Assembly (NCBI RefSeq): GCF_900102365.1 | Contig: NZ_FOIN01000002.1 | Location: forward strand, 1 to 64,000 | Source of the DNA: Thomasclavelia cocleata | GTDB taxonomy: Bacteria; Bacillota_I; Bacilli_A; Erysipelotrichales; Coprobacillaceae | Reading direction: 5' to 3' | Length of the DNA: 64,000 nt | In this document: in pieces, positions 1 through 64,000 of the stretch | How the letters are laid out: each line of letters opens with the position of its first letter | How positions within the stretch are numbered: the stretch's first letter is position 1 | Position numbers and translations under genes: made by a program | Notes under the pieces: generated by a model | What the model saw: the letters and a program-made list of their open reading frames with translations, nothing else | What the model was told of the DNA's origin: nothing | The model's database searches: none

Positions 1-3000
1 TAACATCATCTAGTACTGCATTTGCTTCTACTAATGCTTCTTGCAATGCTGACCATGATTCAGGTGTATAGTTTCCTGCTACTAAATCTGCAGTTGAATC
101 TACTAGGTCTTGCAATTCAGTTTTATCACCTTTTAAGAATTCTAACATATGCATTGCTACTGATAATCTTGCAAATGATGCATCCACTTCTTCTTGTGTT
201 GCATTATCATTAGCTAAGATAGTTCTTGCTTCTTCTAATGCTGCATTGAATTCAGTTACTACTGCTGGTACTACTTTATCTAATTGTTCTTCTGTTACAG
301 CACTTGCCAAATCAACAGCTATTTGTAATTTTGTCTTGCTTACATCTTTTACTTCTTCAGTTAGTACTAATTTAACCATTTTTTCTATTAAATTACGTTT
401 AGTAATTTCAATTTCATTAGCATCAGGATTTTGAGAATTTGTAAGCTCTTTAGCTACTAAAATTTGATTTTGAAGAGCAGTCCATGATTCTTCACTATAT
501 CCTGTATTTTTAATACTTTCTGCTTTTTCAATCAACGCATTTAATCCATCAACATCAGCTGGAACATCAGCACGATGTAACTTGATTTCTGAAGCACTAC
601 CATTATTGTTTACAGCCTTAACATAAACAAGGCGAACAAATTTAGTTGTAACAGTATCAAACTCAATCACTTTAGTGCTAGAATTAGAACTTAAAGTTCC
701 TGTTTTAATTGTATTCCAGTTTTCACCATCATCACTAATTTCAATTCTATATTCAGTTAAATTACCATTAGAACCAGTTTGACGAGGTGTATAACTTAAA
801 CCATTAATTGCTGTTGGTTCATCAATTTCAAGTGCAATCCAGTGAGGCATAGTTGTAATTGACCAATCTGTATGCCACATTGTTCCAGTATCATTGTCTA
901 ATACATTACTTGGATTAGATCCATCACGTTGATAAGATGATGCTGTAGCTGTAAGTTTAGAATTATCAACATAATTTACATTAAGTTGTGCTTTTAATTC
1001 TAGATTTGCTAAAGCATTAGCTAACTGAATAACATAACCATCAACAGTTTCTTGCATTGAAGCTGGAAGATCTTCACGAATACTATCAATTACATTTTGT
1101 AAACGTGCTACTGATGCATCAGTAAATACTGATAAATCATCTAACACTAAATCCAAATATTTATTTACACGACTATAATCTGCTTTTGCATAATCAATTG
1201 TTTTAATAATATCATTAATTTGAGTAGTTAAACTTTCAATTTCTTCACTACTTGGATCATATAATTCAAAAATTACTTTAGCTTGGTTAACTAATGTTTC
1301 TAACTCTACATTATTTTCTTCTTTTAATAAGGCATTAGCTGTTAATACCGCATAATCAAGATTCATTGTAGAATTAAATGTTTTATTTTCACCAATACGA
1401 ACATCATCTACATAACCAATGAAAGCATTTGTTTTACTTCCAATTCTTTCAATTGGGAACATTGTTGTTGCAAGTAATGGTCTTCCTTCAACTTTTTCAC
1501 CATCACCTAATACATCAACTAATTTACCATTAACATAAAGTGATGTTACATTATGTTCATTTTTAAACTCAAGTTCAACCCATTCATTAACAGGTAATTC
1601 ATAATCAAATGAATAATCATGATTTTCTCTTGAGAATCCAACTTTTCCAGTATCTTTTTGAACAGCTTTAATTGTACCATAGCTGCTTTCAAATAAAACT
1701 TGTTCTTCACTACTGCTTGATGTACGTTTAACTTTTACTCTTAAATCATTTCCTAACCCTGCTGTAGCAACTGGAGAATTTACATAGCTTTCACTACCAT
1801 TTAATTTAAGAGCTTTTTTTCCATCTACAGATGCAATAGAAGCATTATTTCCAGCTGTTAAGTCACGATTATTTTCACTATTTTCTACTAGTGAATTCAT
1901 TGGATAATTTGCAATAATACCATCTTTACTGTCTACATCATATCCAAAATTAGTTCCAGGAGCATCACCCAATGTAGCTCTAGTAGTATTTGCTTCATTT
2001 AATGATTTAGTTCCTTTACCCCATAGTTTAGCACCAAACAATGGAATTGCATTTTCAATACGATCATAAACATCATATTCACTAACACCATTTTCTAGAT
2101 AATCTGTCATATCATTCCATACTGCAAATGCTCCACCAATCATTTGTTTATCACCTGCAGGAATAGTAACACCACCAATAGTATTGATATCAAGATTATA
2201 AAGAGTATTGTCATTTAAATAATCATAGTAATATCCTGCATTAGGAACAACATAATAATTTCCATCATTACAGTTGATCAAATCATAACCTTGTTCATAC
2301 ATTTCATCCATGTTAGCATATCCAAAGTTCCATAAATTCATTTGAACGCCTTCACTTCTTACTGGAGTTGTTCCACGACATTGTGATAAACTTCCCCAAA
2401 TACGAGCTGTACGTCCAGTATCTTGAACAAATCCTAACATATCATCTGAGAATTTACGATATGCTTCTTTATCAGCATTATATTCATCAGCACCAACATG
2501 TACAATTGTTTGATCATCAAATACTGGATTATCATCGGTCATATATTCGTTAAAAATATCCTTAACAAATTCGATACATTCATCATATTTATCACGTAAT
2601 GCTAAATGATCATTGTTTCTTCCATTTGTACCATGACGTAAATCAGGTCTTACTTTAGTAAGAGCTAATGAGTGGGCAGGAGTATCAATTTCTGGTACGA
2701 TATCTACACCATAAATTCTAGATTCCTTAATAAAATCTCTAAATTCATCTTTTGTATAGAACATATCTGTACTAGTTAAATCCGCTTGATTTAATCCGTT
2801 ATTACCACCTGCTTTAACATCAGACTCTAATCTAAATGCTGAATAAGCACTCATTGGATCAGCAACATTTTCTAATCCAATCAAGTTATCATTTAAATGT
2901 ACTTGAAAATCATTCATCTTATACCAAGACATTTGTTTAACAACTTGTTTTAAATAATCTAATGTAAATGTTTTTCTACCTACATCTAAAATGAAACCAC

Positions 3001-4660
3001 GAACTTTATACAATGGATAATCTCTTGTAGTACCACAAGGGATATCATTTGTTTGTTTTAAACTTTGTAAAATAGTTCTAGTAGCCCAATAAGCACCAGT
3101 TGTAGTTTCTGCTTCAACTTCAACATATTCATCAGTAGTCATCAAATAACCTTCGTCTTGAAGTCCTTTACTTGTATCATCAGTTAGAGCAAAATAGAAA
3201 TCACCACTTTGTACATCTGATTTACTACCCTTAACAACAGTTAATTTTTTACCTGTCATTTCTTTATAATCAGCAGCTAATGCATCTGCAACATCTTGCA
3301 ATTCATCACCAGCTATAACAATACGACTATTGCTTGAAACAACAAAGCTTCCTTCTTCACCTTTCCATTCGGCTAATTCAGGTAAAATATTTGGAGCCTC
3401 ATTATCACTATTTTCAACTTCATATTTACCAGGTACAGTAATTTTAATTTCTTTGAATTTGTAATCATTTGTTTCTTCATCAGTAACCTTAAATGAAACA
3501 GATACTTCTTTATCAACTACTGGTTGATAAATAGTTAAATCATCATCAATTACTTGCTCAAAATCAGTACCATTGTACTCAACTTTATACCCTTCAACTT
3601 CAGGTAAATTAACTGATAACTTCTCATCCCCTTTTTCAGGAGTATCTACAGTAATAGCATTCAATACTTCACCAATTGCTGGTTTAATATCTGGATTTCC
3701 ACCATACACTTCAATTTCATAAATAGAAACAGTGTTCCATGCAACTCCCCCATCAGGGTCTGCAGATGTATGTGAATCAATCAATAAGCGTACATAACGA
3801 GCTTTATACACTTGATCTAATACAATTTTTTCATCTATAGATGCTGGACGATCATTGAACTCTTTAACAGTTGTCCAATCATCCTCACTCATTGGATCAC
3901 TTAATTCTTCAGCAATTTGAAGCTTATAGCTAGTTGCTTTTCTATTTTCCCAGAAAATTTTAACAACATTAACATTTAACTTTTCACCCAAATCAACATA
4001 AATCCAATCTGGTCCATCACCAAGATTACTTCCCCATCTTGAACTTCTTGAAGTCGTATCTCCATCAGTAGCATTAGCAGCTCTTACAGAATCTGCCTCA
4101 ATTGAACTAGCAACAGCTGTTTTATTTAAAGCAACATTTTGAGTTGGATCTTGATACTTTTCATCAGTATTTAATACCTTGAAATCACGGCAAGAAACAC
4201 TAGGATATCCTTTTACCTTTGTTACTTCAAGTTTAACATAGCGTCCACTAACAGCTTGAGCTAAAAGATCTTCAGAAGTCTTACTATTATTCTCAGTTCT
4301 AACAACAACCGCACTACCCCAATCATTTATGTCATTTGATACATAAATATTGTATTCTTGAGCATAAACTGAATCACTTTCCCAAATCATCTGGAACTTG
4401 TTCATTTCATATTCTTGTCCTAAATCAACATATGCCCATTGTGTTGCATCTCTTTCTGTTGACCAACGGCTATCTTCATCAGCATCAGTTAAATTAGATG
4501 CTGGCATCGTACTATATTCAGCACTAGCAACAACTGGCTTGTTTAACGCAAGATTATTACTAACTTCTTCAGCTGATAAGTTGATACTTAAAGAAAATAC
4601 GCTTGTAAGACATAAAACCAAAGCGATTAAACTCTTGCAAACCTTGTTCATAACTTTCAT
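1..4660 (-). CDS. Secreted GH20 beta-N-acetylhexosaminidase / lacto-N-biosidase-like, C-terminus outside window
   Basis: The open frame runs from ATG at 4660 off the left edge, giving at least 1553 codons with no stop. An AGGAGA site lies 12 nt upstream. A signal peptide covers residues 1-28. Two F5/8-type-C (CBM32-like) domains follow at about 35-335, then the GH20 N-terminal domain and a TIM barrel at about 530-890 with GFILDVGRK and the catalytic pair Asp725-Glu726 in HVGADEY. A LamG/ConA-like domain (about 910-1080), a helical part, another F5/8-C domain (about 1250-1370) and FIVAR modules come next. GH20 enzymes use substrate-assisted catalysis to release terminal GlcNAc/GalNAc or lacto-N-biose; the GRK-KMNDFQVHLND stretch resembles lacto-N-biosidases, but the exact substrate is inferred. 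It probably acts on mucin or milk-type glycans at the cell surface, with a wall anchor likely lying beyond the edge. Confidence 0.88.
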   Translation of the reverse strand, partial: MKVMNKVCKSLIALVLCLTSVFSLSINLSAEEVSNNLALNKPVVASAEYSTMPASNLTDADEDSRWSTERDATQWAYVDLGQEYEMNKFQMIWESDSVYAQEYNIYVSNDINDWGSAVVVRTENNSKTSEDLLAQAVSGRYVKLEVTKVKGYPSVSCRDFKVLNTDEKYQDPTQNVALNKTAVASSIEADSVRAANATDGDTTSRSSRWGSNLGDGPDWIYVDLGEKLNVNVVKIFWENRKATSYKLQIAEELSDPMSEDDWTTVKEFNDRPASIDEKIVLDQVYKARYVRLLIDSHTSADPDGGVAWNTVSIYEIEVYGGNPDIKPAIGEVLNAITVDTPEKGDEKLSVNLPEVEGYKVEYNGTDFEQVIDDDLTIYQPVVDKEVSVSFKVTDEETNDYKFKEIKITVPGKYEVENSDNEAPNILPELAEWKGEEGSFVVSSNSRIVIAGDELQDVADALAADYKEMTGKKLTVVKGSKSDVQSGDFYFALTDDTSKGLQDEGYLMTTDEYVEVEAETTTGAYWATRTILQSLKQTNDIPCGTTRDYPLYKVRGFILDVGRKTFTLDYLKQVVKQMSWYKMNDFQVHLNDNLIGLENVADPMSAYSAFRLESDVKAGGNNGLNQADLTSTDMFYTKDEFRDFIKESRIYGVDIVPEIDTPAHSLALTKVRPDLRHGTNGRNNDHLALRDKYDECIEFVKDIFNEYMTDDNPVFDDQTIVHVGADEYNADKEAYRKFSDDMLGFVQDTGRTARIWGSLSQCRGTTPVRSEGVQMNLWNFGYANMDEMYEQGYDLINCNDGNYYVVPNAGYYYDYLNDNTLYNLDINTIGGVTIPAGDKQMIGGAFAVWNDMTDYLENGVSEYDVYDRIENAIPLFGAKLWGKGTKSLNEANTTRATLGDAPGTNFGYDVDSKDGIIANYPMNSLVENSENNRDLTAGNNASIASVDGKKALKLNGSESYVNSPVATAGLGNDLRVKVKRTSSSSEEQVLFESSYGTIKAVQKDTGKVGFSRENHDYSFDYELPVNEWVELEFKNEHNVTSLYVNGKLVDVLGDGEKVEGRPLLATTMFPIERIGSKTNAFIGYVDDVRIGENKTFNSTMNLDYAVLTANALLKEENNVELETLVNQAKVIFELYDPSSEEIESLTTQINDIIKTIDYAKADYSRVNKYLDLVLDDLSVFTDASVARLQNVIDSIREDLPASMQETVDGYVIQLANALANLELKAQLNVNYVDNSKLTATASSYQRDGSNPSNVLDNDTGTMWHTDWSITTMPHWIALEIDEPTAINGLSYTPRQTGSNGNLTEYRIEISDDGENWNTIKTGTLSSNSSTKVIEFDTVTTKFVRLVYVKAVNNNGSASEIKLHRADVPADVDGLNALIEKAESIKNTGYSEESWTALQNQILVAKELTNSQNPDANEIEITKRNLIEKMVKLVLTEEVKDVSKTKLQIAVDLASAVTEEQLDKVVPAVVTEFNAALEEARTILANDNATQEEVDASFARLSVAMHMLEFLKGDKTELQDLVDSTADLVAGNYTPESWSALQEALVEANAVLDDV

Positions 4661-5027
4661 CGTTTCTTTCTATCTCCTTTCTTTGAAAAATGATTACATA
4701 TAAGTTTCCATTTTCCCTTTAAGAACTAATTAAATATCTGCTCGCTATAATTTTTAATCTTTAAAATATTTAAAATATTTCTAAAAAACAGTATACAGAA
4801 CCTTAAAAATCATGTAATCCCTTTCACCTAAATTATCTATTATTTAATGAAAAATTACAAGTTATTTTATCTACAAAATTATTTATATTGTGTGATATCT
4901 AAAATAGTCATTACTATATAATCATTTATTTTTTTAGTACTTCAACTTTAAAAACTGCCCCTATTCAAATTTACTTATAAGTATAATGTTCCCTTGATAA
5001 TACTAACAACACTCATTCCCCTCTTAG
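4661..5027. other. Gene-free upstream region of the GH20 gene
   Basis: About 370 bases of AT-rich DNA between the GH20 start and the terminator of the WYL-regulator gene. The GH20 promoter must lie here because the upstream gene ends in a terminator, but no convincing -35/-10 pair, RAT element or riboswitch was recognised. Confidence 0.5.
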
Positions 5028-5059
5028 ATTAAAAACAGGAAACTTACTCAGTTTCCTGT
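5028..5059 (-). terminator. Intrinsic terminator of the WYL regulator gene, overlapping its stop codon
   Basis: Arms 5035-5043 and 5051-5059 (ACAGGAAAC / GTTTCCTGT) form a perfect 9-bp stem followed on the minus strand by a T-rich run. The stop codon at 5044-5046 is in the loop, so the last codons of the gene form the 5' arm. Confidence 0.85.
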
Positions 5060-6042
5060 TCATACATCTTTAACATTAACTTTAATCTTTTTCTAATCAT
5101 CTCTTTTAATCCAAGTGGTAATATTACTTGGATATTTGTCTGTAGCATCATCAGCCAACCTACTAATCCATCAGATAAAGCAACATTTTTTATTTCTGCT
5201 TCAATTTTACCATCATAGGTTTTACTTACAATAATATCTTTACCAAATTGATTTACTACCTCTTTTAATACATTTTGATTAAATCTAATTTTCAAATCAA
5301 TTCTCTTTTTACTTATATACATATTTACAATCTTATCAAACTCTTTGGCCATATCAAATTGTTCTCTTATTTCCTCAAACTTACTATTATGATTTCTAAC
5401 CAAGCGCATTCGATCGACTCGATAAACACTTAAACTATTTTTTCTTTTATTAAAATAACCAATAAGATAATAATTAGAACCTTTTAAAATTAATTTATAG
5501 GGTGAAATTATATATGTTTCACTATCATGATTACCATTATTATGATAAACTTCTACCAAACAATTATCATCAATATCATAACTTATATATTTAAAAGCAA
5601 TATTTTTGTGATTATTAACAGCCTTAATAATAGTAGTAAGACTTATTAAAGGATCATAAGTTAAAATATTATTATTTCCATCTTCAATATTTAAACGTTT
5701 AATTTGTTTATAAGAGCTTAATAATGATAACTTTTCAACCATTATAGAAGCTGAATTTTTATCTAAATTAGGATTAAAAATAATACTATCCATTAATAAC
5801 TGTAACTGACCGTCATCAAAAAACTCATCCTCAATAACAAAACCGCTTCTTCTAATAGTTTTTATTAGATATTTACCTGTTAAACAATGATAAAAATCAT
5901 TAATTCTTTTAATAAGGCTATATATCGTTTTAATATTAAGATCATATCCATACTGTTGTAAATACACTAGTATCTCTTTACCCTTAATCGGCTGATCACT
6001 ATCATTTATGACTTTATAAATATAATACATTTTTTCACCCAT
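5044..6042 (-). CDS. HTH and WYL-domain transcriptional regulator
   Basis: 332 residues. The N-terminal about 75 residues look like a winged-helix HTH domain. Residues about 135-225 form a WYL domain with SPYKLILKGSNYYLIGY and a following SVYRVDRM strand, and a WCX-like C-terminal domain follows. WYL proteins are DNA-binding regulators whose WYL domain senses ligands or nucleic acids. Start ATG 6042 has an AGGAG site 7 nt upstream. It lies 10 nt after the unknown gene at 6053 and is probably co-transcribed with it. The target is unknown; the nearest neighbours are the GH20 and aminotransferase genes. Confidence 0.85.
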   Translation of the reverse strand: MGEKMYYIYKVINDSDQPIKGKEILVYLQQYGYDLNIKTIYSLIKRINDFYHCLTGKYLIKTIRRSGFVIEDEFFDDGQLQLLMDSIIFNPNLDKNSASIMVEKLSLLSSYKQIKRLNIEDGNNNILTYDPLISLTTIIKAVNNHKNIAFKYISYDIDDNCLVEVYHNNGNHDSETYIISPYKLILKGSNYYLIGYFNKRKNSLSVYRVDRMRLVRNHNSKFEEIREQFDMAKEFDKIVNMYISKKRIDLKIRFNQNVLKEVVNQFGKDIIVSKTYDGKIEAEIKNVALSDGLVGWLMMLQTNIQVILPLGLKEMIRKRLKLMLKMYEQETE

Positions 6043-6052
6043 AAAATTACTC

Positions 6053-6688
6053 CTATATTAATATTGAATTTAATGGCATATCGACTTTTTTTAAATATTT
6101 ATTATATAAACGTGGACTATAATTATAAAGTGCTGGTAAAAAACGCTCAAATTCTTGATCAATAATAACATACTCTAAATGCAAATATGCTTTTTTATAG
6201 TTTTTCTCTAATAATAAAATATAACAAGTTAAATAATGATAACGCTCCATACTCAAGTTTAATCGATTTGCTAGAGCATCAACAAATGATTCAATAACTT
6301 TTTCATTAAATTTAATTAAATGTCTAAGCAAACAATATGTTTCAATTGAAAAACCACCATTATCAATAATATAGTTTAATAAATTATATTTATATACCAA
6401 TACAAGCCGATAATACGAACTTAACAAAATATTCATAAAAACCAAATGATTTTCCATTTCACTTAAACTAACACTCTTATCAATTAACTTTTTTATTTTA
6501 CTAAAAATTACCAACTGTAAATCTTTTCTTTTATTAATCTTTTTCTTAATAATCTTTATATCCATACTCTTATTAACAATATCATGAATATCTTGCATCC
6601 AATAACTTTCACTAATATCTAACAAATACCTTTTAACATCAACAATATCCTTATCAATAACCTTTTCATAACTTTGTGTTTTCATCAT
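6053..6688 (-). CDS. Hypothetical protein, partner of the WYL regulator
   Basis: A soluble, mostly helical, Lys/Tyr/Leu-rich protein of about 211 residues without signal peptide or membrane segments. No family was recognised; the helical repeats loosely resemble TPR-like solenoids. Start ATG 6688 (or the adjacent in-frame ATG 6685) has AGGAG 6-9 nt upstream; a TTG at 6691 is less likely. It is first in a two-gene minus-strand unit with the WYL regulator, with only a 10-nt gap, suggesting a shared regulatory function. Confidence 0.6.
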   Translation of the reverse strand: MMKTQSYEKVIDKDIVDVKRYLLDISESYWMQDIHDIVNKSMDIKIIKKKINKRKDLQLVIFSKIKKLIDKSVSLSEMENHLVFMNILLSSYYRLVLVYKYNLLNYIIDNGGFSIETYCLLRHLIKFNEKVIESFVDALANRLNLSMERYHYLTCYILLLEKNYKKAYLHLEYVIIDQEFERFLPALYNYSPRLYNKYLKKVDMPLNSILI

Positions 6689-6691
6689 CAA

Positions 6692-7149
6692 TCACTCCTT
6701 TAATTACCTATATTATAGTTAATTAAAAATATTTATGATTTGATTTTTTTAATTATAACACCGTTTTTTCGGTTTTAAAATTAAATTATTGAAAAAAATA
6801 AAAATAAACCTACTTTAATAATCCAAGTCTATTAAATATATATTCTTCGAATTATATAATAAATCCTTCTTTTAAGAAAAAACTATAAACAAAACTAACC
6901 ATATAAATTAAATCATATCTAATACTATATATTATTATTCATACAAAGCCATCTAATTTTAAAACCAGTGATACTATCATTATTGTACTGCCAAATACTT
7001 TACACCATTCTAATAAAAATACCTAATACGTAAAATTGAATAATATAATTTGAAACATCTGTTTAAAAGCATCACTTCTTTAAACCTCCAATAATTATTT
7101 TTTCGATCTATAACATGACAAATTTTAATCTATTAAAAAGTTCAAACAT
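6692..7149. other. AT-rich gene-free region with probable promoter of the 6053-5044 operon
   Basis: About 460 bases with no credible ORF. On the minus strand a TATAAT at about 6754-6759 lies next to a small CCG/CGG hairpin and is a plausible -10 element, though the -35 is weak. Nothing else was recognised; it may be decayed sequence. Confidence 0.45.
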
Positions 7150-7190
7150 AAAAAGCTTATTCTATAAATAAATTCTATAGAACAAGCTTT
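7150..7190 (-). terminator. Intrinsic terminator of the aminotransferase gene
   Basis: Arms 7152-7166 and 7176-7190 form a 15-bp stem with one wobble, followed on the minus strand by a short T run. It sits 13 nt after the aminotransferase stop. Confidence 0.8.
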
Positions 7191-7202
7191 AAAATCAACT
7201 CA

Positions 7203-8372
7203 TCAGTTATTTAATTTATCTAAAAACCTTTTAATCCTTGTAGTTGCTTCCTTAATCTGATCAATTGAATAAGCATATGATACTCTTATATACCCTTCTC
7301 CAGCTTCACCAAAAGCAGTACCTGGTACGCAAGCTACTAATTGATCTTTTAATAACTCTTCACAGAATTGTTCTGAAGTCATACCAGTGGATTTAATACA
7401 TGGAAATACATAAAATGCCCCTTGAGGTGTAAATGTATGTAATCCCATATCATTAAATGCTTTAACAATATAATTACGTCTTAACATATATGCTTGACGC
7501 ATTGTCTCAATTTCATTATCACAATGACGCATTGCTTCAATAGCCCCATACTGAGCACCTGTAGGTGCTGACATAATTACATATTGATGAATTTTATTCA
7601 TTGCTTTAGTAAGTATTTCATTAGCTAAAACATATCCTAAACGCCATCCTGTCATCGCATAAGCCTTTGAATAACCACTAACCAAGATTACTTGATCTTT
7701 GATTTCATCAAAAGATGCAATAGAACAGAATTTTTGTTCATATGATAATTCTGCATATATCTCATCAGTTATGACAATAATTTCATGCTCTTTTATAATT
7801 GGTACAAGTTTTTCATAATCTTCTTGTGTCATAAAACCACCCGTAGGATTACTAGGATAATTTAATAAGATTGCTTTAGTTTTTGGAGTTATTGCTGCCT
7901 TTAACAATTCTGGAGTTAATTTAAACTCATTATCTTCTTTAAGTTCAATATTAACAACTTTACCACCAGCCAAAGCTACACCTGGTGTATAGGCAACATA
8001 ACTTGGCTGCAATAAGATCACCTCATCACCAGGATTAATAATTGCTCTAAAAGCTAAGTCAATTGCTTCAGATCCCCCTACAGTAACAATACACTCTTTA
8101 TCATAATTATAATTCAAACCAAATCTTCTTTTTTGATAACGACAAATTTCTTTTCTTAATTCAACTAAACCCTGATTAGCAGTATAGAATGTCTTTCCTT
8201 GTTCAATTGAATAAATAGCTGCTTCTCTAATTTTCCAAGGTGTATCAAAATCAGGTTCCCCAACTCCTAAAGATATAACACCTTCCATTTCATTTGCTAA
8301 ATCAAAAAATTTACGAATTCCACTAGGTGGTATATCTCTTACGATATTATTTAATACTTTATTAAAATCCAT
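7203..8372 (-). CDS. PLP-dependent class I/II aminotransferase
   Basis: 389 residues, full length for fold-type I aminotransferases of the aspartate/PatA group. SLGVGEPDFDTP lies near residue 35, NYPSNPTGG near 171, TDEIYAEL near 202, and the PLP lysine is Lys236 in SGYSKAYAMTGWRLGY. It likely transfers amino groups between an amino acid and 2-oxoglutarate in the cytoplasm; substrate is not predictable from sequence alone. Its ATG overlaps the TAA of the upstream Lrp-type regulator by one base (TAATG), so the two are translationally coupled and probably functionally linked in amino-acid metabolism. Confidence 0.9.
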   Translation of the reverse strand: MDFNKVLNNIVRDIPPSGIRKFFDLANEMEGVISLGVGEPDFDTPWKIREAAIYSIEQGKTFYTANQGLVELRKEICRYQKRRFGLNYNYDKECIVTVGGSEAIDLAFRAIINPGDEVILLQPSYVAYTPGVALAGGKVVNIELKEDNEFKLTPELLKAAITPKTKAILLNYPSNPTGGFMTQEDYEKLVPIIKEHEIIVITDEIYAELSYEQKFCSIASFDEIKDQVILVSGYSKAYAMTGWRLGYVLANEILTKAMNKIHQYVIMSAPTGAQYGAIEAMRHCDNEIETMRQAYMLRRNYIVKAFNDMGLHTFTPQGAFYVFPCIKSTGMTSEQFCEELLKDQLVACVPGTAFGEAGEGYIRVSYAYSIDQIKEATTRIKRFLDKLNN

Positions 8373-8863
8373 TATGGTGTTACCAACAATCTTTCAGCAG
8401 CTTCTTTGTCATTATCATCAAAACTTATTCCATTATTTTTATATTGTTTTAATACAAACATTGTTGCAGTACCAGTTACACCTTCCAATGGCGCCAATTT
8501 AGAGGCAACGAAACGGGCGGCTTCTTGCATTGTATGTCCTTTAACAATCGCAACGAATTCAAAACTTCCACTTAATAAATACATTGTATCTACTTCTGGA
8601 AAAGCATAAATCTTTTTAGCAATACGATCATAACCATATTCACGTTCAGGAGTAGCATTAATTTGAATCAATGCCATTACATTATCTACATTAGTACGAT
8701 CCCAATTAATAATCGTATGATAACCACAGATAACTTTATCCTTTTCTAATTGGTTGATAGTTTTGACAACATTATCTTCTGTTTCATTTAATGCCATGGC
8801 AAGATCTGTAACTTCCATTCTTGCATTATTATGAAGTAATGTTAATAATAAGTTCTCATCCAT
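8372..8863 (-). CDS. Lrp/AsnC-family transcriptional regulator
   Basis: 163 residues from ATG 8863, which has GGAGG 8 nt upstream. The open frame extends further upstream to 8989, but that part is Phe/Ile-rich and lacks a Shine-Dalgarno, so the shorter start is chosen. An N-terminal HTH (about 1-60) is followed by an AsnC ligand-binding (RAM) domain at about 70-150. The family senses amino acids and regulates their metabolism. It overlaps the aminotransferase start by one base and probably controls that operon. Confidence 0.88.
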   Translation of the reverse strand: MDENLLLTLLHNNARMEVTDLAMALNETEDNVVKTINQLEKDKVICGYHTIINWDRTNVDNVMALIQINATPEREYGYDRIAKKIYAFPEVDTMYLLSGSFEFVAIVKGHTMQEAARFVASKLAPLEGVTGTATMFVLKQYKNNGISFDDNDKEAAERLLVTP

Positions 8864-8890
8864 ATTTCTGTCCTCCAATTTATTTTGTTT

Positions 8891-8918
8891 ATTATATAAC
8901 ATTTTAAATATAAGGTAA
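8891..8918 (-). promoter_or_regulatory. Promoter of the Lrp-aminotransferase operon
   Basis: On the minus strand TTACCT (8918-8913) and a perfect TATAAT (8896-8891) are separated by 16 bp, about 30 bp upstream of the regulator start. No operator was identified. Confidence 0.6.
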
Positions 8919-8974
8919 AGATGAATGATATATAAATTAAAAGAAACACATAAAATAAATATGACTATTTTTTC

Positions 8975-9023
8975 AAAATAAAAGAACATAGACTATTATA
9001 TACCATAATAATTTATGTTCCTT
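8975..9023 (-). terminator. Intrinsic terminator after the metallophosphoesterase gene
   Basis: Outer arms 8981-8990 and 9014-9023 pair with one wobble and continue into an inner AT-rich stem. The 3' side on the minus strand runs into TTTTATTTT. Confidence 0.75.
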
Positions 9024-9073
9024 TTATCCTATTTATTAACTACTATATAAAAAACATTCAAGTTCCTTATTCA

Positions 9074-11446
9074 TTAGTCTTCTTTTCTTCTATAGTTTAC
9101 TAGAACTGCAGTCACACTTAATAACCCAAGTCCTACTAATCCTCCAATTAAACTATTATCACCAGTCTTAACTGATCCCTTAGCTTCTTCATCTTCTGTC
9201 TTCAATACCAATTGACTTATTGCCTTTGTTAATGATGCTTCTACAGCTTTTATTTCTGCTTCACTTGCATCTGGATCTTCAAATACTGCTTTTGCTTTTA
9301 ATACTTCTTCCTCTAAAACTTTCCATGTCTTTTCTGTATAATCTGCACCATTTAATCCATTTGCTTTACTAATCAAACTAGCTAATAAATCCTTACTTGA
9401 TTTTAAATTTTCTGCATCAGGTGTACCTGCAATACTTGCTGTTGCACCAGCACCACGACTATTAACAGCACATACACAGAATGAATATTCTGTACCATTA
9501 ATCAAGTTATTAAAAGTATAACTATTATCAACAGTATCTATCCATGTTATACCATCACTTGATATTTGATAACCAGTTATAGCACTACCTCCATTAATTT
9601 TTGGTGTTTCCCATGATAAGGTTGCAGTTTTATCTCCAGTAACAATTAATAAATCCTGTGGTTTTCCAGGTGCTTGAGTAATATCTATTTTTCTATAAAG
9701 TGAAAATTGCTTACCACTTGCATAGCCACTAAATATTCCTTTACTAGAATCACTTAGCTGATAATTAGTATTGTTATCTGTCAAATATAGTCCACTCATA
9801 CCATCTGTAATCTTAATTACATGATCAGCAGCTCCATTTAAATTAACATCATTACTTGTAATACTTAAAACCCCTTTGTCACAACTTATTACATAATTAC
9901 CTTCCAAACTAGTAAATGTCCATTCATAACTACTATAATCACCAGTAAGATAATCAACATCACTATTTAATCCAACATCTTTTGGTACTAATCCTGTTCT
10001 TCCAGCATTAGTCATAACTTCAGTCGATACAACGTTATATTTAGGTAATGTATTTTTAGTATCAGTAAATACCATAAAATATTTATCACCACTTACAATA
10101 TCACTAACTTTATTGACTAATGTGTAAACATCACCATCAGTCACATCTACAGCAGTTGCATTGAAAGAAGCTTTAATTACAGTTGAGTCACTTCCATCAG
10201 TTACATTTAAATTAATTGTTGCATCACCCTTACTTGCTGCACAAACTAAAACAGTGTTTCCATTACCCTCAACAGATAAAATATCAGGATTACTGCTTGA
10301 CCATTCAAATGTTGGATTTTCTACATTAGAAACCTCTGCAGTTAATGAAATTGCACCACCAACTGGAACAATATCCATTCCATCATTTATAATCTTAACA
10401 GATGGTCTAGCCTTAACTTTATTTAAATCAATATCATCAGGGCTTGTAATAATACGAGTATCTAAATCATATCCACTTTCATTTTTATAACTGTTTCTTA
10501 CCCCTTTACTCTTAAGGTTATATTTACCACTTGTAGTATAACGATTTACTTCTACTCTATTTTCATAAATTGTAAACATTGTCGAAGAAAGTATATCCTC
10601 AGCACTAGTATTAACCTGATTATAATAACCAGTATATCCTGGATTCATATATGTAAAGTTTAAAGTTTCAGCTTTCCATTCTGTACGACTTGATTGAGCG
10701 ATATTAATACTATCTCCTTTAGCAAGATATATACAAGAACCTCCAAGATAATCATCCCAACCATTTGAATGATCATGTCCAAATAGGAAAATAATATTTA
10801 ATCCCTCAGCACCAGCTTCATTAAGTACATCAAATAATAAATTCGCATATTGAGCATCACCATCATTACGAGTACGCATACTATAATGTAATGGTAAATG
10901 AGATACTACAAAAATAGGTTTACTATAACCCCCAACAAGTTTATCATCAAGGTAACCTTTCAAATTATTTGCTGTTCTTTGAATTGTTCCCCTATCATTG
11001 TTAAACCACATATAATCAGATTCATTAATAACAAATACACCATAATCCTTGGCATCATTTGCACCACTTGAACTAATTCCTGGTGTACTAGCAGGATCAT
11101 GGTTTCCCTTTGCAAATACCATATTATCCTCACTAAGAGATGACCATTTTGAATTAAACACATTTTTGATAGAATTTATACCATGCGATGTATCACTTGG
11201 CATATTATAATCGTAATCCCCTGCATATAATGCACCATCTACTGTTGTATGTCCATCATCTATCATAGTATCAATGATAGATCCAAGTATTCCTTCCCCT
11301 TCAGCATCACCTGTTTTTGCTTGATAATCAGAAGCCGCAAAAACTCTTGTTATCGGTGTATCAGCAAATATTGGTGTAACTGTACTCATGCAAAGCATGA
11401 AAATTAATGCAATAGATGTAATAAATTGAAATCTATTACGTTTCAT
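9074..11446 (-). CDS. Secreted wall-anchored metallophosphoesterase with Ig-like, FnIII and FIVAR domains
   Basis: 790 residues. A signal peptide covers residues 1-29. A calcineurin-like metallophosphoesterase domain follows at about 32-300 with Asp40-x-Gln42 (where the family usually has DxH), GD at Asp77, GNHD at 114-117, His183 and GHDH at 223-226. Then come a BIG_2-like Ig domain (about 350-430), a lectin-like beta domain, an FnIII domain (about 590-675), one FIVAR module (about 685-755), and a C-terminal GSVKTGD signal, hydrophobic segment and RRKED tail. Such enzymes hydrolyse phosphomonoesters or diesters with two metal ions; the substrate is unknown. Only a weak Shine-Dalgarno precedes the ATG. 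The modular tail is shared with the neighbouring glycosidases, so it probably acts on host-derived phosphorylated substrates at the cell surface. Confidence 0.85.
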   Translation of the reverse strand: MKRNRFQFITSIALIFMLCMSTVTPIFADTPITRVFAASDYQAKTGDAEGEGILGSIIDTMIDDGHTTVDGALYAGDYDYNMPSDTSHGINSIKNVFNSKWSSLSEDNMVFAKGNHDPASTPGISSSGANDAKDYGVFVINESDYMWFNNDRGTIQRTANNLKGYLDDKLVGGYSKPIFVVSHLPLHYSMRTRNDGDAQYANLLFDVLNEAGAEGLNIIFLFGHDHSNGWDDYLGGSCIYLAKGDSINIAQSSRTEWKAETLNFTYMNPGYTGYYNQVNTSAEDILSSTMFTIYENRVEVNRYTTSGKYNLKSKGVRNSYKNESGYDLDTRIITSPDDIDLNKVKARPSVKIINDGMDIVPVGGAISLTAEVSNVENPTFEWSSSNPDILSVEGNGNTVLVCAASKGDATINLNVTDGSDSTVIKASFNATAVDVTDGDVYTLVNKVSDIVSGDKYFMVFTDTKNTLPKYNVVSTEVMTNAGRTGLVPKDVGLNSDVDYLTGDYSSYEWTFTSLEGNYVISCDKGVLSITSNDVNLNGAADHVIKITDGMSGLYLTDNNTNYQLSDSSKGIFSGYASGKQFSLYRKIDITQAPGKPQDLLIVTGDKTATLSWETPKINGGSAITGYQISSDGITWIDTVDNSYTFNNLINGTEYSFCVCAVNSRGAGATASIAGTPDAENLKSSKDLLASLISKANGLNGADYTEKTWKVLEEEVLKAKAVFEDPDASEAEIKAVEASLTKAISQLVLKTEDEEAKGSVKTGDNSLIGGLVGLGLLSVTAVLVNYRRKED

Positions 11447-11580
11447 AAGTTGTACTTCTGGTATATTATAAATAACTTTATTATACCTTTTCCTTTCTCT
11501 AAATTTTTCAAATTACGAAAGTGATGTGTACAATGACTTATTTTTATTATAAGTTTGAAAATTTTTGAAAGAGTTTCATT

Positions 11581-11602
11581 ACTGTTTTCAATTGAAAACA
11601 GT
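11581..11602. promoter_or_regulatory. Perfect 22-bp palindrome upstream of the metallophosphoesterase gene
   Basis: ACTGTTTTC, central AATT, GAAAACAGT reads identically on both strands. It lies about 135 bp upstream of the start codon. The size and perfect symmetry suit a dimeric repressor or activator. The regulator is not identified, and no match to CcpA or LexA boxes is seen. Confidence 0.5.
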
Positions 11603-12872
11603 TAGTTTAATTGCTAACCTTACATTTTTCATTAAATCTTATTAATATTTATCTACTATTATATTTAGACATAATTTAAGAACATATTATTATATTTTAT
11701 TTCTACTAATTTTTATGATATTATTTTTTCTTAAAACCGCAATAAAAGATTCAATGTTTTTTAAATTATAGAAATATGATAAATTACTATAAATAAAAAA
11801 TCTATTAGTAAAAACAGTAACATTATAACCCTAGAATCAAAACTTTATTAATAGTGTGGATAAAAAATAAGGAAATCAGCTACTAGTATCAGCTCTCTTA
11901 TTTAGACCCTTTTAGTATAATTATCTATACTAAAATATATAATTCAAATGAAACTAATAATATACAATACTTTATTACATAAAAATCATTACTAATCTAA
12001 ATATTATAAACACTCTACCATTCATTATCAAAATTAAAATCCCAATTAATCCTTCAGTAAATATTTATAATATAATTTTAACTCCCAAATAACTATTATA
12101 ACTCAAACATTCATAAGATCTTACAATAAGAAAGTTATTAAAAGTAACTTTTATATAATTTAGTGTAATAATATTAATCAATACTACTAAAATTATTATT
12201 CTCAGTGTACACTTTTATTCACTTTTTAAAACTATAAATACTAGCCAATCTTATTTAAATATCATTAATTAAAAATTAACAGTGTCAAAAAAGTTATCAT
12301 TTTTACAATAAATCCCATTATATTTCTATTTCTTTATTTAACATGATTTTTTCTAAAAAAACATATAAACTTAACAATCTCTTCCCATACAAAAATAATA
12401 TCTACTACAATTATTATTAACCAAACATAAATAACAAGAAACACATTATTAAAATCATATTATTTTTATTAATTAGTTATATTATTCAATAATTAATACC
12501 ATAAACTAAATATAAATATTTTTGAATAAAACATAAAATCATTCAATCTATAATATGCTTTCTAAAAATATTTTCTTTAAAGTTATAAACTTTTCTTAGA
12601 AATACTATTAATTATAAAATATTTACCATAAACATTTTAAAATCTCACATATAATAAAGAACAGTCCAAATAAAATTTATTCGTATACCTATTCTACTAT
12701 CTATATGCATCAATTTTTCTAAAAAAATATAACCCTAAATTATAAACCCTTCTTATAAAACTAAATTTTCATAACTATATTAACACTATCCTATATATTA
12801 ACTTATTTATCACATATAACAAAATCCACACATTTGTAAATGACATAGTTATATATATATTTAATTATAGCA

Positions 12873-12886
12873 CGAAAACGCTTACA
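12873..12886. promoter_or_regulatory. Catabolite-responsive element (cre) candidate
   Basis: On the minus strand TGTAAGCGTTTTCG matches the Firmicute CcpA consensus TGWAARCGYTWWCW at nearly every position. It sits about 140 bp upstream of the lactonase gene and about 40 bp beyond the 15-codon ORF on the minus strand. Carbon catabolite control of one of them is inferred. Confidence 0.6.
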
Positions 12887-12922
12887 TAACAATGATAAAA
12901 CATATGATGATTCTAAAAAACA

Positions 12923-12970
12923 TCAAAAATTAGCCTTAATTAAATGCATAAAATCTTTTAAAAAACTCAT
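12923..12970 (-). CDS. Possible 15-residue peptide with a strong Shine-Dalgarno
   Basis: AAAGGAGGTG at 12984-12975 precedes ATG 12970 at ideal spacing, and the frame encodes MSFLKDFMHLIKANF before TGA. The peptide is short, amphipathic and slightly cationic, somewhat like small membrane-active peptides. No promoter or terminator is obvious, and it could be the remnant of a lost gene. The evidence for translation is only the unusually good ribosome site. Confidence 0.35.
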   Translation of the reverse strand: MSFLKDFMHLIKANF

Positions 12971-13027
12971 GATACACCTCCTTTTATTTCATATTTGTGT
13001 TAAAATAAGATTTAGGGAGGTTTGAAT

Positions 13028-14065
13028 ATGATAACATTTTATGTATCTAGTTATGGTAAAAATGATGATAAAGGAATTTATATTATTAATTTAAACGAAA
13101 AAAAACAAGAGTTTTCTCTTGTTCAGCACATTGTTACACAAGATTATCCATCTTATATGATCACTAAAAATAATACTTTATACATTGCTTACAAAAATGC
13201 TAGTCGTTCAAATAATAGTGGTGGATTAGGGACTTTTTCAATTTATAAAGATGAATTAATAATTAATAATAATTATAATTCTAATGGGCGTTCATATACC
13301 CATTTATGTGTTAGTGATAACTCACGTTATCTCTTTGCTGCAAACTACCTCGTTGGATCAACTGCTTCTTATTTATTAGAAAATAATTATATTAAAGAAA
13401 AAATAGGTGCTATTCATCATACTGGCCTAGGACCTGATCTACTTAAAAGACAAACGGGACCTCATTGTCATTGTGTAGGAATCACACCTGATAAAGAATT
13501 TATCTATGCAGTTGATTTAGGGGCTGATAAAGTGATAATGTATTCTTATAAATATGGTAAATTAGAAGAATCACCAAATCATAATTTAAATATTGTTCCT
13601 GGTTCAGGACCTAGACATATGATTTTTTCTAAAGATGGGCGTTTTGCATATCTTGTTAATGAAATAGCTAATAATATTATGGTTTTCAAATACTATGATA
13701 AATATTTTAACCTAATTCAAGTTATTCATACTACACCTCGGCATTTTCATGGATTTTCTAGCGCAAGTGCTATTCGCTTAAGCAAATCTGGAAAACATTT
13801 ATTTGTTTCCAACCGTGGACATAATAGCATTGTTTTATATCGAGTTAATCAAGAAACAGGTAAATTAACATTGCTATACATGGTTCACACTGGAAAAAAT
13901 CCACGAGATTTTAATATTCTTGAAGATCAATATCTAATAATTGGTGCTCAAGATGATAATGAAATTGAATTATTTACATTTAATGAAGAAAGAGAAGAAC
14001 TGGTAAGAACTGCTAATACCCTAGCAATCCCTTCACCAGTATGTATTACAATTAAGGAGGAATAA
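13028..14065 (+). CDS. pgl: 6-phosphogluconolactonase-type beta-propeller (lactonase family)
   Basis: 345 residues from ATG 13028, with AGGGAGG 7 nt upstream; an in-frame TTG at 13022 is less likely. It shows repeated propeller blades with conserved HTGLGPD, GPHCHCVGITPDKEFIYAVDLG and GSGPRHM motifs of the seven-bladed YbhE/Pgl lactonase family. Members hydrolyse 6-phosphogluconolactone in the pentose phosphate pathway; other lactones are possible. It is followed 6 nt later by the AIM24-family gene. A cre-like site lies upstream. Confidence 0.85.
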   Translation: MITFYVSSYGKNDDKGIYIINLNEKKQEFSLVQHIVTQDYPSYMITKNNTLYIAYKNASRSNNSGGLGTFSIYKDELIINNNYNSNGRSYTHLCVSDNSRYLFAANYLVGSTASYLLENNYIKEKIGAIHHTGLGPDLLKRQTGPHCHCVGITPDKEFIYAVDLGADKVIMYSYKYGKLEESPNHNLNIVPGSGPRHMIFSKDGRFAYLVNEIANNIMVFKYYDKYFNLIQVIHTTPRHFHGFSSASAIRLSKSGKHLFVSNRGHNSIVLYRVNQETGKLTLLYMVHTGKNPRDFNILEDQYLIIGAQDDNEIELFTFNEEREELVRTANTLAIPSPVCITIKEE

Positions 14066-14071
14066 ATTATT

Positions 14072-14746
14072 ATGAAATATGAAATTAAAGGGGATAATCT
14101 TCCCATTGTTATTTGCCATCTTGTAGAAGGAGAATCAATGATAACAGATAGTGGTGCAATGAGCTGGATGGAACCTGGAATGAAAATGGAAACAATTAGT
14201 GGGGGCATATCAAAAGCTTTTGGTAGAATGTTTAGTGGTGAAACAATATTCCAAAACCGTTATACAGCTACAAATGATGGAATGATTGCTTTTGCCTCAT
14301 CTTTTCCTGGAAATATTAAAGCAGTTGAAGTAAAACCAGGTCAAGAAATCGTTGTTCAAAAATCTTCATTTTTGGCTGGAACTAGTGATATCGAAATGTC
14401 TGTATTTTTTAACAAAAAATTTTCATCAGGTTTCTTTGGGGGTGAAGGTTTTATCATGACTAAAATCGGAGGTACTGGTACTGTCTTTTTAGAAATTGAT
14501 GGTTCTGCAATCGAATATGATTTACTACCTGGTCAACAAATGATTATTGATACTGGTTATCTAGCAATGATGGATGCAACCTGTTCCATTGAAATTCAAA
14601 GTGTAAAAGGCATAAAAAACAAATTATTAGGCGGTGAAGGCTTTTTCAATACTGTCATTACTGGCCCTGGAAAAATTATTTTACAATCAATGCCAATTAG
14701 TGCAGTAGCATCTAGTATAATTCCATTCCTACCTACTGGAAAATAA
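14072..14746 (+). CDS. AIM24 / TIGR00266-family protein
   Basis: 224 residues with the typical beta-rich pattern of the family: GESMITDSGAMSWMEPGMKM at the start, then repeated glycine-rich turns such as GGEGFIMTKIGGTGTVFLE. The function of bacterial members is not established. AAGGAGG from the end of the preceding gene serves as ribosome site, about 11 nt before the ATG. It is co-transcribed with the lactonase. Confidence 0.85.
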   Translation: MKYEIKGDNLPIVICHLVEGESMITDSGAMSWMEPGMKMETISGGISKAFGRMFSGETIFQNRYTATNDGMIAFASSFPGNIKAVEVKPGQEIVVQKSSFLAGTSDIEMSVFFNKKFSSGFFGGEGFIMTKIGGTGTVFLEIDGSAIEYDLLPGQQMIIDTGYLAMMDATCSIEIQSVKGIKNKLLGGEGFFNTVITGPGKIILQSMPISAVASSIIPFLPTGK

Positions 14747-14855
14747 AATAATTTTATATAAAATATTTACAAAAATCACCACTGAAAGTATATTATATAT
14801 GTATATATTCTAGTTATGTATAATTAAAATATCTAATTATACAAGGAGGTTTTCT

Positions 14856-16022
14856 ATGATTAATAAGACATCAAGTATTGAATTCAAAAAATATGGTTCT
14901 ACTTATGAAGAACATTTATCATCTAAAGACAATAATCTAATATGTAGAAAATTAAATACATCTAGCCAAGTTATTAGTCATATGTACTGTTTTTCTTGTG
15001 AAGTATATATTGAACTTACAGAAGGAATTGCTTCTATTTTAATTGGTGATAGCTTAGATCCTGAAAAATTAGAAACATTTGCGATTCACCATTATTTAAA
15101 AATAGAAGCTAACAAATATTTTAATATTATTCCTCTATCCCAAGAAATTGAAAGTTACCTAATAACTCCTTCAAATTATAACCTAAAAACTGAATTTTTA
15201 AATCCTCCCTATGTTTATAAACCAATTGTATCTAAGTTAAAAATTAAAGAAATTCTTGGTTATTATTATGTAATCAAAAGTCCAAATTACCGATTTAAAG
15301 GAGAAACCCATAAACATTATGAATTAACATATGTTGATCACGGAAGTCTTGATACAACTGTTGAAGGTACAACATACACATTAAATAGCTATGATCTAAT
15401 GTTATATGGACCAAATCAATTTCATACACAACAAATTACAATCAATAAATCATGTTCATATTTAACTGTTATATTTGATATGAAGATAATTGAAGATGAT
15501 ATGATCCTCAATCGTGTTTTTCACTGCGACAATGAACTTCATAACATATTTAATAAATTTGTTAAAGCTAGTTCTAATTCATTACCATATTCTAAAACAT
15601 TAATGTTATGTTATTTACAAGAAATTATTATATTACTAACTCAACACGATTCTTCTATTGATCTCAAACATATCTCTACTGGCTCAATGCAGCATTTTCA
15701 AGATGAATTATTACAAGAAATCTTAGACTATATGAATTCAATGATTACTGAACCACTAACAATCGAAGAAATTTGTCATAAATTTTCTATTTCACGTTCA
15801 TCTTTACAAACATTATTTAGAAATAATTTAGAGATTTCTCCTAAAAACTATATGGTTCAAATAAAATTAAAAAAGAGCAAAGAGCTTATTCGTGAAAATA
15901 AATATACTATTAGCGAAATTGCATTTATGCTAGGCTTTAGTTCAATACACTATTTTTCAAGAACATTTAAACAACATTTTAATCTTACACCAAGTGAATA
16001 TGCTAAAAAAATATATAAATAA
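14856..16022 (+). CDS. AraC-family regulator with N-terminal cupin-like domain
   Basis: 388 residues. The N-terminal half is beta-rich, with THKHYELTYVDHGSLDTTVEG at about 150-170 as in sugar-sensing cupin domains. The C-terminal about 100 residues hold two HTH motifs, ending in ISEIAFMLGFSSIHYFSRTFKQHF and LTPSEYAKK, the AraC/XylS signature. AGGAGG lies 5 nt from the ATG. These proteins usually activate carbohydrate genes. The convergent neighbour is the GH123/sialidase-like gene, but the target is not shown by the sequence. Confidence 0.9.
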   Translation: MINKTSSIEFKKYGSTYEEHLSSKDNNLICRKLNTSSQVISHMYCFSCEVYIELTEGIASILIGDSLDPEKLETFAIHHYLKIEANKYFNIIPLSQEIESYLITPSNYNLKTEFLNPPYVYKPIVSKLKIKEILGYYYVIKSPNYRFKGETHKHYELTYVDHGSLDTTVEGTTYTLNSYDLMLYGPNQFHTQQITINKSCSYLTVIFDMKIIEDDMILNRVFHCDNELHNIFNKFVKASSNSLPYSKTLMLCYLQEIIILLTQHDSSIDLKHISTGSMQHFQDELLQEILDYMNSMITEPLTIEEICHKFSISRSSLQTLFRNNLEISPKNYMVQIKLKKSKELIRENKYTISEIAFMLGFSSIHYFSRTFKQHFNLTPSEYAKKIYK

Positions 16023-16080
16023 ATTAATAATCTTTACCTATAGTCTACTTAGTTTTATATATAGGTTATATTTTAAATCT

Positions 16081-16123
16081 AAAAAATGGTCAAATACTGT
16101 TATACAGCTTTGACCATTTTTTT
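16081..16123. terminator. Bidirectional terminator between the AraC gene and the GH123 gene
   Basis: Arms AAAAAATGGTCAAA (16081-16094) and TTTGACCATTTTTT (from 16109) form a 14-bp stem with A/T runs on both sides, able to stop both convergent genes. Confidence 0.88.
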
Positions 16124-16143
16124 ATTTAACTCTATTTATCCTT

Positions 16144-19100
16144 TTAATTAATTCTCTTTCTTTTTTTACTTCCATAGACTCCTAATGAAGCAATTGCTAA
16201 ACCTAGTAATGAATACATCATATTTGTTGTATCTCCAGTTTTTACACCTCCTGGTTTTACTAATGTACTAGTATCTACTGTACTTCCAAGTTTCGCTTCT
16301 AATCCAAATAATGCTTTTGTTAGAGCTGCAACTGCAACTTCTACTTCTTCTTTTGTTGCTTCTGGATTATTTAATACTTCATTTGCTTTTACCATTACAT
16401 CATCTACTGCTTTTAATGATGTTGATGTGTAGTTTTCTCTATTTATTCCATTTGCCTTGTTGATTAAATCTTGTAATAAATCTTTATTTGGTTTTAATCG
16501 TAGATTGACAAATGCTTTTACTAACTCTGTATATACTTCATCTACTTCTTCCTGCATTGCATTTTCGTTACCTAATACACCTTCTGCTTTTTCTAATACT
16601 GGTAACATTGCATTCCATGTAGATTCTATGTATTCACTTGCTGTTAAGTTTGCTATTTGATCTACTATCTTTTGTAATGCTGTTTTATCTCCTTTGAAGA
16701 ATTCCAGCATATGCATTACACTAGCTAGTCTATCAAACGCATTATCTACCTCAGCTTGTGTAGCACTAGCATTAGCATAAATAGTTTGAGCATTTTCTAA
16801 TGCTGCATTGAATTCTTCTACTACTGCTGGTACTACATTTTCTAAACTTGCACTTTCTGCCATTTCTATTGCAATAGCTAATGCTGTTTTATTTGTTGTT
16901 TTATCTACAGATTGTAAGTTATTATATGCCACAACTAATGTTTCTAGTGCATCATCTACTTGAACTTGTTGCGAAATACTATCAGAATTAATTGAAATTG
17001 CTTTATCTAAAGCTGCTTTAAATTTAGCAAAACTTTCCTTTGTATAAAGACTACTATCTGTATTTTCTACTTTTATAATAAATTCATTTAAAGCATCACG
17101 ATTTACTAAATTACTAGCATTTTCAATTTCACCCAATTTAAATTTAGCTTGCTTAATATAACATAAATCAGTAGTAACTCCATTAGGCCAACTTAATGAG
17201 AAATCTTTATCCCAATGACCATAAGAATTCATAATAAAGGTTCCATCTTCTAAAACCACTACCCCAGCATAACCAGTATCACCTGATTTAGCATTATTAG
17301 CCCAATCTTCAGCTAATAAAATATGGTACTCACCATCATTTTGCTCCATTAAATCCTCATAAGTTCCTACCCAAGCTATCCAATCACCACAAGTCCAATC
17401 ATTATATCCATCAAACTGATTATTACCATTTAAATCATATTTAATTTCTCTAAATGTAATTACTAAGCGTCCACTAATTGGATCATATGAAGCTTTATGT
17501 CGTTCACCAGCCAATGATCCTGGTAGATCCATTGGTTCACTCCATGTTTCTCCTTCATCATCAGAATAAATTAACGTAGCTGGATTATTATGAGATTGAC
17601 TTCTTGCAAGACCAACTATACGTTTTCCATCTGGTGATCTAAACATTCCAATTTCACACATTTGATAAGTTGATTCAATTGAACGATACTCATTTAAATA
17701 AGGAACTGGATCCGTCCATTGCTCATCACCATTTTCATCAAACGTTAGATATGTTTTAAAGTTTACATAATTATAACTATGATAAACACCCATCCATTTT
17801 TGAATATAATTTCCATCTTCGTCTTTTAGTTGAACTAAGCTTGCCATAGCAACTATCACATCATTATTAGCATTATCATAACTTCTTCTTGAATACCAAT
17901 GATTATATTCATTCCATGTCTCACCATTATCATCAGAATAACTTGTATTCCATCCATATTGATTACCATCATTGTCTGTTCCCCAACCTGGACATGCTGT
18001 AATTAATAAAATTCTTTCAGTACCATCAGCTAAATTTAAGATATACATAGTTGGTGTTTCCTGAGACCCTATCCATGATGATGGTGTATCAGTTTTTTCC
18101 GTCCATGTTTCACCATTATCATCACTAATTCGCATGATTAATGGTCCTTTTCCATGTCCTTTAGGATATGCTGTAATTAATCTACCTGTTTTTGTGCGTA
18201 CCATATCTGGCTGTCCTAAATATTGTCGATCAGTATTAGGAGCTTTTTCAATATCAGATAAGTTATTTTCAGATAATTGATACATTGGTATTTTACTTGT
18301 AATTGAAATATTTTTCTTTACTGTAATTAGTACTTCTTCTCTATATCCACCAGCTTTATTTTCTACAATAATTTTTACTGTTCCACGTTTTAACGCAGTA
18401 ACAACTCCTTGTTCATCTACAGAAGCAATTTGTGGATCATTTGATGTATATGTAATACTTTTATCATCATTATCGCTAATTAAATTAGTTTCGATTTGAT
18501 AAGTATCATTAATAAACATTGTCTTACTAGTTTCTGTTAAATTCAAACCATTCAATAACATATTTGCATTAATTTCACTAGTATTTAACACTCGATTATA
18601 TACCTTAATCTCATCAATATATCCAGTAAATCCAGTACCACCAATAATATCTAATGGCAACAATGTTTTATTTGTTTTAGTCCAAGCATTAGTATTTACT
18701 AAAGTACCATTTACATACATTGATAGACCATCACTTTTACTTTGAGTCCAAGTAATATTATACCATTCATTTTGATTAAAATCATATGTAAAAGTTAATA
18801 CATCTCCACTATTTTTTCCAACATGATACCCTGCACTACGATCACTAGCTAATTTTAAATCAAATGAATAATCTTTATTAGAATCCATTAAAACTGAAAT
18901 ACGATCAGTAATAGGTGCAGTTGATTTTACCCAATAACTTATTGACCAAGAATCATTTTCTCCAACACCTGAACCACTATTAAATGTAACATTTTTATTT
19001 TCTTCTTCAATATACAATGCATTACCTGATTTACCTTTAGCAAAATCAGCCCCATTCACTGTACCATTTCTACTACCCCAATTATCAGTTGCATCATTAT

Positions 19101-22100
19101 CATCAAATGAATAATAAGCTACTCGAGCAATTTCCTCAATTTGAGGTGCAGTAACTGTAACTGTAATAATATCCTTTTTAGTTGGATCTTGATTTGATAC
19201 TGCTGTAATTATGGCACTACCCATACCATTTGCACTAATTAATCCACTATTTGATACACTAACAATATTAGGATTTGAACTACTCCAATCAATTTTTGTA
19301 TTAAGTACATTTGATGGATTTACTGTTGCATGAAGTTGTTTTGAATTTCCAAGTGCAAGTTGTAAATCATTTTCCAAAATATCTACAGATTCTACTTCAT
19401 CTGTACCACTTTCTTTTAAAATTAAATACTTTTCTGTTAAAGCATCAAGATCATTTTTAAATATACTCATTTCTTGAGCTAATTTTGTAACATTTGCTTT
19501 ACTTAAATATTGTCTACTTGTATTAGCAGTTAACGTTAGCTTCGCATACATAGCATCAACATCATCTTGTAATCCAGGAATAGCAGCTACCATTTGTTTA
19601 ATTTTATTAACATCTCGTATCCCCTGAGCCATTTTCTCTAAACGAACTGAACTCTTTGAAACTGGATTTTCAGCATCTTTTAAATCTGGATAAATCAAGA
19701 AACAATCTCCAGGTTCAAAAGCATTATGAGTAGCATCATTTAATGGATCAACTACCCAAGCATCATATGCCCAACGCAAGAAACCAGCAGTTTCCAGACC
19801 AGCATTAATAATTGACCAATAACTTTCTACTGGAGCACTTAAAGAAAAGTTTCCAGGCTGATGTTCTGTACATGAATATAAAGTTGTTCTATATCCTAAT
19901 GCTTCACGATCTTTAACTAATTGTGAAAATTCTACTGGATGCGCATCTGCAGCTGTATCACCAACATTTAAATCAGTAACTCTTAACGCTAAATCATGTT
20001 TGTTTACAAATCCATCCATAGCCCCTGCTGTTTTTAAAGGCTGATCATGAATATTTCTTACTGAATCAATCAAATCAAAAGCAACACTGCTAAATCCTCT
20101 TTCATCAATTCCTATATATGACTCATCAAACCACCCTTTTTCCATTAAATGATCAATAAGCTTTCTTAAAAAATCTGTCCAAACTTGATTATAACGAGCA
20201 CTACCTACTGTATATCTTTCATATACAAGTTGGTCATTTTCCCAATATGTAAATGAGTTATGCCATGGTGCAATACTGTATAGTACAATTTTATCACCTA
20301 TACCTAAATCCTTATTAAATTGTACCCATTTATCAAAGTCAGTAAAATCATATGTAAAGCTTCCATTTGCTTCTTTTGTCCATTTGATCATTGAAGGATA
20401 ATGCACATCATTTGCACTGTATGTTTGACCAGCCCAAGCTTCCTCACTAATTGTAGTAGTAATTGCATGTCCACCTATATTCTTATAAATTTCCATTCCA
20501 GAACGCATAATATTTAAATGTTCTTCTGAGAATGGTTCAACATTATAATATTCTGCTGAACTATATGGATATTGCCATAATTCAATATCAAAAGTATTTT
20601 TATATGTTGAAACATCGTTTAATATTTCGTCTTGAACATTTATAACATATGTAAATTCTAATGGTGCATCTAAACCATCTGCAGTTACTGTTATAGTTGT
20701 TTGGTAACTTCCTGCTTTTGCATCACTAGGAATAGTAATTTCTACCCAAACTGGTTGAACTTTATTAAATTCAATATTAATAGGGTTAGTTTGATATAAA
20801 ATATCAGAACTTTCTGAACGATTCGTACCATTATCAGCTGGAATCTCACGATTTGGATCACCATATCCTAAATATGAACCATTATAAGCCTTAGTAGACT
20901 TAATAAAAGTTGTTTTTACATTTTCTTTATCAATAACATTGTCACCATCTACAAGATCTCCTGAAATAATAGTAACATTCTTTAATTTGCAATCTTTAGA
21001 TATTAAAGCAATTTCAGAAATTGCTTTATCATTTTTCCATACTGTTAATTCTTTAGAAATAGTACCCATTTCCTTAACTTCATTGTAACGATCTTGAGTA
21101 TATTGAGTGTCAGTATCAACAATACTTCCTCCCATATTAGCAACCGCCTCAGTTACTGTAACAGTTACTGTTTTAGTAATATTAAATTTAGGTAAATAAA
21201 CTGTAATTACCGCTGTTCCTTTACCCTCTGCTAAAATTATCCCCTCATTACTAACACTAGCAACCCCATCATCACTCGAAGTATATTCAACTTCATTTAC
21301 AACTGCATAATCAGGTGAAACAGTATAATTAATTTGTTGTTTTGCACCTTCCATTAATGTATATGAAGAAGATTCTAATGTAATATCTTCAACAGTATAT
21401 GGAGCATGATATACAATAACCTTTGCACAATCAATTAATGAATTAGTTGAATTTGTATCTCTTTTTCCAGTAGCAACAGCCTTAAAAGTATGTGGCCCCT
21501 CATCCAATCCATCAAATGAAGTTATAAAAGTAGAATTAATATTGCTTGAATTATACAAGCTGTACTCTCCCATTTCTACATCGTCAATATAATACTTTAC
21601 CATTCCCATTGGTCGATTTTTTCCTGCATAAACATCTATTTTATGACCAATAAAATCAACCTGATACCAGATTGCTTCTGGATTATTTACAGATGGTGTA
21701 TCTGACCAAATATGTTCACTATTTCCCCCTGAAGACCACCCTGTATCAGAGAAAGTAAATTTATTTGTTGTTCCAGTTGTTTTAGTATGTGGTATAACTA
21801 ATCTTTCAACTTCTCCCAATCTTGAACCAAAAACCTTTGCATAACTAATTTGTAGTCCTTTTTGATTTCCATCATTAGGTAAAGTAACAGTTACTGTATG
21901 TTCACCATATACTAAATCTTTTCTAGAATATAATACAGATTCCTTTTTTCCAGTTGTTTCAATCGCTAAAGTCTGAGCTGCTTCATCATCCAACTGGAAT
22001 GTATTTTTATCAGAACCTGTTGGTGTGATTCCAATTAATTCTACACCTGTCCCTATAAAAGTAAAACAATAACTATGTTTACTTGCTTCTGTATTATCTG

Positions 22101-22347
22101 TAGTCCAAACCCAATGCTGTGTATTTAATTCACCTGTACCATAATTAGCATCACTATTCGACCAGCCAGTAGCACCATCTACATCAACTCCAGCAGAGTA
22201 AGTAAAATAATTATCTTCTGTATCAGAAGTTACAGAATCATCAATAATTAAAAACTCTTCATTTGCTGATACTTTTGATGAAACAGGAGCAACAATACTC
22301 ATTACCATCATCAAACATAGCATTAACTTAAAAAAATTATTTTTCAT
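16144..22347 (-). CDS. Surface GH123-like beta-N-acetylgalactosaminidase fused to a sialidase-like (Asp-box) domain
   Basis: 2067 residues from ATG 22347 (AAGGGG 6 nt upstream; an 11-codon extension to 22380 is possible). Order: signal peptide 1-30; N-terminal beta/carbohydrate-binding region; BIG_2 Ig domain about 330-410; DUF4091/GH123-type barrel about 480-930 with the Asp748-Glu749 pair in YIGIDERGF; BIG_2 about 985-1055; LamG about 1080-1250; BIG_2 about 1270-1340; BNR/sialidase-like propeller about 1353-1737 with three Asp boxes of the SDDNGETW type; four FIVAR modules; GGVKTGD anchor and KKRKRIN tail. GH123 enzymes remove beta-GalNAc from glycosphingolipids. The propeller resembles exo-sialidases, but the arginine triad was not verified. 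It ends at a shared bidirectional terminator. Confidence 0.85.
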   Translation of the reverse strand: MKNNFFKLMLCLMMVMSIVAPVSSKVSANEEFLIIDDSVTSDTEDNYFTYSAGVDVDGATGWSNSDANYGTGELNTQHWVWTTDNTEASKHSYCFTFIGTGVELIGITPTGSDKNTFQLDDEAAQTLAIETTGKKESVLYSRKDLVYGEHTVTVTLPNDGNQKGLQISYAKVFGSRLGEVERLVIPHTKTTGTTNKFTFSDTGWSSGGNSEHIWSDTPSVNNPEAIWYQVDFIGHKIDVYAGKNRPMGMVKYYIDDVEMGEYSLYNSSNINSTFITSFDGLDEGPHTFKAVATGKRDTNSTNSLIDCAKVIVYHAPYTVEDITLESSSYTLMEGAKQQINYTVSPDYAVVNEVEYTSSDDGVASVSNEGIILAEGKGTAVITVYLPKFNITKTVTVTVTEAVANMGGSIVDTDTQYTQDRYNEVKEMGTISKELTVWKNDKAISEIALISKDCKLKNVTIISGDLVDGDNVIDKENVKTTFIKSTKAYNGSYLGYGDPNREIPADNGTNRSESSDILYQTNPINIEFNKVQPVWVEITIPSDAKAGSYQTTITVTADGLDAPLEFTYVINVQDEILNDVSTYKNTFDIELWQYPYSSAEYYNVEPFSEEHLNIMRSGMEIYKNIGGHAITTTISEEAWAGQTYSANDVHYPSMIKWTKEANGSFTYDFTDFDKWVQFNKDLGIGDKIVLYSIAPWHNSFTYWENDQLVYERYTVGSARYNQVWTDFLRKLIDHLMEKGWFDESYIGIDERGFSSVAFDLIDSVRNIHDQPLKTAGAMDGFVNKHDLALRVTDLNVGDTAADAHPVEFSQLVKDREALGYRTTLYSCTEHQPGNFSLSAPVESYWSIINAGLETAGFLRWAYDAWVVDPLNDATHNAFEPGDCFLIYPDLKDAENPVSKSSVRLEKMAQGIRDVNKIKQMVAAIPGLQDDVDAMYAKLTLTANTSRQYLSKANVTKLAQEMSIFKNDLDALTEKYLILKESGTDEVESVDILENDLQLALGNSKQLHATVNPSNVLNTKIDWSSSNPNIVSVSNSGLISANGMGSAIITAVSNQDPTKKDIITVTVTAPQIEEIARVAYYSFDDNDATDNWGSRNGTVNGADFAKGKSGNALYIEEENKNVTFNSGSGVGENDSWSISYWVKSTAPITDRISVLMDSNKDYSFDLKLASDRSAGYHVGKNSGDVLTFTYDFNQNEWYNITWTQSKSDGLSMYVNGTLVNTNAWTKTNKTLLPLDIIGGTGFTGYIDEIKVYNRVLNTSEINANMLLNGLNLTETSKTMFINDTYQIETNLISDNDDKSITYTSNDPQIASVDEQGVVTALKRGTVKIIVENKAGGYREEVLITVKKNISITSKIPMYQLSENNLSDIEKAPNTDRQYLGQPDMVRTKTGRLITAYPKGHGKGPLIMRISDDNGETWTEKTDTPSSWIGSQETPTMYILNLADGTERILLITACPGWGTDNDGNQYGWNTSYSDDNGETWNEYNHWYSRRSYDNANNDVIVAMASLVQLKDEDGNYIQKWMGVYHSYNYVNFKTYLTFDENGDEQWTDPVPYLNEYRSIESTYQMCEIGMFRSPDGKRIVGLARSQSHNNPATLIYSDDEGETWSEPMDLPGSLAGERHKASYDPISGRLVITFREIKYDLNGNNQFDGYNDWTCGDWIAWVGTYEDLMEQNDGEYHILLAEDWANNAKSGDTGYAGVVVLEDGTFIMNSYGHWDKDFSLSWPNGVTTDLCYIKQAKFKLGEIENASNLVNRDALNEFIIKVENTDSSLYTKESFAKFKAALDKAISINSDSISQQVQVDDALETLVVAYNNLQSVDKTTNKTALAIAIEMAESASLENVVPAVVEEFNAALENAQTIYANASATQAEVDNAFDRLASVMHMLEFFKGDKTALQKIVDQIANLTASEYIESTWNAMLPVLEKAEGVLGNENAMQEEVDEVYTELVKAFVNLRLKPNKDLLQDLINKANGINRENYTSTSLKAVDDVMVKANEVLNNPEATKEEVEVAVAALTKALFGLEAKLGSTVDTSTLVKPGGVKTGDTTNMMYSLLGLAIASLGVYGSKKRKRIN

Positions 22348-22782
22348 TCTTATCCCCTTTCCAAAGCCATTAATCATCAAAAAATATATTTACACCTCCT
22401 CATCTTATATAAAATATTTTTATCTTTACTATATATTCACATACAACACAACAGAAGTAAATAATATCAGAAATTTTTAAATATAGTCCATAAAATATTA
22501 TACCTATTTTTGTGTTTATTACCTTTTAACCAAGTCTTTGCTTACTATTTGATTTATTTTTCACCTTATCATTATTATCAAAATAAAATTCGAAATTTAA
22601 TATTATTTTTCAATACTATGCTCTTATATACTAATTCTTAATCTAATATACCCATTACTTTAAATACAATAATATTCCTATTTCCTATGAACATATATTC
22701 TTTAATCCCATTACATATTTATTTATATTTTTCAAATTCCATATCACAATGAACTCTCTTAATATTGGTTAATGGTTAACAA
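22348..22782. other. Upstream region of the GH123-like gene
   Basis: AT-rich and gene-free. On the minus strand a second strong AGGAGGTG lies about 40 bp before the assigned start without a well-placed ATG. TTGTAT followed about 18 bp later by TAAAAA near 22400-22440 is a weak promoter candidate. No RAT element was found. Confidence 0.4.
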
Positions 22783-23242
22783 TTGCGATATTACCCCACA
22801 ATAAACTTTCATCCCTAGATATACCCGATAGGGTATTCAGTGATTTATTGCCCCTCCCATTGAACTGTACGTATGGGCTCTACATTTATATCGCTATCAC
22901 AAACTCTTAAGATAGTAGTTAAGGGGATGGACTAATCCTGGTCTATCCCCTTTTCCTATGCTTAGAACTTTCGGTGATAATATAAAGTTTACGACATCCA
23001 TGCCACTTCTTCTATACCACCCTAATCTTGTATTTGCACATTTATAGATTTCTTCTTCACTAAACCTGCATCGACATGCTTTGTTTAGCCTCATCAGATT
23101 TCTGTTCGTAACCTCGAAGATTTTGTTACACCACTTCCTTCACCCATAACATCGCTGTTAACGGCTTGTGATTCACTACACTTGGCGGTAAATACCCGTG
23201 GTTGGACTTTCACCAACTAGATGTATGCCATGCTCGGCACAC
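22783..23242 (-). mobile_element. Degenerate group II intron, copy 1 (open reading frame deleted)
   Basis: The minus strand begins GTGTGCCGAGCATGGC at 23242, followed by GGTGAAAGTCC and the CAAGTGTAGTGAATCACAAG segment typical of domain I of bacterial group II introns. The other end has a shortened domain-V-like element, GAGCCCATACGTACAGTTC (22880-22862), followed by a GGGAGGGG stretch. No reverse transcriptase is left. The 3' boundary is approximate. It starts 6 nt beyond the terminator of the GH36-like gene. It is related to the copy at 29385-30023. Confidence 0.65.
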
Positions 23243-23248
23243 TTAAAA

Positions 23249-23282
23249 AAACGATTATGAATAAGATTCATTCATAACCGTT
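23249..23282 (-). terminator. Intrinsic terminator of the GH36-like gene
   Basis: ACGGTTATGAAT and ATTCATAATCGT form a 12-bp stem with one wobble, followed on the minus strand by seven T. The group II intron remnant begins immediately after it. Confidence 0.88.
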
Positions 23283-23291
23283 TAATCATTA

Positions 23292-26200
23292 TTAATCTTC
23301 TTTTTTTCTTAGTAAACTTAGCCCAGCTAAACTTAACATTGTTAATCCTGCAAAGACTATCATTAAACCATTATCTCCAGTTTTTATACTTGTTGTATCT
23401 CCAGCTTTTACTGGTGTACTAGTATCTACTGTATTTCCTGGTTTTGCTTCTAATCCTTCAAGGGCTTTTGTTAATGCTTTCTTGGCTGCTTTTACTTCTG
23501 CCTCACTTGCTTCTGGATCTTCTAATACTGCTTGTGCTTTTATTACTTCATCTGCTACTACTGCCCATGTATTAGCTGTATAACTTGCAGCATTTAACCC
23601 ATTTGCCTTATTAATTAAATCCGCTAATAGATCTTTATTTGGTTTTAATCTTAAGTTCAAGTATCCTCTTGTTAATGCATCACATGCTTCATCCACTTCT
23701 GCCTGTGTTGCTTTTTCATTTCCTAATACTTCTTGAGCTGCTTCTAATTCTGGTAACATTGCTTGCCACGAAGATGCAACATATTTATCTTCTTCTAATC
23801 CTAATACTTTATTTACCATTGCTTCCAATAATGATTTATCTACTACTTCCACTTCTTCTAAACCATTTATTGCTACCTGTAAATTATCATATGCTTCATC
23901 TACTTCTTCCTGCATTGCATTTTCATTGTTTAATACTGTATTTGCATTTGTTAATGCCTCTTGTAATGCTGACCAGCTTTCTTCTGTATAGTTTCCTTCT
24001 ACTAATTCAGATGTTGAATCTACAAGAGCCTGTAATTCAGTCTTATCGCCTTTTAAGAATTCTAACATATGCATTGCTACTGATAATCTTGCAAATGATG
24101 CATCTACTTCTTCTTGTGTTGCACTATTATTAGCTAAGATAGCTCTTGCTTCTTCTAATGCAGCATTGAATTCAGTTACTACTGCTGGTACTACTTTATC
24201 TAAATCTTCTGTTGTTACATTACCTGCCATTTCAACTGCAATTTGTAATGCCGTTTTGTTTATGTCTGATACGTCAACTGCCACTAAAGCGTTTTTAGCA
24301 TCTATTAATATCTGTTTTATTTGATCAACATCATCTTGAGAACTATTACTATTATCAGCAATAATAGCTTTAGCTACATTTAAAGCAGATGTATAAGTTA
24401 CCCAAGACTCAGCTGTATAATCACTTTCTTCTAAATCATCATATTCATTAACTAATGCTACTAAACTATCAATATTACCACGCTTAATTAATATATTTTC
24501 AGCATTCATTAATGATTCTAACATATCATCCACTTCTTCTTGTGAACCTAAATTAGCTACTAAATCCTTAGCCTCTTCTAATAATTCCTCAAAAACTTCA
24601 ACACTTGATACTGTAAAATCAGTTCTACTAATAACATCTAATTCTTCTATTTTTGCCACTAAAAAGCTAATATCAATTTGCTCTTCACCATAAACTTTAA
24701 ATTCAGCTGCCGTTACAATTGTATTAGAAGCCTCAGGTCGCCAATGATATGTACTAGTTCCACCTAAACGTACATATCTAGCTTCAACTCGAGAATCTAA
24801 AATTATATCTGTTATTCCATGACCAGTTCTAGCTGTAGCCCCAGTTGCAACTTGATTCCAATTTTCTCCATCCATACTTATTTCAATAATATATTCTAAA
24901 ATATTACCTGTGCAATTTATACCTTGAGTTTGATCATATCGTGGTATATATTGAAATTTATTTAAAATATATGAACTTCCTAAATCATATGTTAGATATT
25001 GTGGAATTTCAGTATTGTTCTCATTTGCAGAACTTGCCCAATACGTATTTGTATTATCATCGTTAGCCCTATCTGGTGTTGCACTTTCACCGCTATCATA
25101 TGATGTTGCAGTTGCAGTAATTCTATCTTGTGGAATCAATCCACTTTCTTCATTAGTTACAAATTCGTTATATCCTAACGCAGTATCTAATACTTTTAAT
25201 CCAATTATTCCTTCAAATCCTTCACTACCAATTACTGTTTTACCAGCATCAATTACATAAGTCTTATTTTCTAATTTATATGCAGAACTTTGCAAATTTC
25301 CATCTACATATAACTTTAAAATACCATTATTTTCTTTAACAGCTTGAATTTTATGATTTTCACCATTATTAACAACTGCTTTTGATGTAGCTGTTACACC
25401 ATTTAAAGTAAAATAAGCTTTTCCATCCTCATTGATCCCTACTTTGTAACCATTTGTTTGCTTAGCTAAAATCTTATTACTATTTGTACTATTAATATCT
25501 ACAAGAACACTAAAGCCATTATTATCACTTAATGAGTTAGTAGTAGTTCCAACTGTTTTTTCTCCAATTAAAGTATCAGTTTTAACTGTCAAAGCTACAT
25601 TATTTTTATGATATACAACGGTTTTTTCTAAATCCTTAATTACATTTCCATTTAAATCAACAATATCATTTGCTTTTACAACAATTTCCTTACCATTTAA
25701 TAGTTTATTTGCTAAAACAATTTCATAAGTTATTTGATCAACACTCTTATTAACTTGTTCAATTTCAACTTCTTCACCACCAACTTCAACAGAAAAACTA
25801 TTTCCAACTACTTTTTCATTAAATTTAGCTATAAGTGTTTTATCACCATCAGTTGCAAGTTTAACATAATCTGGTGCAATCACATCCTGAGTTGTTGATA
25901 AAGACCAAATTCTTGTTTCACCTGGTTGTAAAGTAACAGTTACTTCATCACCATAATTAAATGTTTGGTATACATTGTTTCCATTTTCAGGCATACTATA
26001 ACTATGAGTTAATGTATTATATAATGTTTTTCCTTGAATAGATTCTGATAAACCGATATTTCGATCTAAAATAAATGTTATTGTCTTAGCTGTAGTATCT
26101 GGATTTCTCATTGAAATAATTCCATCTTCACCATCCCAAGCTGAAAAACCATAAGTATCATAAGTTGTCGAAGACCCAATGCCACCTAACTTAACACCAT

Positions 26201-28718
26201 TAGCTGGATTTCCACCAATCATTTTTGCATTTTGTAAAATATGGAAATTTTCTTCAGCCCAAGCTAAAAATTCAGCATTGACCTCATATTTACCTTTAGT
26301 CATAATTGAATCTGAATAATATAATTCCCAGAATCCTGTTCCTCTAGTTGACATCATGTATAAATAATTTTTAAATTGTTCATCTGTCATAGAATTAATA
26401 TTAATACCTGTACCCTCTACGCCATATACAGGATCATGATTGTAAAGATTAGCAAGAGGAAATTGAAATTCATGCGATTTAATAAAATCATAATATACAG
26501 CTTCACGATATGTTAACATTGTATCCATTTTATTATTAATAGGTCCAGTATCTCCTCTATCATGTGTACATTGAATCCATACACTGTTAGCCCATTGTAA
26601 ATACCAAGGACTAGGATTTACATAACAAGTCAAAGAGATCCATAAATTATTAATATTATCGTCCTTTTCACTTTGACGAACAGCTTCCATTAAATCAATC
26701 CATGCTTCCCACAAATCAGTCACATGATACATATTTTTATATCCACCTGTCATATGATTATTTGCATATCCAGGTACTCCCTCAATAGCTGGAAAAGCAT
26801 TATATTGATATGTATCTGCAAAACCATCCCATTTCCAATAGTTTACCTTATATTCTTTTTGCCAATTAATTGCCATTTCTTTAAAGTTTTCTACGTACAC
26901 TCTATCAGCAACATCAATTGAACCCCCAGCCTTACTACCTGTTCCATTCTTGGTTAAGATATCAGCTAAGCTGCCATAGAAATTATATCCACCACGTGGT
27001 CCAATCCAAACTCCAAAATTACTTCCAAAGTTATTAACCAATTCACTTGATGTAGTTAAACCATTAGGAAATTTACTATTAAATTCCCAAAAACCAGTAG
27101 AATTTAATGTAGTTCCTGAACGTGCCGCATCAACTACTCTTGTATCATTATAATTATTCCATCCATCATCAACAACATACGAATCTAATGGTCTAGTACC
27201 TGTTGCATTTAATTCACGATCTATCTCAATAAAAGAGTTAAGAATATTTTCATCATCAATTAACATCATATTATCAAACCATGAATTATACTGTATTCTA
27301 AATTCTGAAGGTGTCGCAATAGATTTAATATATTCAAAAAAATCACTTTGAATTACAGCATTTTCAGTACTTCTTGCAGCACCAGCAACAGTTTGCCAAG
27401 TCATATAATTAATTTTACCATCAACATTAGCTGCTTGATTATCTTCAACTAATTTGTTAAAAGATTTTCCTGAATAATATCGCATATATCCATTATTATC
27501 TATAATCTGTGTATCAGCTACTGGAAATTCACATCCCATAAACATTCCCTGAATATAAATTGGCTGTCCTAAATTTGCTTTAAATTCATCCATCGAAACA
27601 ACTCCACCTTTGCCAGTTGGAATAGTCCAAGTAACATCATTTTCATTTATATCAAAAGATTCTAAATCAATATAATCAATCACCGCATTTTCTGCTTGAT
27701 TTTCAGGAATACTAATTTCCATATACTTACGCATGAAGTGATCTCCCTCATACATAACAATTACTTCATTAATTGTATATTCAACATTTTTAAACTCACA
27801 TGGTTCAAAAGAAAAAGTTACTTTTTTACCAACTTTTTCAACTTCATTAATAGTTGCTGTAGTATCTTCAACTTTTACACCATCATCTTTTAATGTTAAA
27901 TCACTAGCTTTAAAAGAACGATCATCTACTATTTCTGGAGCCTTATCTTTATGTAAATTAAATTCAGCACCACCTGCAAAAGATGCTCCATTATTTGCAG
28001 AAATTGCTACTAATTTAATTTGTGTAGCTGTAGTTTCTTGCGCTAAATTAACATAAATCGGATTAACTCCATCATAAATAAAATTACCTTCAGCAACCTT
28101 TTGCCATTGGTTAGAATCAAAAGCTAGATCTTCAGTAATTGTTCCATTATAAACCCAAAGCTCATAACCCTTAAGATTTCCATTTGTTGCCTCACCATTT
28201 TGCCTAGGTGTATAGGAAAATGATTGAAAAGTTGTTTGATTATGTAAATTAAATAATACATTATATGGGAAATTTCTACTACCTGTTCCCCCACCATAAT
28301 TACTATGCCAAATCGAATCAAGATTACCATCAATTAAATTAGCTGCTGGTCCATCACTAGGCCCAGAAACATTTTGATAACTATCTGAAAAAGCAGACCA
28401 GTTAGTACGATCAATCGCTTCTAAAGAAATTAGATCTCTTTCTTCTTTAACTGTTTTAATAATAAATTCTTCACTACCATTAGCAGGTGTAAAAACTGTA
28501 TTTCCACTTTCAGTTCGCTTATTTATTATATTTGTTGTTTCTAGCTTATTATCAGCAATTGAAAACTGTCTTTCAATATACTCATTTCCAATAACAACTT
28601 GATTATCTGTAGCTGTTACATTAACATTACTTGATAAAGCCTCGATTTTATTATTTGTTAAAGGAAAACAAGATAATGTAAGTACCACTGCCAATGTGCT
28701 CCTTAAAAACTTATTCAT
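23292..28718 (-). CDS. Surface GH36-like alpha-N-acetylgalactosaminidase / alpha-galactosidase
   Basis: 1808 residues; ATG 28718 has AGGAG 7 nt upstream. A signal peptide covers about 1-28. The N-terminal beta-supersandwich is interrupted by an F5/8-type-C domain (about 90-255). The barrel at about 440-760 contains SYVVDDGWNNY, GVWIGPRGGY and YWKWDGF, where Asp631 in KWD is the expected nucleophile of GH36/clan-D enzymes. A C-terminal beta domain, an Ig-like unit, a LamG-like domain (about 1050-1170), a second F5/8-C domain (about 1190-1340), six FIVAR modules and a SIKTGD anchor with RKKED tail follow. The combination resembles clostridial alpha-N-acetylgalactosaminidases that act on blood-group A or mucin glycans. 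The choice between GalNAc and Gal is inferred from context. Confidence 0.75.
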   Translation of the reverse strand: MNKFLRSTLAVVLTLSCFPLTNNKIEALSSNVNVTATDNQVVIGNEYIERQFSIADNKLETTNIINKRTESGNTVFTPANGSEEFIIKTVKEERDLISLEAIDRTNWSAFSDSYQNVSGPSDGPAANLIDGNLDSIWHSNYGGGTGSRNFPYNVLFNLHNQTTFQSFSYTPRQNGEATNGNLKGYELWVYNGTITEDLAFDSNQWQKVAEGNFIYDGVNPIYVNLAQETTATQIKLVAISANNGASFAGGAEFNLHKDKAPEIVDDRSFKASDLTLKDDGVKVEDTTATINEVEKVGKKVTFSFEPCEFKNVEYTINEVIVMYEGDHFMRKYMEISIPENQAENAVIDYIDLESFDINENDVTWTIPTGKGGVVSMDEFKANLGQPIYIQGMFMGCEFPVADTQIIDNNGYMRYYSGKSFNKLVEDNQAANVDGKINYMTWQTVAGAARSTENAVIQSDFFEYIKSIATPSEFRIQYNSWFDNMMLIDDENILNSFIEIDRELNATGTRPLDSYVVDDGWNNYNDTRVVDAARSGTTLNSTGFWEFNSKFPNGLTTSSELVNNFGSNFGVWIGPRGGYNFYGSLADILTKNGTGSKAGGSIDVADRVYVENFKEMAINWQKEYKVNYWKWDGFADTYQYNAFPAIEGVPGYANNHMTGGYKNMYHVTDLWEAWIDLMEAVRQSEKDDNINNLWISLTCYVNPSPWYLQWANSVWIQCTHDRGDTGPINNKMDTMLTYREAVYYDFIKSHEFQFPLANLYNHDPVYGVEGTGININSMTDEQFKNYLYMMSTRGTGFWELYYSDSIMTKGKYEVNAEFLAWAEENFHILQNAKMIGGNPANGVKLGGIGSSTTYDTYGFSAWDGEDGIISMRNPDTTAKTITFILDRNIGLSESIQGKTLYNTLTHSYSMPENGNNVYQTFNYGDEVTVTLQPGETRIWSLSTTQDVIAPDYVKLATDGDKTLIAKFNEKVVGNSFSVEVGGEEVEIEQVNKSVDQITYEIVLANKLLNGKEIVVKANDIVDLNGNVIKDLEKTVVYHKNNVALTVKTDTLIGEKTVGTTTNSLSDNNGFSVLVDINSTNSNKILAKQTNGYKVGINEDGKAYFTLNGVTATSKAVVNNGENHKIQAVKENNGILKLYVDGNLQSSAYKLENKTYVIDAGKTVIGSEGFEGIIGLKVLDTALGYNEFVTNEESGLIPQDRITATATSYDSGESATPDRANDDNTNTYWASSANENNTEIPQYLTYDLGSSYILNKFQYIPRYDQTQGINCTGNILEYIIEISMDGENWNQVATGATARTGHGITDIILDSRVEARYVRLGGTSTYHWRPEASNTIVTAAEFKVYGEEQIDISFLVAKIEELDVISRTDFTVSSVEVFEELLEEAKDLVANLGSQEEVDDMLESLMNAENILIKRGNIDSLVALVNEYDDLEESDYTAESWVTYTSALNVAKAIIADNSNSSQDDVDQIKQILIDAKNALVAVDVSDINKTALQIAVEMAGNVTTEDLDKVVPAVVTEFNAALEEARAILANNSATQEEVDASFARLSVAMHMLEFLKGDKTELQALVDSTSELVEGNYTEESWSALQEALTNANTVLNNENAMQEEVDEAYDNLQVAINGLEEVEVVDKSLLEAMVNKVLGLEEDKYVASSWQAMLPELEAAQEVLGNEKATQAEVDEACDALTRGYLNLRLKPNKDLLADLINKANGLNAASYTANTWAVVADEVIKAQAVLEDPEASEAEVKAAKKALTKALEGLEAKPGNTVDTSTPVKAGDTTSIKTGDNGLMIVFAGLTMLSLAGLSLLRKKED

Positions 28719-28738
28719 TTATTTTCTCCTTTTATATA

Positions 28739-28768
28739 TTTATAGTGTCAAAATAACCTCAATTACAA
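28739..28768 (-). promoter_or_regulatory. Promoter of the GH36-like gene
   Basis: TTGTAA (28768-28763) and TATAAA (28744-28739) on the minus strand are 18 bp apart, just upstream of the AGGAG site. The leader would be only about 15 nt, leaving no room for attenuation. Confidence 0.5.
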
Positions 28769-29384
28769 TCTTATATATCTAATTTGTCACTATCTAATAT
28801 AAATAAATTTTCTATTTATATAACACCCCAACTATCTATATATACTTATTTACAAAACTTATTATCTTTTAAAAAATACTATTTTATAAAATACAATAAA
28901 TTATATATTCGCACCACCTTTCCTGAATAACAACAAAATTATTTAATAAACCTATCAAAAAAACAATCTCTTATTATTTCAATTCGTTTTACTTTAACCT
29001 ATACATATCAATATCTCTTTAAGTTAACTTTTCATTACTAAACTTAAATATTATTCAATAACTATTAGAATATTTTTTATATATAAAACAGCGAATTTAC
29101 TAAATAATTTATAACTATTCTATCTTTTCCATAACCTAACTAAAAAAGATAATATTTCATTCAAAATGTTATTTAAAAATCATATATTTAATTTATAGAA
29201 AAGAGTAAAAAATTTAAACATATACATTTAATTAACATAAAAATACTATCCTATATAAATTATAATATATATCGAAATTATTAAAACTATCAAATATCTG
29301 TAAATGTTAAAAAAATAGTAACACTTAAACTTATATGTTACCTTATAATAAACATTATTATATAGAGGGAAAATAATTATACTT
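28769..29384. other. AT-rich gene-free region between the GH36-like gene and intron copy 2
   Basis: About 600 bases with frequent stops in all frames. No RNA gene, repeat or regulatory site beyond the adjacent promoter was recognised. Confidence 0.5.
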
Positions 29385-30023
29385 TAGCACCCCTCATTAC
29401 ACTTTATGTATGGGTCTTGTATATGACGCTACATTTATATGTTAATACAACTTTACTCTCTTGAATACCTCATCTAGATTTTCATCTCTTAAAATTTTTT
29501 TAATTAATCCCATATTGCTATTTCTCCCACCTTTTGTAAATCTATTTAGAATCATTCTTTCTACCTTTATTCCCATAAGTTTATGATTCTCATTTATGAA
29601 ACTATCCTTGATTTCAAATTATCCAAACATTGCTCATAATAAGAATATACCATACAAACAATAAGTCCTTCAGGATTAGATACCTAATACAACCTCAAAT
29701 AACTTCTTGTGATTATCTTTTTCGTCCAATAGTATCATCACTGTTTTTAAAATTTATTGGATTACATCATCTCCAAGACCTCCCAGGTATAATTTATGAA
29801 TCCTATTTCTTTCACAATGTCTTAGTTTTAGGTTTACCTTTTAGACTTATATTCGTGAGACAACCCCATCGACCATTTAGTCTTATATCAAGTTTCTTTT
29901 CATACACTCGAAAAAAATCGCTACACCATTTCCTTCATCCTCAATATCACTATTAACAACTTGTAGTTCACTACACTTGACGATAACTGCCTATGATTGG
30001 TTTATCTCCAACTAAATTAGCAC
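29385..30023 (-). mobile_element. Degenerate group II intron, copy 2, with reverse-transcriptase N-terminal remnant
   Basis: The minus strand starts GTGCTAATTTAGTTGGAGAT near 30023 and follows copy 1 through the CAAGTGTAGTGAACTACAAG and GAAGGAAATGGTGTAGCG segments of domain I. Around 29560-29450 a short frame reads GLIKKILRDENLDEVFKRVK, which resembles the N-terminus of intron-encoded reverse transcriptases, then stops. A domain-V-like GACCCATACATAAAGTG element follows directly. The open reading frame has been deleted and the copy is more decayed than copy 1. It lies about 8-15 nt beyond the terminator of the aldolase gene. Confidence 0.6.
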
Positions 30024-30030
30024 ATCTTCA

Positions 30031-30060
30031 AATAAAAACAGCACAATTACTTGTACTGTC
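30031..30060 (-). terminator. Intrinsic terminator of the aldolase gene
   Basis: Arms 30038-30046 and 30051-30059 (ACAGCACAA / TTGTACTGT on the plus strand) form a 9-bp stem with a four-base loop and a TTTTTATTT run on the minus strand. Confidence 0.8.
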
Positions 30061-30104
30061 TTTAAAATATTATCACACCATTTTAATATAAAATTAAATA
30101 TTTA

Positions 30105-30953
30105 TTAAGCCTTATTCACACTTCCAACAACATGCATTTTTGACATTACATACTTTTTAACTTCTTCCTGTCCAACACTACAATATTTCTTTGGATCAAT
30201 AGCATCAGGATTTTGAGCTAAATATTCTTTGACTCCTTTTGAAAAAGCAATTCTTAAATCAGTTGCATAATTAACTTTACAAATACCACGTCTAACACAT
30301 TCACTAACTGTTTCATCAGGTACTCCTGAAGTACCATGTAATACTAATGGAATAGAAACAACTTCTTTAATTTCACTAAGACGATCTAAATCCAACTTAG
30401 GTTCTCCTTTATAAACTCCATGAGCTGTTCCAATTGCAACAGCTAATGATCCAACACCTGTTTTTTCTACAAATTCTTTAGCTTCTAAAGGATCAGTATA
30501 TCCACCATCTCCTCCATCTAAATCATCTTCTTTACCACCGACTTTACCTAATTCAGCTTCGACACTTACCTTAGAAGGTGCACAAGCATCAACAACCACT
30601 TTAGTAACTTTGATATTATCTTCAAATGATTCATGTGAACCATCAATCATAATTGAAGTATATCCAACTCTTAATGCCTGCATTGCAAGTTCAAAACTAT
30701 TTCCATGATCTAAATGAATAGCAACTGGTACACTTGCTTTTTGAGCTGCAACTTTTGCATTAGCATAAAAGTAATCTAAACTAGCATATTTTACTGTTGA
30801 TGGTGTTGTTTGTAAAATTACTGGTGATTTTAATTCCTCAGCAGCGGCAACAACAGCCATAACCATCTCCATATTTTCTACATTAAAAGCTCCTATTGCA
30901 TACTTATTTTTTTGAGCATCTAATAAAATTTTTTCTGTTGTAACTAATGGCAT
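30105..30953 (-). CDS. Class II aldolase, GatY/KbaY-type tagatose-1,6-bisphosphate (or fructose-bisphosphate) aldolase
   Basis: 282 residues, the usual length. It carries IHLDHGNSFE with His80, Asp82 (proton donor) and His83 (zinc ligand), then EAELGKVGG, GTAHGVYKG and LHGTSGVPDE. The enzyme cleaves a ketose-1,6-bisphosphate into dihydroxyacetone phosphate and glyceraldehyde 3-phosphate using zinc. The GTAHG and LHGTSG regions and the divergent GatZ/KbaZ gene favour tagatose bisphosphate; a fructose-bisphosphate role cannot be excluded. GAGGAA precedes the ATG. Confidence 0.85.
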   Translation of the reverse strand: MPLVTTEKILLDAQKNKYAIGAFNVENMEMVMAVVAAAEELKSPVILQTTPSTVKYASLDYFYANAKVAAQKASVPVAIHLDHGNSFELAMQALRVGYTSIMIDGSHESFEDNIKVTKVVVDACAPSKVSVEAELGKVGGKEDDLDGGDGGYTDPLEAKEFVEKTGVGSLAVAIGTAHGVYKGEPKLDLDRLSEIKEVVSIPLVLHGTSGVPDETVSECVRRGICKVNYATDLRIAFSKGVKEYLAQNPDAIDPKKYCSVGQEEVKKYVMSKMHVVGSVNKA

Positions 30954-31026
30954 AATTTATTCCTCTTTTCTTATAAATTTTCTATTCGATTATAACATAA
31001 TTTTATTATTTATAATAATATTTTGC

Positions 31027-31047
31027 TAAGATATTTAATATATCTTA
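31027..31047. promoter_or_regulatory. Inverted repeat between the two aldolase subunit genes
   Basis: TAAGATAT, five bases, ATATCTTA forms an 8-bp-arm palindrome in the 186-bp divergent interval of the GatY- and GatZ-type genes. It could be a shared operator, but the AT-rich background makes chance palindromes likely. Confidence 0.3.
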
Positions 31048-31139
31048 AATCCATGTAAAAAGTGCAAAATAATTTTTAACAATTCTAAATACTATTCAAA
31101 ATATAATTGCTATTATATTGGCGAAAGGAGATGGAAATA

Positions 31140-32462
31140 ATGAATACTAATCCATTAAAAAAACTTGTAACTCTTCAAAAAGAAGGTAAAACTGTCGGAA
31201 TTTATTCAGCATGTAGTGCCAATAAATATGTAATTGAAGCTACATTAAAACGTGGGAAACAAGATGGTTCATGTGTATTAATTGAAAGTACTGCTAACCA
31301 ATGTGATCAAAATGGTGGTTATACAGGCATGACTCCATTAGATTTTAAAAACTTTGTTTTAAAAATTGCTGAAGAAGTTGGTTTTGACAAAAATAAATTA
31401 TTCCTTGGAGGAGATCATTTAGGGCCTCTTACTTGGACTGATCTTAATGAAGAAGAAGCAATGAAAAATGCAACTGAACTAATTAAACATTATGTAGGTG
31501 CTGGATTCACTAAAATTCATATTGATACAAGTATGAAAGTTAATGATGATAATCCTGATACTCGTCTAAGCGATGAGACTATTGCTAGACGTGGAGCATA
31601 TTTAGCTAAAGTCGCTCAAGAAACTTATGTTGAGTTATTGAAAAAAGACCCTAATGCTATTGCTCCTATTTATATTGTTGGTAGTGAAGTACCAATCCCT
31701 GGTGGAGCTGTAGGTGCTGAGGATAATGGTGTTGCAGTAACAAAAGTAGAAGACTTTAAAGCAACTGTAGCAACATTTGAAAAAGCATTTTTAGATAATG
31801 ATTTACAAGATGCTTGGGATAATGTTATTGCAGTTGTAGTACAACCTGGGGTTGAAGAAAAAGACTCTGGATGTACTGAATATGATCGTGAAAAAGCTAA
31901 AGAATTAATGGCTTCAATTAAAGATTATCCTAATTTAATTTTTGAAGGTCATTCTACAGATTATCAAACAAAAATCAAATTAAAAGAATTAGTTGAAGAT
32001 GGTGTAGGTATCTTAAAAGTTGGTCCAGGTTTAACATTTGCTATGCGTGAAGCATTATTTGCATTAGCACATATTGAAAAAGAACTTTTATATGGTATGG
32101 ATGTAGAAACAAGTAACCTAATTGATGTTTTAGATAAAGCAATGTTAGAAGATGAAAAATATTGGAAAAAACATTATCAAGGTACTGAATTAGAAATTCG
32201 CTTAAAACGTAAATATTCTTTCTCAGATCGTTGTCGTTATTACATGCCTTTGCCTAATGTAAATGATGCTATCAATACAATGATTAATAATTTAAATACT
32301 TATGGGATACCATTAAATCTTTTAAGCCAATTTATGCCTATTCAATATACAAAAGTACGTGAAGGATTACTTGAAAATAATCCTGAAGCATTAATCATTG
32401 ATCGTATTATTAATACAATTGATGAATATTTATATGCAACTAATCAAAAAGAACTATTATAA
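31140..32462 (+). CDS. GatZ/KbaZ-type tagatose-bisphosphate aldolase subunit
   Basis: 440 residues from ATG 31140, with AAAGGAG 9 nt upstream; the frame extends to a TTG at 31107 without a better site. Family signatures are GIYSACSANKYVIEA near residue 22, FLGGDHLGPLTW near 92, HIDTSMK and YIVGSEVPIPGG. GatZ and KbaZ are the non-catalytic, stabilising partners of GatY and KbaY. It is divergent from the class II aldolase, consistent with a two-subunit enzyme for the end of the galactosamine/tagatose route. Confidence 0.88.
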   Translation: MNTNPLKKLVTLQKEGKTVGIYSACSANKYVIEATLKRGKQDGSCVLIESTANQCDQNGGYTGMTPLDFKNFVLKIAEEVGFDKNKLFLGGDHLGPLTWTDLNEEEAMKNATELIKHYVGAGFTKIHIDTSMKVNDDNPDTRLSDETIARRGAYLAKVAQETYVELLKKDPNAIAPIYIVGSEVPIPGGAVGAEDNGVAVTKVEDFKATVATFEKAFLDNDLQDAWDNVIAVVVQPGVEEKDSGCTEYDREKAKELMASIKDYPNLIFEGHSTDYQTKIKLKELVEDGVGILKVGPGLTFAMREALFALAHIEKELLYGMDVETSNLIDVLDKAMLEDEKYWKKHYQGTELEIRLKRKYSFSDRCRYYMPLPNVNDAINTMINNLNTYGIPLNLLSQFMPIQYTKVREGLLENNPEALIIDRIINTIDEYLYATNQKELL

Positions 32463-32528
32463 TAATTTTATTCCTTACAACAACATTATAAATTATCAAT
32501 AATAACTCTTTATAATAGTTCATAATAT

Positions 32529-32580
32529 AAAAGAGCTAGATGACTTAACCTCAATCCAGTTAACATCAGCTCTTTTGTTT
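32529..32580 (+). terminator. Terminator of the GatZ-type gene
   Basis: Outer arms AAAAGAGCT and AGCTCTTTT enclose inner GATG/CATC and TTAAC/GTTAA stems, followed by TTTTGTTT on the plus strand. Confidence 0.85.
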
Positions 32581-32636
32581 AACACAAAACTTTGAATAAT
32601 TTTACAACAAAATATATAAAATTAATTTTCTTTACC

Positions 32637-32662
32637 AGGTGATATGAATATCACCTTTTTTG
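32637..32662 (+). terminator. Second plus-strand terminator hairpin
   Basis: Perfect 9-bp stem AGGTGATAT / ATATCACCT with a two-base loop, followed by six T. It lies about 57 bp after the first terminator with no gene between, so it may be a back-up or end a small transcript. Confidence 0.75.
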
Positions 32663-32799
32663 TTGTTAATAAATAACTTAAAAATATGTTATTTTACAAC
32701 TTTGCAGTAAATACAGTGCTAAAACCTTTTAACCAAAAACACTTTTTCACTATTTTAAAAAAACTTACTAAACATAAAAGTTATACCAACTATCACTAC

Positions 32800-32832
32800 A
32801 CAAAAAAACAAGACCCATTAATGGGCCTTGTA
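32800..32832 (-). terminator. Terminator of the GH84 gene
   Basis: Arms 32808-32818 and 32821-32831 (ACAAGACCCAT / ATGGGCCTTGT) pair with one wobble; seven T follow on the minus strand. Confidence 0.85.
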
Positions 32833-32848
32833 GAACATAAAATTATAT

Positions 32849-35800
32849 TTATTTATGTTTTCTTTTTTTATTTCCATAAACTCCTAATGAAGCAATTGCC
32901 AAACCTAGTAATGGATACATCATATTTGTTGTATCTCCAGTCTTTACACCTACTGTTGTATCTCCTGGTTTTACTGGTGTACTAGTATCTACTGTACTTC
33001 CTGTTTTTGCTTCTAATCCAGATAATGTTTTTGTTAGAGCTGACACTGCAGCTTCTACTTCTTCTTTTGTTGCTTCTGGATTATTTAATACTGCACTTGC
33101 TTTTTCTACCTCAACATCTACTGCCTTTAATGATGCTGATGTGTAATTAGCTCTATTTATTCCATTTGCCTTGTTGATTAAATCTTGTAATAAATCTTTA
33201 TTTGGTTTTAATCTTAAATTAATAAATGCTTTTACTAATTCAGTGTATACTTCATCTATTTCTTCCTGCATTGCATTTTCGTTACCTAGTACTTCATTTA
33301 CACTTGGCAATACTGCTTGTAATGCATTCCATGTAGATTCTATATATTCACTTGCTGTTAAATTAGTTATTTGATCTACCATCTTTTGTAATGCTGTTTT
33401 ATCACCCTTGAAGAATTCTAACATCTGCATTACACTAGCTAATCTATCAAATGCATTATCTACATCAACTTGTGTAGCATCAGTATTTTCATATACTTCT
33501 TTTGCATTTTCTAATGCTGCTTTAAATTCATTTGCTACTACTGGTACTACTTTATCTAACTGCTCTTGAGTTACAGCTTCAGCCATATCAATTGCTATTG
33601 ATAAAGCAACTTTATCTACCTCAGTTACCTTTTGTTCTAAACTATCTTTAGCACTAGTTAATTTATCTAGAGCTTTAATAAATACATCAGGATGTACTGG
33701 AGTTATTTCATTATCTAAAAGCAGCTGTTCAAGTTCAGTTTTAGCATCTAGATAATTTTGCCATGATGCTACAGTATAGATATCTTCTGGATTTGTTATT
33801 GAAGCAATGAACTCGTTTTCACTTTCAATTGTAATAATAGCTTCTTCTTGATTTGATGGATTAAACACTAACCCATTACGAGCATGATTAAGATTATTAA
33901 TCAATACTAAAATATCATTTTCTGATGTATTATCTGCATTTTCAATAGCATTTCTAACTGCGTTAATTGCTTTATTGTAAACTAACCAGGTAGAAGCTGT
34001 ATAATTATTTTCATCAGTTAAAGCATTATCAAGTAAATCTTGTAATTCTCTAATATCACCTTTTAATAATTTATTTGTGATTACATTATTTATTGCTTGT
34101 ATTGCATTATCAACTGTTGTTTGTGATACATAATTACTTTCAAGCACAGCTTTACCAGCGTTATATACTGCATTGTAGGCTTCAACAGATGCCATGATCC
34201 ATGTTGATGTATTTTCTTTATTATCAATTAATGATTGTAAATTATCTTTATTAACATCACTAAATGATGATTGATATGTTGATAATTCTGTAATATTTGG
34301 AATTACATCACCCCATTCAATCTTTACATCAAATAAAATCGTATCCTCACTTAATACAAATTCATTAATTGCTTGACTTAGTGTTCCTAAATTGATCCAC
34401 TGAGAAGCTCCTGTATTATCTAATACTCTAGCTTGAACAGTAGCATTAGAAATAACAGCAGCATTTTGAATAATCTTTATAGTATTAACATTGTTTTTAG
34501 TTGATAAAGAATAATTTACATAACTATTTGCATCCTTAGGGATAAACATTGTTGATATATCCCCATCAGTCATATAACTAAATAAACCATTCCTTGTTTC
34601 TTGAGTATTTGAAGTAAATGTAGGATTATTTACAGATGGTATATATTCTCCATCATTTATTTCTAATTCCTGGAATCTAACCCATTTATCTGCTCCAACT
34701 TTTGTTCTAGTAATTTCAAATTTTAAATATCGTGCTTTAACATTTAAATTAGTTACTTTTTTAGTATTATATGATATTTCATGGTCTGGTAAAACAAATC
34801 CAATTTCATCAGTATTTTCAGCTTCACCAGGATTAACTTCATTTTGATTACCTAAAGTCATAATATCAACCCAGTTTTCACCATCTACAGACACTGAGAA
34901 TTTACCATGACGAGGATAATCCCACTCACTATCTGTACATACAGCTTTAAATGAAGTCATATCAATTTCTTGACCTAAATCATATACAAAATACTTACCA
35001 GCATTTTGTGAACTTTGATAAGCAGTTGCTGTTGTCCAATCACCATCAAATACATTTAATGGATCAGCTACTGAAAAATTAGTACTGCTAATTTTCTTTT
35101 CACCAACTTCAACTGTATTAACAACAAATTCATTGATATTAAAAGTAACACTCATATCTTGATTATTAATAATTCTAATATAGCGTGCATCTTTATAGAT
35201 ATCACCAGTTGTTACTGTTTCCCATTCGTAATTATTTTTAGAAACCTGAATAATAACATCATTATTAGTTAAATCACTAACAATATTTTTAATTTCATGA
35301 ATACGATCTAATTTTAATCCAATATACTCATCTTTTGCTAAAGTAATATCTTGAACTGGTGTAATATTAGCTGTATCGTCAAAATAATCAGCAGTTAAAG
35401 TGTTATATTCACCAACATTCGTAAACACTTTACCATTATGATAAACTTTTGCATCAACACTAAATTCTCTAATTGCAAACCAGTTATTTTGATTTTCAGT
35501 ATTAACTAAGCGAACATATTGAGCTGTAATATTTTGATCTGATAAATCAACTACTACATTGATTGTATTTCTATAAATATCTCCAACATCAATCCAATCT
35601 TCTCCATTTAAAGAATATTGTAATTGAGCATTTTTCATATAATCATTATCACTATCATTGCGTCCTTGAAGAATATTAATTTTTCCTAAAGTAATTGGTT
35701 TTGATAGCTTAATTCCAATATAATCACCTGGAATCATTGAATTAGTTGCATCAGGATAACCTGTTTGTCTTACATTAAAATGTACTGAAGAATCTAAATT

Positions 35801-38239
35801 ACCATCAATAATATTATTTAATTCACTTTGACTTGCAGTCCATCCATCTTGAGTATAAATTACTTCTTTGGTAAACCCTTCTTCTTGTACAGGTTGCGTA
35901 ATTACTGTAAATTCTCGCATTGCTGGCCATTTTCTACCACTGCTAGTTTCTGTACAAATATAACGAACAGCAACTACATTTTCAACTTCTATATTAGATA
36001 CATTTACTTGTGAAGCATATTCTCCATATACTTCATTATTTAAATCTTGGAATGTAGTTCCATCAGTAGAATATTGTATTTTAGCAAATCCAAATGTATC
36101 TTGTGGTTTATTAGTAGTACCATTTAAAATATCAATACCATAAATAGTAGTTGGTTTACTTAAATTAACTTGAAAATATTGTCCAACTGTCTCATAACCA
36201 TCATGCCATGCTGCTGTTGAGTTATTTCCATCAACAATATCCTCAATTTTACCAGAATACCAAGAAGTAATATTTGATGATGCACTAATAACTAAAGGTT
36301 GTTCAACCTCACCACCTGCTACATAATCATTAATTGGTCCTGATAATTTTTCTTGTAATGTTTGTGCTAAAGGAATTAAATGAGTTGAGCCAGGACTAAC
36401 CATAGCTGTACCATTTAATAATTTACGTACATGATTTTGACTATTAATCAAACTTGATGATGCATTAGAATACTTATTAAAAGCTGTAACCATGTCATTT
36501 TTTTCAATCGCAATTGAAGATTCTGTAAAATCTTTGATTGCAGTAGTCAAATCTTTTAAAGAATTTGTAAAAGGCAATAATTCTTCCTTCAAATTTTCAT
36601 TTTTACTATTTGCATGGAAACCATCACAAGCATCAATAATTATATTCATTTCATTAATCAACTGATTTCCGATCTCAATTATTGACTCATTATTAACTAA
36701 TTTATTTTTAAATTCATTAATTAATGGTTGTAATTCCTCTGATTCTGCCAAAACCAAACCATGTCCATTTGGTTGTGGATTAGACATATGTTTAGCTAAT
36801 GTGTGTAATTCTTTATTAGCTTCCTTATCTATATATTTAAATGAATCTGCCCAACTTTGATCATCATCAAAATCTTTAACATTCCATGAATAATCAGCTA
36901 CTGCAAAAATTGCAATTTTAGAAGCTTCTGCTTCTTGCATTGGATTAGTTACTACTCCATTTAAATCTTCAATATTAATATCAGTATGCAATAAGCTACC
37001 TTTACCCATCATTAAACGACTACCATTAATATCATTAACTGGCCAATTTAACCAAAATAATGGACTTCTTCTTTTAGATGCACCCTCTGGAAGAAGATAA
37101 TCCCTAAAATGATCTAGTGTTCTCTGTTCAACTGGTTGACAAACTGCTTCTCCAGTCCAAAAAATTTGAACATCATCTGGAAACTCAGTATCATAGTCAT
37201 TTAATTCAGAATAATTTCCTTGCCAAGAATGGTTATATCCCGCTGGACAAAATACAGAATCATAAACGTCTCCTTTTTCTTTAGCCCAATTAGATACAGC
37301 GTTCATCATTTTAATTACTACACTACGATCAAGATTACCAACATCATCACCTAATACTCCAAATTGACGTACACCAGCATCATATAATTGATCAAATTTA
37401 TTAAGTAATGCTGCAATTTCTTCATCATCCCTTGAAGCATCAAAACCTCCCATAAATGGGTGAGCTGTCCATACAAAACGACATTTTGAATCAATTCCTA
37501 CTTGTACCATTTCTTTAATAGCATTAAGTTCTTCTTCTGGATATAATTCACGCCATAACTCCTTATGGTATGAATCATCTTTTGGTGCAAATACATATGA
37601 AGTCATTTTGAAATCGCCACCAAATTTCATCAATGACATTCTATCTTCATTTGACCATGGAATCCCATAATACCCTTCAATAAAACCACGTGTATTGGTA
37701 TCAGCATAATCTTTAATTTCAAAGTTACGAATAGTAGATCCATCCATTTGATTAAAGATATGCTTCAATGAAGTAATTCCATAAAATGCTCCATCTGTAT
37801 CTTTTCCTAAAATAATGATTTCACCATTATTTGAAGCTACAAAATTTGCTCCAAACTTATCAAATAAACTTTCTTCAACATTATAATTGGCTTTTACATA
37901 ATTATCTACATATCCATTCGAATTATGTGTACCAACTAAAATATTTGTCTTTCCAACTACTTTTTGATTCGAAGTACTAATTTGTTTATTTTTTAATTCT
38001 AATACTTCTGTCATTCTTTTTCTAGTTGATTCATCAATTTCATCTTCAAATACCACATTTACTTGCGAACGAATAACATAGTCATTACTATTGTAAATTA
38101 ATTCGTGTGGAGTTGGATAAATTTCGTACTTTACTTCTTCAGCTTCAACCTTAATGCTTGGTGAAACTAAAAATAGTGTACTAAATACCACCAACAGTGC
38201 TAATGAAGACTTTAAAGCCTTATCCAAAAATTTTATCAT
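32849..38239 (-). CDS. Surface GH84 beta-N-acetylglucosaminidase (NagH/NagJ-like) with F5/8-C and FIVAR modules
   Basis: 1796 residues from ATG 38239, with GGAGGA 5 nt upstream. A 34-codon upstream extension in the open frame is rejected because it covers the RAT-terminator leader. Signal peptide about 1-32; GH20b-like domain about 35-160; GH84 barrel about 160-450 with GFIEGYYGIPWS and the catalytic Asp298-Asp299 in GVLGDDVGN; helical domain to about 620; four F5/8-C-type domains to about 1230; six FIVAR modules; VGVKTGD anchor with KKRKHK tail. GH84 enzymes release GlcNAc by substrate-assisted catalysis. The C-terminal cassette is nearly the same as in the GH123-like protein. Expression appears controlled by antitermination. 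Confidence 0.92.
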   Translation of the reverse strand: MIKFLDKALKSSLALLVVFSTLFLVSPSIKVEAEEVKYEIYPTPHELIYNSNDYVIRSQVNVVFEDEIDESTRKRMTEVLELKNKQISTSNQKVVGKTNILVGTHNSNGYVDNYVKANYNVEESLFDKFGANFVASNNGEIIILGKDTDGAFYGITSLKHIFNQMDGSTIRNFEIKDYADTNTRGFIEGYYGIPWSNEDRMSLMKFGGDFKMTSYVFAPKDDSYHKELWRELYPEEELNAIKEMVQVGIDSKCRFVWTAHPFMGGFDASRDDEEIAALLNKFDQLYDAGVRQFGVLGDDVGNLDRSVVIKMMNAVSNWAKEKGDVYDSVFCPAGYNHSWQGNYSELNDYDTEFPDDVQIFWTGEAVCQPVEQRTLDHFRDYLLPEGASKRRSPLFWLNWPVNDINGSRLMMGKGSLLHTDINIEDLNGVVTNPMQEAEASKIAIFAVADYSWNVKDFDDDQSWADSFKYIDKEANKELHTLAKHMSNPQPNGHGLVLAESEELQPLINEFKNKLVNNESIIEIGNQLINEMNIIIDACDGFHANSKNENLKEELLPFTNSLKDLTTAIKDFTESSIAIEKNDMVTAFNKYSNASSSLINSQNHVRKLLNGTAMVSPGSTHLIPLAQTLQEKLSGPINDYVAGGEVEQPLVISASSNITSWYSGKIEDIVDGNNSTAAWHDGYETVGQYFQVNLSKPTTIYGIDILNGTTNKPQDTFGFAKIQYSTDGTTFQDLNNEVYGEYASQVNVSNIEVENVVAVRYICTETSSGRKWPAMREFTVITQPVQEEGFTKEVIYTQDGWTASQSELNNIIDGNLDSSVHFNVRQTGYPDATNSMIPGDYIGIKLSKPITLGKINILQGRNDSDNDYMKNAQLQYSLNGEDWIDVGDIYRNTINVVVDLSDQNITAQYVRLVNTENQNNWFAIREFSVDAKVYHNGKVFTNVGEYNTLTADYFDDTANITPVQDITLAKDEYIGLKLDRIHEIKNIVSDLTNNDVIIQVSKNNYEWETVTTGDIYKDARYIRIINNQDMSVTFNINEFVVNTVEVGEKKISSTNFSVADPLNVFDGDWTTATAYQSSQNAGKYFVYDLGQEIDMTSFKAVCTDSEWDYPRHGKFSVSVDGENWVDIMTLGNQNEVNPGEAENTDEIGFVLPDHEISYNTKKVTNLNVKARYLKFEITRTKVGADKWVRFQELEINDGEYIPSVNNPTFTSNTQETRNGLFSYMTDGDISTMFIPKDANSYVNYSLSTKNNVNTIKIIQNAAVISNATVQARVLDNTGASQWINLGTLSQAINEFVLSEDTILFDVKIEWGDVIPNITELSTYQSSFSDVNKDNLQSLIDNKENTSTWIMASVEAYNAVYNAGKAVLESNYVSQTTVDNAIQAINNVITNKLLKGDIRELQDLLDNALTDENNYTASTWLVYNKAINAVRNAIENADNTSENDILVLINNLNHARNGLVFNPSNQEEAIITIESENEFIASITNPEDIYTVASWQNYLDAKTELEQLLLDNEITPVHPDVFIKALDKLTSAKDSLEQKVTEVDKVALSIAIDMAEAVTQEQLDKVVPVVANEFKAALENAKEVYENTDATQVDVDNAFDRLASVMQMLEFFKGDKTALQKMVDQITNLTASEYIESTWNALQAVLPSVNEVLGNENAMQEEIDEVYTELVKAFINLRLKPNKDLLQDLINKANGINRANYTSASLKAVDVEVEKASAVLNNPEATKEEVEAAVSALTKTLSGLEAKTGSTVDTSTPVKPGDTTVGVKTGDTTNMMYPLLGLAIASLGVYGNKKRKHK

Positions 38240-38274
38240 TTTTCTCCTCCATAAAAATTTTATAAATGAATTAA

Positions 38275-38313
38275 TTAAAAAACCGACATACAGTAAAAAA
38301 GCTGTATATCGGT
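38275..38313 (-). terminator. Intrinsic terminator in the GH84 leader
   Basis: On the minus strand ACCGATATACAG (38313-38302) and CTGTATGTCGGT (38293-38282) form a 12-bp stem with an 8-base loop and a TTTTTT tail. It lies between a promoter and the GH84 start, about 36 nt from the start codon, and its first bases are shared with the RAT element. Confidence 0.9.
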
Positions 38314-38339
38314 CTTGCCTAATCAAATAGTAACAATCC
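38311..38339 (-). promoter_or_regulatory. RAT antiterminator element of the BglG/LicT/SacT type
   Basis: The minus strand reads GGATTGTTACT, seven variable bases, then TAGGCAAGACC. This matches the ribonucleic antiterminator consensus of bgl, lic and sac leaders (GGATTGTTACTG...GCAGGCAAAACC) over both halves. The last three bases overlap the 5' arm of the terminator, as in known RAT systems, so binding of a PTS-controlled BglG-family protein would prevent termination. No such protein is encoded in the window. Confidence 0.88.
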
Positions 38340-38353
38340 ATTTACCCGGAGAG

Positions 38354-38381
38354 TTTATCATAATAAGCATTATAATGTCAA
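38354..38381 (-). promoter_or_regulatory. Promoter of the GH84 gene
   Basis: A perfect -35 TTGACA (38381-38376), 16 bp, and GATAAA (38359-38354) on the minus strand. Transcription would start near 38347, giving a leader of about 105 nt that contains the RAT and the terminator. Confidence 0.75.
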
Positions 38382-38400
38382 TAAAAGGTTTATAAACTTT

Positions 38401-38940
38401 TTATTTCATTTTAATTAATGCAATTACATTTATAACTGCACAGTAACTAGCCACAATACATAAAAGGATACTAACAGTCATAATAGCTAGATCTGCTTTT
38501 ATCATCAATGCATTAACAACAATTAAGATTGCAAAAGCACAATACAAGACAACTCTTAAAAGGGCTTTTCTTGGTTCATTAGACTCAATAGTCGCTAATA
38601 ACATTGTTTGACGTTTTCCACGATCAAATTTTTTTGTTTCTCGTAATCCTCTTAAAAATTTGAATCTAAAATATAATTCTGTAAAGATACAAATCGCTAT
38701 CCCTGTAATAGTCGCTTGTACCCAACTACTAAAATATTCACCAAATAGTATTATAACAATCGCAACTAGGAAAAAACGATTTTTTAATAGATAAAACTTA
38801 CTTTCAACTTTACTATCAATTATATATCCTTTTTTTGTTAAAACATCATAAAAAACAGTCTGTCCATGATTATCTAAATAAATATTTCTACCTGTGATAT
38901 TTCCACTGTTATTATTTTTTCTACTTTTATTTTGTGCCAT
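38401..38940 (-). CDS. Hypothetical four-helix membrane protein coupled to nagA
   Basis: 179 residues. A polar N-terminus of about 45 residues is followed by a pair of transmembrane segments (about 55-90) and, after a basic loop, another pair (about 120-178). No family was recognised. It overlaps the end of nagA by 14 nt, with an AAAGGA site inside nagA, so the two are co-translated. A role with amino-sugar metabolism or the membrane is only suggested by position. Confidence 0.7.
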   Translation of the reverse strand: MAQNKSRKNNNSGNITGRNIYLDNHGQTVFYDVLTKKGYIIDSKVESKFYLLKNRFFLVAIVIILFGEYFSSWVQATITGIAICIFTELYFRFKFLRGLRETKKFDRGKRQTMLLATIESNEPRKALLRVVLYCAFAILIVVNALMIKADLAIMTVSILLCIVASYCAVINVIALIKMK

Positions 38941-40078
38941 TAATCATTTCCTTTCCTTTACAATAGGTTTGAATCACTTCATAATCTTTATCTAAAACAA
39001 CTAGATCACCATCATATCCTACTCCAATAGCACCTTTATGATCATCTACTTTTAAACATCTAGCAGGATTAATTGTACATGAGTTAATTGCAGTATTAAT
39101 AGGCACTAAAGCTTCCTCAATCAAAATTCTTAAACCTTGATTTAATTTTAAAGTAGATCCAGCTAAACCACCTGTACTAGTTAAATGAGCACTTCCATCT
39201 TCATAAATTTCTATTTCATTTCCACCAAAAATAAATTTAGAACCTGCAGGAGAACCTTTTGCCATTAAAGCATCAGATACCATAATACTATAATTTGGCC
39301 CCTTAGAAGTAAAATAATTATTTAATGCAGCCAAAGTAGAGTGGTTACCATCACAAATAATTTCTCCATACATATTTCTAATTCTATATGCCCCACCAAC
39401 TAATCCATTAGCTCGATGATTAAAAGGTGTCATACCATTATATACGTGTGTCATTGAACGAGCTCCATATCCATAAGCCCTAACTGTTTGTTCATAAGTA
39501 GCCGCAGAGTGACCAATACTTACAACAACACCATTTTCAACACAATATCTAGTAAGTGCAAAATCATCATCTGTTTCAGTAGCCATAGTAATGTATTTAA
39601 TCAACCCATTAGCTGCTTCTTGATATCTTTTAAATTGTTCAATTGTTGGTTTAACAATATGTTGTTCAGGTTGTGCACCTTTATAAACCATATCAAGATA
39701 AGGTCCTTCAAAGTGGATACCTAAAACTTCTGCACCTTCATAACCATCTTTTACTACTTTAGCAACATTAGCTACTGCATTTGTTAGTACTTCTTCACTT
39801 TGAGTAATTGTTGTAGGAAGCAAAGCAGTAACCCCTTCATTAACGATATTTTTTAACCAATATCTTAATCCATCTTCCTTGGCATCATTTGTATCAAAGC
39901 CATAAGCTCCATGACAGTGTATATCAATGAATCCTGGTAACACCCAATTATCACCATAATCTCTATCAACAGCTTTTTCATTATAATCATAAATACCAGT
40001 AATTTTTCCATCTACAACTTCAACTTGTCCAGACACAAATTGATCTGCTAACCAAATCTTCTTACTTTGAATAATCAT
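38927..40078 (-). CDS. nagA: N-acetylglucosamine-6-phosphate deacetylase
   Basis: 383 residues, full length. Amidohydrolase motifs: GFIDIHCHGAYG near 53, LGIHFEGPYL near 122, SIGHSAATYEQ near 190, THVYNGMTPFNHR near 213, and DGDLVVLDKD at the end. It removes acetate from GlcNAc-6-P, and related enzymes act on GalNAc-6-P. AGGAGG is 9 nt before the ATG. It is divergent from agaS across a 237-bp control region and probably supplies GalN-6-P or GlcN-6-P. Confidence 0.95.
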   Translation of the reverse strand: MIIQSKKIWLADQFVSGQVEVVDGKITGIYDYNEKAVDRDYGDNWVLPGFIDIHCHGAYGFDTNDAKEDGLRYWLKNIVNEGVTALLPTTITQSEEVLTNAVANVAKVVKDGYEGAEVLGIHFEGPYLDMVYKGAQPEQHIVKPTIEQFKRYQEAANGLIKYITMATETDDDFALTRYCVENGVVVSIGHSAATYEQTVRAYGYGARSMTHVYNGMTPFNHRANGLVGGAYRIRNMYGEIICDGNHSTLAALNNYFTSKGPNYSIMVSDALMAKGSPAGSKFIFGGNEIEIYEDGSAHLTSTGGLAGSTLKLNQGLRILIEEALVPINTAINSCTINPARCLKVDDHKGAIGVGYDGDLVVLDKDYEVIQTYCKGKEMINGTK

Positions 40079-40100
40079 CTTTTATTTCCTCCTATTTAAG

Positions 40101-40123
40101 ATTTGAAGCTCTTAACTTCAAAT
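40101..40123. promoter_or_regulatory. Inverted repeat in the nagA 5' region
   Basis: ATTTGAAG, seven bases, CTTCAAAT lies 23-45 bp upstream of the nagA start. Downstream of a TATAAT-like -10 at about 40143-40148 on the minus strand, it could be a leader hairpin or operator. Confidence 0.4.
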
Positions 40124-40247
40124 TTATTTTTTTAACAATTCTATTATATCACTTTATTTATTATTTTTTAGCTTAAATGGTAAATATTTTAATATTTAAT
40201 AAATTTTGTAATTTTCAACAAACTAATTATCACTTTTAGTTTAACTA

Positions 40248-40295
40248 TTGTTTATTTGAATTTGCTTGATATAATGTGAGTTGTAAACAATACAA
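40248..40295 (+). promoter_or_regulatory. agaS promoter with operator-like repeat
   Basis: TTGTTT (40248-40253), 16 bp, TATAAT (40270-40275). The palindrome TTGTAAACAATACAA at 40281-40295 covers the expected start site, a classic repressor position. Its regulator is not identified. Confidence 0.65.
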
Positions 40296-40315
40296 AATAG
40301 AAAAGGAGAAGAAAA

Positions 40316-41503
40316 ATGACAAAAACAATTTTCGATATTAACGAAACTCAAATGAGTGAAACAAAAAGTACTTACACTCTAACTGAAATTTATCAACAAC
40401 CTGCTACTTGGAAAAAAACTTGTCAACAAGTAGCTTCAATGAAAGACGAATTAAAGGTATTTATTAATCAAGTAATCACTCAAGATGATTTCGATGTTAT
40501 CCTAACAGGAGCTGGAACTAGTGAATTCGTAGGAAATACATTATTTTCATATTTAAACAAAAAATTAAATTATAAGGCTAAATCATATGGAACTACAGAT
40601 TTAGTAGCTACTCCAGAAAACTACTTATCTAGAACTAAACCTACTTTATTAATTAGTTTTGGTAGATCTGGTAATTCACCAGAATCAGTTGGGGCTATTG
40701 ATGTAGCTGAAGAAGTATGTGATAACTTATATCATTTATTTGTAACATGTAATAAAAATGGTGCTCTATCTAAAAAAGCAGCTGATAGTGATAATTGCTT
40801 TGCAATTAATTTAACTGACGAAACTCATGATCAATCATTTGCTATGACATCTAGTTTCTCAAATATGTATTTAGCAACTTTCTTAGCATTCAATTTAGAT
40901 AATCTTGATGAAGCTATTGCTGAAGTAGAAAAAGTTGCTGCTGCTGGACAAAACTTCTTAGATAATCAATATGCTATGGCTAAAAACATTGTTGAAGGAT
41001 ATAACTTTAAACGTATTGTGTACCTTGGAAGCAATGCTTTAAAAGGTATTTCTCAAGAATCTGCATTAAAAATGTTAGAATTAACTGCTGGTGAAGTTGT
41101 AACTATGTATGATACTCCATTAGGATTCAGACATGGTCCTAAATCAATTATTGATGATGACACTTTAACAGTTGTATATATCAGTGATAATGAATATTCT
41201 CGTCAATATGAAATTGATTTAATCAAAGAAATGAGCGGTCAAAGAAAAGGAAATAAGATCGTTGCTGTAATGAATGGTGAATGTGATGAAATTAAAGATT
41301 TAGTAGATTATGTAATTACATTTGACATTGATGATAAATTTGATAATATATTATTAGGTTTTGATTACATCATTGCTGCACAAGTAATTGCTGTATTAAA
41401 ATCATTATCTATGGGTAAAACACCTGATAACCCTTGTCCAACAGGAGAAGTTAACAGAGTTGTTAAAGGTGTAACATTATATCCATACAGTAAAGGAGAA
41501 TAG
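40316..41503 (+). CDS. agaS: AgaS-type SIS-domain galactosamine-6-phosphate deaminase/isomerase
   Basis: 395 residues with two SIS domains. ILTGAGTSEFVGN near 60, SFGRSGNSPESVG near 117, YLGSNALKGISQESALKMLE near 237 and a TPLGFRHGPKSII stretch near 268 are typical of AgaS. The enzyme converts galactosamine 6-phosphate to tagatose 6-phosphate and ammonia. AAAGGAGAAG precedes the ATG. It is first of a plus-strand operon with the PTS IIA protein 5 nt downstream. Confidence 0.92.
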   Translation: MTKTIFDINETQMSETKSTYTLTEIYQQPATWKKTCQQVASMKDELKVFINQVITQDDFDVILTGAGTSEFVGNTLFSYLNKKLNYKAKSYGTTDLVATPENYLSRTKPTLLISFGRSGNSPESVGAIDVAEEVCDNLYHLFVTCNKNGALSKKAADSDNCFAINLTDETHDQSFAMTSSFSNMYLATFLAFNLDNLDEAIAEVEKVAAAGQNFLDNQYAMAKNIVEGYNFKRIVYLGSNALKGISQESALKMLELTAGEVVTMYDTPLGFRHGPKSIIDDDTLTVVYISDNEYSRQYEIDLIKEMSGQRKGNKIVAVMNGECDEIKDLVDYVITFDIDDKFDNILLGFDYIIAAQVIAVLKSLSMGKTPDNPCPTGEVNRVVKGVTLYPYSKGE

Positions 41504-41508
41504 GAAAG

Positions 41509-41943
41509 ATGTTGGGATTAATTGTAACAGGTCATGGAAATTTTGCTACAGGATTACAATCTTCATTAAGATTGATTGCTGGCGAAAAAGAAAACATGTG
41601 TTTTGTTGATTTTGAAGAAAAAGATAGCGTTGAAGATTTAGCAGGTAAATTATCTGTTGCTATCGATTCATTAGCTGATGTTGATGGAATTTTATTCTTA
41701 TGTGATTTAACTGGTGGTTCACCATTTAAAACTGCTGTAGAGCTTTCTGTAAAAAATGATAAACCAATGGAAGTTATTGGTGGTTCAAATTTACCAATGG
41801 TTATAGAATTATCTATGGCTAAAGATTTTATTGATTCTTTAGAAACATTAACTAATATGGCCATCTCTACAGGAAAAGATAGCATTGTTAAATTTGCTTT
41901 CACTGCTCATAAAGAAGACAATAATGATGAGGATGGAATTTAA
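41509..41943 (+). CDS. Mannose-family PTS enzyme IIA (AgaF-like)
   Basis: 144 residues. It begins MLGLIVTGHGNFATGL, where His9 is the phosphorylation site of the EIIA-Man fold. FLCDLTGGSPF around residue 63 and GGSNLPM near 86 confirm the family. It passes phosphate from HPr to IIB. It directly follows agaS; the matching IIB, IIC and IID genes lie about 2 kb away on the other strand. Confidence 0.93.
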   Translation: MLGLIVTGHGNFATGLQSSLRLIAGEKENMCFVDFEEKDSVEDLAGKLSVAIDSLADVDGILFLCDLTGGSPFKTAVELSVKNDKPMEVIGGSNLPMVIELSMAKDFIDSLETLTNMAISTGKDSIVKFAFTAHKEDNNDEDGI

Positions 41944-41946
41944 AGA

Positions 41947-42228
41947 ATGAATTGGGAAGTCATTTTATGGACTTGTATAACTATCAGCGTTCTACTTCTT
42001 ATTTGTGGAATTGTAATTATAATCTTTTCTACTGTTAATATGAAAAAACGTCGTGAAATAGTTAGTGAGGTTCACACTACATTAAAAGTTGGAAGCAAAG
42101 TTATTTTTGCTGGTGGTCTTTATGGTCGCGTTGTAAAAATATCAAAAGATGACACAATTGATGTAGAAATTAGTAAAGGAAATATTGTAAAAGCTTCAAG
42201 ATACAGTATTCAAAGTATTGAAAAATAG
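41947..42228 (+). CDS. YajC-like membrane protein in the PTS operon
   Basis: 93 residues: one transmembrane helix at about 8-30, then a small basic domain with KKRREIVSEVHTTLKVGSKV and GLYGRVVKISKDDTIDVEI, the YajC pattern. YajC is an accessory subunit of SecDF-YajC, but short homologues also occur in mannose-family PTS operons for host glycans in streptococci, where their role is unclear. It starts 3 nt after the IIA gene and is followed by a terminator, so it is the last gene of this operon. Confidence 0.8.
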   Translation: MNWEVILWTCITISVLLLICGIVIIIFSTVNMKKRREIVSEVHTTLKVGSKVIFAGGLYGRVVKISKDDTIDVEISKGNIVKASRYSIQSIEK

Positions 42229-42249
42229 AATTTACTAATTATAACTTAT

Positions 42250-42275
42250 AAAACGAGGATAACTTCCTCGTTTTT
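42250..42275 (+). terminator. Terminator of the agaS operon
   Basis: AAAACGAGG, seven bases, CCTCGTTTT followed by T residues on the plus strand. Confidence 0.88.
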
Positions 42276-42287
42276 ATTTACATAAAT

Positions 42288-42309
42288 ATAAAAAAAGGAA
42301 ATGATTCCT
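42288..42309 (-). terminator. Terminator of the HAD hydrolase gene
   Basis: Short stem AGGAA / TTCCT with a four-base loop followed on the minus strand by at least seven T, 15 nt after the stop codon. Confidence 0.65.
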
Positions 42310-42323
42310 AGTCACTTCCAAAA

Positions 42324-42977
42324 TTATAAATATTCACCACTATCAAACTCAGTAAAATCAGTAATACAAAAATCCGCACCATATTTAGATAACACCTCAA
42401 AATCACTACCAATTCCAACAACCAAACCAGCACCAACTTCTTTTGCATATCCAATTCCAGTTTTACTATCCTCAAAAATAATACAATCTTCAATTTTGAC
42501 ATTTAAATTTTTTGCAGCATCATTAAACATACTAATTTTATTAACATGATTTCCATCATCATAAATAATTTTATCAACATTAAACCACCTATCTAATCCA
42601 AATGTCTTAACAAAAAAATCAATGTTCTCTTTAATTGACGCACTTGCAATAGTAAATGGAATATTATGTTTCACTAAATAATTAAAAAACTCTACTGCAC
42701 CTTCTAATAAATGTAATTTATCTGGATGTTCCAAACAAATATCACGATATACTTTCTCCTTATATTTTGAATAATAATCATTATTCTCTTTAGACATATC
42801 TGCTTGAATACAATACAAAATATCTTTATTATTTTTTCCATGCATCTTAATTCTTAATTCATCATCTAAATCCTTACCAGTTATTTCTTTAGTTATCCTT
42901 TGCCATGCAATATTATGAAATGGAGTATCATAGAACAATGTCCCATTAAAATCAAAAATAATTCCTTTAAATTTCAT
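42324..42977 (-). CDS. HAD-superfamily hydrolase (beta-phosphoglucomutase-like)
   Basis: 217 residues with cap domain. Motif I is IIFDFNGTL, nucleophile Asp9, but the usual second Asp is Asn11. Motif II is TIASAS near 109, and motif III/IV is IIFEDSKTGIGYAKEVGAG near 168. Members act on sugar phosphates or other phosphoesters; the substrate is unknown. It lies between the agaS operon and the PTS operon, so a sugar phosphate is plausible. The gene upstream on the same strand ends 20 nt before it. Confidence 0.85.
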   Translation of the reverse strand: MKFKGIIFDFNGTLFYDTPFHNIAWQRITKEITGKDLDDELRIKMHGKNNKDILYCIQADMSKENNDYYSKYKEKVYRDICLEHPDKLHLLEGAVEFFNYLVKHNIPFTIASASIKENIDFFVKTFGLDRWFNVDKIIYDDGNHVNKISMFNDAAKNLNVKIEDCIIFEDSKTGIGYAKEVGAGLVVGIGSDFEVLSKYGADFCITDFTEFDSGEYL

Positions 42978-42997
42978 TTTATTCCCTAAAAAGCATT

Positions 42998-43645
42998 CTA
43001 CTTTAACATTTCAATATGCTCTTTCGCTAATTTAACATATCTTTCTTTTGGATTAAAACAAACAATAGCATTTTCAAAATATGTAATAGCACGTTTATTT
43101 TCACCCAATCGTTCATATTGAATAGCAATCATATATAAGATAACTCCTAAAGAAAAACCATAGAATTTCTTTGAATCAATCTGTTTATCCATTTCCTCTA
43201 TCAAATCATTACGCTTATTAATCATAACTTCGTAAGCTTGTTGATTATACTTAACAATATTTTCATCCTTATTTTTACAAATCTCATTTAATAAAATATC
43301 AGCATACTTTTTATTTTCCTTAAGAATAAAAATATGATAATACAAAATTAAAAAAGACTCTTTATCATCAGGATTCTTATAATCTGTATTAATGATATGC
43401 TCTAACATTTTATCGAACTTTTCAACATTTTTATCCAAATAATAAGCCTTTACTTTATATAAGTCACAAGTATAATCACCCAAAAATAATCTTGATAGTG
43501 GCATATCAGATAATTTTTCGGTTAAAGAAAAATCCTTTTTATTAATCGAATTATCTAAATTACTTAATTGAAACTTCTTTAAAAGCTGGATAATAAAAAA
43601 AACAAGGAATAAAATGAAAATAACTGTCATTGTAATTGCATTCAT
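42998..43645 (-). CDS. Hypothetical membrane-anchored protein with TPR-like helices
   Basis: 215 residues. One N-terminal transmembrane helix at about 5-22 is followed by a soluble helical domain with TPR-like spacing, for example YMIAIQYERLGENKRAITYF near residue 181. Family and function were not recognised. AGGAG lies 12 nt before the ATG. It sits after the PTS terminator and probably forms a small operon with the HAD gene. Confidence 0.65.
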   Translation of the reverse strand: MNAITMTVIFILFLVFFIIQLLKKFQLSNLDNSINKKDFSLTEKLSDMPLSRLFLGDYTCDLYKVKAYYLDKNVEKFDKMLEHIINTDYKNPDDKESFLILYYHIFILKENKKYADILLNEICKNKDENIVKYNQQAYEVMINKRNDLIEEMDKQIDSKKFYGFSLGVILYMIAIQYERLGENKRAITYFENAIVCFNPKERYVKLAKEHIEMLK

Positions 43646-43671
43646 ACCAATAATTCACTCCTTTTATAAAA

Positions 43672-43712
43672 CAAAGGGCTACGGATCCAATTGAACCATA
43701 ACCCCTTTTTGT
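43672..43712 (-). terminator. Terminator of the PTS IIB-IIC-IID operon
   Basis: A GGGGTTATGGTTC / GATCCGTAGCCC-type stem with G-T pairs and a TTTGTTTT tail on the minus strand, 30 nt after the IID stop. Confidence 0.75.
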
Positions 43713-43741
43713 TCTTGTTGTTAAATATTTTACAATTTATT

Positions 43742-44659
43742 TTATTCTTCAGCAGGTAATTCATACCATTCAACAAGTGGAGTATATCCACCAGGAATTG
43801 TATTTCCTTCAGCATCCATAGCTTTAGAATCACCAGCAAAGATACCAAATGCACATCCAACGATACCAACAACTAAGATTAATAAGATACATTTAACTGG
43901 AGTCCATCCTTTTTTAATTAAAGCATAGATTCCTAAAGTGATTAATAATGGTAATAATTTTGGTAAAATACCATCTAATAATCCTTGAATGTTAATTGCT
44001 GGATCCCCAACAACAATACGTAAACTAGTTGTACCATAGTTTGCAATTAATCCACCTACAACGAAAATACCTAAGATACTAGCTGCACGTGTAAATTCTT
44101 TTGCATTAGAAGTAAGCATAGTAACTGCTTTTGTTCCAAGTCCATATGACCAGTGCATTAGCCACCAACGAACAGCAAATTGTGCTACGTTGAAAATAAC
44201 TAAGAATAAGATTGCCCCAAGGATTGAACCATCCATAGCAATATTTGCAGTTAAACCTGCAGTAATTGGTACTAATGTTAACCAGAATAATGCATCACCG
44301 ATACCACCTAATGGTCCAGCTGCAGAAATACGTACTGAACGAATTGTACTTGTTTCAGCTTTATTTTGTTCTAATGATAAAACGATACCCATAACGAATG
44401 TTACTAAGAATGGGTGAGTATTAAGGAAATCTAAGTTATGAGCCATAGAAGCTTTTAAGTCTTCTTTATTAGTATGAATTTTTTGAAGACCAGGTAAAAT
44501 ACCCCATAACCATCCACAAGCTTGCATTCTTTCATAGTTGAATGATGCTTGTAAGAAACATGACAACCAAACCATTTTGTTTAGAGTCTTTTTATCCAAC
44601 TGTGGAGCTGGTGTTAAATCTTGATATCTTTCAGGAATATTATATGCCATCAGACTCAC
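43742..44659 (-). CDS. Mannose-family PTS enzyme IID
   Basis: 305 residues. The cytoplasmic N-terminal region contains SCFLQASFNYERMQACGW, followed by SAAGPLGGIGDALFW, the IID signature, and several hydrophobic segments to the C-terminus. Together with IIC it forms the sugar channel. The start codon overlaps the end of IIC by 20 nt. Given the AgaS, NagA and aldolase neighbours, N-acetylgalactosamine or galactosamine is the likely sugar (inferred). Confidence 0.93.
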   Translation of the reverse strand: MSLMAYNIPERYQDLTPAPQLDKKTLNKMVWLSCFLQASFNYERMQACGWLWGILPGLQKIHTNKEDLKASMAHNLDFLNTHPFLVTFVMGIVLSLEQNKAETSTIRSVRISAAGPLGGIGDALFWLTLVPITAGLTANIAMDGSILGAILFLVIFNVAQFAVRWWLMHWSYGLGTKAVTMLTSNAKEFTRAASILGIFVVGGLIANYGTTSLRIVVGDPAINIQGLLDGILPKLLPLLITLGIYALIKKGWTPVKCILLILVVGIVGCAFGIFAGDSKAMDAEGNTIPGGYTPLVEWYELPAEE

Positions 44660-45461
44660 CTCCTGTATTTGTTCCTACACTGTTTTTAAGTTTTGTATGG
44701 ATTAAGAAGTCATAGATAGCAATTGCAACACCTACAAATGCACATAATAACAATGTTGCACTAGCAGTAGTTGGGTTAGCACTACAGATAATTGACATTG
44801 CAAAACCTGCAAGTAAGAATCCCCACATTTCTGATGACATCATAACTTTCATTAAGATAGCGAATCCTACGAATTTCATAGCTCCACCAGCTGCATCTAA
44901 ACCAGCCATTACCCATGAATAATCGAAAGCGAATTCTTTTAAAGTAGTTCCTAAAGCAGTACCACCATATAAACCAGCTACAGCTAAAACACCAAATAAT
45001 GTACCTAAGATACCCATTTCAATAAAGTTGATGTTACGGATACCTTTTACATCAGCATTTTCTGCACATTGATCAGCTTTAGCCATCATACCTGACATAA
45101 TTGTAAATGTTAAAGTTACAGCATATTGTCCAAATACTGCAAATGGAATAGCTAACCCCATTGCGGCACCTACACCATCAGCAGTTGCTTCCATGTTTAA
45201 AGAAATTGCGAAAACTGTTGCCATAATTCCACCTAAAATCGCATTTGGTGGTTGAGCTCCACCGATTGGCATACTACCAATCTGAATTAATTGATATGCA
45301 CCACCAACTACAATACCTAATTGGAAATCCCCTAAGATTGCTCCAATAATAGGACATGTTACGATTGGTTGATACAATGATTCCAAGAAGCTGAATTGGT
45401 CAATCCCCATAATAAATGCAACGATAAATACCAATATAGCTTGGATAAAGTTTACATCCAT
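44640..45461 (-). CDS. Mannose-family PTS enzyme IIC
   Basis: 273 residues, strongly hydrophobic with about seven segments. IDQFSFLESLYQPIVTCPI, GDFQLGIVVGGAYQLI and GSMPIGGAQPPNAILGG are typical of mannose/sorbose/AgaW-type IIC. It forms the transport channel with IID. GGAGAA precedes the ATG. Confidence 0.93.
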   Translation of the reverse strand: MDVNFIQAILVFIVAFIMGIDQFSFLESLYQPIVTCPIIGAILGDFQLGIVVGGAYQLIQIGSMPIGGAQPPNAILGGIMATVFAISLNMEATADGVGAAMGLAIPFAVFGQYAVTLTFTIMSGMMAKADQCAENADVKGIRNINFIEMGILGTLFGVLAVAGLYGGTALGTTLKEFAFDYSWVMAGLDAAGGAMKFVGFAILMKVMMSSEMWGFLLAGFAMSIICSANPTTASATLLLCAFVGVAIAIYDFLIHTKLKNSVGTNTGGESDGI

Positions 45462-45504
45462 CTTCGTTCTCCTTTCAATTGTCTGTTAATACAGAATCTT
45501 TTTC

Positions 45505-45981
45505 CTATTTAAATAATTTGTCGATGCTTTCAGCAGGTGTATCTGGAACACGTTTAATTTCCAATTCAACTCCTAAATCCATCAATTTCTTAAAAGCTGC
45601 TACATCAGCGTCATTAACTGCAACAGATGTAGCTACTTGACGTTTTCCTTCAGCCATATGCATGTTACCAATATTTAATTTTTTAATTGGTACACCACCT
45701 TCGACTAATCTCAAAACATCATGAGGGTTGTCACAAATGATAAAAATCATTTGTCGATCTGCTGCCTTATGAATCGTATTAATTGTTTTTTCAATTGTCC
45801 AATAGCGTGTTTGAGCATAACTTGGTGCAGCCATGTCCATTAACCCTTGTCTAAAAGTGTCTTCAGCAACTTTATCATTGGCAACTAATAATAAATTTGC
45901 TCCAACAACTCCAGACCATTGAGTAGCCACTTGTCCATGAATCAAACGTTCATCGATTCTTGTTAGAACTATATTAGGCAT
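45505..45981 (-). CDS. Mannose-family PTS enzyme IIB
   Basis: 158 residues, the full length of EIIB-Man/Sor. The N-terminus PNIVLTRIDERLIHGQV contains His15, the phosphorylation site. It receives phosphate from IIA and phosphorylates the incoming sugar. GGGAGG precedes the ATG. It is first in the minus-strand operon IIB-IIC-IID; its IIA partner is probably the one next to agaS. Confidence 0.94.
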   Translation of the reverse strand: MPNIVLTRIDERLIHGQVATQWSGVVGANLLLVANDKVAEDTFRQGLMDMAAPSYAQTRYWTIEKTINTIHKAADRQMIFIICDNPHDVLRLVEGGVPIKKLNIGNMHMAEGKRQVATSVAVNDADVAAFKKLMDLGVELEIKRVPDTPAESIDKLFK

Positions 45982-46577
45982 ATAAATTCCTCCCTTCGCT
46001 AGACCTAATTGTAAGCCCTTTAATCTTACATCATATATTTTAACAATATCTGTTAAACTAGTCTTTGTACTTTTTATTTATGTTTTTATCTTTTTAAACA
46101 TTTCCACTTATATAAATCCATAAAACATTAAATATTTTATTTTTTTATATAAAATATTTTTGTATAAAACTAAGTTTAATAATTTTTGTAAACATAGATG
46201 TATATTTAAGACTTATTCTGCCAACACTTATAATTATAATATTTTTTTTCAATAATTCATAATAAAATTATAAATTTTTTCAAAATTTTATTTTTTTATT
46301 ATATTTATAAATTTTTTTACTTTTCTCAACATTAACATCACCGGCTAATTATCGTAATTACACAACATATATATTACAGATACTAGTGTTTAATACCATA
46401 TAAACAATTATTTAATTCACTTTTTTTATTTCTGAAACTATTTACTACAGATTATATCAAAATTTATAAAAAATATTTTTTTAAATCTAGTTATTTTATA
46501 AAAAATCATATATAATATTTCTGTTTTCAATGAGGTGACATATAAGTGAAAATAGTATAACGAAAGGAAAAAAACTA
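45982..46577. other. Divergent control region between PTS IIB and QueT genes
   Basis: About 600 AT-rich bases. On the PTS side TTTAACA, five bases, TGTTAAA (46039-46057) is an operator-like inverted repeat; TTTAAC/TATGAT with a 16-bp spacer overlapping it is a plausible promoter. On the QueT side a TAATAT -10 near 46512 would give a leader of about 60 nt. The middle holds nothing recognisable. Confidence 0.5.
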
Positions 46578-47063
46578 ATGAATAAACATATTTCAGTAAA
46601 ACTAATTGTGATCAATGCAATGATTGCAAGTATTTATGCTGCACTCACTTTAGTAATCTCACCTATTGCATACTCAGAAATTCAATTTAGGCTATCAGAA
46701 ATCATGGTCTTTTTAGCTTTCTATAACAGAAAATACATCCCTGGTTTAATAATAGGATGTATTGTAGCCAACCTCTTTTCACCCATGGGATTACTTGATG
46801 TAATCTTTGGAACAATTAGCACTATAATAGTTTGCATAGCTATGTACTTAATCAAAAATAGATATTTAGCTGCTATAACTGGCGCACTAATAACAGGTAT
46901 AATTATTGGTGGTGAACTTTGGTATGCATACCAAATCCCTTATTTAATTAATGCTCTTTATGTAGCAATAGGTGAATTAATCGTCCTAATTATTGGTGCA
47001 TTTATATTTAATGTATTAGAGCATAATAACCGATTTATGAATATACTTATAGATCACATATAA
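46578..47063 (+). CDS. queT: QueT-family queuosine-precursor transporter (ECF S component)
   Basis: 161 residues with about five transmembrane segments. PIAYSEIQFRLSEIMVFLAF near residue 28, FNRK-type turns and a GxLxG-rich middle match the QueT family, which binds queuosine precursors for an energy-coupling factor transporter. GAAAGG precedes the ATG. ECF subunits are not in the window. No clear preQ1 riboswitch was found in the short leader. Confidence 0.85.
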   Translation: MNKHISVKLIVINAMIASIYAALTLVISPIAYSEIQFRLSEIMVFLAFYNRKYIPGLIIGCIVANLFSPMGLLDVIFGTISTIIVCIAMYLIKNRYLAAITGALITGIIIGGELWYAYQIPYLINALYVAIGELIVLIIGAFIFNVLEHNNRFMNILIDHI

Positions 47064-47112
47064 AAAAGCTTATTTGTATTGTATTATTAATCAATACATA
47101 ATAAGCTTTTTT
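47062..47112. terminator. Bidirectional terminator between queT and the DUF1905 gene
   Basis: AAAAAAGCTTA and TAAGCTTTTTT outer arms with a TGTATTG/CAATACA inner stem, suitable for both convergent genes. Confidence 0.88.
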
Positions 47113-47114
47113 AA

Positions 47115-47384
47115 TCATTCTCTTTCCTTAATTGTAACATGTACCATATCACCAGGCTGTTTTTTTATAACTTTTCTAATATCTTTGCGTAATCCTATAA
47201 TATGATTAGGAGTTTTCATTTTCACCAAACTTCCTTGGTACTCAACACCATCAAAAGTAGCAATTACTTTAACACGCCCTTTATTAAATTCCTTCTTTAC
47301 ATCAAAAGGAAAATCAACATATGCACCATCAATATCTGGTACCTTTTTTATTATTGCATCAAATTCATATACCTTTACATTCAT
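47115..47384 (-). CDS. DUF1905-domain protein
   Basis: 89 residues. The pattern [20 protein letters not shown], then [20 protein letters not shown], then [19 protein letters not shown] is that of DUF1905, a small beta-barrel domain of unknown function. AAGGAGG precedes the ATG. It lies alone between two terminators. Confidence 0.85.
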
Positions 47385-47496
47385 TGTATCACGCCTCCTT
47401 AAATAATTATAACCTGCTAAAAAAGAAATAATTCTACATTTTTTCTAAACCCATAATCCATTTCAACAAAAACATATCTTTTTATCGAAATATTAT

Positions 47497-47522
47497 AAAA
47501 AAACAGCTGAAAAACAACTGTT
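47497..47522 (-). terminator. Terminator of the lipoprotein gene
   Basis: AACAGTTG / CAGCTGTT stem (one wobble) with a run of T on the minus strand, 4 nt after the stop codon. Confidence 0.8.
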
Positions 47523-47525
47523 AAT

Positions 47526-48023
47526 TTATTTTTTATCAAGTTTATATTTTTGTACCCACTCATCAATAACCGTTTCATTCATACCAGATACAGAAAAATT
47601 CAAATAATTTTTTTCTTTACCTTTTTCTGCATAAAAAACTCCAGGGGTTGTGGTAAATTCAGGAAAATATTTTTTTATAATTGCAAGATTCTCTTGTTCA
47701 CTACGATCTTCATTATCAAGAATAACTTCATACATAACTACATGGTGTGTTTTAATATATTCATCAAATACTGAATGAAAATCACGACAATATAAACAAT
47801 AAGTAGTAGAAAAGATAATTGGAAATGATTCTTTCTTTTTCAATTTAGATTCCATCTCTTCTAATGTAATATAAATTATTTCTCCAGGGGTTGAATCTCT
47901 TTTATATTCAGTAACCTCCTCTTGATCCTTATCCTTTTTATCAGGTTTTTCATTAATATTTTTATTACAAGCCGTTAATCCTATGATCATTAAACAGATC
48001 ATCACTATTTTCATAAACTTCAT
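47526..48023 (-). CDS. Thioredoxin-like lipoprotein
   Basis: 165 residues from ATG 48023, with GGAGG about 10 nt upstream; the longer frame to 48068 adds a poor N-terminus. Signal and lipobox IGLTAC place Cys about residue 19 for lipidation. A charged linker precedes a thioredoxin fold with the CLYC redox motif in STTYCLYCRDFH and a cis-Pro region TTTPGVFY. It probably acts outside the membrane in thiol-disulfide exchange; the partner is unknown. Confidence 0.82.
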   Translation of the reverse strand: MKFMKIVMICLMIIGLTACNKNINEKPDKKDKDQEEVTEYKRDSTPGEIIYITLEEMESKLKKKESFPIIFSTTYCLYCRDFHSVFDEYIKTHHVVMYEVILDNEDRSEQENLAIIKKYFPEFTTTPGVFYAEKGKEKNYLNFSVSGMNETVIDEWVQKYKLDKK

Positions 48024-48233
48024 ATCTACATTGCCTCCATTATATAAATCATTTACATATTTTAACACTTTTTGCTACAACAATAATATATTATAAAACA
48101 AATAATCAATTATTGATATACTTTTTAATATTTTATTATATCAATAAACACATATTAATAAAAACTCTTATAAAGAAAATAATAACAATTTTGATAACTA
48201 ATACTTAAATACATTTAAAACTAAACAAAATAA

Positions 48234-48256
48234 AATACAGCCTTATGCTGTATTTT
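48234..48256 (-). terminator. Terminator of carB
   Basis: AAATACAGC, five bases, GCTGTATTT, then TTATTTT on the minus strand, just after the carB stop. Confidence 0.85.
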
Positions 48257-48261
48257 ACTTA

Positions 48262-51200
48262 TTATTTAATTGAAGCATGATAATCTTGTAACGATTTAAC
48301 CTCATGGCTACCATGAATCTTCATTTCCATAATCCCCTCAAGCGAAGCTTTAGCAGCAGCAATATTTGTCATATATGGAATTCTCATCTTAATAGCTGAT
48401 TTACGAATATAACTATCATCATGTACACTTTGTTTACCATTAGGTGTATTAATAATCATTGCCAAATCTCCATTAGTTAATGCATCAGTTATATTTGGGC
48501 GACCTTCATGAATCTTTTTAATCTTTTCAACAGGTATTCCGTTTTCCTTAATTAATTCATATGTCTTACCAGTTGCAACAATTGTAAACCCTGCATCATA
48601 ATACCCTTGCGCAAGTGCAACAACTTCTGGTTTATCCAAATCACTAACACTCATTAATACTTTACCTTCAGTTGGTAAAATAGATTTAGCACCTTCTTCA
48701 GCCTTATATAGGGCTGCTCCATATGAACTTGCAAGTCCTAATACTTCACCAGTTGAACGCATCTCTGGTCCTAAAATCGGATCAACTTCAGGGAACATAT
48801 TGAATGGGAACACTGCTTGTTTTACCCCAATATGCGGAATTTTCTTTTCTGTTAAAGATAATACTGGTGAAGGACGTCCTGTCAAATCACTAGTAATAAT
48901 ATCTGTAGCAATTTTAACCATATTAATATTACATACTTTTGATACTAGAGGTACCGTTCTTGAAGCTCTTGGATTAGCTTCTAATACATATACTTTATTA
49001 TCAGCAATCGCATATTGCATATTCATTAAACCACGAACATTCATTTCTTTCGCAATTTTCTTTGTATATTCTTTAATTGTTTCTAAATGACGAATTGGAA
49101 TATGTTTAGAAGGTAAGATACAAGCTGAATCACCTGAATGAATACCTGCTAATTCAATATGTTCCATAACAGCAGGAACAAATACATTTTCACCATCACT
49201 AATTGCATCAGCTTCACATTCCATTGCATTATTTAAGAAACGATCAATTAAAATTGGACGATCTGGAGTAACACCAACCGCAGCATTCATATATTGTTTA
49301 AGACTTTCGTCATCATAAACAACTTCCATTCCACGTCCTCCTAATACATAAGAAGGTCTTACCATTAATGGATAACCAATTCTCTTAGCAATATCTAATG
49401 CTTCTTCAACATTTACTGCCATTCCTGATTCAGGCATTGGAATTTCTAATTTTTCCATCATTTCATTAAACAAATCACGATCTTCTGCCATATCAATTGT
49501 TTCTGGAGTTGTTCCTAAAATATTCACACCATTTTTCTTTAATTGTGCTGCCAGATTCAATGGTGTTTGTCCACCAAATTGAGCAATAACCCCAACTGGT
49601 TTTTCTTTTTCATGGATACTTAAAACATCTTCTAAAGTCAATGGTTCAAAATATAATTTATCAGAAGTATCATAGTCAGTAGACACTGTTTCTGGATTAC
49701 AGTTAACGATAATTGTTTCAAACCCTAATTTCTTTAATGCTAGAGCAGCATGAACACAGCAATAATCAAATTCAATCCCTTGACCAATACGGTTAGGTCC
49801 ACCACCTAAAATCATGATTTTCTTTTTATCATGATGGATATCACTATTATCTTTGGCATTATATGTTGAATAATAATAAGCACTATCTTTTGTTCCACTT
49901 ACATGTACTGGTTCCCAAACTTGATTAATATCATTAGCTAGTCTTTCTTCTCTAATAATATTTTCTTCAACATTTAAGATCTGGCTTAAATATTTATCTG
50001 AAAAACCATTTTGTTTTGCTTGTTTTAATACATCAACTGGTAAATCTTTACCTTGATATGTTTTAATATTTTCTTCTTCTTCAACCAACTCTTTCATTTG
50101 TTCAATGAAATAATGTTTAATTTGTGTTAATTCAAATAATTCTTCAACTGTGGCCCCTTTTCTCAACGCCTCATACATAATAAATTGTCTTTCACTAGTT
50201 GGTACAGTTAACATATGTAATAATTCTTCTTTAGATAACTTATTAAAGTTTTTAGCATACCCTAAACCATAACGTCCAATTTCTAATGAACGAATTGCTT
50301 TTTGAAAAGCTTCTTTATAAGTTTTTCCAATACTCATTACTTCCCCAACAGCTTTCATTTGAGTACCAAGTTTATCTTCAGCTCCTTTGAATTTTTCAAA
50401 AGCCCAACGTGCAAACTTAATTACAACATAATCACCATCAGGTACATATTTATCTAAAGTCCCATATTTTCCACATGGAATATCTTCCATCGTTAAACCA
50501 GCAGCTAACATTGCTGATACTAGTGCAATTGGGAATCCAGTTGCTTTAGAAGCCAAAGCAGATGAACGAGAAGTTCTTGGATTAATTTCAATAACAACGA
50601 TACGATCACTTACTGGATCATGAGCAAACTGAACATTAGTTCCACCAATTACACCAATTGATTCAACAATTCTAAATGCTTGATCTTTTAAACGATCTTG
50701 TACTTCTTGGCTAATTGTTAACATTGGTGCACTACAGAACGAATCTCCAGTATGAACTCCCAATGGATCAATATTTTCAATAAAGCATACTGTAATCATA
50801 TTGTTATTAGCATCACGAACAACTTCAACTTCTAATTCTTCCCAACCTAAAATAGATTCTTCAATTAAACATTGACCAACTAAACTAGCCTTTAACCCAC
50901 GAGATACAACTGTTGTTAATTCCTCAACATTATATACAAGACCTCCACCGGCACCACCCATAGTATAGGCAGGGCGTACAACTACTGGATACCCCAATCG
51001 ATCAGCAATCGCTAAAGCTTCTTCAACTGTTGTTGAAATTTCACTACGAGCCATTTCGATTCCTAATTTATCCATTTCTTTTTTAAATTCCAAACGGTCT
51101 TCACCACGTTCAATAGCATCAACTTGAACCCCCAATACCTGAACGTTATATTTATCTAAAACACCAGCTTCATTTAATTCAGAACATAAATTTAGTGCTG

Positions 51201-51480
51201 ATTGCCCCCCCAAGTTAGGAAGTAAAGCATCTGGTCTTTCTTTTTCAATAATCTGAGTTAATCTCTCTACATTTAATGGTTCAATATAAGTAACATCAGC
51301 TGTTTCTGGATCAGTCATAATTGTTGCAGGATTTGAATTTACTAACACAATTTTATAACCTAATCCTCTCAATGCTTTACAAGCTTGAGTTCCAGAATAA
51401 TCAAATTCACAAGCTTGACCAATAATAATTGGACCTGAACCAATTACTAGTATAGTATTAATATCTTCTCTTTTTGGCAT
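48262..51480 (-). CDS. carB: Carbamoyl-phosphate synthase large subunit
   Basis: 1072 residues, full length. Two homologous ATP-grasp halves: VIGSGPIIIGQACEFDYSG near residue 13 and ILGGGPNRIGQGIEFDYCC near 560, each followed by ATP-binding motifs, and a C-terminal MGS-like allosteric domain. It makes carbamoyl phosphate from bicarbonate, ammonia (delivered by CarA) and two ATP for pyrimidines and arginine. GGAGG is 7 nt before the ATG. carA and other pyr genes are absent here. It sits behind a short ORF and a terminator. Confidence 0.97.
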   Translation of the reverse strand: MPKREDINTILVIGSGPIIIGQACEFDYSGTQACKALRGLGYKIVLVNSNPATIMTDPETADVTYIEPLNVERLTQIIEKERPDALLPNLGGQSALNLCSELNEAGVLDKYNVQVLGVQVDAIERGEDRLEFKKEMDKLGIEMARSEISTTVEEALAIADRLGYPVVVRPAYTMGGAGGGLVYNVEELTTVVSRGLKASLVGQCLIEESILGWEELEVEVVRDANNNMITVCFIENIDPLGVHTGDSFCSAPMLTISQEVQDRLKDQAFRIVESIGVIGGTNVQFAHDPVSDRIVVIEINPRTSRSSALASKATGFPIALVSAMLAAGLTMEDIPCGKYGTLDKYVPDGDYVVIKFARWAFEKFKGAEDKLGTQMKAVGEVMSIGKTYKEAFQKAIRSLEIGRYGLGYAKNFNKLSKEELLHMLTVPTSERQFIMYEALRKGATVEELFELTQIKHYFIEQMKELVEEEENIKTYQGKDLPVDVLKQAKQNGFSDKYLSQILNVEENIIREERLANDINQVWEPVHVSGTKDSAYYYSTYNAKDNSDIHHDKKKIMILGGGPNRIGQGIEFDYCCVHAALALKKLGFETIIVNCNPETVSTDYDTSDKLYFEPLTLEDVLSIHEKEKPVGVIAQFGGQTPLNLAAQLKKNGVNILGTTPETIDMAEDRDLFNEMMEKLEIPMPESGMAVNVEEALDIAKRIGYPLMVRPSYVLGGRGMEVVYDDESLKQYMNAAVGVTPDRPILIDRFLNNAMECEADAISDGENVFVPAVMEHIELAGIHSGDSACILPSKHIPIRHLETIKEYTKKIAKEMNVRGLMNMQYAIADNKVYVLEANPRASRTVPLVSKVCNINMVKIATDIITSDLTGRPSPVLSLTEKKIPHIGVKQAVFPFNMFPEVDPILGPEMRSTGEVLGLASSYGAALYKAEEGAKSILPTEGKVLMSVSDLDKPEVVALAQGYYDAGFTIVATGKTYELIKENGIPVEKIKKIHEGRPNITDALTNGDLAMIINTPNGKQSVHDDSYIRKSAIKMRIPYMTNIAAAKASLEGIMEMKIHGSHEVKSLQDYHASIK

Positions 51481-51514
51481 TTTTGTTCCTCCATATAATC
51501 TTAATCAATGTCAT

Positions 51515-51541
51515 AAAAAAACATATCAAGTAAATGATATG
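51515..51541 (-). terminator. Intrinsic terminator between the 28-codon ORF and carB
   Basis: CATATCA, six bases, TGATATG followed by seven T on the minus strand. It begins directly after the stop codon of the small ORF and ends about 22 nt before the carB ribosome site, leaving no room for a good carB promoter. Confidence 0.7.
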
Positions 51542-51628
51542 CTAACTATAAAAAATAGAAATATAAAAGAATTGAAAATGATTCATAATAGTTCTAACAG
51601 TCTGTTTAACAAATACTTTAAACATCAT
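51542..51628 (-). CDS. 28-residue small ORF upstream of carB
   Basis: AAAGGAG lies 5-8 nt before two consecutive ATG codons (51628 and 51625). The peptide starts MMFKVFVKQTVRTIMNHFQ and ends with a Phe/Tyr/Ile-rich stretch. It follows a good promoter and ends at a terminator. It may be a carB leader peptide or an independent small hydrophobic protein. It has only one Arg codon, so arginine attenuation is not obvious. Confidence 0.5.
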   Translation of the reverse strand: MMFKVFVKQTVRTIMNHFQFFYISIFYS

Positions 51629-51657
51629 AATCTCTCCTTTATAACTTTATCTTCACT

Positions 51658-51686
51658 ATTATACATAAATCCATTACTAAATTCAA
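51658..51686 (-). promoter_or_regulatory. Promoter for the small ORF and probably carB
   Basis: TTGAAT (51686-51681), 17 bp, perfect TATAAT (51663-51658) on the minus strand; transcription would start near 51651. Confidence 0.7.
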
Positions 51687-51781
51687 CATTTTTTATAAAT
51701 ATTTATTATCATGAAAAATCTTCATATTTAAATATGTCTAAAAATAAATAAAACTGTTAATAATTATCATAAGGTGATTTA

Positions 51782-52252
51782 ATGAAAAACTTAACACATA
51801 ACAAAATTATTAAAGAAATTATTGAAAATGTTCGTGATGATATGCAAGATGAAGAAATCATTCACCTTGTTCTAGAAAAACCAATTTCAAGCAACAAACA
51901 AGAAAAAGAAACTTATGGTCAAAAAATAGCTGATAAAATTGCTCATTTTGGTGGAAGTTGGCATTTTATTATTATTTTTACAGTATTACTAATTTCCTGG
52001 ATGGTATTTAACCATTTTATCAAAGATAGCATTGATCCTTACCCCTTCATCTTATTAAATCTTATCCTTTCTTGCATCGCCGCCATTCAAGCTCCAATTA
52101 TAATGATGTCCCAAAACAGGCAAGAACAAAAAGATCGGCAAAGAAATGAAAATGATTACAAAGTCAATTTAAAAACCGAAATAATTATTCAAGACCTTCA
52201 CAATAAATTAGATTTAATTTTAGAAGAATTAGAAAAAATAAATCAGGAATAA
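51782..52252 (+). CDS. DUF1003 membrane protein
   Basis: 156 residues. GQKIADKIAHFGGSWHFIII near residue 42, two transmembrane helices, the PYPFILLNLILSCIAAIQAP motif and MMSQNRQEQKDR match DUF1003. A C-terminal coiled coil ends the protein. The function is unknown. AAGGTG precedes the ATG. Confidence 0.88.
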   Translation: MKNLTHNKIIKEIIENVRDDMQDEEIIHLVLEKPISSNKQEKETYGQKIADKIAHFGGSWHFIIIFTVLLISWMVFNHFIKDSIDPYPFILLNLILSCIAAIQAPIIMMSQNRQEQKDRQRNENDYKVNLKTEIIIQDLHNKLDLILEELEKINQE

Positions 52253-52266
52253 AATATCGCCATATA

Positions 52267-52296
52267 TCGACAACTATGCTAAAATCTAGTTGTCGA
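52267..52296. promoter_or_regulatory. Inverted repeat around the -10 of the lysozyme gene
   Basis: TCGACAACTA, ten bases, TAGTTGTCGA: perfect 10-bp arms. The spacer contains an extended -10 (TG-C-TAAAAT at 52277-52285), so the start site falls in the right arm just before the GAGGTG ribosome site. This is the position of a repressor operator. Regulator unknown. Confidence 0.6.
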
Positions 52297-52305
52297 GGTG
52301 ATATC

Positions 52306-53181
52306 ATGAAGAAAAAAAGATACTTTAACAAAAAAAATATTTTATATTTATCATTAATAAGCAGTATTACTTTTTCATGTTCGCTATATTATAAGAGATA
52401 TCTACCAGATTATTTAATTCACAGCATTGTTATATTTTTAGTTATTTTATTTTTCTATTTTTCATTTTTATTAAACAAATATAAAAAACAACACAATTTT
52501 ATTAAATCAATTTCAATAATAATATCAATTTGTTTATTCATTTCTAGTATCATGATTTTTAATCATAATGATAAATTATCTAAAGATGGTATCTATATTG
52601 GCATTGATATCTCCAAATGGAATGAACAAGTTGATTTACAACTAGCCATTCAAGAAATTGACTATGTAATTATTCGCTGTGGTTATACCTCATCAACTGA
52701 TGGAACAAAAACTATCGAAGACCCTTATTTTAAAAAAAATATTAGACAATGTGAAGAATTATCAATTCCTTATGGTATTTACTATTATTCACTTGCCCGT
52801 GATAATATTCAAGCTAAAAAAGAAGCACTTTTTGTAAATTCTTTATTAAAAGATAAAACTCCTGATTTAGGTGTCTTTATCGATTTAGAAGATGAAGAAT
52901 TTCAAGGAAACCTTTCAAATGATACCCTAAGTTCCATAGCTATTAATTTTTTAGAAAATATTCCCAATTACAATAAAAAAGGTATTTATGCTAATCACCA
53001 CTGGTGGACAACAAAATTAACAGATAACAAGTTAAATACCTATATAAAATGGAAAGCCAGGTACAATGATACTCCTACCATCGAAAAAGACTATCACATT
53101 TTACAATATAGCGAAACAGGAAAAATTAAAGGAGTAATTGGAGATGTTGATTTAAATATGATTTCAAATAAATATTGGTAA
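52306..53181 (+). CDS. Membrane-anchored GH25 lysozyme
   Basis: 291 residues from ATG 52306 with GAGGTG 5 nt upstream; the frame extends to 52276 but that start would lie in the promoter. Three hydrophobic segments (about 10-85) precede a GH25 domain at about 95-290, with YIGIDISKWN, VIIRCGYTS, IPYGIYYYSLA and VFIDLEDE holding the catalytic Asp/Glu residues, and a terminal GDVDLNM. GH25 enzymes cleave the MurNAc-GlcNAc bond of peptidoglycan. Roles in wall remodelling are likely. Confidence 0.88.
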   Translation: MKKKRYFNKKNILYLSLISSITFSCSLYYKRYLPDYLIHSIVIFLVILFFYFSFLLNKYKKQHNFIKSISIIISICLFISSIMIFNHNDKLSKDGIYIGIDISKWNEQVDLQLAIQEIDYVIIRCGYTSSTDGTKTIEDPYFKKNIRQCEELSIPYGIYYYSLARDNIQAKKEALFVNSLLKDKTPDLGVFIDLEDEEFQGNLSNDTLSSIAINFLENIPNYNKKGIYANHHWWTTKLTDNKLNTYIKWKARYNDTPTIEKDYHILQYSETGKIKGVIGDVDLNMISNKYW

Positions 53182-53183
53182 CT

Positions 53184-53219
53184 AAAAAGGTAAAATTTTC
53201 CTTAATTTTACCTTTTTAA
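53184..53219. terminator. Bidirectional terminator between the lysozyme gene and ilvA
   Basis: AAAAAGGTAAAATT / AATTTTACCTTTTT stem with A and T tracts on both sides. Confidence 0.85.
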
Positions 53220-53231
53220 AATACTTCTACA

Positions 53232-54434
53232 TTAATTGATCTTAGTAATCTTATAACCCAATTTATCAAATTCATTAATAATCATATCAATATGAGAATT
53301 ACCATTTGTTTCCACTGTAACTCTTAACTCTACTTCAGAAAAACGAGCAAAATTCTTAAACTGGTTATGATCAACTGCAATAACATTAGCATTACACTGA
53401 TTCAAAACCTTAGATACCAACTCCAACTGCCCTGGCTTATCTTGTAATTGTACCGAAAAAGTAAAAATTCTTCCTCTTGAAATTAACCCCTTATTAATCA
53501 TTGAAGAAATAGTTAAAACATCTATATTTCCTCCACTAATTAACGAAACTACCTTTTTATTCTTCTCATACAATTTCTTCAATCCTGCTAACGCTAAAAT
53601 TCCAGATCCTTCAGCTACTAATTTATGCTTTTCAACCAATAATAAGAAAGCATCCATCAATTCATAATCATCAACAGTAATAATACCATCAACATATTTT
53701 TTAATATATTCAAATGTTTTATTACCAATTGTCTTAACCGCTGTCCCATCAGCAATTGTATTAGCCTCAGCTAAAGTTACTACCTGATCTTCATGAATAG
53801 AGGCCAAAGCACTTGCAGCACCTTCAGGTTCAACACCATAAATCTTAACATTTGGATTTATTTGCTTAGCAGCACAAGCAATTCCAGCAATTAAACCGCC
53901 ACCTCCAATTGGAACTAAAATTACATCTGCATCTGGTAACTCCTCTAAAATCTCTATTGCAATTGTTCCTTGTCCTTCAATAACATCTTCATCATCAAAA
54001 GGATGTACAAATGTATACCCCTCACTTTTTTGTAATTCTACAGCCTTAGCATAAGCTTCATCATATACCTCACCATATAAAACCACATCTGCACCATGTT
54101 GCTTTGTAGCATCTACCTTTATTAAAGGTGTATGGGCTGGCATACAAATAGTTGCTTTGACTCCTAATTTTTTGGCAGCATATGCCACACCTTGAGCATG
54201 GTTACCTGCTGATGATGCAATCAACCCTTTTTTCTTTGCTGTATCATCAAGTTTAACGATTTTATTAAAAGCCCCTCTAATTTTGAAAGCACCTGTTTTT
54301 TGTAAATTCTCTGGTTTAATATAAACATCATTTCCACATTCACTAGAAAATGCATCACTATGAATTAAATGGGTTTCTTCAATTACTTCATCTACTCTTT
54401 TTTTTGCTGTTTTAAAATCCTCTAATTTTAACAT
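53232..54434 (-). CDS. ilvA: Threonine ammonia-lyase (threonine deaminase)
   Basis: 400 residues from ATG 54434, with AAGGGGGA upstream; a seven-codon extension is possible. Fold-type II PLP enzyme: Lys51 in KTGAFKIRGA is the PLP lysine, SSAGNHAQGVA binds phosphate, and GGGGLIAG lies near 183. A C-terminal ACT domain (about 325-400) suggests allosteric control. It converts threonine to 2-oxobutyrate for isoleucine synthesis or catabolism; the length with a single ACT domain resembles the catabolic/short type. Confidence 0.93.
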   Translation of the reverse strand: MLKLEDFKTAKKRVDEVIEETHLIHSDAFSSECGNDVYIKPENLQKTGAFKIRGAFNKIVKLDDTAKKKGLIASSAGNHAQGVAYAAKKLGVKATICMPAHTPLIKVDATKQHGADVVLYGEVYDEAYAKAVELQKSEGYTFVHPFDDEDVIEGQGTIAIEILEELPDADVILVPIGGGGLIAGIACAAKQINPNVKIYGVEPEGAASALASIHEDQVVTLAEANTIADGTAVKTIGNKTFEYIKKYVDGIITVDDYELMDAFLLLVEKHKLVAEGSGILALAGLKKLYEKNKKVVSLISGGNIDVLTISSMINKGLISRGRIFTFSVQLQDKPGQLELVSKVLNQCNANVIAVDHNQFKNFARFSEVELRVTVETNGNSHIDMIINEFDKLGYKITKIN

Positions 54435-54508
54435 TCTTACTTCCCCCTTAATCATACACCATTATATCACCTCTAATCTAAAAATAAAATAATGTTTGTT
54501 CTTACACT

Positions 54509-54535
54509 TAAAAAAGCAGAACAAATTGTCCTACT
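54509..54535 (-). terminator. Terminator overlapping the DUF4250 stop codon
   Basis: AGTAGGACA / TGTTCTGCT stem with wobbles and TTTTTT tail on the minus strand. The TAG stop (54533-54531) is inside the 5' arm. Confidence 0.75.
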
Positions 54536-54710
54536 TAACTTTTATTTGATTACTTGCTTTATCAAAAATAAATCCATGTCTTTGTAGACGTTCCATAACC
54601 ATATCAACATCTGCATCATTTATCTCCAATAAATGTTCTAAAGACATATCATCATCACGAAGTTTTGTATTTAAAAAACTCACTAACATATTAATATCAT
54701 TTGGCAACAT
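54531..54710 (-). CDS. DUF4250-domain protein
   Basis: 59 residues from ATG 54710. LPNDINMLVSFLNTKLRD and LEHLLEINDADVDMVMERL match the small DUF4250 family of Firmicutes. The function is unknown. Its ATG overlaps the TGA of the preceding Cof-type HAD gene by one base (TGATG), so the two are coupled. Confidence 0.85.
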   Translation of the reverse strand: MLPNDINMLVSFLNTKLRDDDMSLEHLLEINDADVDMVMERLQRHGFIFDKASNQIKVK

Positions 54711-55528
54711 CAAATCTCACCCTTTTCATTTAATAATTTTAAACATTCATAAATGCCCTCATCATCATTAGATAATGTAATATAATCAGCACATTGTTTC
54801 ACCTGGTCAACAGCATTTTCCATTGCCACTCCCATTCCAGCAAATTCAATCATACTTAAATCATTGTAACCATCACCAAAACTAATTACTTCTTCTTGTT
54901 TTATCCCTAGACGTTCAATCAAAGCCTGTAATGAGGCTGCTTTATCAATCCCTTGCGCCATAACTTCAATAAAAAAAGGTGCTGAACGATAAATACTCAA
55001 AGAATCACCATAAGGCTCTTTAAACTCATCAATAATTTTTTCCACATACTCAGGTTTCCCTGTCAATAAAACCTTATTCACTGAAAAATCAACTGTTTCT
55101 TTAAAATTCTTTACTAACTTAATTGGCAAGTGATTAATTTCACTTTCAATAATTACATATTCATCATCTATATCTTCTGTAATAATCACTCCATCAGCAT
55201 AAGTCATTACAGCAAGACCATACTTTTTAGCACGATCATAAACATCATGCGCTATTTTTGCATTATATACTTTTTGATAAATAGTTTCCTTAGTTTGATA
55301 ATCAACCACTTTAGCTCCATTAAACGATAAAAGATAACCACCTGTTTCATTTAACTTCAGTTCATCGGCTTCTTTATACAAACCAGCAGTTGGTCGCCCT
55401 GAGGCTAAAACAATCACTACCCCTTGTTTAGCTAACTCTTGTAATATTATTTTTGTCTTAGGCAAAATTTGTTTATTAGTACTTTTTAATGTACCATCTA
55501 AATCTAATGCAATTAATTTATATGTCAT
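54710..55528 (-). CDS. Cof-type HAD-IIB hydrolase
   Basis: 272 residues from ATG 55528, with GAGAGG upstream. Motif I IALDLDGTLKS near 6, VVLASGRPTAGL near 39, and the C-terminal GDGYNDLSMIEFAGMGVAMENA motif of the Cof family. These enzymes dephosphorylate sugar phosphates or cofactors such as flavin mononucleotide; the substrate is unknown. It overlaps the DUF4250 gene by one base. Confidence 0.9.
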   Translation of the reverse strand: MTYKLIALDLDGTLKSTNKQILPKTKIILQELAKQGVVIVLASGRPTAGLYKEADELKLNETGGYLLSFNGAKVVDYQTKETIYQKVYNAKIAHDVYDRAKKYGLAVMTYADGVIITEDIDDEYVIIESEINHLPIKLVKNFKETVDFSVNKVLLTGKPEYVEKIIDEFKEPYGDSLSIYRSAPFFIEVMAQGIDKAASLQALIERLGIKQEEVISFGDGYNDLSMIEFAGMGVAMENAVDQVKQCADYITLSNDDEGIYECLKLLNEKGEI

Positions 55529-55574
55529 TTTTCTACCTCTCAATATATACAAAGTTTATTAAAAGATAGTTATT

Positions 55575-55607
55575 TTGTCAAATATTATTAAAAAAGATAT
55601 TTGACAA
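55575..55607. promoter_or_regulatory. Promoter of the Cof-HAD operon within a perfect inverted repeat
   Basis: TTGTCAAATAT, eleven bases, ATATTTGACAA. The TTGACA at 55580-55575 on the minus strand followed 17 bp later by TAAACT is the probable promoter for the HAD gene. Because the 11-bp arms are perfect and carry the -35, the repeat may also be an operator. Confidence 0.55.
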
Positions 55608-55646
55608 TCTTATTATAACCTAATAATCTAAAATTTATTTTATAAC

Positions 55647-55680
55647 TTTAAAAATACTAGTTCATCAAAAACTAGCATTT
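55647..55680 (-). terminator. Terminator of the Ig-like/rhomboid/DUF188 operon
   Basis: AAATGCTAGTT / AACTAGTATTT stem with one wobble and a T-rich tail on the minus strand. The TAG stop of the DUF188 gene is inside the 5' arm. Confidence 0.82.
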
Positions 55681-56109
55681 ATTTATAATCAAATTCTTTA
55701 ATTGTCTTAAAAAATAATCCTGCATTTCATTAGTTCTCTTTGTAGGTCCTTTACAACGCTTACCAGCCCGTCTTTGCTTTGCACCAAGATATCTATCCAT
55801 TAACAATTGATTAATATTATCATTGGTAATTATTTTACCTGATGGATGCAATACACCAGCACCTCTAAGTAAAACAAGACTAGCTAAACCATAATCCTGA
55901 CTTATTACTAAATCACCTTTTTTACATCTATCAACAATCGCCTGGTCAACACTATCAACACCTATTTCACAAAAAACAACTTCAAAATAATCATCCTGTA
56001 TCAAATGAGCATAATCCACAAAAACAATCATTTCAATCGAATGATATTTAGCTATCTCTTTAATCTCCATTAATCCTGGACAACCATCACCATCAATTAA
56101 AATAACCAT
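55672..56109 (-). CDS. DUF188 (YaiI/YqxD, UPF0178) family protein
   Basis: 145 residues. MVILIDGDGCPGLMEIKEIA, VDSVDQAIVDRCKKGDLVIS, DYGLASLVLLRGAGVLHPSG and a basic C-terminal RRAGKRCKGPTKRT stretch match the family, which has a PIN-like fold and unknown function. It overlaps the rhomboid gene by 13 nt and lacks its own ribosome site, so it is translated by coupling. Confidence 0.92.
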   Translation of the reverse strand: MVILIDGDGCPGLMEIKEIAKYHSIEMIVFVDYAHLIQDDYFEVVFCEIGVDSVDQAIVDRCKKGDLVISQDYGLASLVLLRGAGVLHPSGKIITNDNINQLLMDRYLGAKQRRAGKRCKGPTKRTNEMQDYFLRQLKNLIINKC

Positions 56110-56678
56110 AATTTACAACCAATTAAAATTGTCATTGCTAAAAAACCTCCAACTAACCCACCTAAATGTCCAGCCTTAGAAACCTGACGATTAAAAAAAG
56201 TAAAAGCTATATTTATAGCAATAATATACATATATGATTTAAGCAGCACATAAAAACCGCCTCCAACAAAAACCCCAAGTGATATCATAGCTCCTAAAAA
56301 ACCATAAAAAATCCCACTAGCACCTAACGTTACTGTATCATAAGCATTAATAAACTTTTTACCTTGATAATAACAAGCCCCACTAGTTGCAATACAACTA
56401 ATTAAAACTAAATAAAGATACTGCCCAGTTCCTAAAAGAGGTTCAAAAAACTGCCCTCCTAAATAATATATACTATAAACATTCATAAAAATATGTACAA
56501 TATCAACATGTACAAAATTTGCTGTTATAAAACGCCAATATTCCTTTCTCACATCAACTCGCGGCATATAAAATGCCCCATATTTAATAGCTAAAGATAC
56601 TTTATCATCACTCTTATCAATAAAATTAATAATCAAAAAGACAATTATGGAAATAAGTATAATCATATTTGTTATCAT
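56097..56678 (-). CDS. Rhomboid-family intramembrane serine protease
   Basis: 193 residues with about six transmembrane helices. Catalytic Ser121 in TLGASGIFYG and His171 in AGHLGGLVGG, plus the HVDIVHIFMN helix near residue 57, are the rhomboid signature. It cleaves transmembrane substrates within the membrane. The gene starts directly after the stop of the Ig-like gene, which could be a functional partner. Confidence 0.92.
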   Translation of the reverse strand: MITNMIILISIIVFLIINFIDKSDDKVSLAIKYGAFYMPRVDVRKEYWRFITANFVHVDIVHIFMNVYSIYYLGGQFFEPLLGTGQYLYLVLISCIATSGACYYQGKKFINAYDTVTLGASGIFYGFLGAMISLGVFVGGGFYVLLKSYMYIIAINIAFTFFNRQVSKAGHLGGLVGGFLAMTILIGCKLWLF

Positions 56679-57479
56679 TTAACGCCCTGCCTTTTCTGAC
56701 TTTACAACTGTTACTCTTCTAGTTCTTTGTAAAGTACGTCCCTTATCATTTGTAACTGAATAAATAACTTCATACTCACCTATTTCATTAGTGTTAACAT
56801 TATTTTTCAATATTTTTATTTTTGTAGTAATATTATTACCATTACCATCAGTAGCCACAACTCCATCCAATGGATCAAAAAGACTCCCCTTCAAAATTTC
56901 CATATTATCTATCCCAGTTAAAGTTGGTTTATTACCATTTTCACCAGCAACAATTTTAACTCTTAATGTCGCAGACTGGTTCCCAGCCTTGTCTTCTACC
57001 ACGATCCATTCTACATAAGAACCTTTTTCCTTGAAAATTTTATATGTGTTTTTTTCTCCGTCATCATCTTTAAAATATGCTGTAATCTCTGAATTATCTT
57101 CCACTTTTTCAATCAAATCAATTGCATAAACTTCAGTGTTTAACATCACATTAAATATTGAGGCTTTTAAAGTAACAACAGGTTTCGTAGTATCAACAAT
57201 TCTTATATAAAAAGGATAATCTATTCCTAAATATGTTGCAGACACTTTATAAAGCCCTATTTCATTCTTTAATTCCGAAAAATTTAAAACTACTTGTGAC
57301 AAAATAGTTTCATTAGCATTTATGTAATGCTGTGGAGCTGTTGATATTTCACTACCATATTCATATATAAAAGTATCTCGTTTAATTGTTAAAGGGGTAA
57401 TATTAAAAGCACAAATAATCATAATCGCATTAATAAAAACAAAAAATACTAATACAACTGCAACTATCCGATTCTTCAT
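56679..57479 (-). CDS. Membrane-anchored protein with DUF5011-type Ig-like domains
   Basis: 266 residues. An N-terminal hydrophobic anchor (about 5-28) is followed by an extracellular region of Ig-like beta domains: a VEDNS-type domain near 125-185 with EDKAGNQSATLRVKIV and a DUF5011-like domain near 190-262 with DPLDGVVATDGNGNNIT and GEYEVIYSVTNDKG. Probably a surface-exposed binding or spacer protein. First gene of the operon with rhomboid and DUF188; it might be a rhomboid substrate, which is speculation. Confidence 0.75.
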   Translation of the reverse strand: MKNRIVAVVLVFFVFINAIMIICAFNITPLTIKRDTFIYEYGSEISTAPQHYINANETILSQVVLNFSELKNEIGLYKVSATYLGIDYPFYIRIVDTTKPVVTLKASIFNVMLNTEVYAIDLIEKVEDNSEITAYFKDDDGEKNTYKIFKEKGSYVEWIVVEDKAGNQSATLRVKIVAGENGNKPTLTGIDNMEILKGSLFDPLDGVVATDGNGNNITTKIKILKNNVNTNEIGEYEVIYSVTNDKGRTLQRTRRVTVVKSEKAGR

Positions 57480-57814
57480 AAAATCACCTACTCCCTATAA
57501 CTAATTATAACATCTTTATATAAAAATTGCGTCAATTATGCTAATGAATATTCACGAACTATATTATGCCTTTTATCCATAAAAATCAATCACATTTAAA
57601 CATAATTAATAAATTTTAAAAATATAAATTATCAAGAAAATTGTTTATATCTTACCAATATTAATAATCTGTTATTTTAAACAATCCACACTCAAAAAAA
57701 CAACAAATATTTACTGTTATATCCCCTTGTTTCACAAACATATTTAAACTTCAGATCTGGCTTTGACGAGCATCATACCAATTACAATTCATAATACCCT
57801 TATATTAACAATCA
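57480..57814. other. Gene-free stretch upstream of the Ig-like/rhomboid operon
   Basis: A TATAAT at about 57505-57510 on the minus strand with a TTGACG about 20 bp upstream is a possible promoter for the operon. The rest shows no feature. Confidence 0.4.
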
Positions 57815-57841
57815 TCAAAAAAGAACAGTTAAAACTGTTCT
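57815..57841 (-). terminator. Terminator overlapping the gltX stop codon
   Basis: AGAACAGTT / AACTGTTCT perfect stem with TTTTT tail on the minus strand; the TAA at 57831-57829 lies at the loop. Confidence 0.85.
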
Positions 57842-59268
57842 AATCTTGATAACACTTTTTCTTTACCTAATAAACAAATCGAACTAGCCAAATCAGGACC
57901 ATGCATAATACCTGTTGTTGCTATTCTTAATGGCATATATAGCATTTTACCACGTACCTTAGCTTCTTTTTGTGTTGCTTTTATACACATTTGAATACTT
58001 TCTTTTGTAAACTCATCCAAGTTAGCTAATTGATTTTTAAATACTTTCAAAGTATTTGGAATACTTTCATCTTGCATAAATTCTTTTGCTTCGTCATTTA
58101 AATTTAATTCATCATTAAAAAATAAATCAACTAATCCAACAATTTCTTTTCCATAAGATAATTGATCATGATATGTAGCCACTAACATATTTATCCATTC
58201 ATCACTTCTATTTGATAAATCATAAGCTTTTTCTAAAAATGGTTTACATAGATCAATTACATTTTCTAATGATCTATCTTTAATATAACGATTATTAACC
58301 CATGTCAACTTATCCTTATCAAACATTGAAGGTGATTTAGACAATCTATTTTCACTAAATTCTTTAATTAGTTCTTCCTTAGTAAAAATCTCTTTTTCCC
58401 CCTCTGGTGACCAACCAAGTAACGCCATAAAATTAAACATTGCATCAGGTAAATATCCCTCATCTTTATATTGAGAAACAAATTGCATAATACTTTCATC
58501 TCTCTTTGACAATTTCTTTCTTTGTTCATTAACAATCAAAGTCATATGTCCATATGTAGGTGGTGTCCATCCAAGCATTTCATAAATCATCATTTGCTTA
58601 GGAGTATTACTTAAATGCTCCTCACCTCTAAAAACATGTGTAATATCCATTGTATGATCATCAATAACTACTGCATAGTTATAAGTAGGAATGCCATTAG
58701 CTTTGACTAAAACCCAATCACCTATATCATCTGATTCAAATGAAACATGACCACGAATCATATCATTAAATTCATAAGTTTTACCAGCAGGAACTTTAAC
58801 TCTAATCGTATAAGGTATACCAGCAGCCTCTTTTTCCTTCACCTCTTCTGGGGTTAAGTCTCGACATTTACGATTATACATTGGTGCTACACCAGCATTA
58901 ACCTGACGTTCATGTTCTTTATCTAACTCTTCTGGTGTACAAAAACATTTATACGCAAGACCACGATCTAATAATTCTTGTGTATATTTTTGATAAATAT
59001 CTAAACGCTCCATTTGACGATATGGCGCATATTTTGGATTAGGATTTAATGGCGATTCATCTGGAACAATCCCTAGCCATGCCAGATTATCCAACTGACT
59101 AGCTTCGCCTCCATCAATATTTCTTTCCACATCAGTATCTTCTAAACGAAAAATGAAATCTCCTTGATGATGTTTTGCAAATAAATAATTAAATAATGCT
59201 GTTCTTGCACCACCAATATGTAAATGTCCAGTAGGACTAGGCGCATATCTTACTCTTACTTTTTCCAT
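57829..59268 (-). CDS. gltX: Glutamyl-tRNA synthetase
   Basis: 479 residues, full length. The class I HIGH motif is [18 protein letters not shown] near residue 10, and the KMSKS motif is KLSKRDES near 250; the Rossmann and anticodon-binding regions are intact. It charges tRNA-Glu (and tRNA-Gln in bacteria using the amidotransferase route). It starts one base after the ispF stop, with its AAAGGA site inside the end of ispF. Confidence 0.97.
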
Positions 59269-59269
59269 T

Positions 59270-59752
59270 TTAAAATCCTTTCTTTTTTAACATAACCACG
59301 CATTGACTAACCACACCCTCTTGGCGTCCAATAAAACCTAGTTTTTCACCACGTGTCGCTTTAATATTAACATCAGCAATATTACATTTTAAAATATTAC
59401 TAATATTTTCTTTCATTTTCTGAATATGGGGTGCCATTTTAGGTTTTTCAATTATAATAATTGCATCAAGATTATTTATCTCATAGCCATGTGCTGACAT
59501 CATTTCATATGTTTTTTCTAATAAGATTAATGAACTTATACCTTTATACTGGTCATCTGTATCACTAAAATGTTTTCCAATATCGCCTAAGCCTAAAGCC
59601 CCTATAATACTTTCAATAATCGCATGACATAGAACATCTGCATCACTATGACCTAATAATCCATACTCAAAATCAATTTCTACCCCACCTAAAATTAGTT
59701 TTCTATTTGCCACCAATTGATGAATATCTATTGACTGTCCAATTCGATACAT
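59270..59752 (-). CDS. ispF: 2-C-methyl-D-erythritol 2,4-cyclodiphosphate synthase
   Basis: 160 residues, full length. [10 protein letters not shown] gives metal ligands Asp9 and His11; [15 protein letters not shown] gives His43; SDTDDQYKG and [15 protein letters not shown] complete the family pattern. It makes the cyclic diphosphate in the non-mevalonate isoprenoid pathway. GGGGTGAG precedes the ATG. It forms an operon with gltX. Confidence 0.96.
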
Positions 59753-59807
59753 TTTCTCACCCCTTCACGCCATATTCTAGCACAATCGCCTTGTATATTC
59801 TAGGGAA

Positions 59808-59840
59808 TTTTAAAAGAACTCTTTTTAACCGAGTTCCTTT
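59808..59840 (-). terminator. Terminator overlapping the end of the 233-residue membrane protein gene
   Basis: AAAGGAACTC / GAGTTCTTT stem with one wobble; the TAA stop is in the loop. The T tail is short. Confidence 0.65.
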
Positions 59841-60526
59841 TTTACCTTATTCTTACGTCGATCTTCTTTTAAATACTCAGCCATCCCTACTATTGAAGCA
59901 CCAGCTAAATCTAACATTAAATCCTTCATTGTATCATTTAAAGCCTCATGTCCTAACAACGGCTCATCTTCTTTACCATATAAAGTTCCTCTAGTCGACT
60001 TCATATACTGCTGATTATTTGTACCAAAAATATCATCAACCAAATATTCACCAATTTCCCATATGGCACCTAAAGCCAGTGAAAACAGTACTACACTTAC
60101 ACAAATATACATATGGCCCATTGACAAATTAATACTATCTCTCTTAACAAAATAATCTATTAATACAAAACCAACATATGCCAAAATAATCCCTGAAAAA
60201 GCATGTAGAATTGAATCCCAAACAGGAATCTTTTTATAAAAATCAAAAACATCCCCTAAAACAAAACCACAAAACGCAAATATTGTTAAAGATGTCTCTA
60301 ACATGATTGGTATTTTTAACCCTAATTTATCTTTAAGGTGATCTGGTAAAATAATTATTCCCATCATCAATAATAACTGTACAATCGAAAATATTAAACG
60401 TCTAATTTTTTTACTATCATCGACAATAAACAAAAATACTATAGCCGCAATTAACATAATCATCGTTAAAGTACAAATAATAGTTTTTATTATTTTAAGC
60501 CTTTTAGTTGATTTAGTCTCTAACAT
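59825..60526 (-). CDS. Multi-pass membrane protein of the DUF2238/YjdF-like type
   Basis: 233 residues from ATG 60526, with GGAGG 8-9 nt upstream. About six hydrophobic segments. PVWDSILHAFSGIILAYVGF near 105 and LGAIWEIGEYLVDDIFG near 165 are conserved motifs of this membrane family, and TMKDLMLDLAGASIVG lies near the end. The function is unknown. Single gene with its own terminator. Confidence 0.72.
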   Translation of the reverse strand: MLETKSTKRLKIIKTIICTLTMIMLIAAIVFLFIVDDSKKIRRLIFSIVQLLLMMGIIILPDHLKDKLGLKIPIMLETSLTIFAFCGFVLGDVFDFYKKIPVWDSILHAFSGIILAYVGFVLIDYFVKRDSINLSMGHMYICVSVVLFSLALGAIWEIGEYLVDDIFGTNNQQYMKSTRGTLYGKEDEPLLGHEALNDTMKDLMLDLAGASIVGMAEYLKEDRRKNKVKKELG

Positions 60527-60712
60527 CCTAATATCCTCCATAATTTATTGTATTATAACAAAATCTTTTAAAAAATCCCATTAATAAATAATAAACAAGT
60601 TATTAATTCAATAAATTATATCTAAAATATCAATCTTTATTACCATGAATTCATTATAAATATATAAATTTTTTTAATTCCTTTCCAATTCTATATAAAT
60701 ATAGATCTAAAC

Positions 60713-62329
<1,617 letters not shown>

Positions 62330-62343
62330 TTATGTTTTATATC

Positions 62344-62371
62344 AAAATAAAAACGCCTTCTTTTAGAAGAC
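62344..62371 (-). terminator. Attenuator terminator in the pyrG leader
   Basis: On the minus strand GTCTTCT (62371-62365), AAA, AGAAGGC (62361-62355), then TTTTTATTTT. The 5' arm is pyrimidine-rich, so it could pair with extra G residues added at the RNA 5' end. Confidence 0.8.
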
Positions 62372-62379
62372 ATTTAATT

Positions 62380-62418
62380 GCCCTCTTACATTTTACCAAC
62401 TTTTTATTATCTAGGCAA
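62380..62418 (-). promoter_or_regulatory. pyrG promoter with GGGC start site
   Basis: TTGCCT (62418-62413), 17 bp, TAAAAT (62395-62390) on the minus strand. Seven bases further the transcript would start with GGGC at 62383-62380, the initial sequence needed for reiterative G addition at Gram-positive pyrG promoters. Confidence 0.78.
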
Positions 62419-62440
62419 TAATTTTTTTTCATCATAATAT

Positions 62441-62530
62441 AAAATAAAAGAAGGCGTGGGGAACACCTTCCATATGTATAGGTCGTTCTTGGGGAAGAAG
62501 GGGGGGTGACCTATACTTATATATTATCTT
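62441..62530 (-). ncRNA. Candidate small RNA 2: C-rich hairpin plus terminator
   Basis: On the minus strand a 9-bp stem GTATAGGTC / GACCTATAC (62516-62508, 62484-62476) encloses an eight-base C-rich bulge and an inner TTCTT/AAGAA stem with a CCCC loop. It is followed by a terminator GAAGGTGT-TCCCC-ACGCCTTC (62470-62450) with a TTTTATTTT tail, whose loop is also C-rich. A promoter could be TTGTAC/CATAAT (62600-62573) with 16 bp spacing. C-rich loops are typical of RNAs that bind Shine-Dalgarno sequences. Boundaries are approximate. Confidence 0.5.
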
Positions 62531-62596
62531 GTCTTGACGACATATGTAATAATATAAAATAAATATGAACGGATTATGAACTTTACAGTAAATTGT

Positions 62597-62680
62597 ACAA
62601 AAAAAGAAACAATTTCTTGTTTCTTTTTTGGCATAGGTGATTATATGGGAGAGGGGTCACCTATGCAAGTATTATTGTCT
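62597..62680 (-). ncRNA. Candidate small RNA 1: C-rich hairpin plus terminator
   Basis: On the minus strand GCATAGGTGA / TCACCTATGC (62666-62657, 62640-62631), a perfect 10-bp stem, has a 16-base loop starting CCCCTCTCCC. A terminator AAAAAAGAAACA / TGTTTCTTTTTT (62600-62629) follows directly. The stem sequence is related to that of the second unit 150 bp downstream. It could instead be the 3' end of the 62724 gene transcript. No clear own promoter was seen. Confidence 0.45.
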
Positions 62681-62723
62681 TTCTTTTACATAACCATAAT
62701 ACATATATGAATATACCTTATTT

Positions 62724-63977
62724 TCATTTAATTGTCAATATATTATAAATATTTTTAGTAATAATTGTACCATTAATCCTTTGGTATTCTTTTTCCAGAT
62801 AATTCTGGTAAGTCCCTGGAGAAATTATACCATTCAAATCAATTATATCCATTCCAGCTTTTCCCATAATCGTTTCTGCAAGCTTTACACAATTAGATCC
62901 TAAAACAAAATAAGTTTTAAAACGCCCTTTTTTAAATTTATAAAATTTTGTTTTAGTACGTAAATATAATTTACTAGCATAATCATTACAATCATCTTTA
63001 TTTTTATATGAATGTGGATACCATTGATAAGTATTCTCAAATATTTTTCTAATCTCTGCCTTTACACTTTCTAATTGTTTTGCAGTTAAACGTACACCAT
63101 AACTAAAAATAGTTTTTTTATCTACTTCTATACAAAAAGGAATATAACTTTCTCTTGGAGCAACAAATATAACACCATCACCAATTGATTCACACAATCT
63201 AATTGAATCATAATCATAATTACCATATGAAATAACATTATTATCAATACAAATATCACAATGCCCAATTGTTCCAAACCCATCTGGACTAACATGTATA
63301 AATATCTCTACATTTGCATGATCATGATCATCTAAAAACTTTTCTTTAGGCTCTACTGCTAAACGTTCATTAATATAATCCATCATTACTTTAGGAATAA
63401 TTGCTGATATAAAAATTGGAACAGGTATCCGAATTCTACGCTTTAAACTATCCTTATGTTGCTGTGGAACTACAGTAAAAACGCCATCAATAACATAGTT
63501 TATTCCTAAAAATAAACCATATACACCAATAAAAATCATCATTACATTCGCATCAACATATCGCCCCAAAAACAATGCTAATCCATATATTATTAAAAAT
63601 ATCGCTCCACATAAAACTGGAAAACGTCGATCAACTTTATCCTTTTTATAATTAAGATAAGTGATAAACTTAACAACTCCGTTTAAAGTAATATATAAAG
63701 CAAAAATTGCAAATAATAATCTTATTGGAATAGTTGTATAAATAATAATAAAAAAACCTATCACAATATTAATAATAATATTAAATAAATCCCCTTTTAA
63801 ATGCCTCTTAATAAAAACCCCTAATCCATGAAACCCATTTATAATTAAAATCCATCCTAAGACATCAAATACACGCATTAAAAAATTATCACGTTGAATA
63901 ATCGCCATAGTTGAAATAACAATCAGAATTAGACCCAAAACACAATAATAAACTGAATTGTAAATATTTCGTTTCAC
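62724..63977 (-). CDS. DUF308/HdeD-like membrane protein with C-terminal papain-like (permuted NlpC/P60-like) region
   Basis: 417 residues from GTG 63977, with AAAGGAGG 6-7 nt upstream. The first about 170 residues hold six transmembrane helices in the HdeD/DUF308 pattern. The soluble C-terminal part (about 220-400) has HVSPDGFGTIGHCDICIDNN with His239 and later YFVLGSNCVKLAE with Cys363. A His before and an N-C motif after is the layout of permuted NlpC/P60 or LRAT-like hydrolases. That assignment is an inference; the function is unknown. Confidence 0.65.
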   Translation of the reverse strand: MKRNIYNSVYYCVLGLILIVISTMAIIQRDNFLMRVFDVLGWILIINGFHGLGVFIKRHLKGDLFNIIINIVIGFFIIIYTTIPIRLLFAIFALYITLNGVVKFITYLNYKKDKVDRRFPVLCGAIFLIIYGLALFLGRYVDANVMMIFIGVYGLFLGINYVIDGVFTVVPQQHKDSLKRRIRIPVPIFISAIIPKVMMDYINERLAVEPKEKFLDDHDHANVEIFIHVSPDGFGTIGHCDICIDNNVISYGNYDYDSIRLCESIGDGVIFVAPRESYIPFCIEVDKKTIFSYGVRLTAKQLESVKAEIRKIFENTYQWYPHSYKNKDDCNDYASKLYLRTKTKFYKFKKGRFKTYFVLGSNCVKLAETIMGKAGMDIIDLNGIISPGTYQNYLEKEYQRINGTIITKNIYNILTIK

Positions 63978-64000
63978 CTAATCCCTCCTTTGATATATTA

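Follow-up and report, generated by a model that had tools for sequence, protein, structure and literature searches.

Two tandem C-rich small RNA genes predicted upstream of pyrG in Thomasclavelia cocleata and a direct-repeat promoter of such RNAs in the Coprobacillaceae

Two tandem units on the minus strand of a 64,000-nt stretch of Thomasclavelia cocleata DNA (the whole stretch is referred to as the window) lie with a DUF308 membrane protein gene on one side and pyrG on the other. Both units are very probably small RNA genes, as judged from their conservation, structure, promoters and non-coding sequence, and very probably form part of a dedicated regulon. In the family Coprobacillaceae, a direct-repeat box, a −10 box, a C-rich RNA and a terminator were observed in association with one another. 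Because this association is family-wide, the pair was assigned to a new regulon of sibling small RNAs, in which a regulator would bind the box and the C-rich loops would mask ribosome-binding sites. The probability of this reading was put at about 0.72.

Architecture and conservation of the two units

The preliminary description had reported two minus-strand hairpin units with a C-rich loop, each followed directly by an intrinsic terminator, and both were found in that place (Table 1). The run of C that was given there as eight bases long comprises seven bases, and five in relatives. Promoters were absent from that description; a direct-repeat box was found for unit 2 only, and a TTGACA-type promoter for unit 1. 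No long open reading frame was present in the region, which held only four chance frames of 25–44 aa. The units have the properties of trans-acting, base-pairing small RNAs, namely, a promoter of their own, an intrinsic terminator, no conserved open reading frame and a conserved exposed seed.

Table 1. Features of the two units and of the neighbouring genes, with positions in the window
Feature	Position	Strand	Basis or remark
Unit 1 −35 element, TTGACA	62733..62738	-	Consensus scan; 11/12 matches jointly with the −10 element, 17 nt spacing
Unit 1 −10 element, TATATT	62710..62715	-	Consensus scan and alignment
Unit 1 putative small RNA, ~105 nt	62598..62702	-	Start placed from the promoter, end from the terminator; genus-conserved
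Unit 1 5' hairpin, GUAUUAU...AUAAUAC	62669..62702	-	Fold
Unit 1 main hairpin, loop CCCCUCUCCC	62631..62666	-	Folds and covariation
Unit 1 intrinsic terminator	62596..62630	-	13-bp A/U-rich hairpin with U tract
Unit 2 direct-repeat box, GTTCATA-ATCC-GTTCATA, 11-bp period	62564..62581	-	Family-wide association
Unit 2 −10 element, TATTAT	62549..62554	-	Exactly 9 nt downstream of the box
Unit 2 putative small RNA, ~104 nt	62438..62541	-	Ends predicted
Unit 2 5' palindrome, UGUCGUCAAGACA	62530..62542	-	UGUCnnnGACA-like 5' element, recurrent at many box loci
Unit 2 main hairpin with CCCCCCCUUCUUCCCC	62476..62516	-	Folds
Unit 2 intrinsic terminator, UUCCCCA loop	62440..62471	-	Terminator scan; GGAAGGUGUUCCCCACGCCUUCU and U tract
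pyrG promoter TTGCCT-N17-TAAAAT and GGGC-start leader terminator	62345..62418	-	Separate from the units
pyrG (CTP synthase), downstream neighbour	60713..62317	-	Pfam CTP_synth_N, E 4.6e-126, and GATase
DUF308 membrane protein gene, upstream neighbour	62724..63977	-	Pfam PF03729, E 9.5e-6

The −35 element of unit 1 was retained as TTGACA (in one case TTGACT) across the Thomasclavelia sequences aligned with the region, and the −10 element in the relatives was TATATT, CATAAT or TACAAT. In one relative (G004), the CATAAT sits within a leftover TTCATA half-site. The predicted full transcript of unit 1 had a folding energy of −31.1 kcal/mol (z −6.4), and none of 200 shuffles was equally stable; a shorter stretch of the unit gave a fold z of −6.7. 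The main stem was formed by GCAUAGGUGA and UCACCUAUGC (62666–62631) with the loop CCCCUCUCCCAUAUAA, and the UCCC-type motif occurred in this hairpin loop only. The 5' hairpin yielded no covariation evidence because its arms are invariant in the genus.

No −35 box was recognised in unit 2. Its predicted full transcript had a folding energy of −26.4 kcal/mol (z −5.1; 0/200 shuffles equally stable), and the fold z of a shorter stretch was −4.8. The main stem GUAUAGGUC/GACCUAUAC (62516–62476) encloses ACCCCCCCUUCUUCCCC, the whole being GUAUAGGUC-ACCCCCCCUUCUUCCCCAAGAAC-GACCUAUAC. Both the hairpin and the terminator loop of this unit contain the UCCC-type motif, as UUCCCC. Transcription from the base of the main hairpin, which would have an immediately preceding −10 box and TGTCGTCAAGACA as an operator, was rejected, since TAnnnT stands exactly 9 nt after the repeat at every small RNA locus; the palindrome is therefore 5'-terminal in the RNA. 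The terminator sequence CGCCUUCUUUUA and the pyrG leader sequence UAAAAGAAGGCG are complementary over 12 nt here. This complementarity was not kept in the relatives and was therefore taken as chance.

The region was matched in all eight other genomes of the genus at 72–95% identity (in one, split over two contigs) when 40 related genomes were searched, and is therefore not a chance feature. The loop CCCCUCUCCC of unit 1 was nearly invariant among the relatives, and compensatory double changes were found in 5 of the 10 stem pairs in 11 sequences. For the hairpins of this type (type A) from several genera, 6/9 pairs were compensatory and 94% of the cells were paired in 18 sequences; none of 500 shuffles gave a covariation as high, and slid registers were far off too. 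The covariation alignments were trimmed by hand to the hairpin, which favours structure, and the double changes are independent of the trimming. In nine sequences of unit 2, a stem pair covaried between U-A and C-G and CCCCCUUCUUCCCC was invariant. The terminator loop CCCCA of unit 2 was invariant in every relative aligned, with a changing stem. The compensatory changes in both sets of hairpins, together with the nearly invariant loops, support the earlier suggestion of sibling regulatory RNAs with C-rich loops.

The direct-repeat promoter and its sibling loci

The promoter of unit 2 is of the type TTCAYA-N5-TTCAYA, followed after exactly 9 nt by a TAnnnT −10 box. The repeat alone was searched for with the pattern GTTCATANNNNNTTCAYA in 21 related genomes, and the downstream sequence was left unconstrained, so that the test was not circular. 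Of 21 matches obtained, 17 had TAnnnT at N9 and were followed by a C-rich RNA in 17/17 cases, whereas none of the four matches that had no TAnnnT at N9 preceded such an RNA. In the 2.96-Mb genome of the strain itself, the exact box with the −10 box at N9 occurs twice, both times before C-rich RNAs. When two mismatches were allowed in the box, the same genome gave 177 matches vs 179 for the control, i.e., no signal.

A strict scan, with CTCCC required downstream, gave 28 matches in 22/43 family genomes; the reversed pattern had no match. The strict pattern was not found outside the Coprobacillaceae in 395 genomes drawn from the class. A looser scan (YCCC downstream), the counts of which are partly overlapping matches of a single locus, gave matches in 41/43 family genomes and in 12/273 other genomes of the order; its reversed control gave none within the family and two matches in all 316 genomes of the order. 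In a species-wide scan, 4 of the 20 matches (a parachlamydia, two delta-proteobacterial records and an archaeon) were left out as chance, and the genera represented were Thomasclavelia, Faecalibacillus, Longibaculum and Candidatus Stoquefichus, of the family Coprobacillaceae. Fifty-five distinct promoter loci combined the repeat, the N9 spacing and the −10 box with a 5' end resembling UGUC or UGUA, with C-rich words and with a terminator region rich in T. Five genomes of another family of the same order (G301, G302, G303, G305 and G306) carried a TTCACA-N5-TTCACA box with TATCAT and UUUUUCCCCC downstream, and these boxes suggest that a divergent form of the regulon exists beyond the Coprobacillaceae.

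A third RNA of the same genome (L042; G000:C21:4963-4994) has the exact box and −10 box upstream. This RNA has two hairpins that are C-rich, UCCCC in its terminator loop and a fold z of −8.6, and it adjoins a PTS-like permease gene; a stretch near it is masked with N. A probable fourth RNA (L048; G000:C37:47240) has a one-mismatch box and adjoins prfA, from which it is divergent; it shows a single-stranded CUACCCCUCCCUUU and a long terminator. prfA-linked RNAs were also seen in G009, G010 and G016. The box RNAs are located at unrelated sites, i.e., at pyrG, at prfA, after thymidine kinase and near ABC-transporter genes, and fall into sub-types: the type-A hairpin of the window, a CUCCCUUU hairpin that follows thymidine kinase, and the prfA-linked RNAs. 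Two complete units of box and type-A hairpin stand in tandem in another genus (L123, G041); the RNA gene was therefore duplicated in tandem more than once, or the duplication is old. CRISPR-like repeats (GTTTCAATACATCTTATGTTGTTATTAAAC) were observed near a chance box match (L049; G000:C43:2466).

Putative regulator, targets and alternative readings

The following mechanism is proposed. Units 1 and 2 would be transcribed independently as non-coding RNAs of ~100 nt each. A phosphorylated response regulator of the OmpR/PhoB type would bind TTCAYA-N5-TTCAYA and switch on unit 2, and the same regulator would switch on at least one, probably two, other small RNA genes of the genome. Promoters of this layout are normally interpreted in this way, with an OmpR/PhoB-type regulator acting on an 11-bp-period repeat that replaces the −35 box, and the bound repeat would serve here as the substitute for that box. 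Unit 1 would have come under an ordinary TTGACA promoter by drift, and its expression may be constitutive. The stems would expose CCCCUCUCCC, CCCCCUUCUUCCCC and the UUCCCC of the unit 2 terminator loop, and the predicted pairing of these words with G-rich ribosome-binding sites would block translation. By analogy with known RNAs, mRNAs are probably silenced through the covering of their ribosome-binding sites.

The C-rich RNAs might instead act as sponges or protein-binding decoys, with no pairing to mRNA leaders. Invariant loops with drifting stems are what would be seen for any ligand-binding loop, and several copies per genome would suit titration. However, the siblings share only short C-rich words, and these lie in structurally different places: in a hairpin loop, in a single strand or in a terminator loop. 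Hence, pairing with G-rich leaders fits better than one protein site, and a decoy function is considered unlikely. Moreover, the binding of UCCC loops to G-rich ribosome-binding sites was proven for LhrC and other analogous RNAs (PMC4132741).

The existence and the identity of the regulator in the proposed mechanism are both predicted from the box. Direct repeats with an 11-bp period are typical of PhoB/OmpR-family regulators, and the HssR box, which we take to be GTTCATATT-N2-GTTCATATT, is close to the box of unit 2. The box could thus be read as a Pho (phosphate-starvation) box or as an HssR-like heme box, which would concern the regulator only and be compatible with the small RNA reading. 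Such an assignment is considered improbable. Nearly all pstS promoters of the same genomes carry a different repeat, mostly TTTACA-N5-TTAACA vs TTCAYA. The Pho box was rejected on these grounds, and the regulator is therefore probably not PhoP. The box was not found at any of the 13 OmpR-type regulator genes of the genome, nor was a regulator gene recognised next to it at the loci that were read. The helix TNVVEVYIRYLRNKI of L291 resembles VVEVYVSKVRKKL of CiaR. The PhoB-like helix RTVDVHIKRIREN of L297 (C48:210544) makes the latter a candidate regulator, which is only a guess.

The putative targets were explored through the complements of the exposed words. GGGAGAG-N1-12-ATG occurred about twice as often as the control in nine genomes, although Shine-Dalgarno composition alone could give as much. 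In the genome of the window, 4 of ~10 real GGGAGAG-leader genes encode LytTR regulators by hand count, the total of LytTR genes being 14; the hypergeometric value of 8e-8 assumes 2,800 genes and comes from the data that had suggested the hypothesis. The LytTR leaders with GGGAGAG are those at C54:131462, C44:11930, C64:1556 and C70:14576. The matches of the close relative G005 included no LytTR gene. With the plain anti-Shine-Dalgarno sequence of the ribosome itself, too, LytTR start regions gave the better pairing (p 0.04), which dilutes the signal. LytTR regulators are tentatively named as targets. In pneumococcus, the csRNAs have additive effects on the quorum-sensing gene comC (PMC4507080), and for this reason the lead deserves a test. 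A two-component system may be envisaged with C-rich sibling small RNAs as its main output, which would silence LytTR/Agr-type quorum-sensing regulators via unusual GGGAGAG sites. This extension is doubtful; if true, it would parallel the csRNA control of comC, with a different box and different RNAs. The complement GGGGAAGAAG of unit 2 was not enriched and had fewer matches than the control. Unit 2 targets sought through this complement were rejected, the one conserved long match being a 227-aa membrane protein (G000 C19:5479, and G005). agrD was also rejected as a target in G005 (2850005), where no clear open reading frame was found.

The GGGC leader of pyrG with its terminator resembles the CTP-sensitive reiterative-transcription attenuator of B. 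subtilis pyrG, and a similar leader precedes the gene in the majority of the relatives from Thomasclavelia and Faecalibacillus. The units themselves are found immediately before pyrG, both in the window and in most genomes of these two genera, as a cis-acting, nucleotide-sensing leader or attenuator of this gene would be. That the hairpins have such a function is nevertheless very improbable. Each unit has a terminator of its own, and the promoter and GGGC-start leader terminator of pyrG come after the units; in other genera, the neighbour of the equivalent units is prfA, thymidine kinase or a transporter gene. Moreover, the pair was kept in G006, where pyrG was not found adjoining, which largely refutes a role as pyrG leader. 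It is also very improbable that the units are ordinary terminators or hairpins formed by chance, without a function as RNA and conserved on account of promoters or DNA structure: the region lies between co-directional genes, where terminators are expected, but terminators alone need no 10-bp hairpin with an invariant 10-nt loop, and the covarying stem pairs, the two promoters and the same layout at 55 distinct loci would be left unexplained.

Relation to known small RNA systems

Membership in no known family, as noted by eye in the preliminary description, agreed with the Rfam covariance models: neither LhrC nor another small RNA family reached the cut-off, and the matches below it were at chance level (pT181 ctRNA and SpF25 were rejected as generic hairpins, E ≥ 0.027). 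Elsewhere in the window, group II intron D1-D4 (RF02001) was matched twice above the Rfam cut-off on the minus strand (23030-23161 and 29796-29956).

The CiaR-driven csRNAs of Streptococcus (PMC3091779, PMC4507080) are alike in having several siblings per genome, unpaired anti-Shine-Dalgarno sequences, an intrinsic terminator and a direct repeat with N5 upstream of the −10 box. Their promoters contain TTTAAG-N5-TTTAAG with a spacing of 10 to TATAAT (PMC3091779), whereas TTCAYA and a spacing of 9 nt are found here; the csRNA promoter pattern, NTTAAG-N5-TTTAAG with a −10 box 10 nt downstream, was absent from the units. Furthermore, no sequence match was seen, the lineage here is the Coprobacillaceae, and the C-rich words lie between two hairpins in the csRNAs but mainly inside the hairpin loop here.

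LhrC1-5 of Listeria (PMC4132741) are likewise multicopy siblings with redundant UCCC motifs in the hairpin loop, single strand and terminator loop. They are under a two-component system, and the likeness in this respect rests on the predicted regulator of the units. The LisR-responsive element is found further out, upstream of −53, compared with about −38 to −22 for the present box, and the loops differ from those of LhrC in being CCCCUCUCCC or CCCCCUUCUUCCCC.

The comparison with RsaE/RoxS drawn in the preliminary description holds as an analogy of mechanism and fails as membership, since RF01820 had no match above the cut-off in 149 genomes of the class, including the genome of the window and sampled family members, with a positive B. 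subtilis control. RsaE/RoxS of Staphylococcus/Bacillus (RF01820; PMC4409812) share the C-rich regions and the blocking of ribosome-binding sites, the latter being predicted here. They are controlled by the two-component systems ResDE/SrrAB (PMC4409812), for which a counterpart is predicted here, and differ in a promoter element around −65 and in structure.

RNAs of this kind have been described in streptococci and Listeria. Judged by Rfam and the papers searched, the box, the RNAs themselves and the lineage are new. A literature text search found no papers on small RNAs of the Coprobacillaceae, and no trans-acting small RNA, small RNA regulon or small RNA-controlling two-component system was found described for this family, which includes gut commensals such as Thomasclavelia and Faecalibacillus. 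The design of box and RNA, conserved across nearly the whole family, leads to predictions, testable in cultured strains, for the promoters, the transcript ends, the seeds and a shared regulator. The Coprobacillaceae would be a further lineage, beside streptococci and Listeria, with multicopy C-rich small RNAs that are apparently regulated by an OmpR-type regulator, which suggests that the same circuit was repeatedly invented or is very old.
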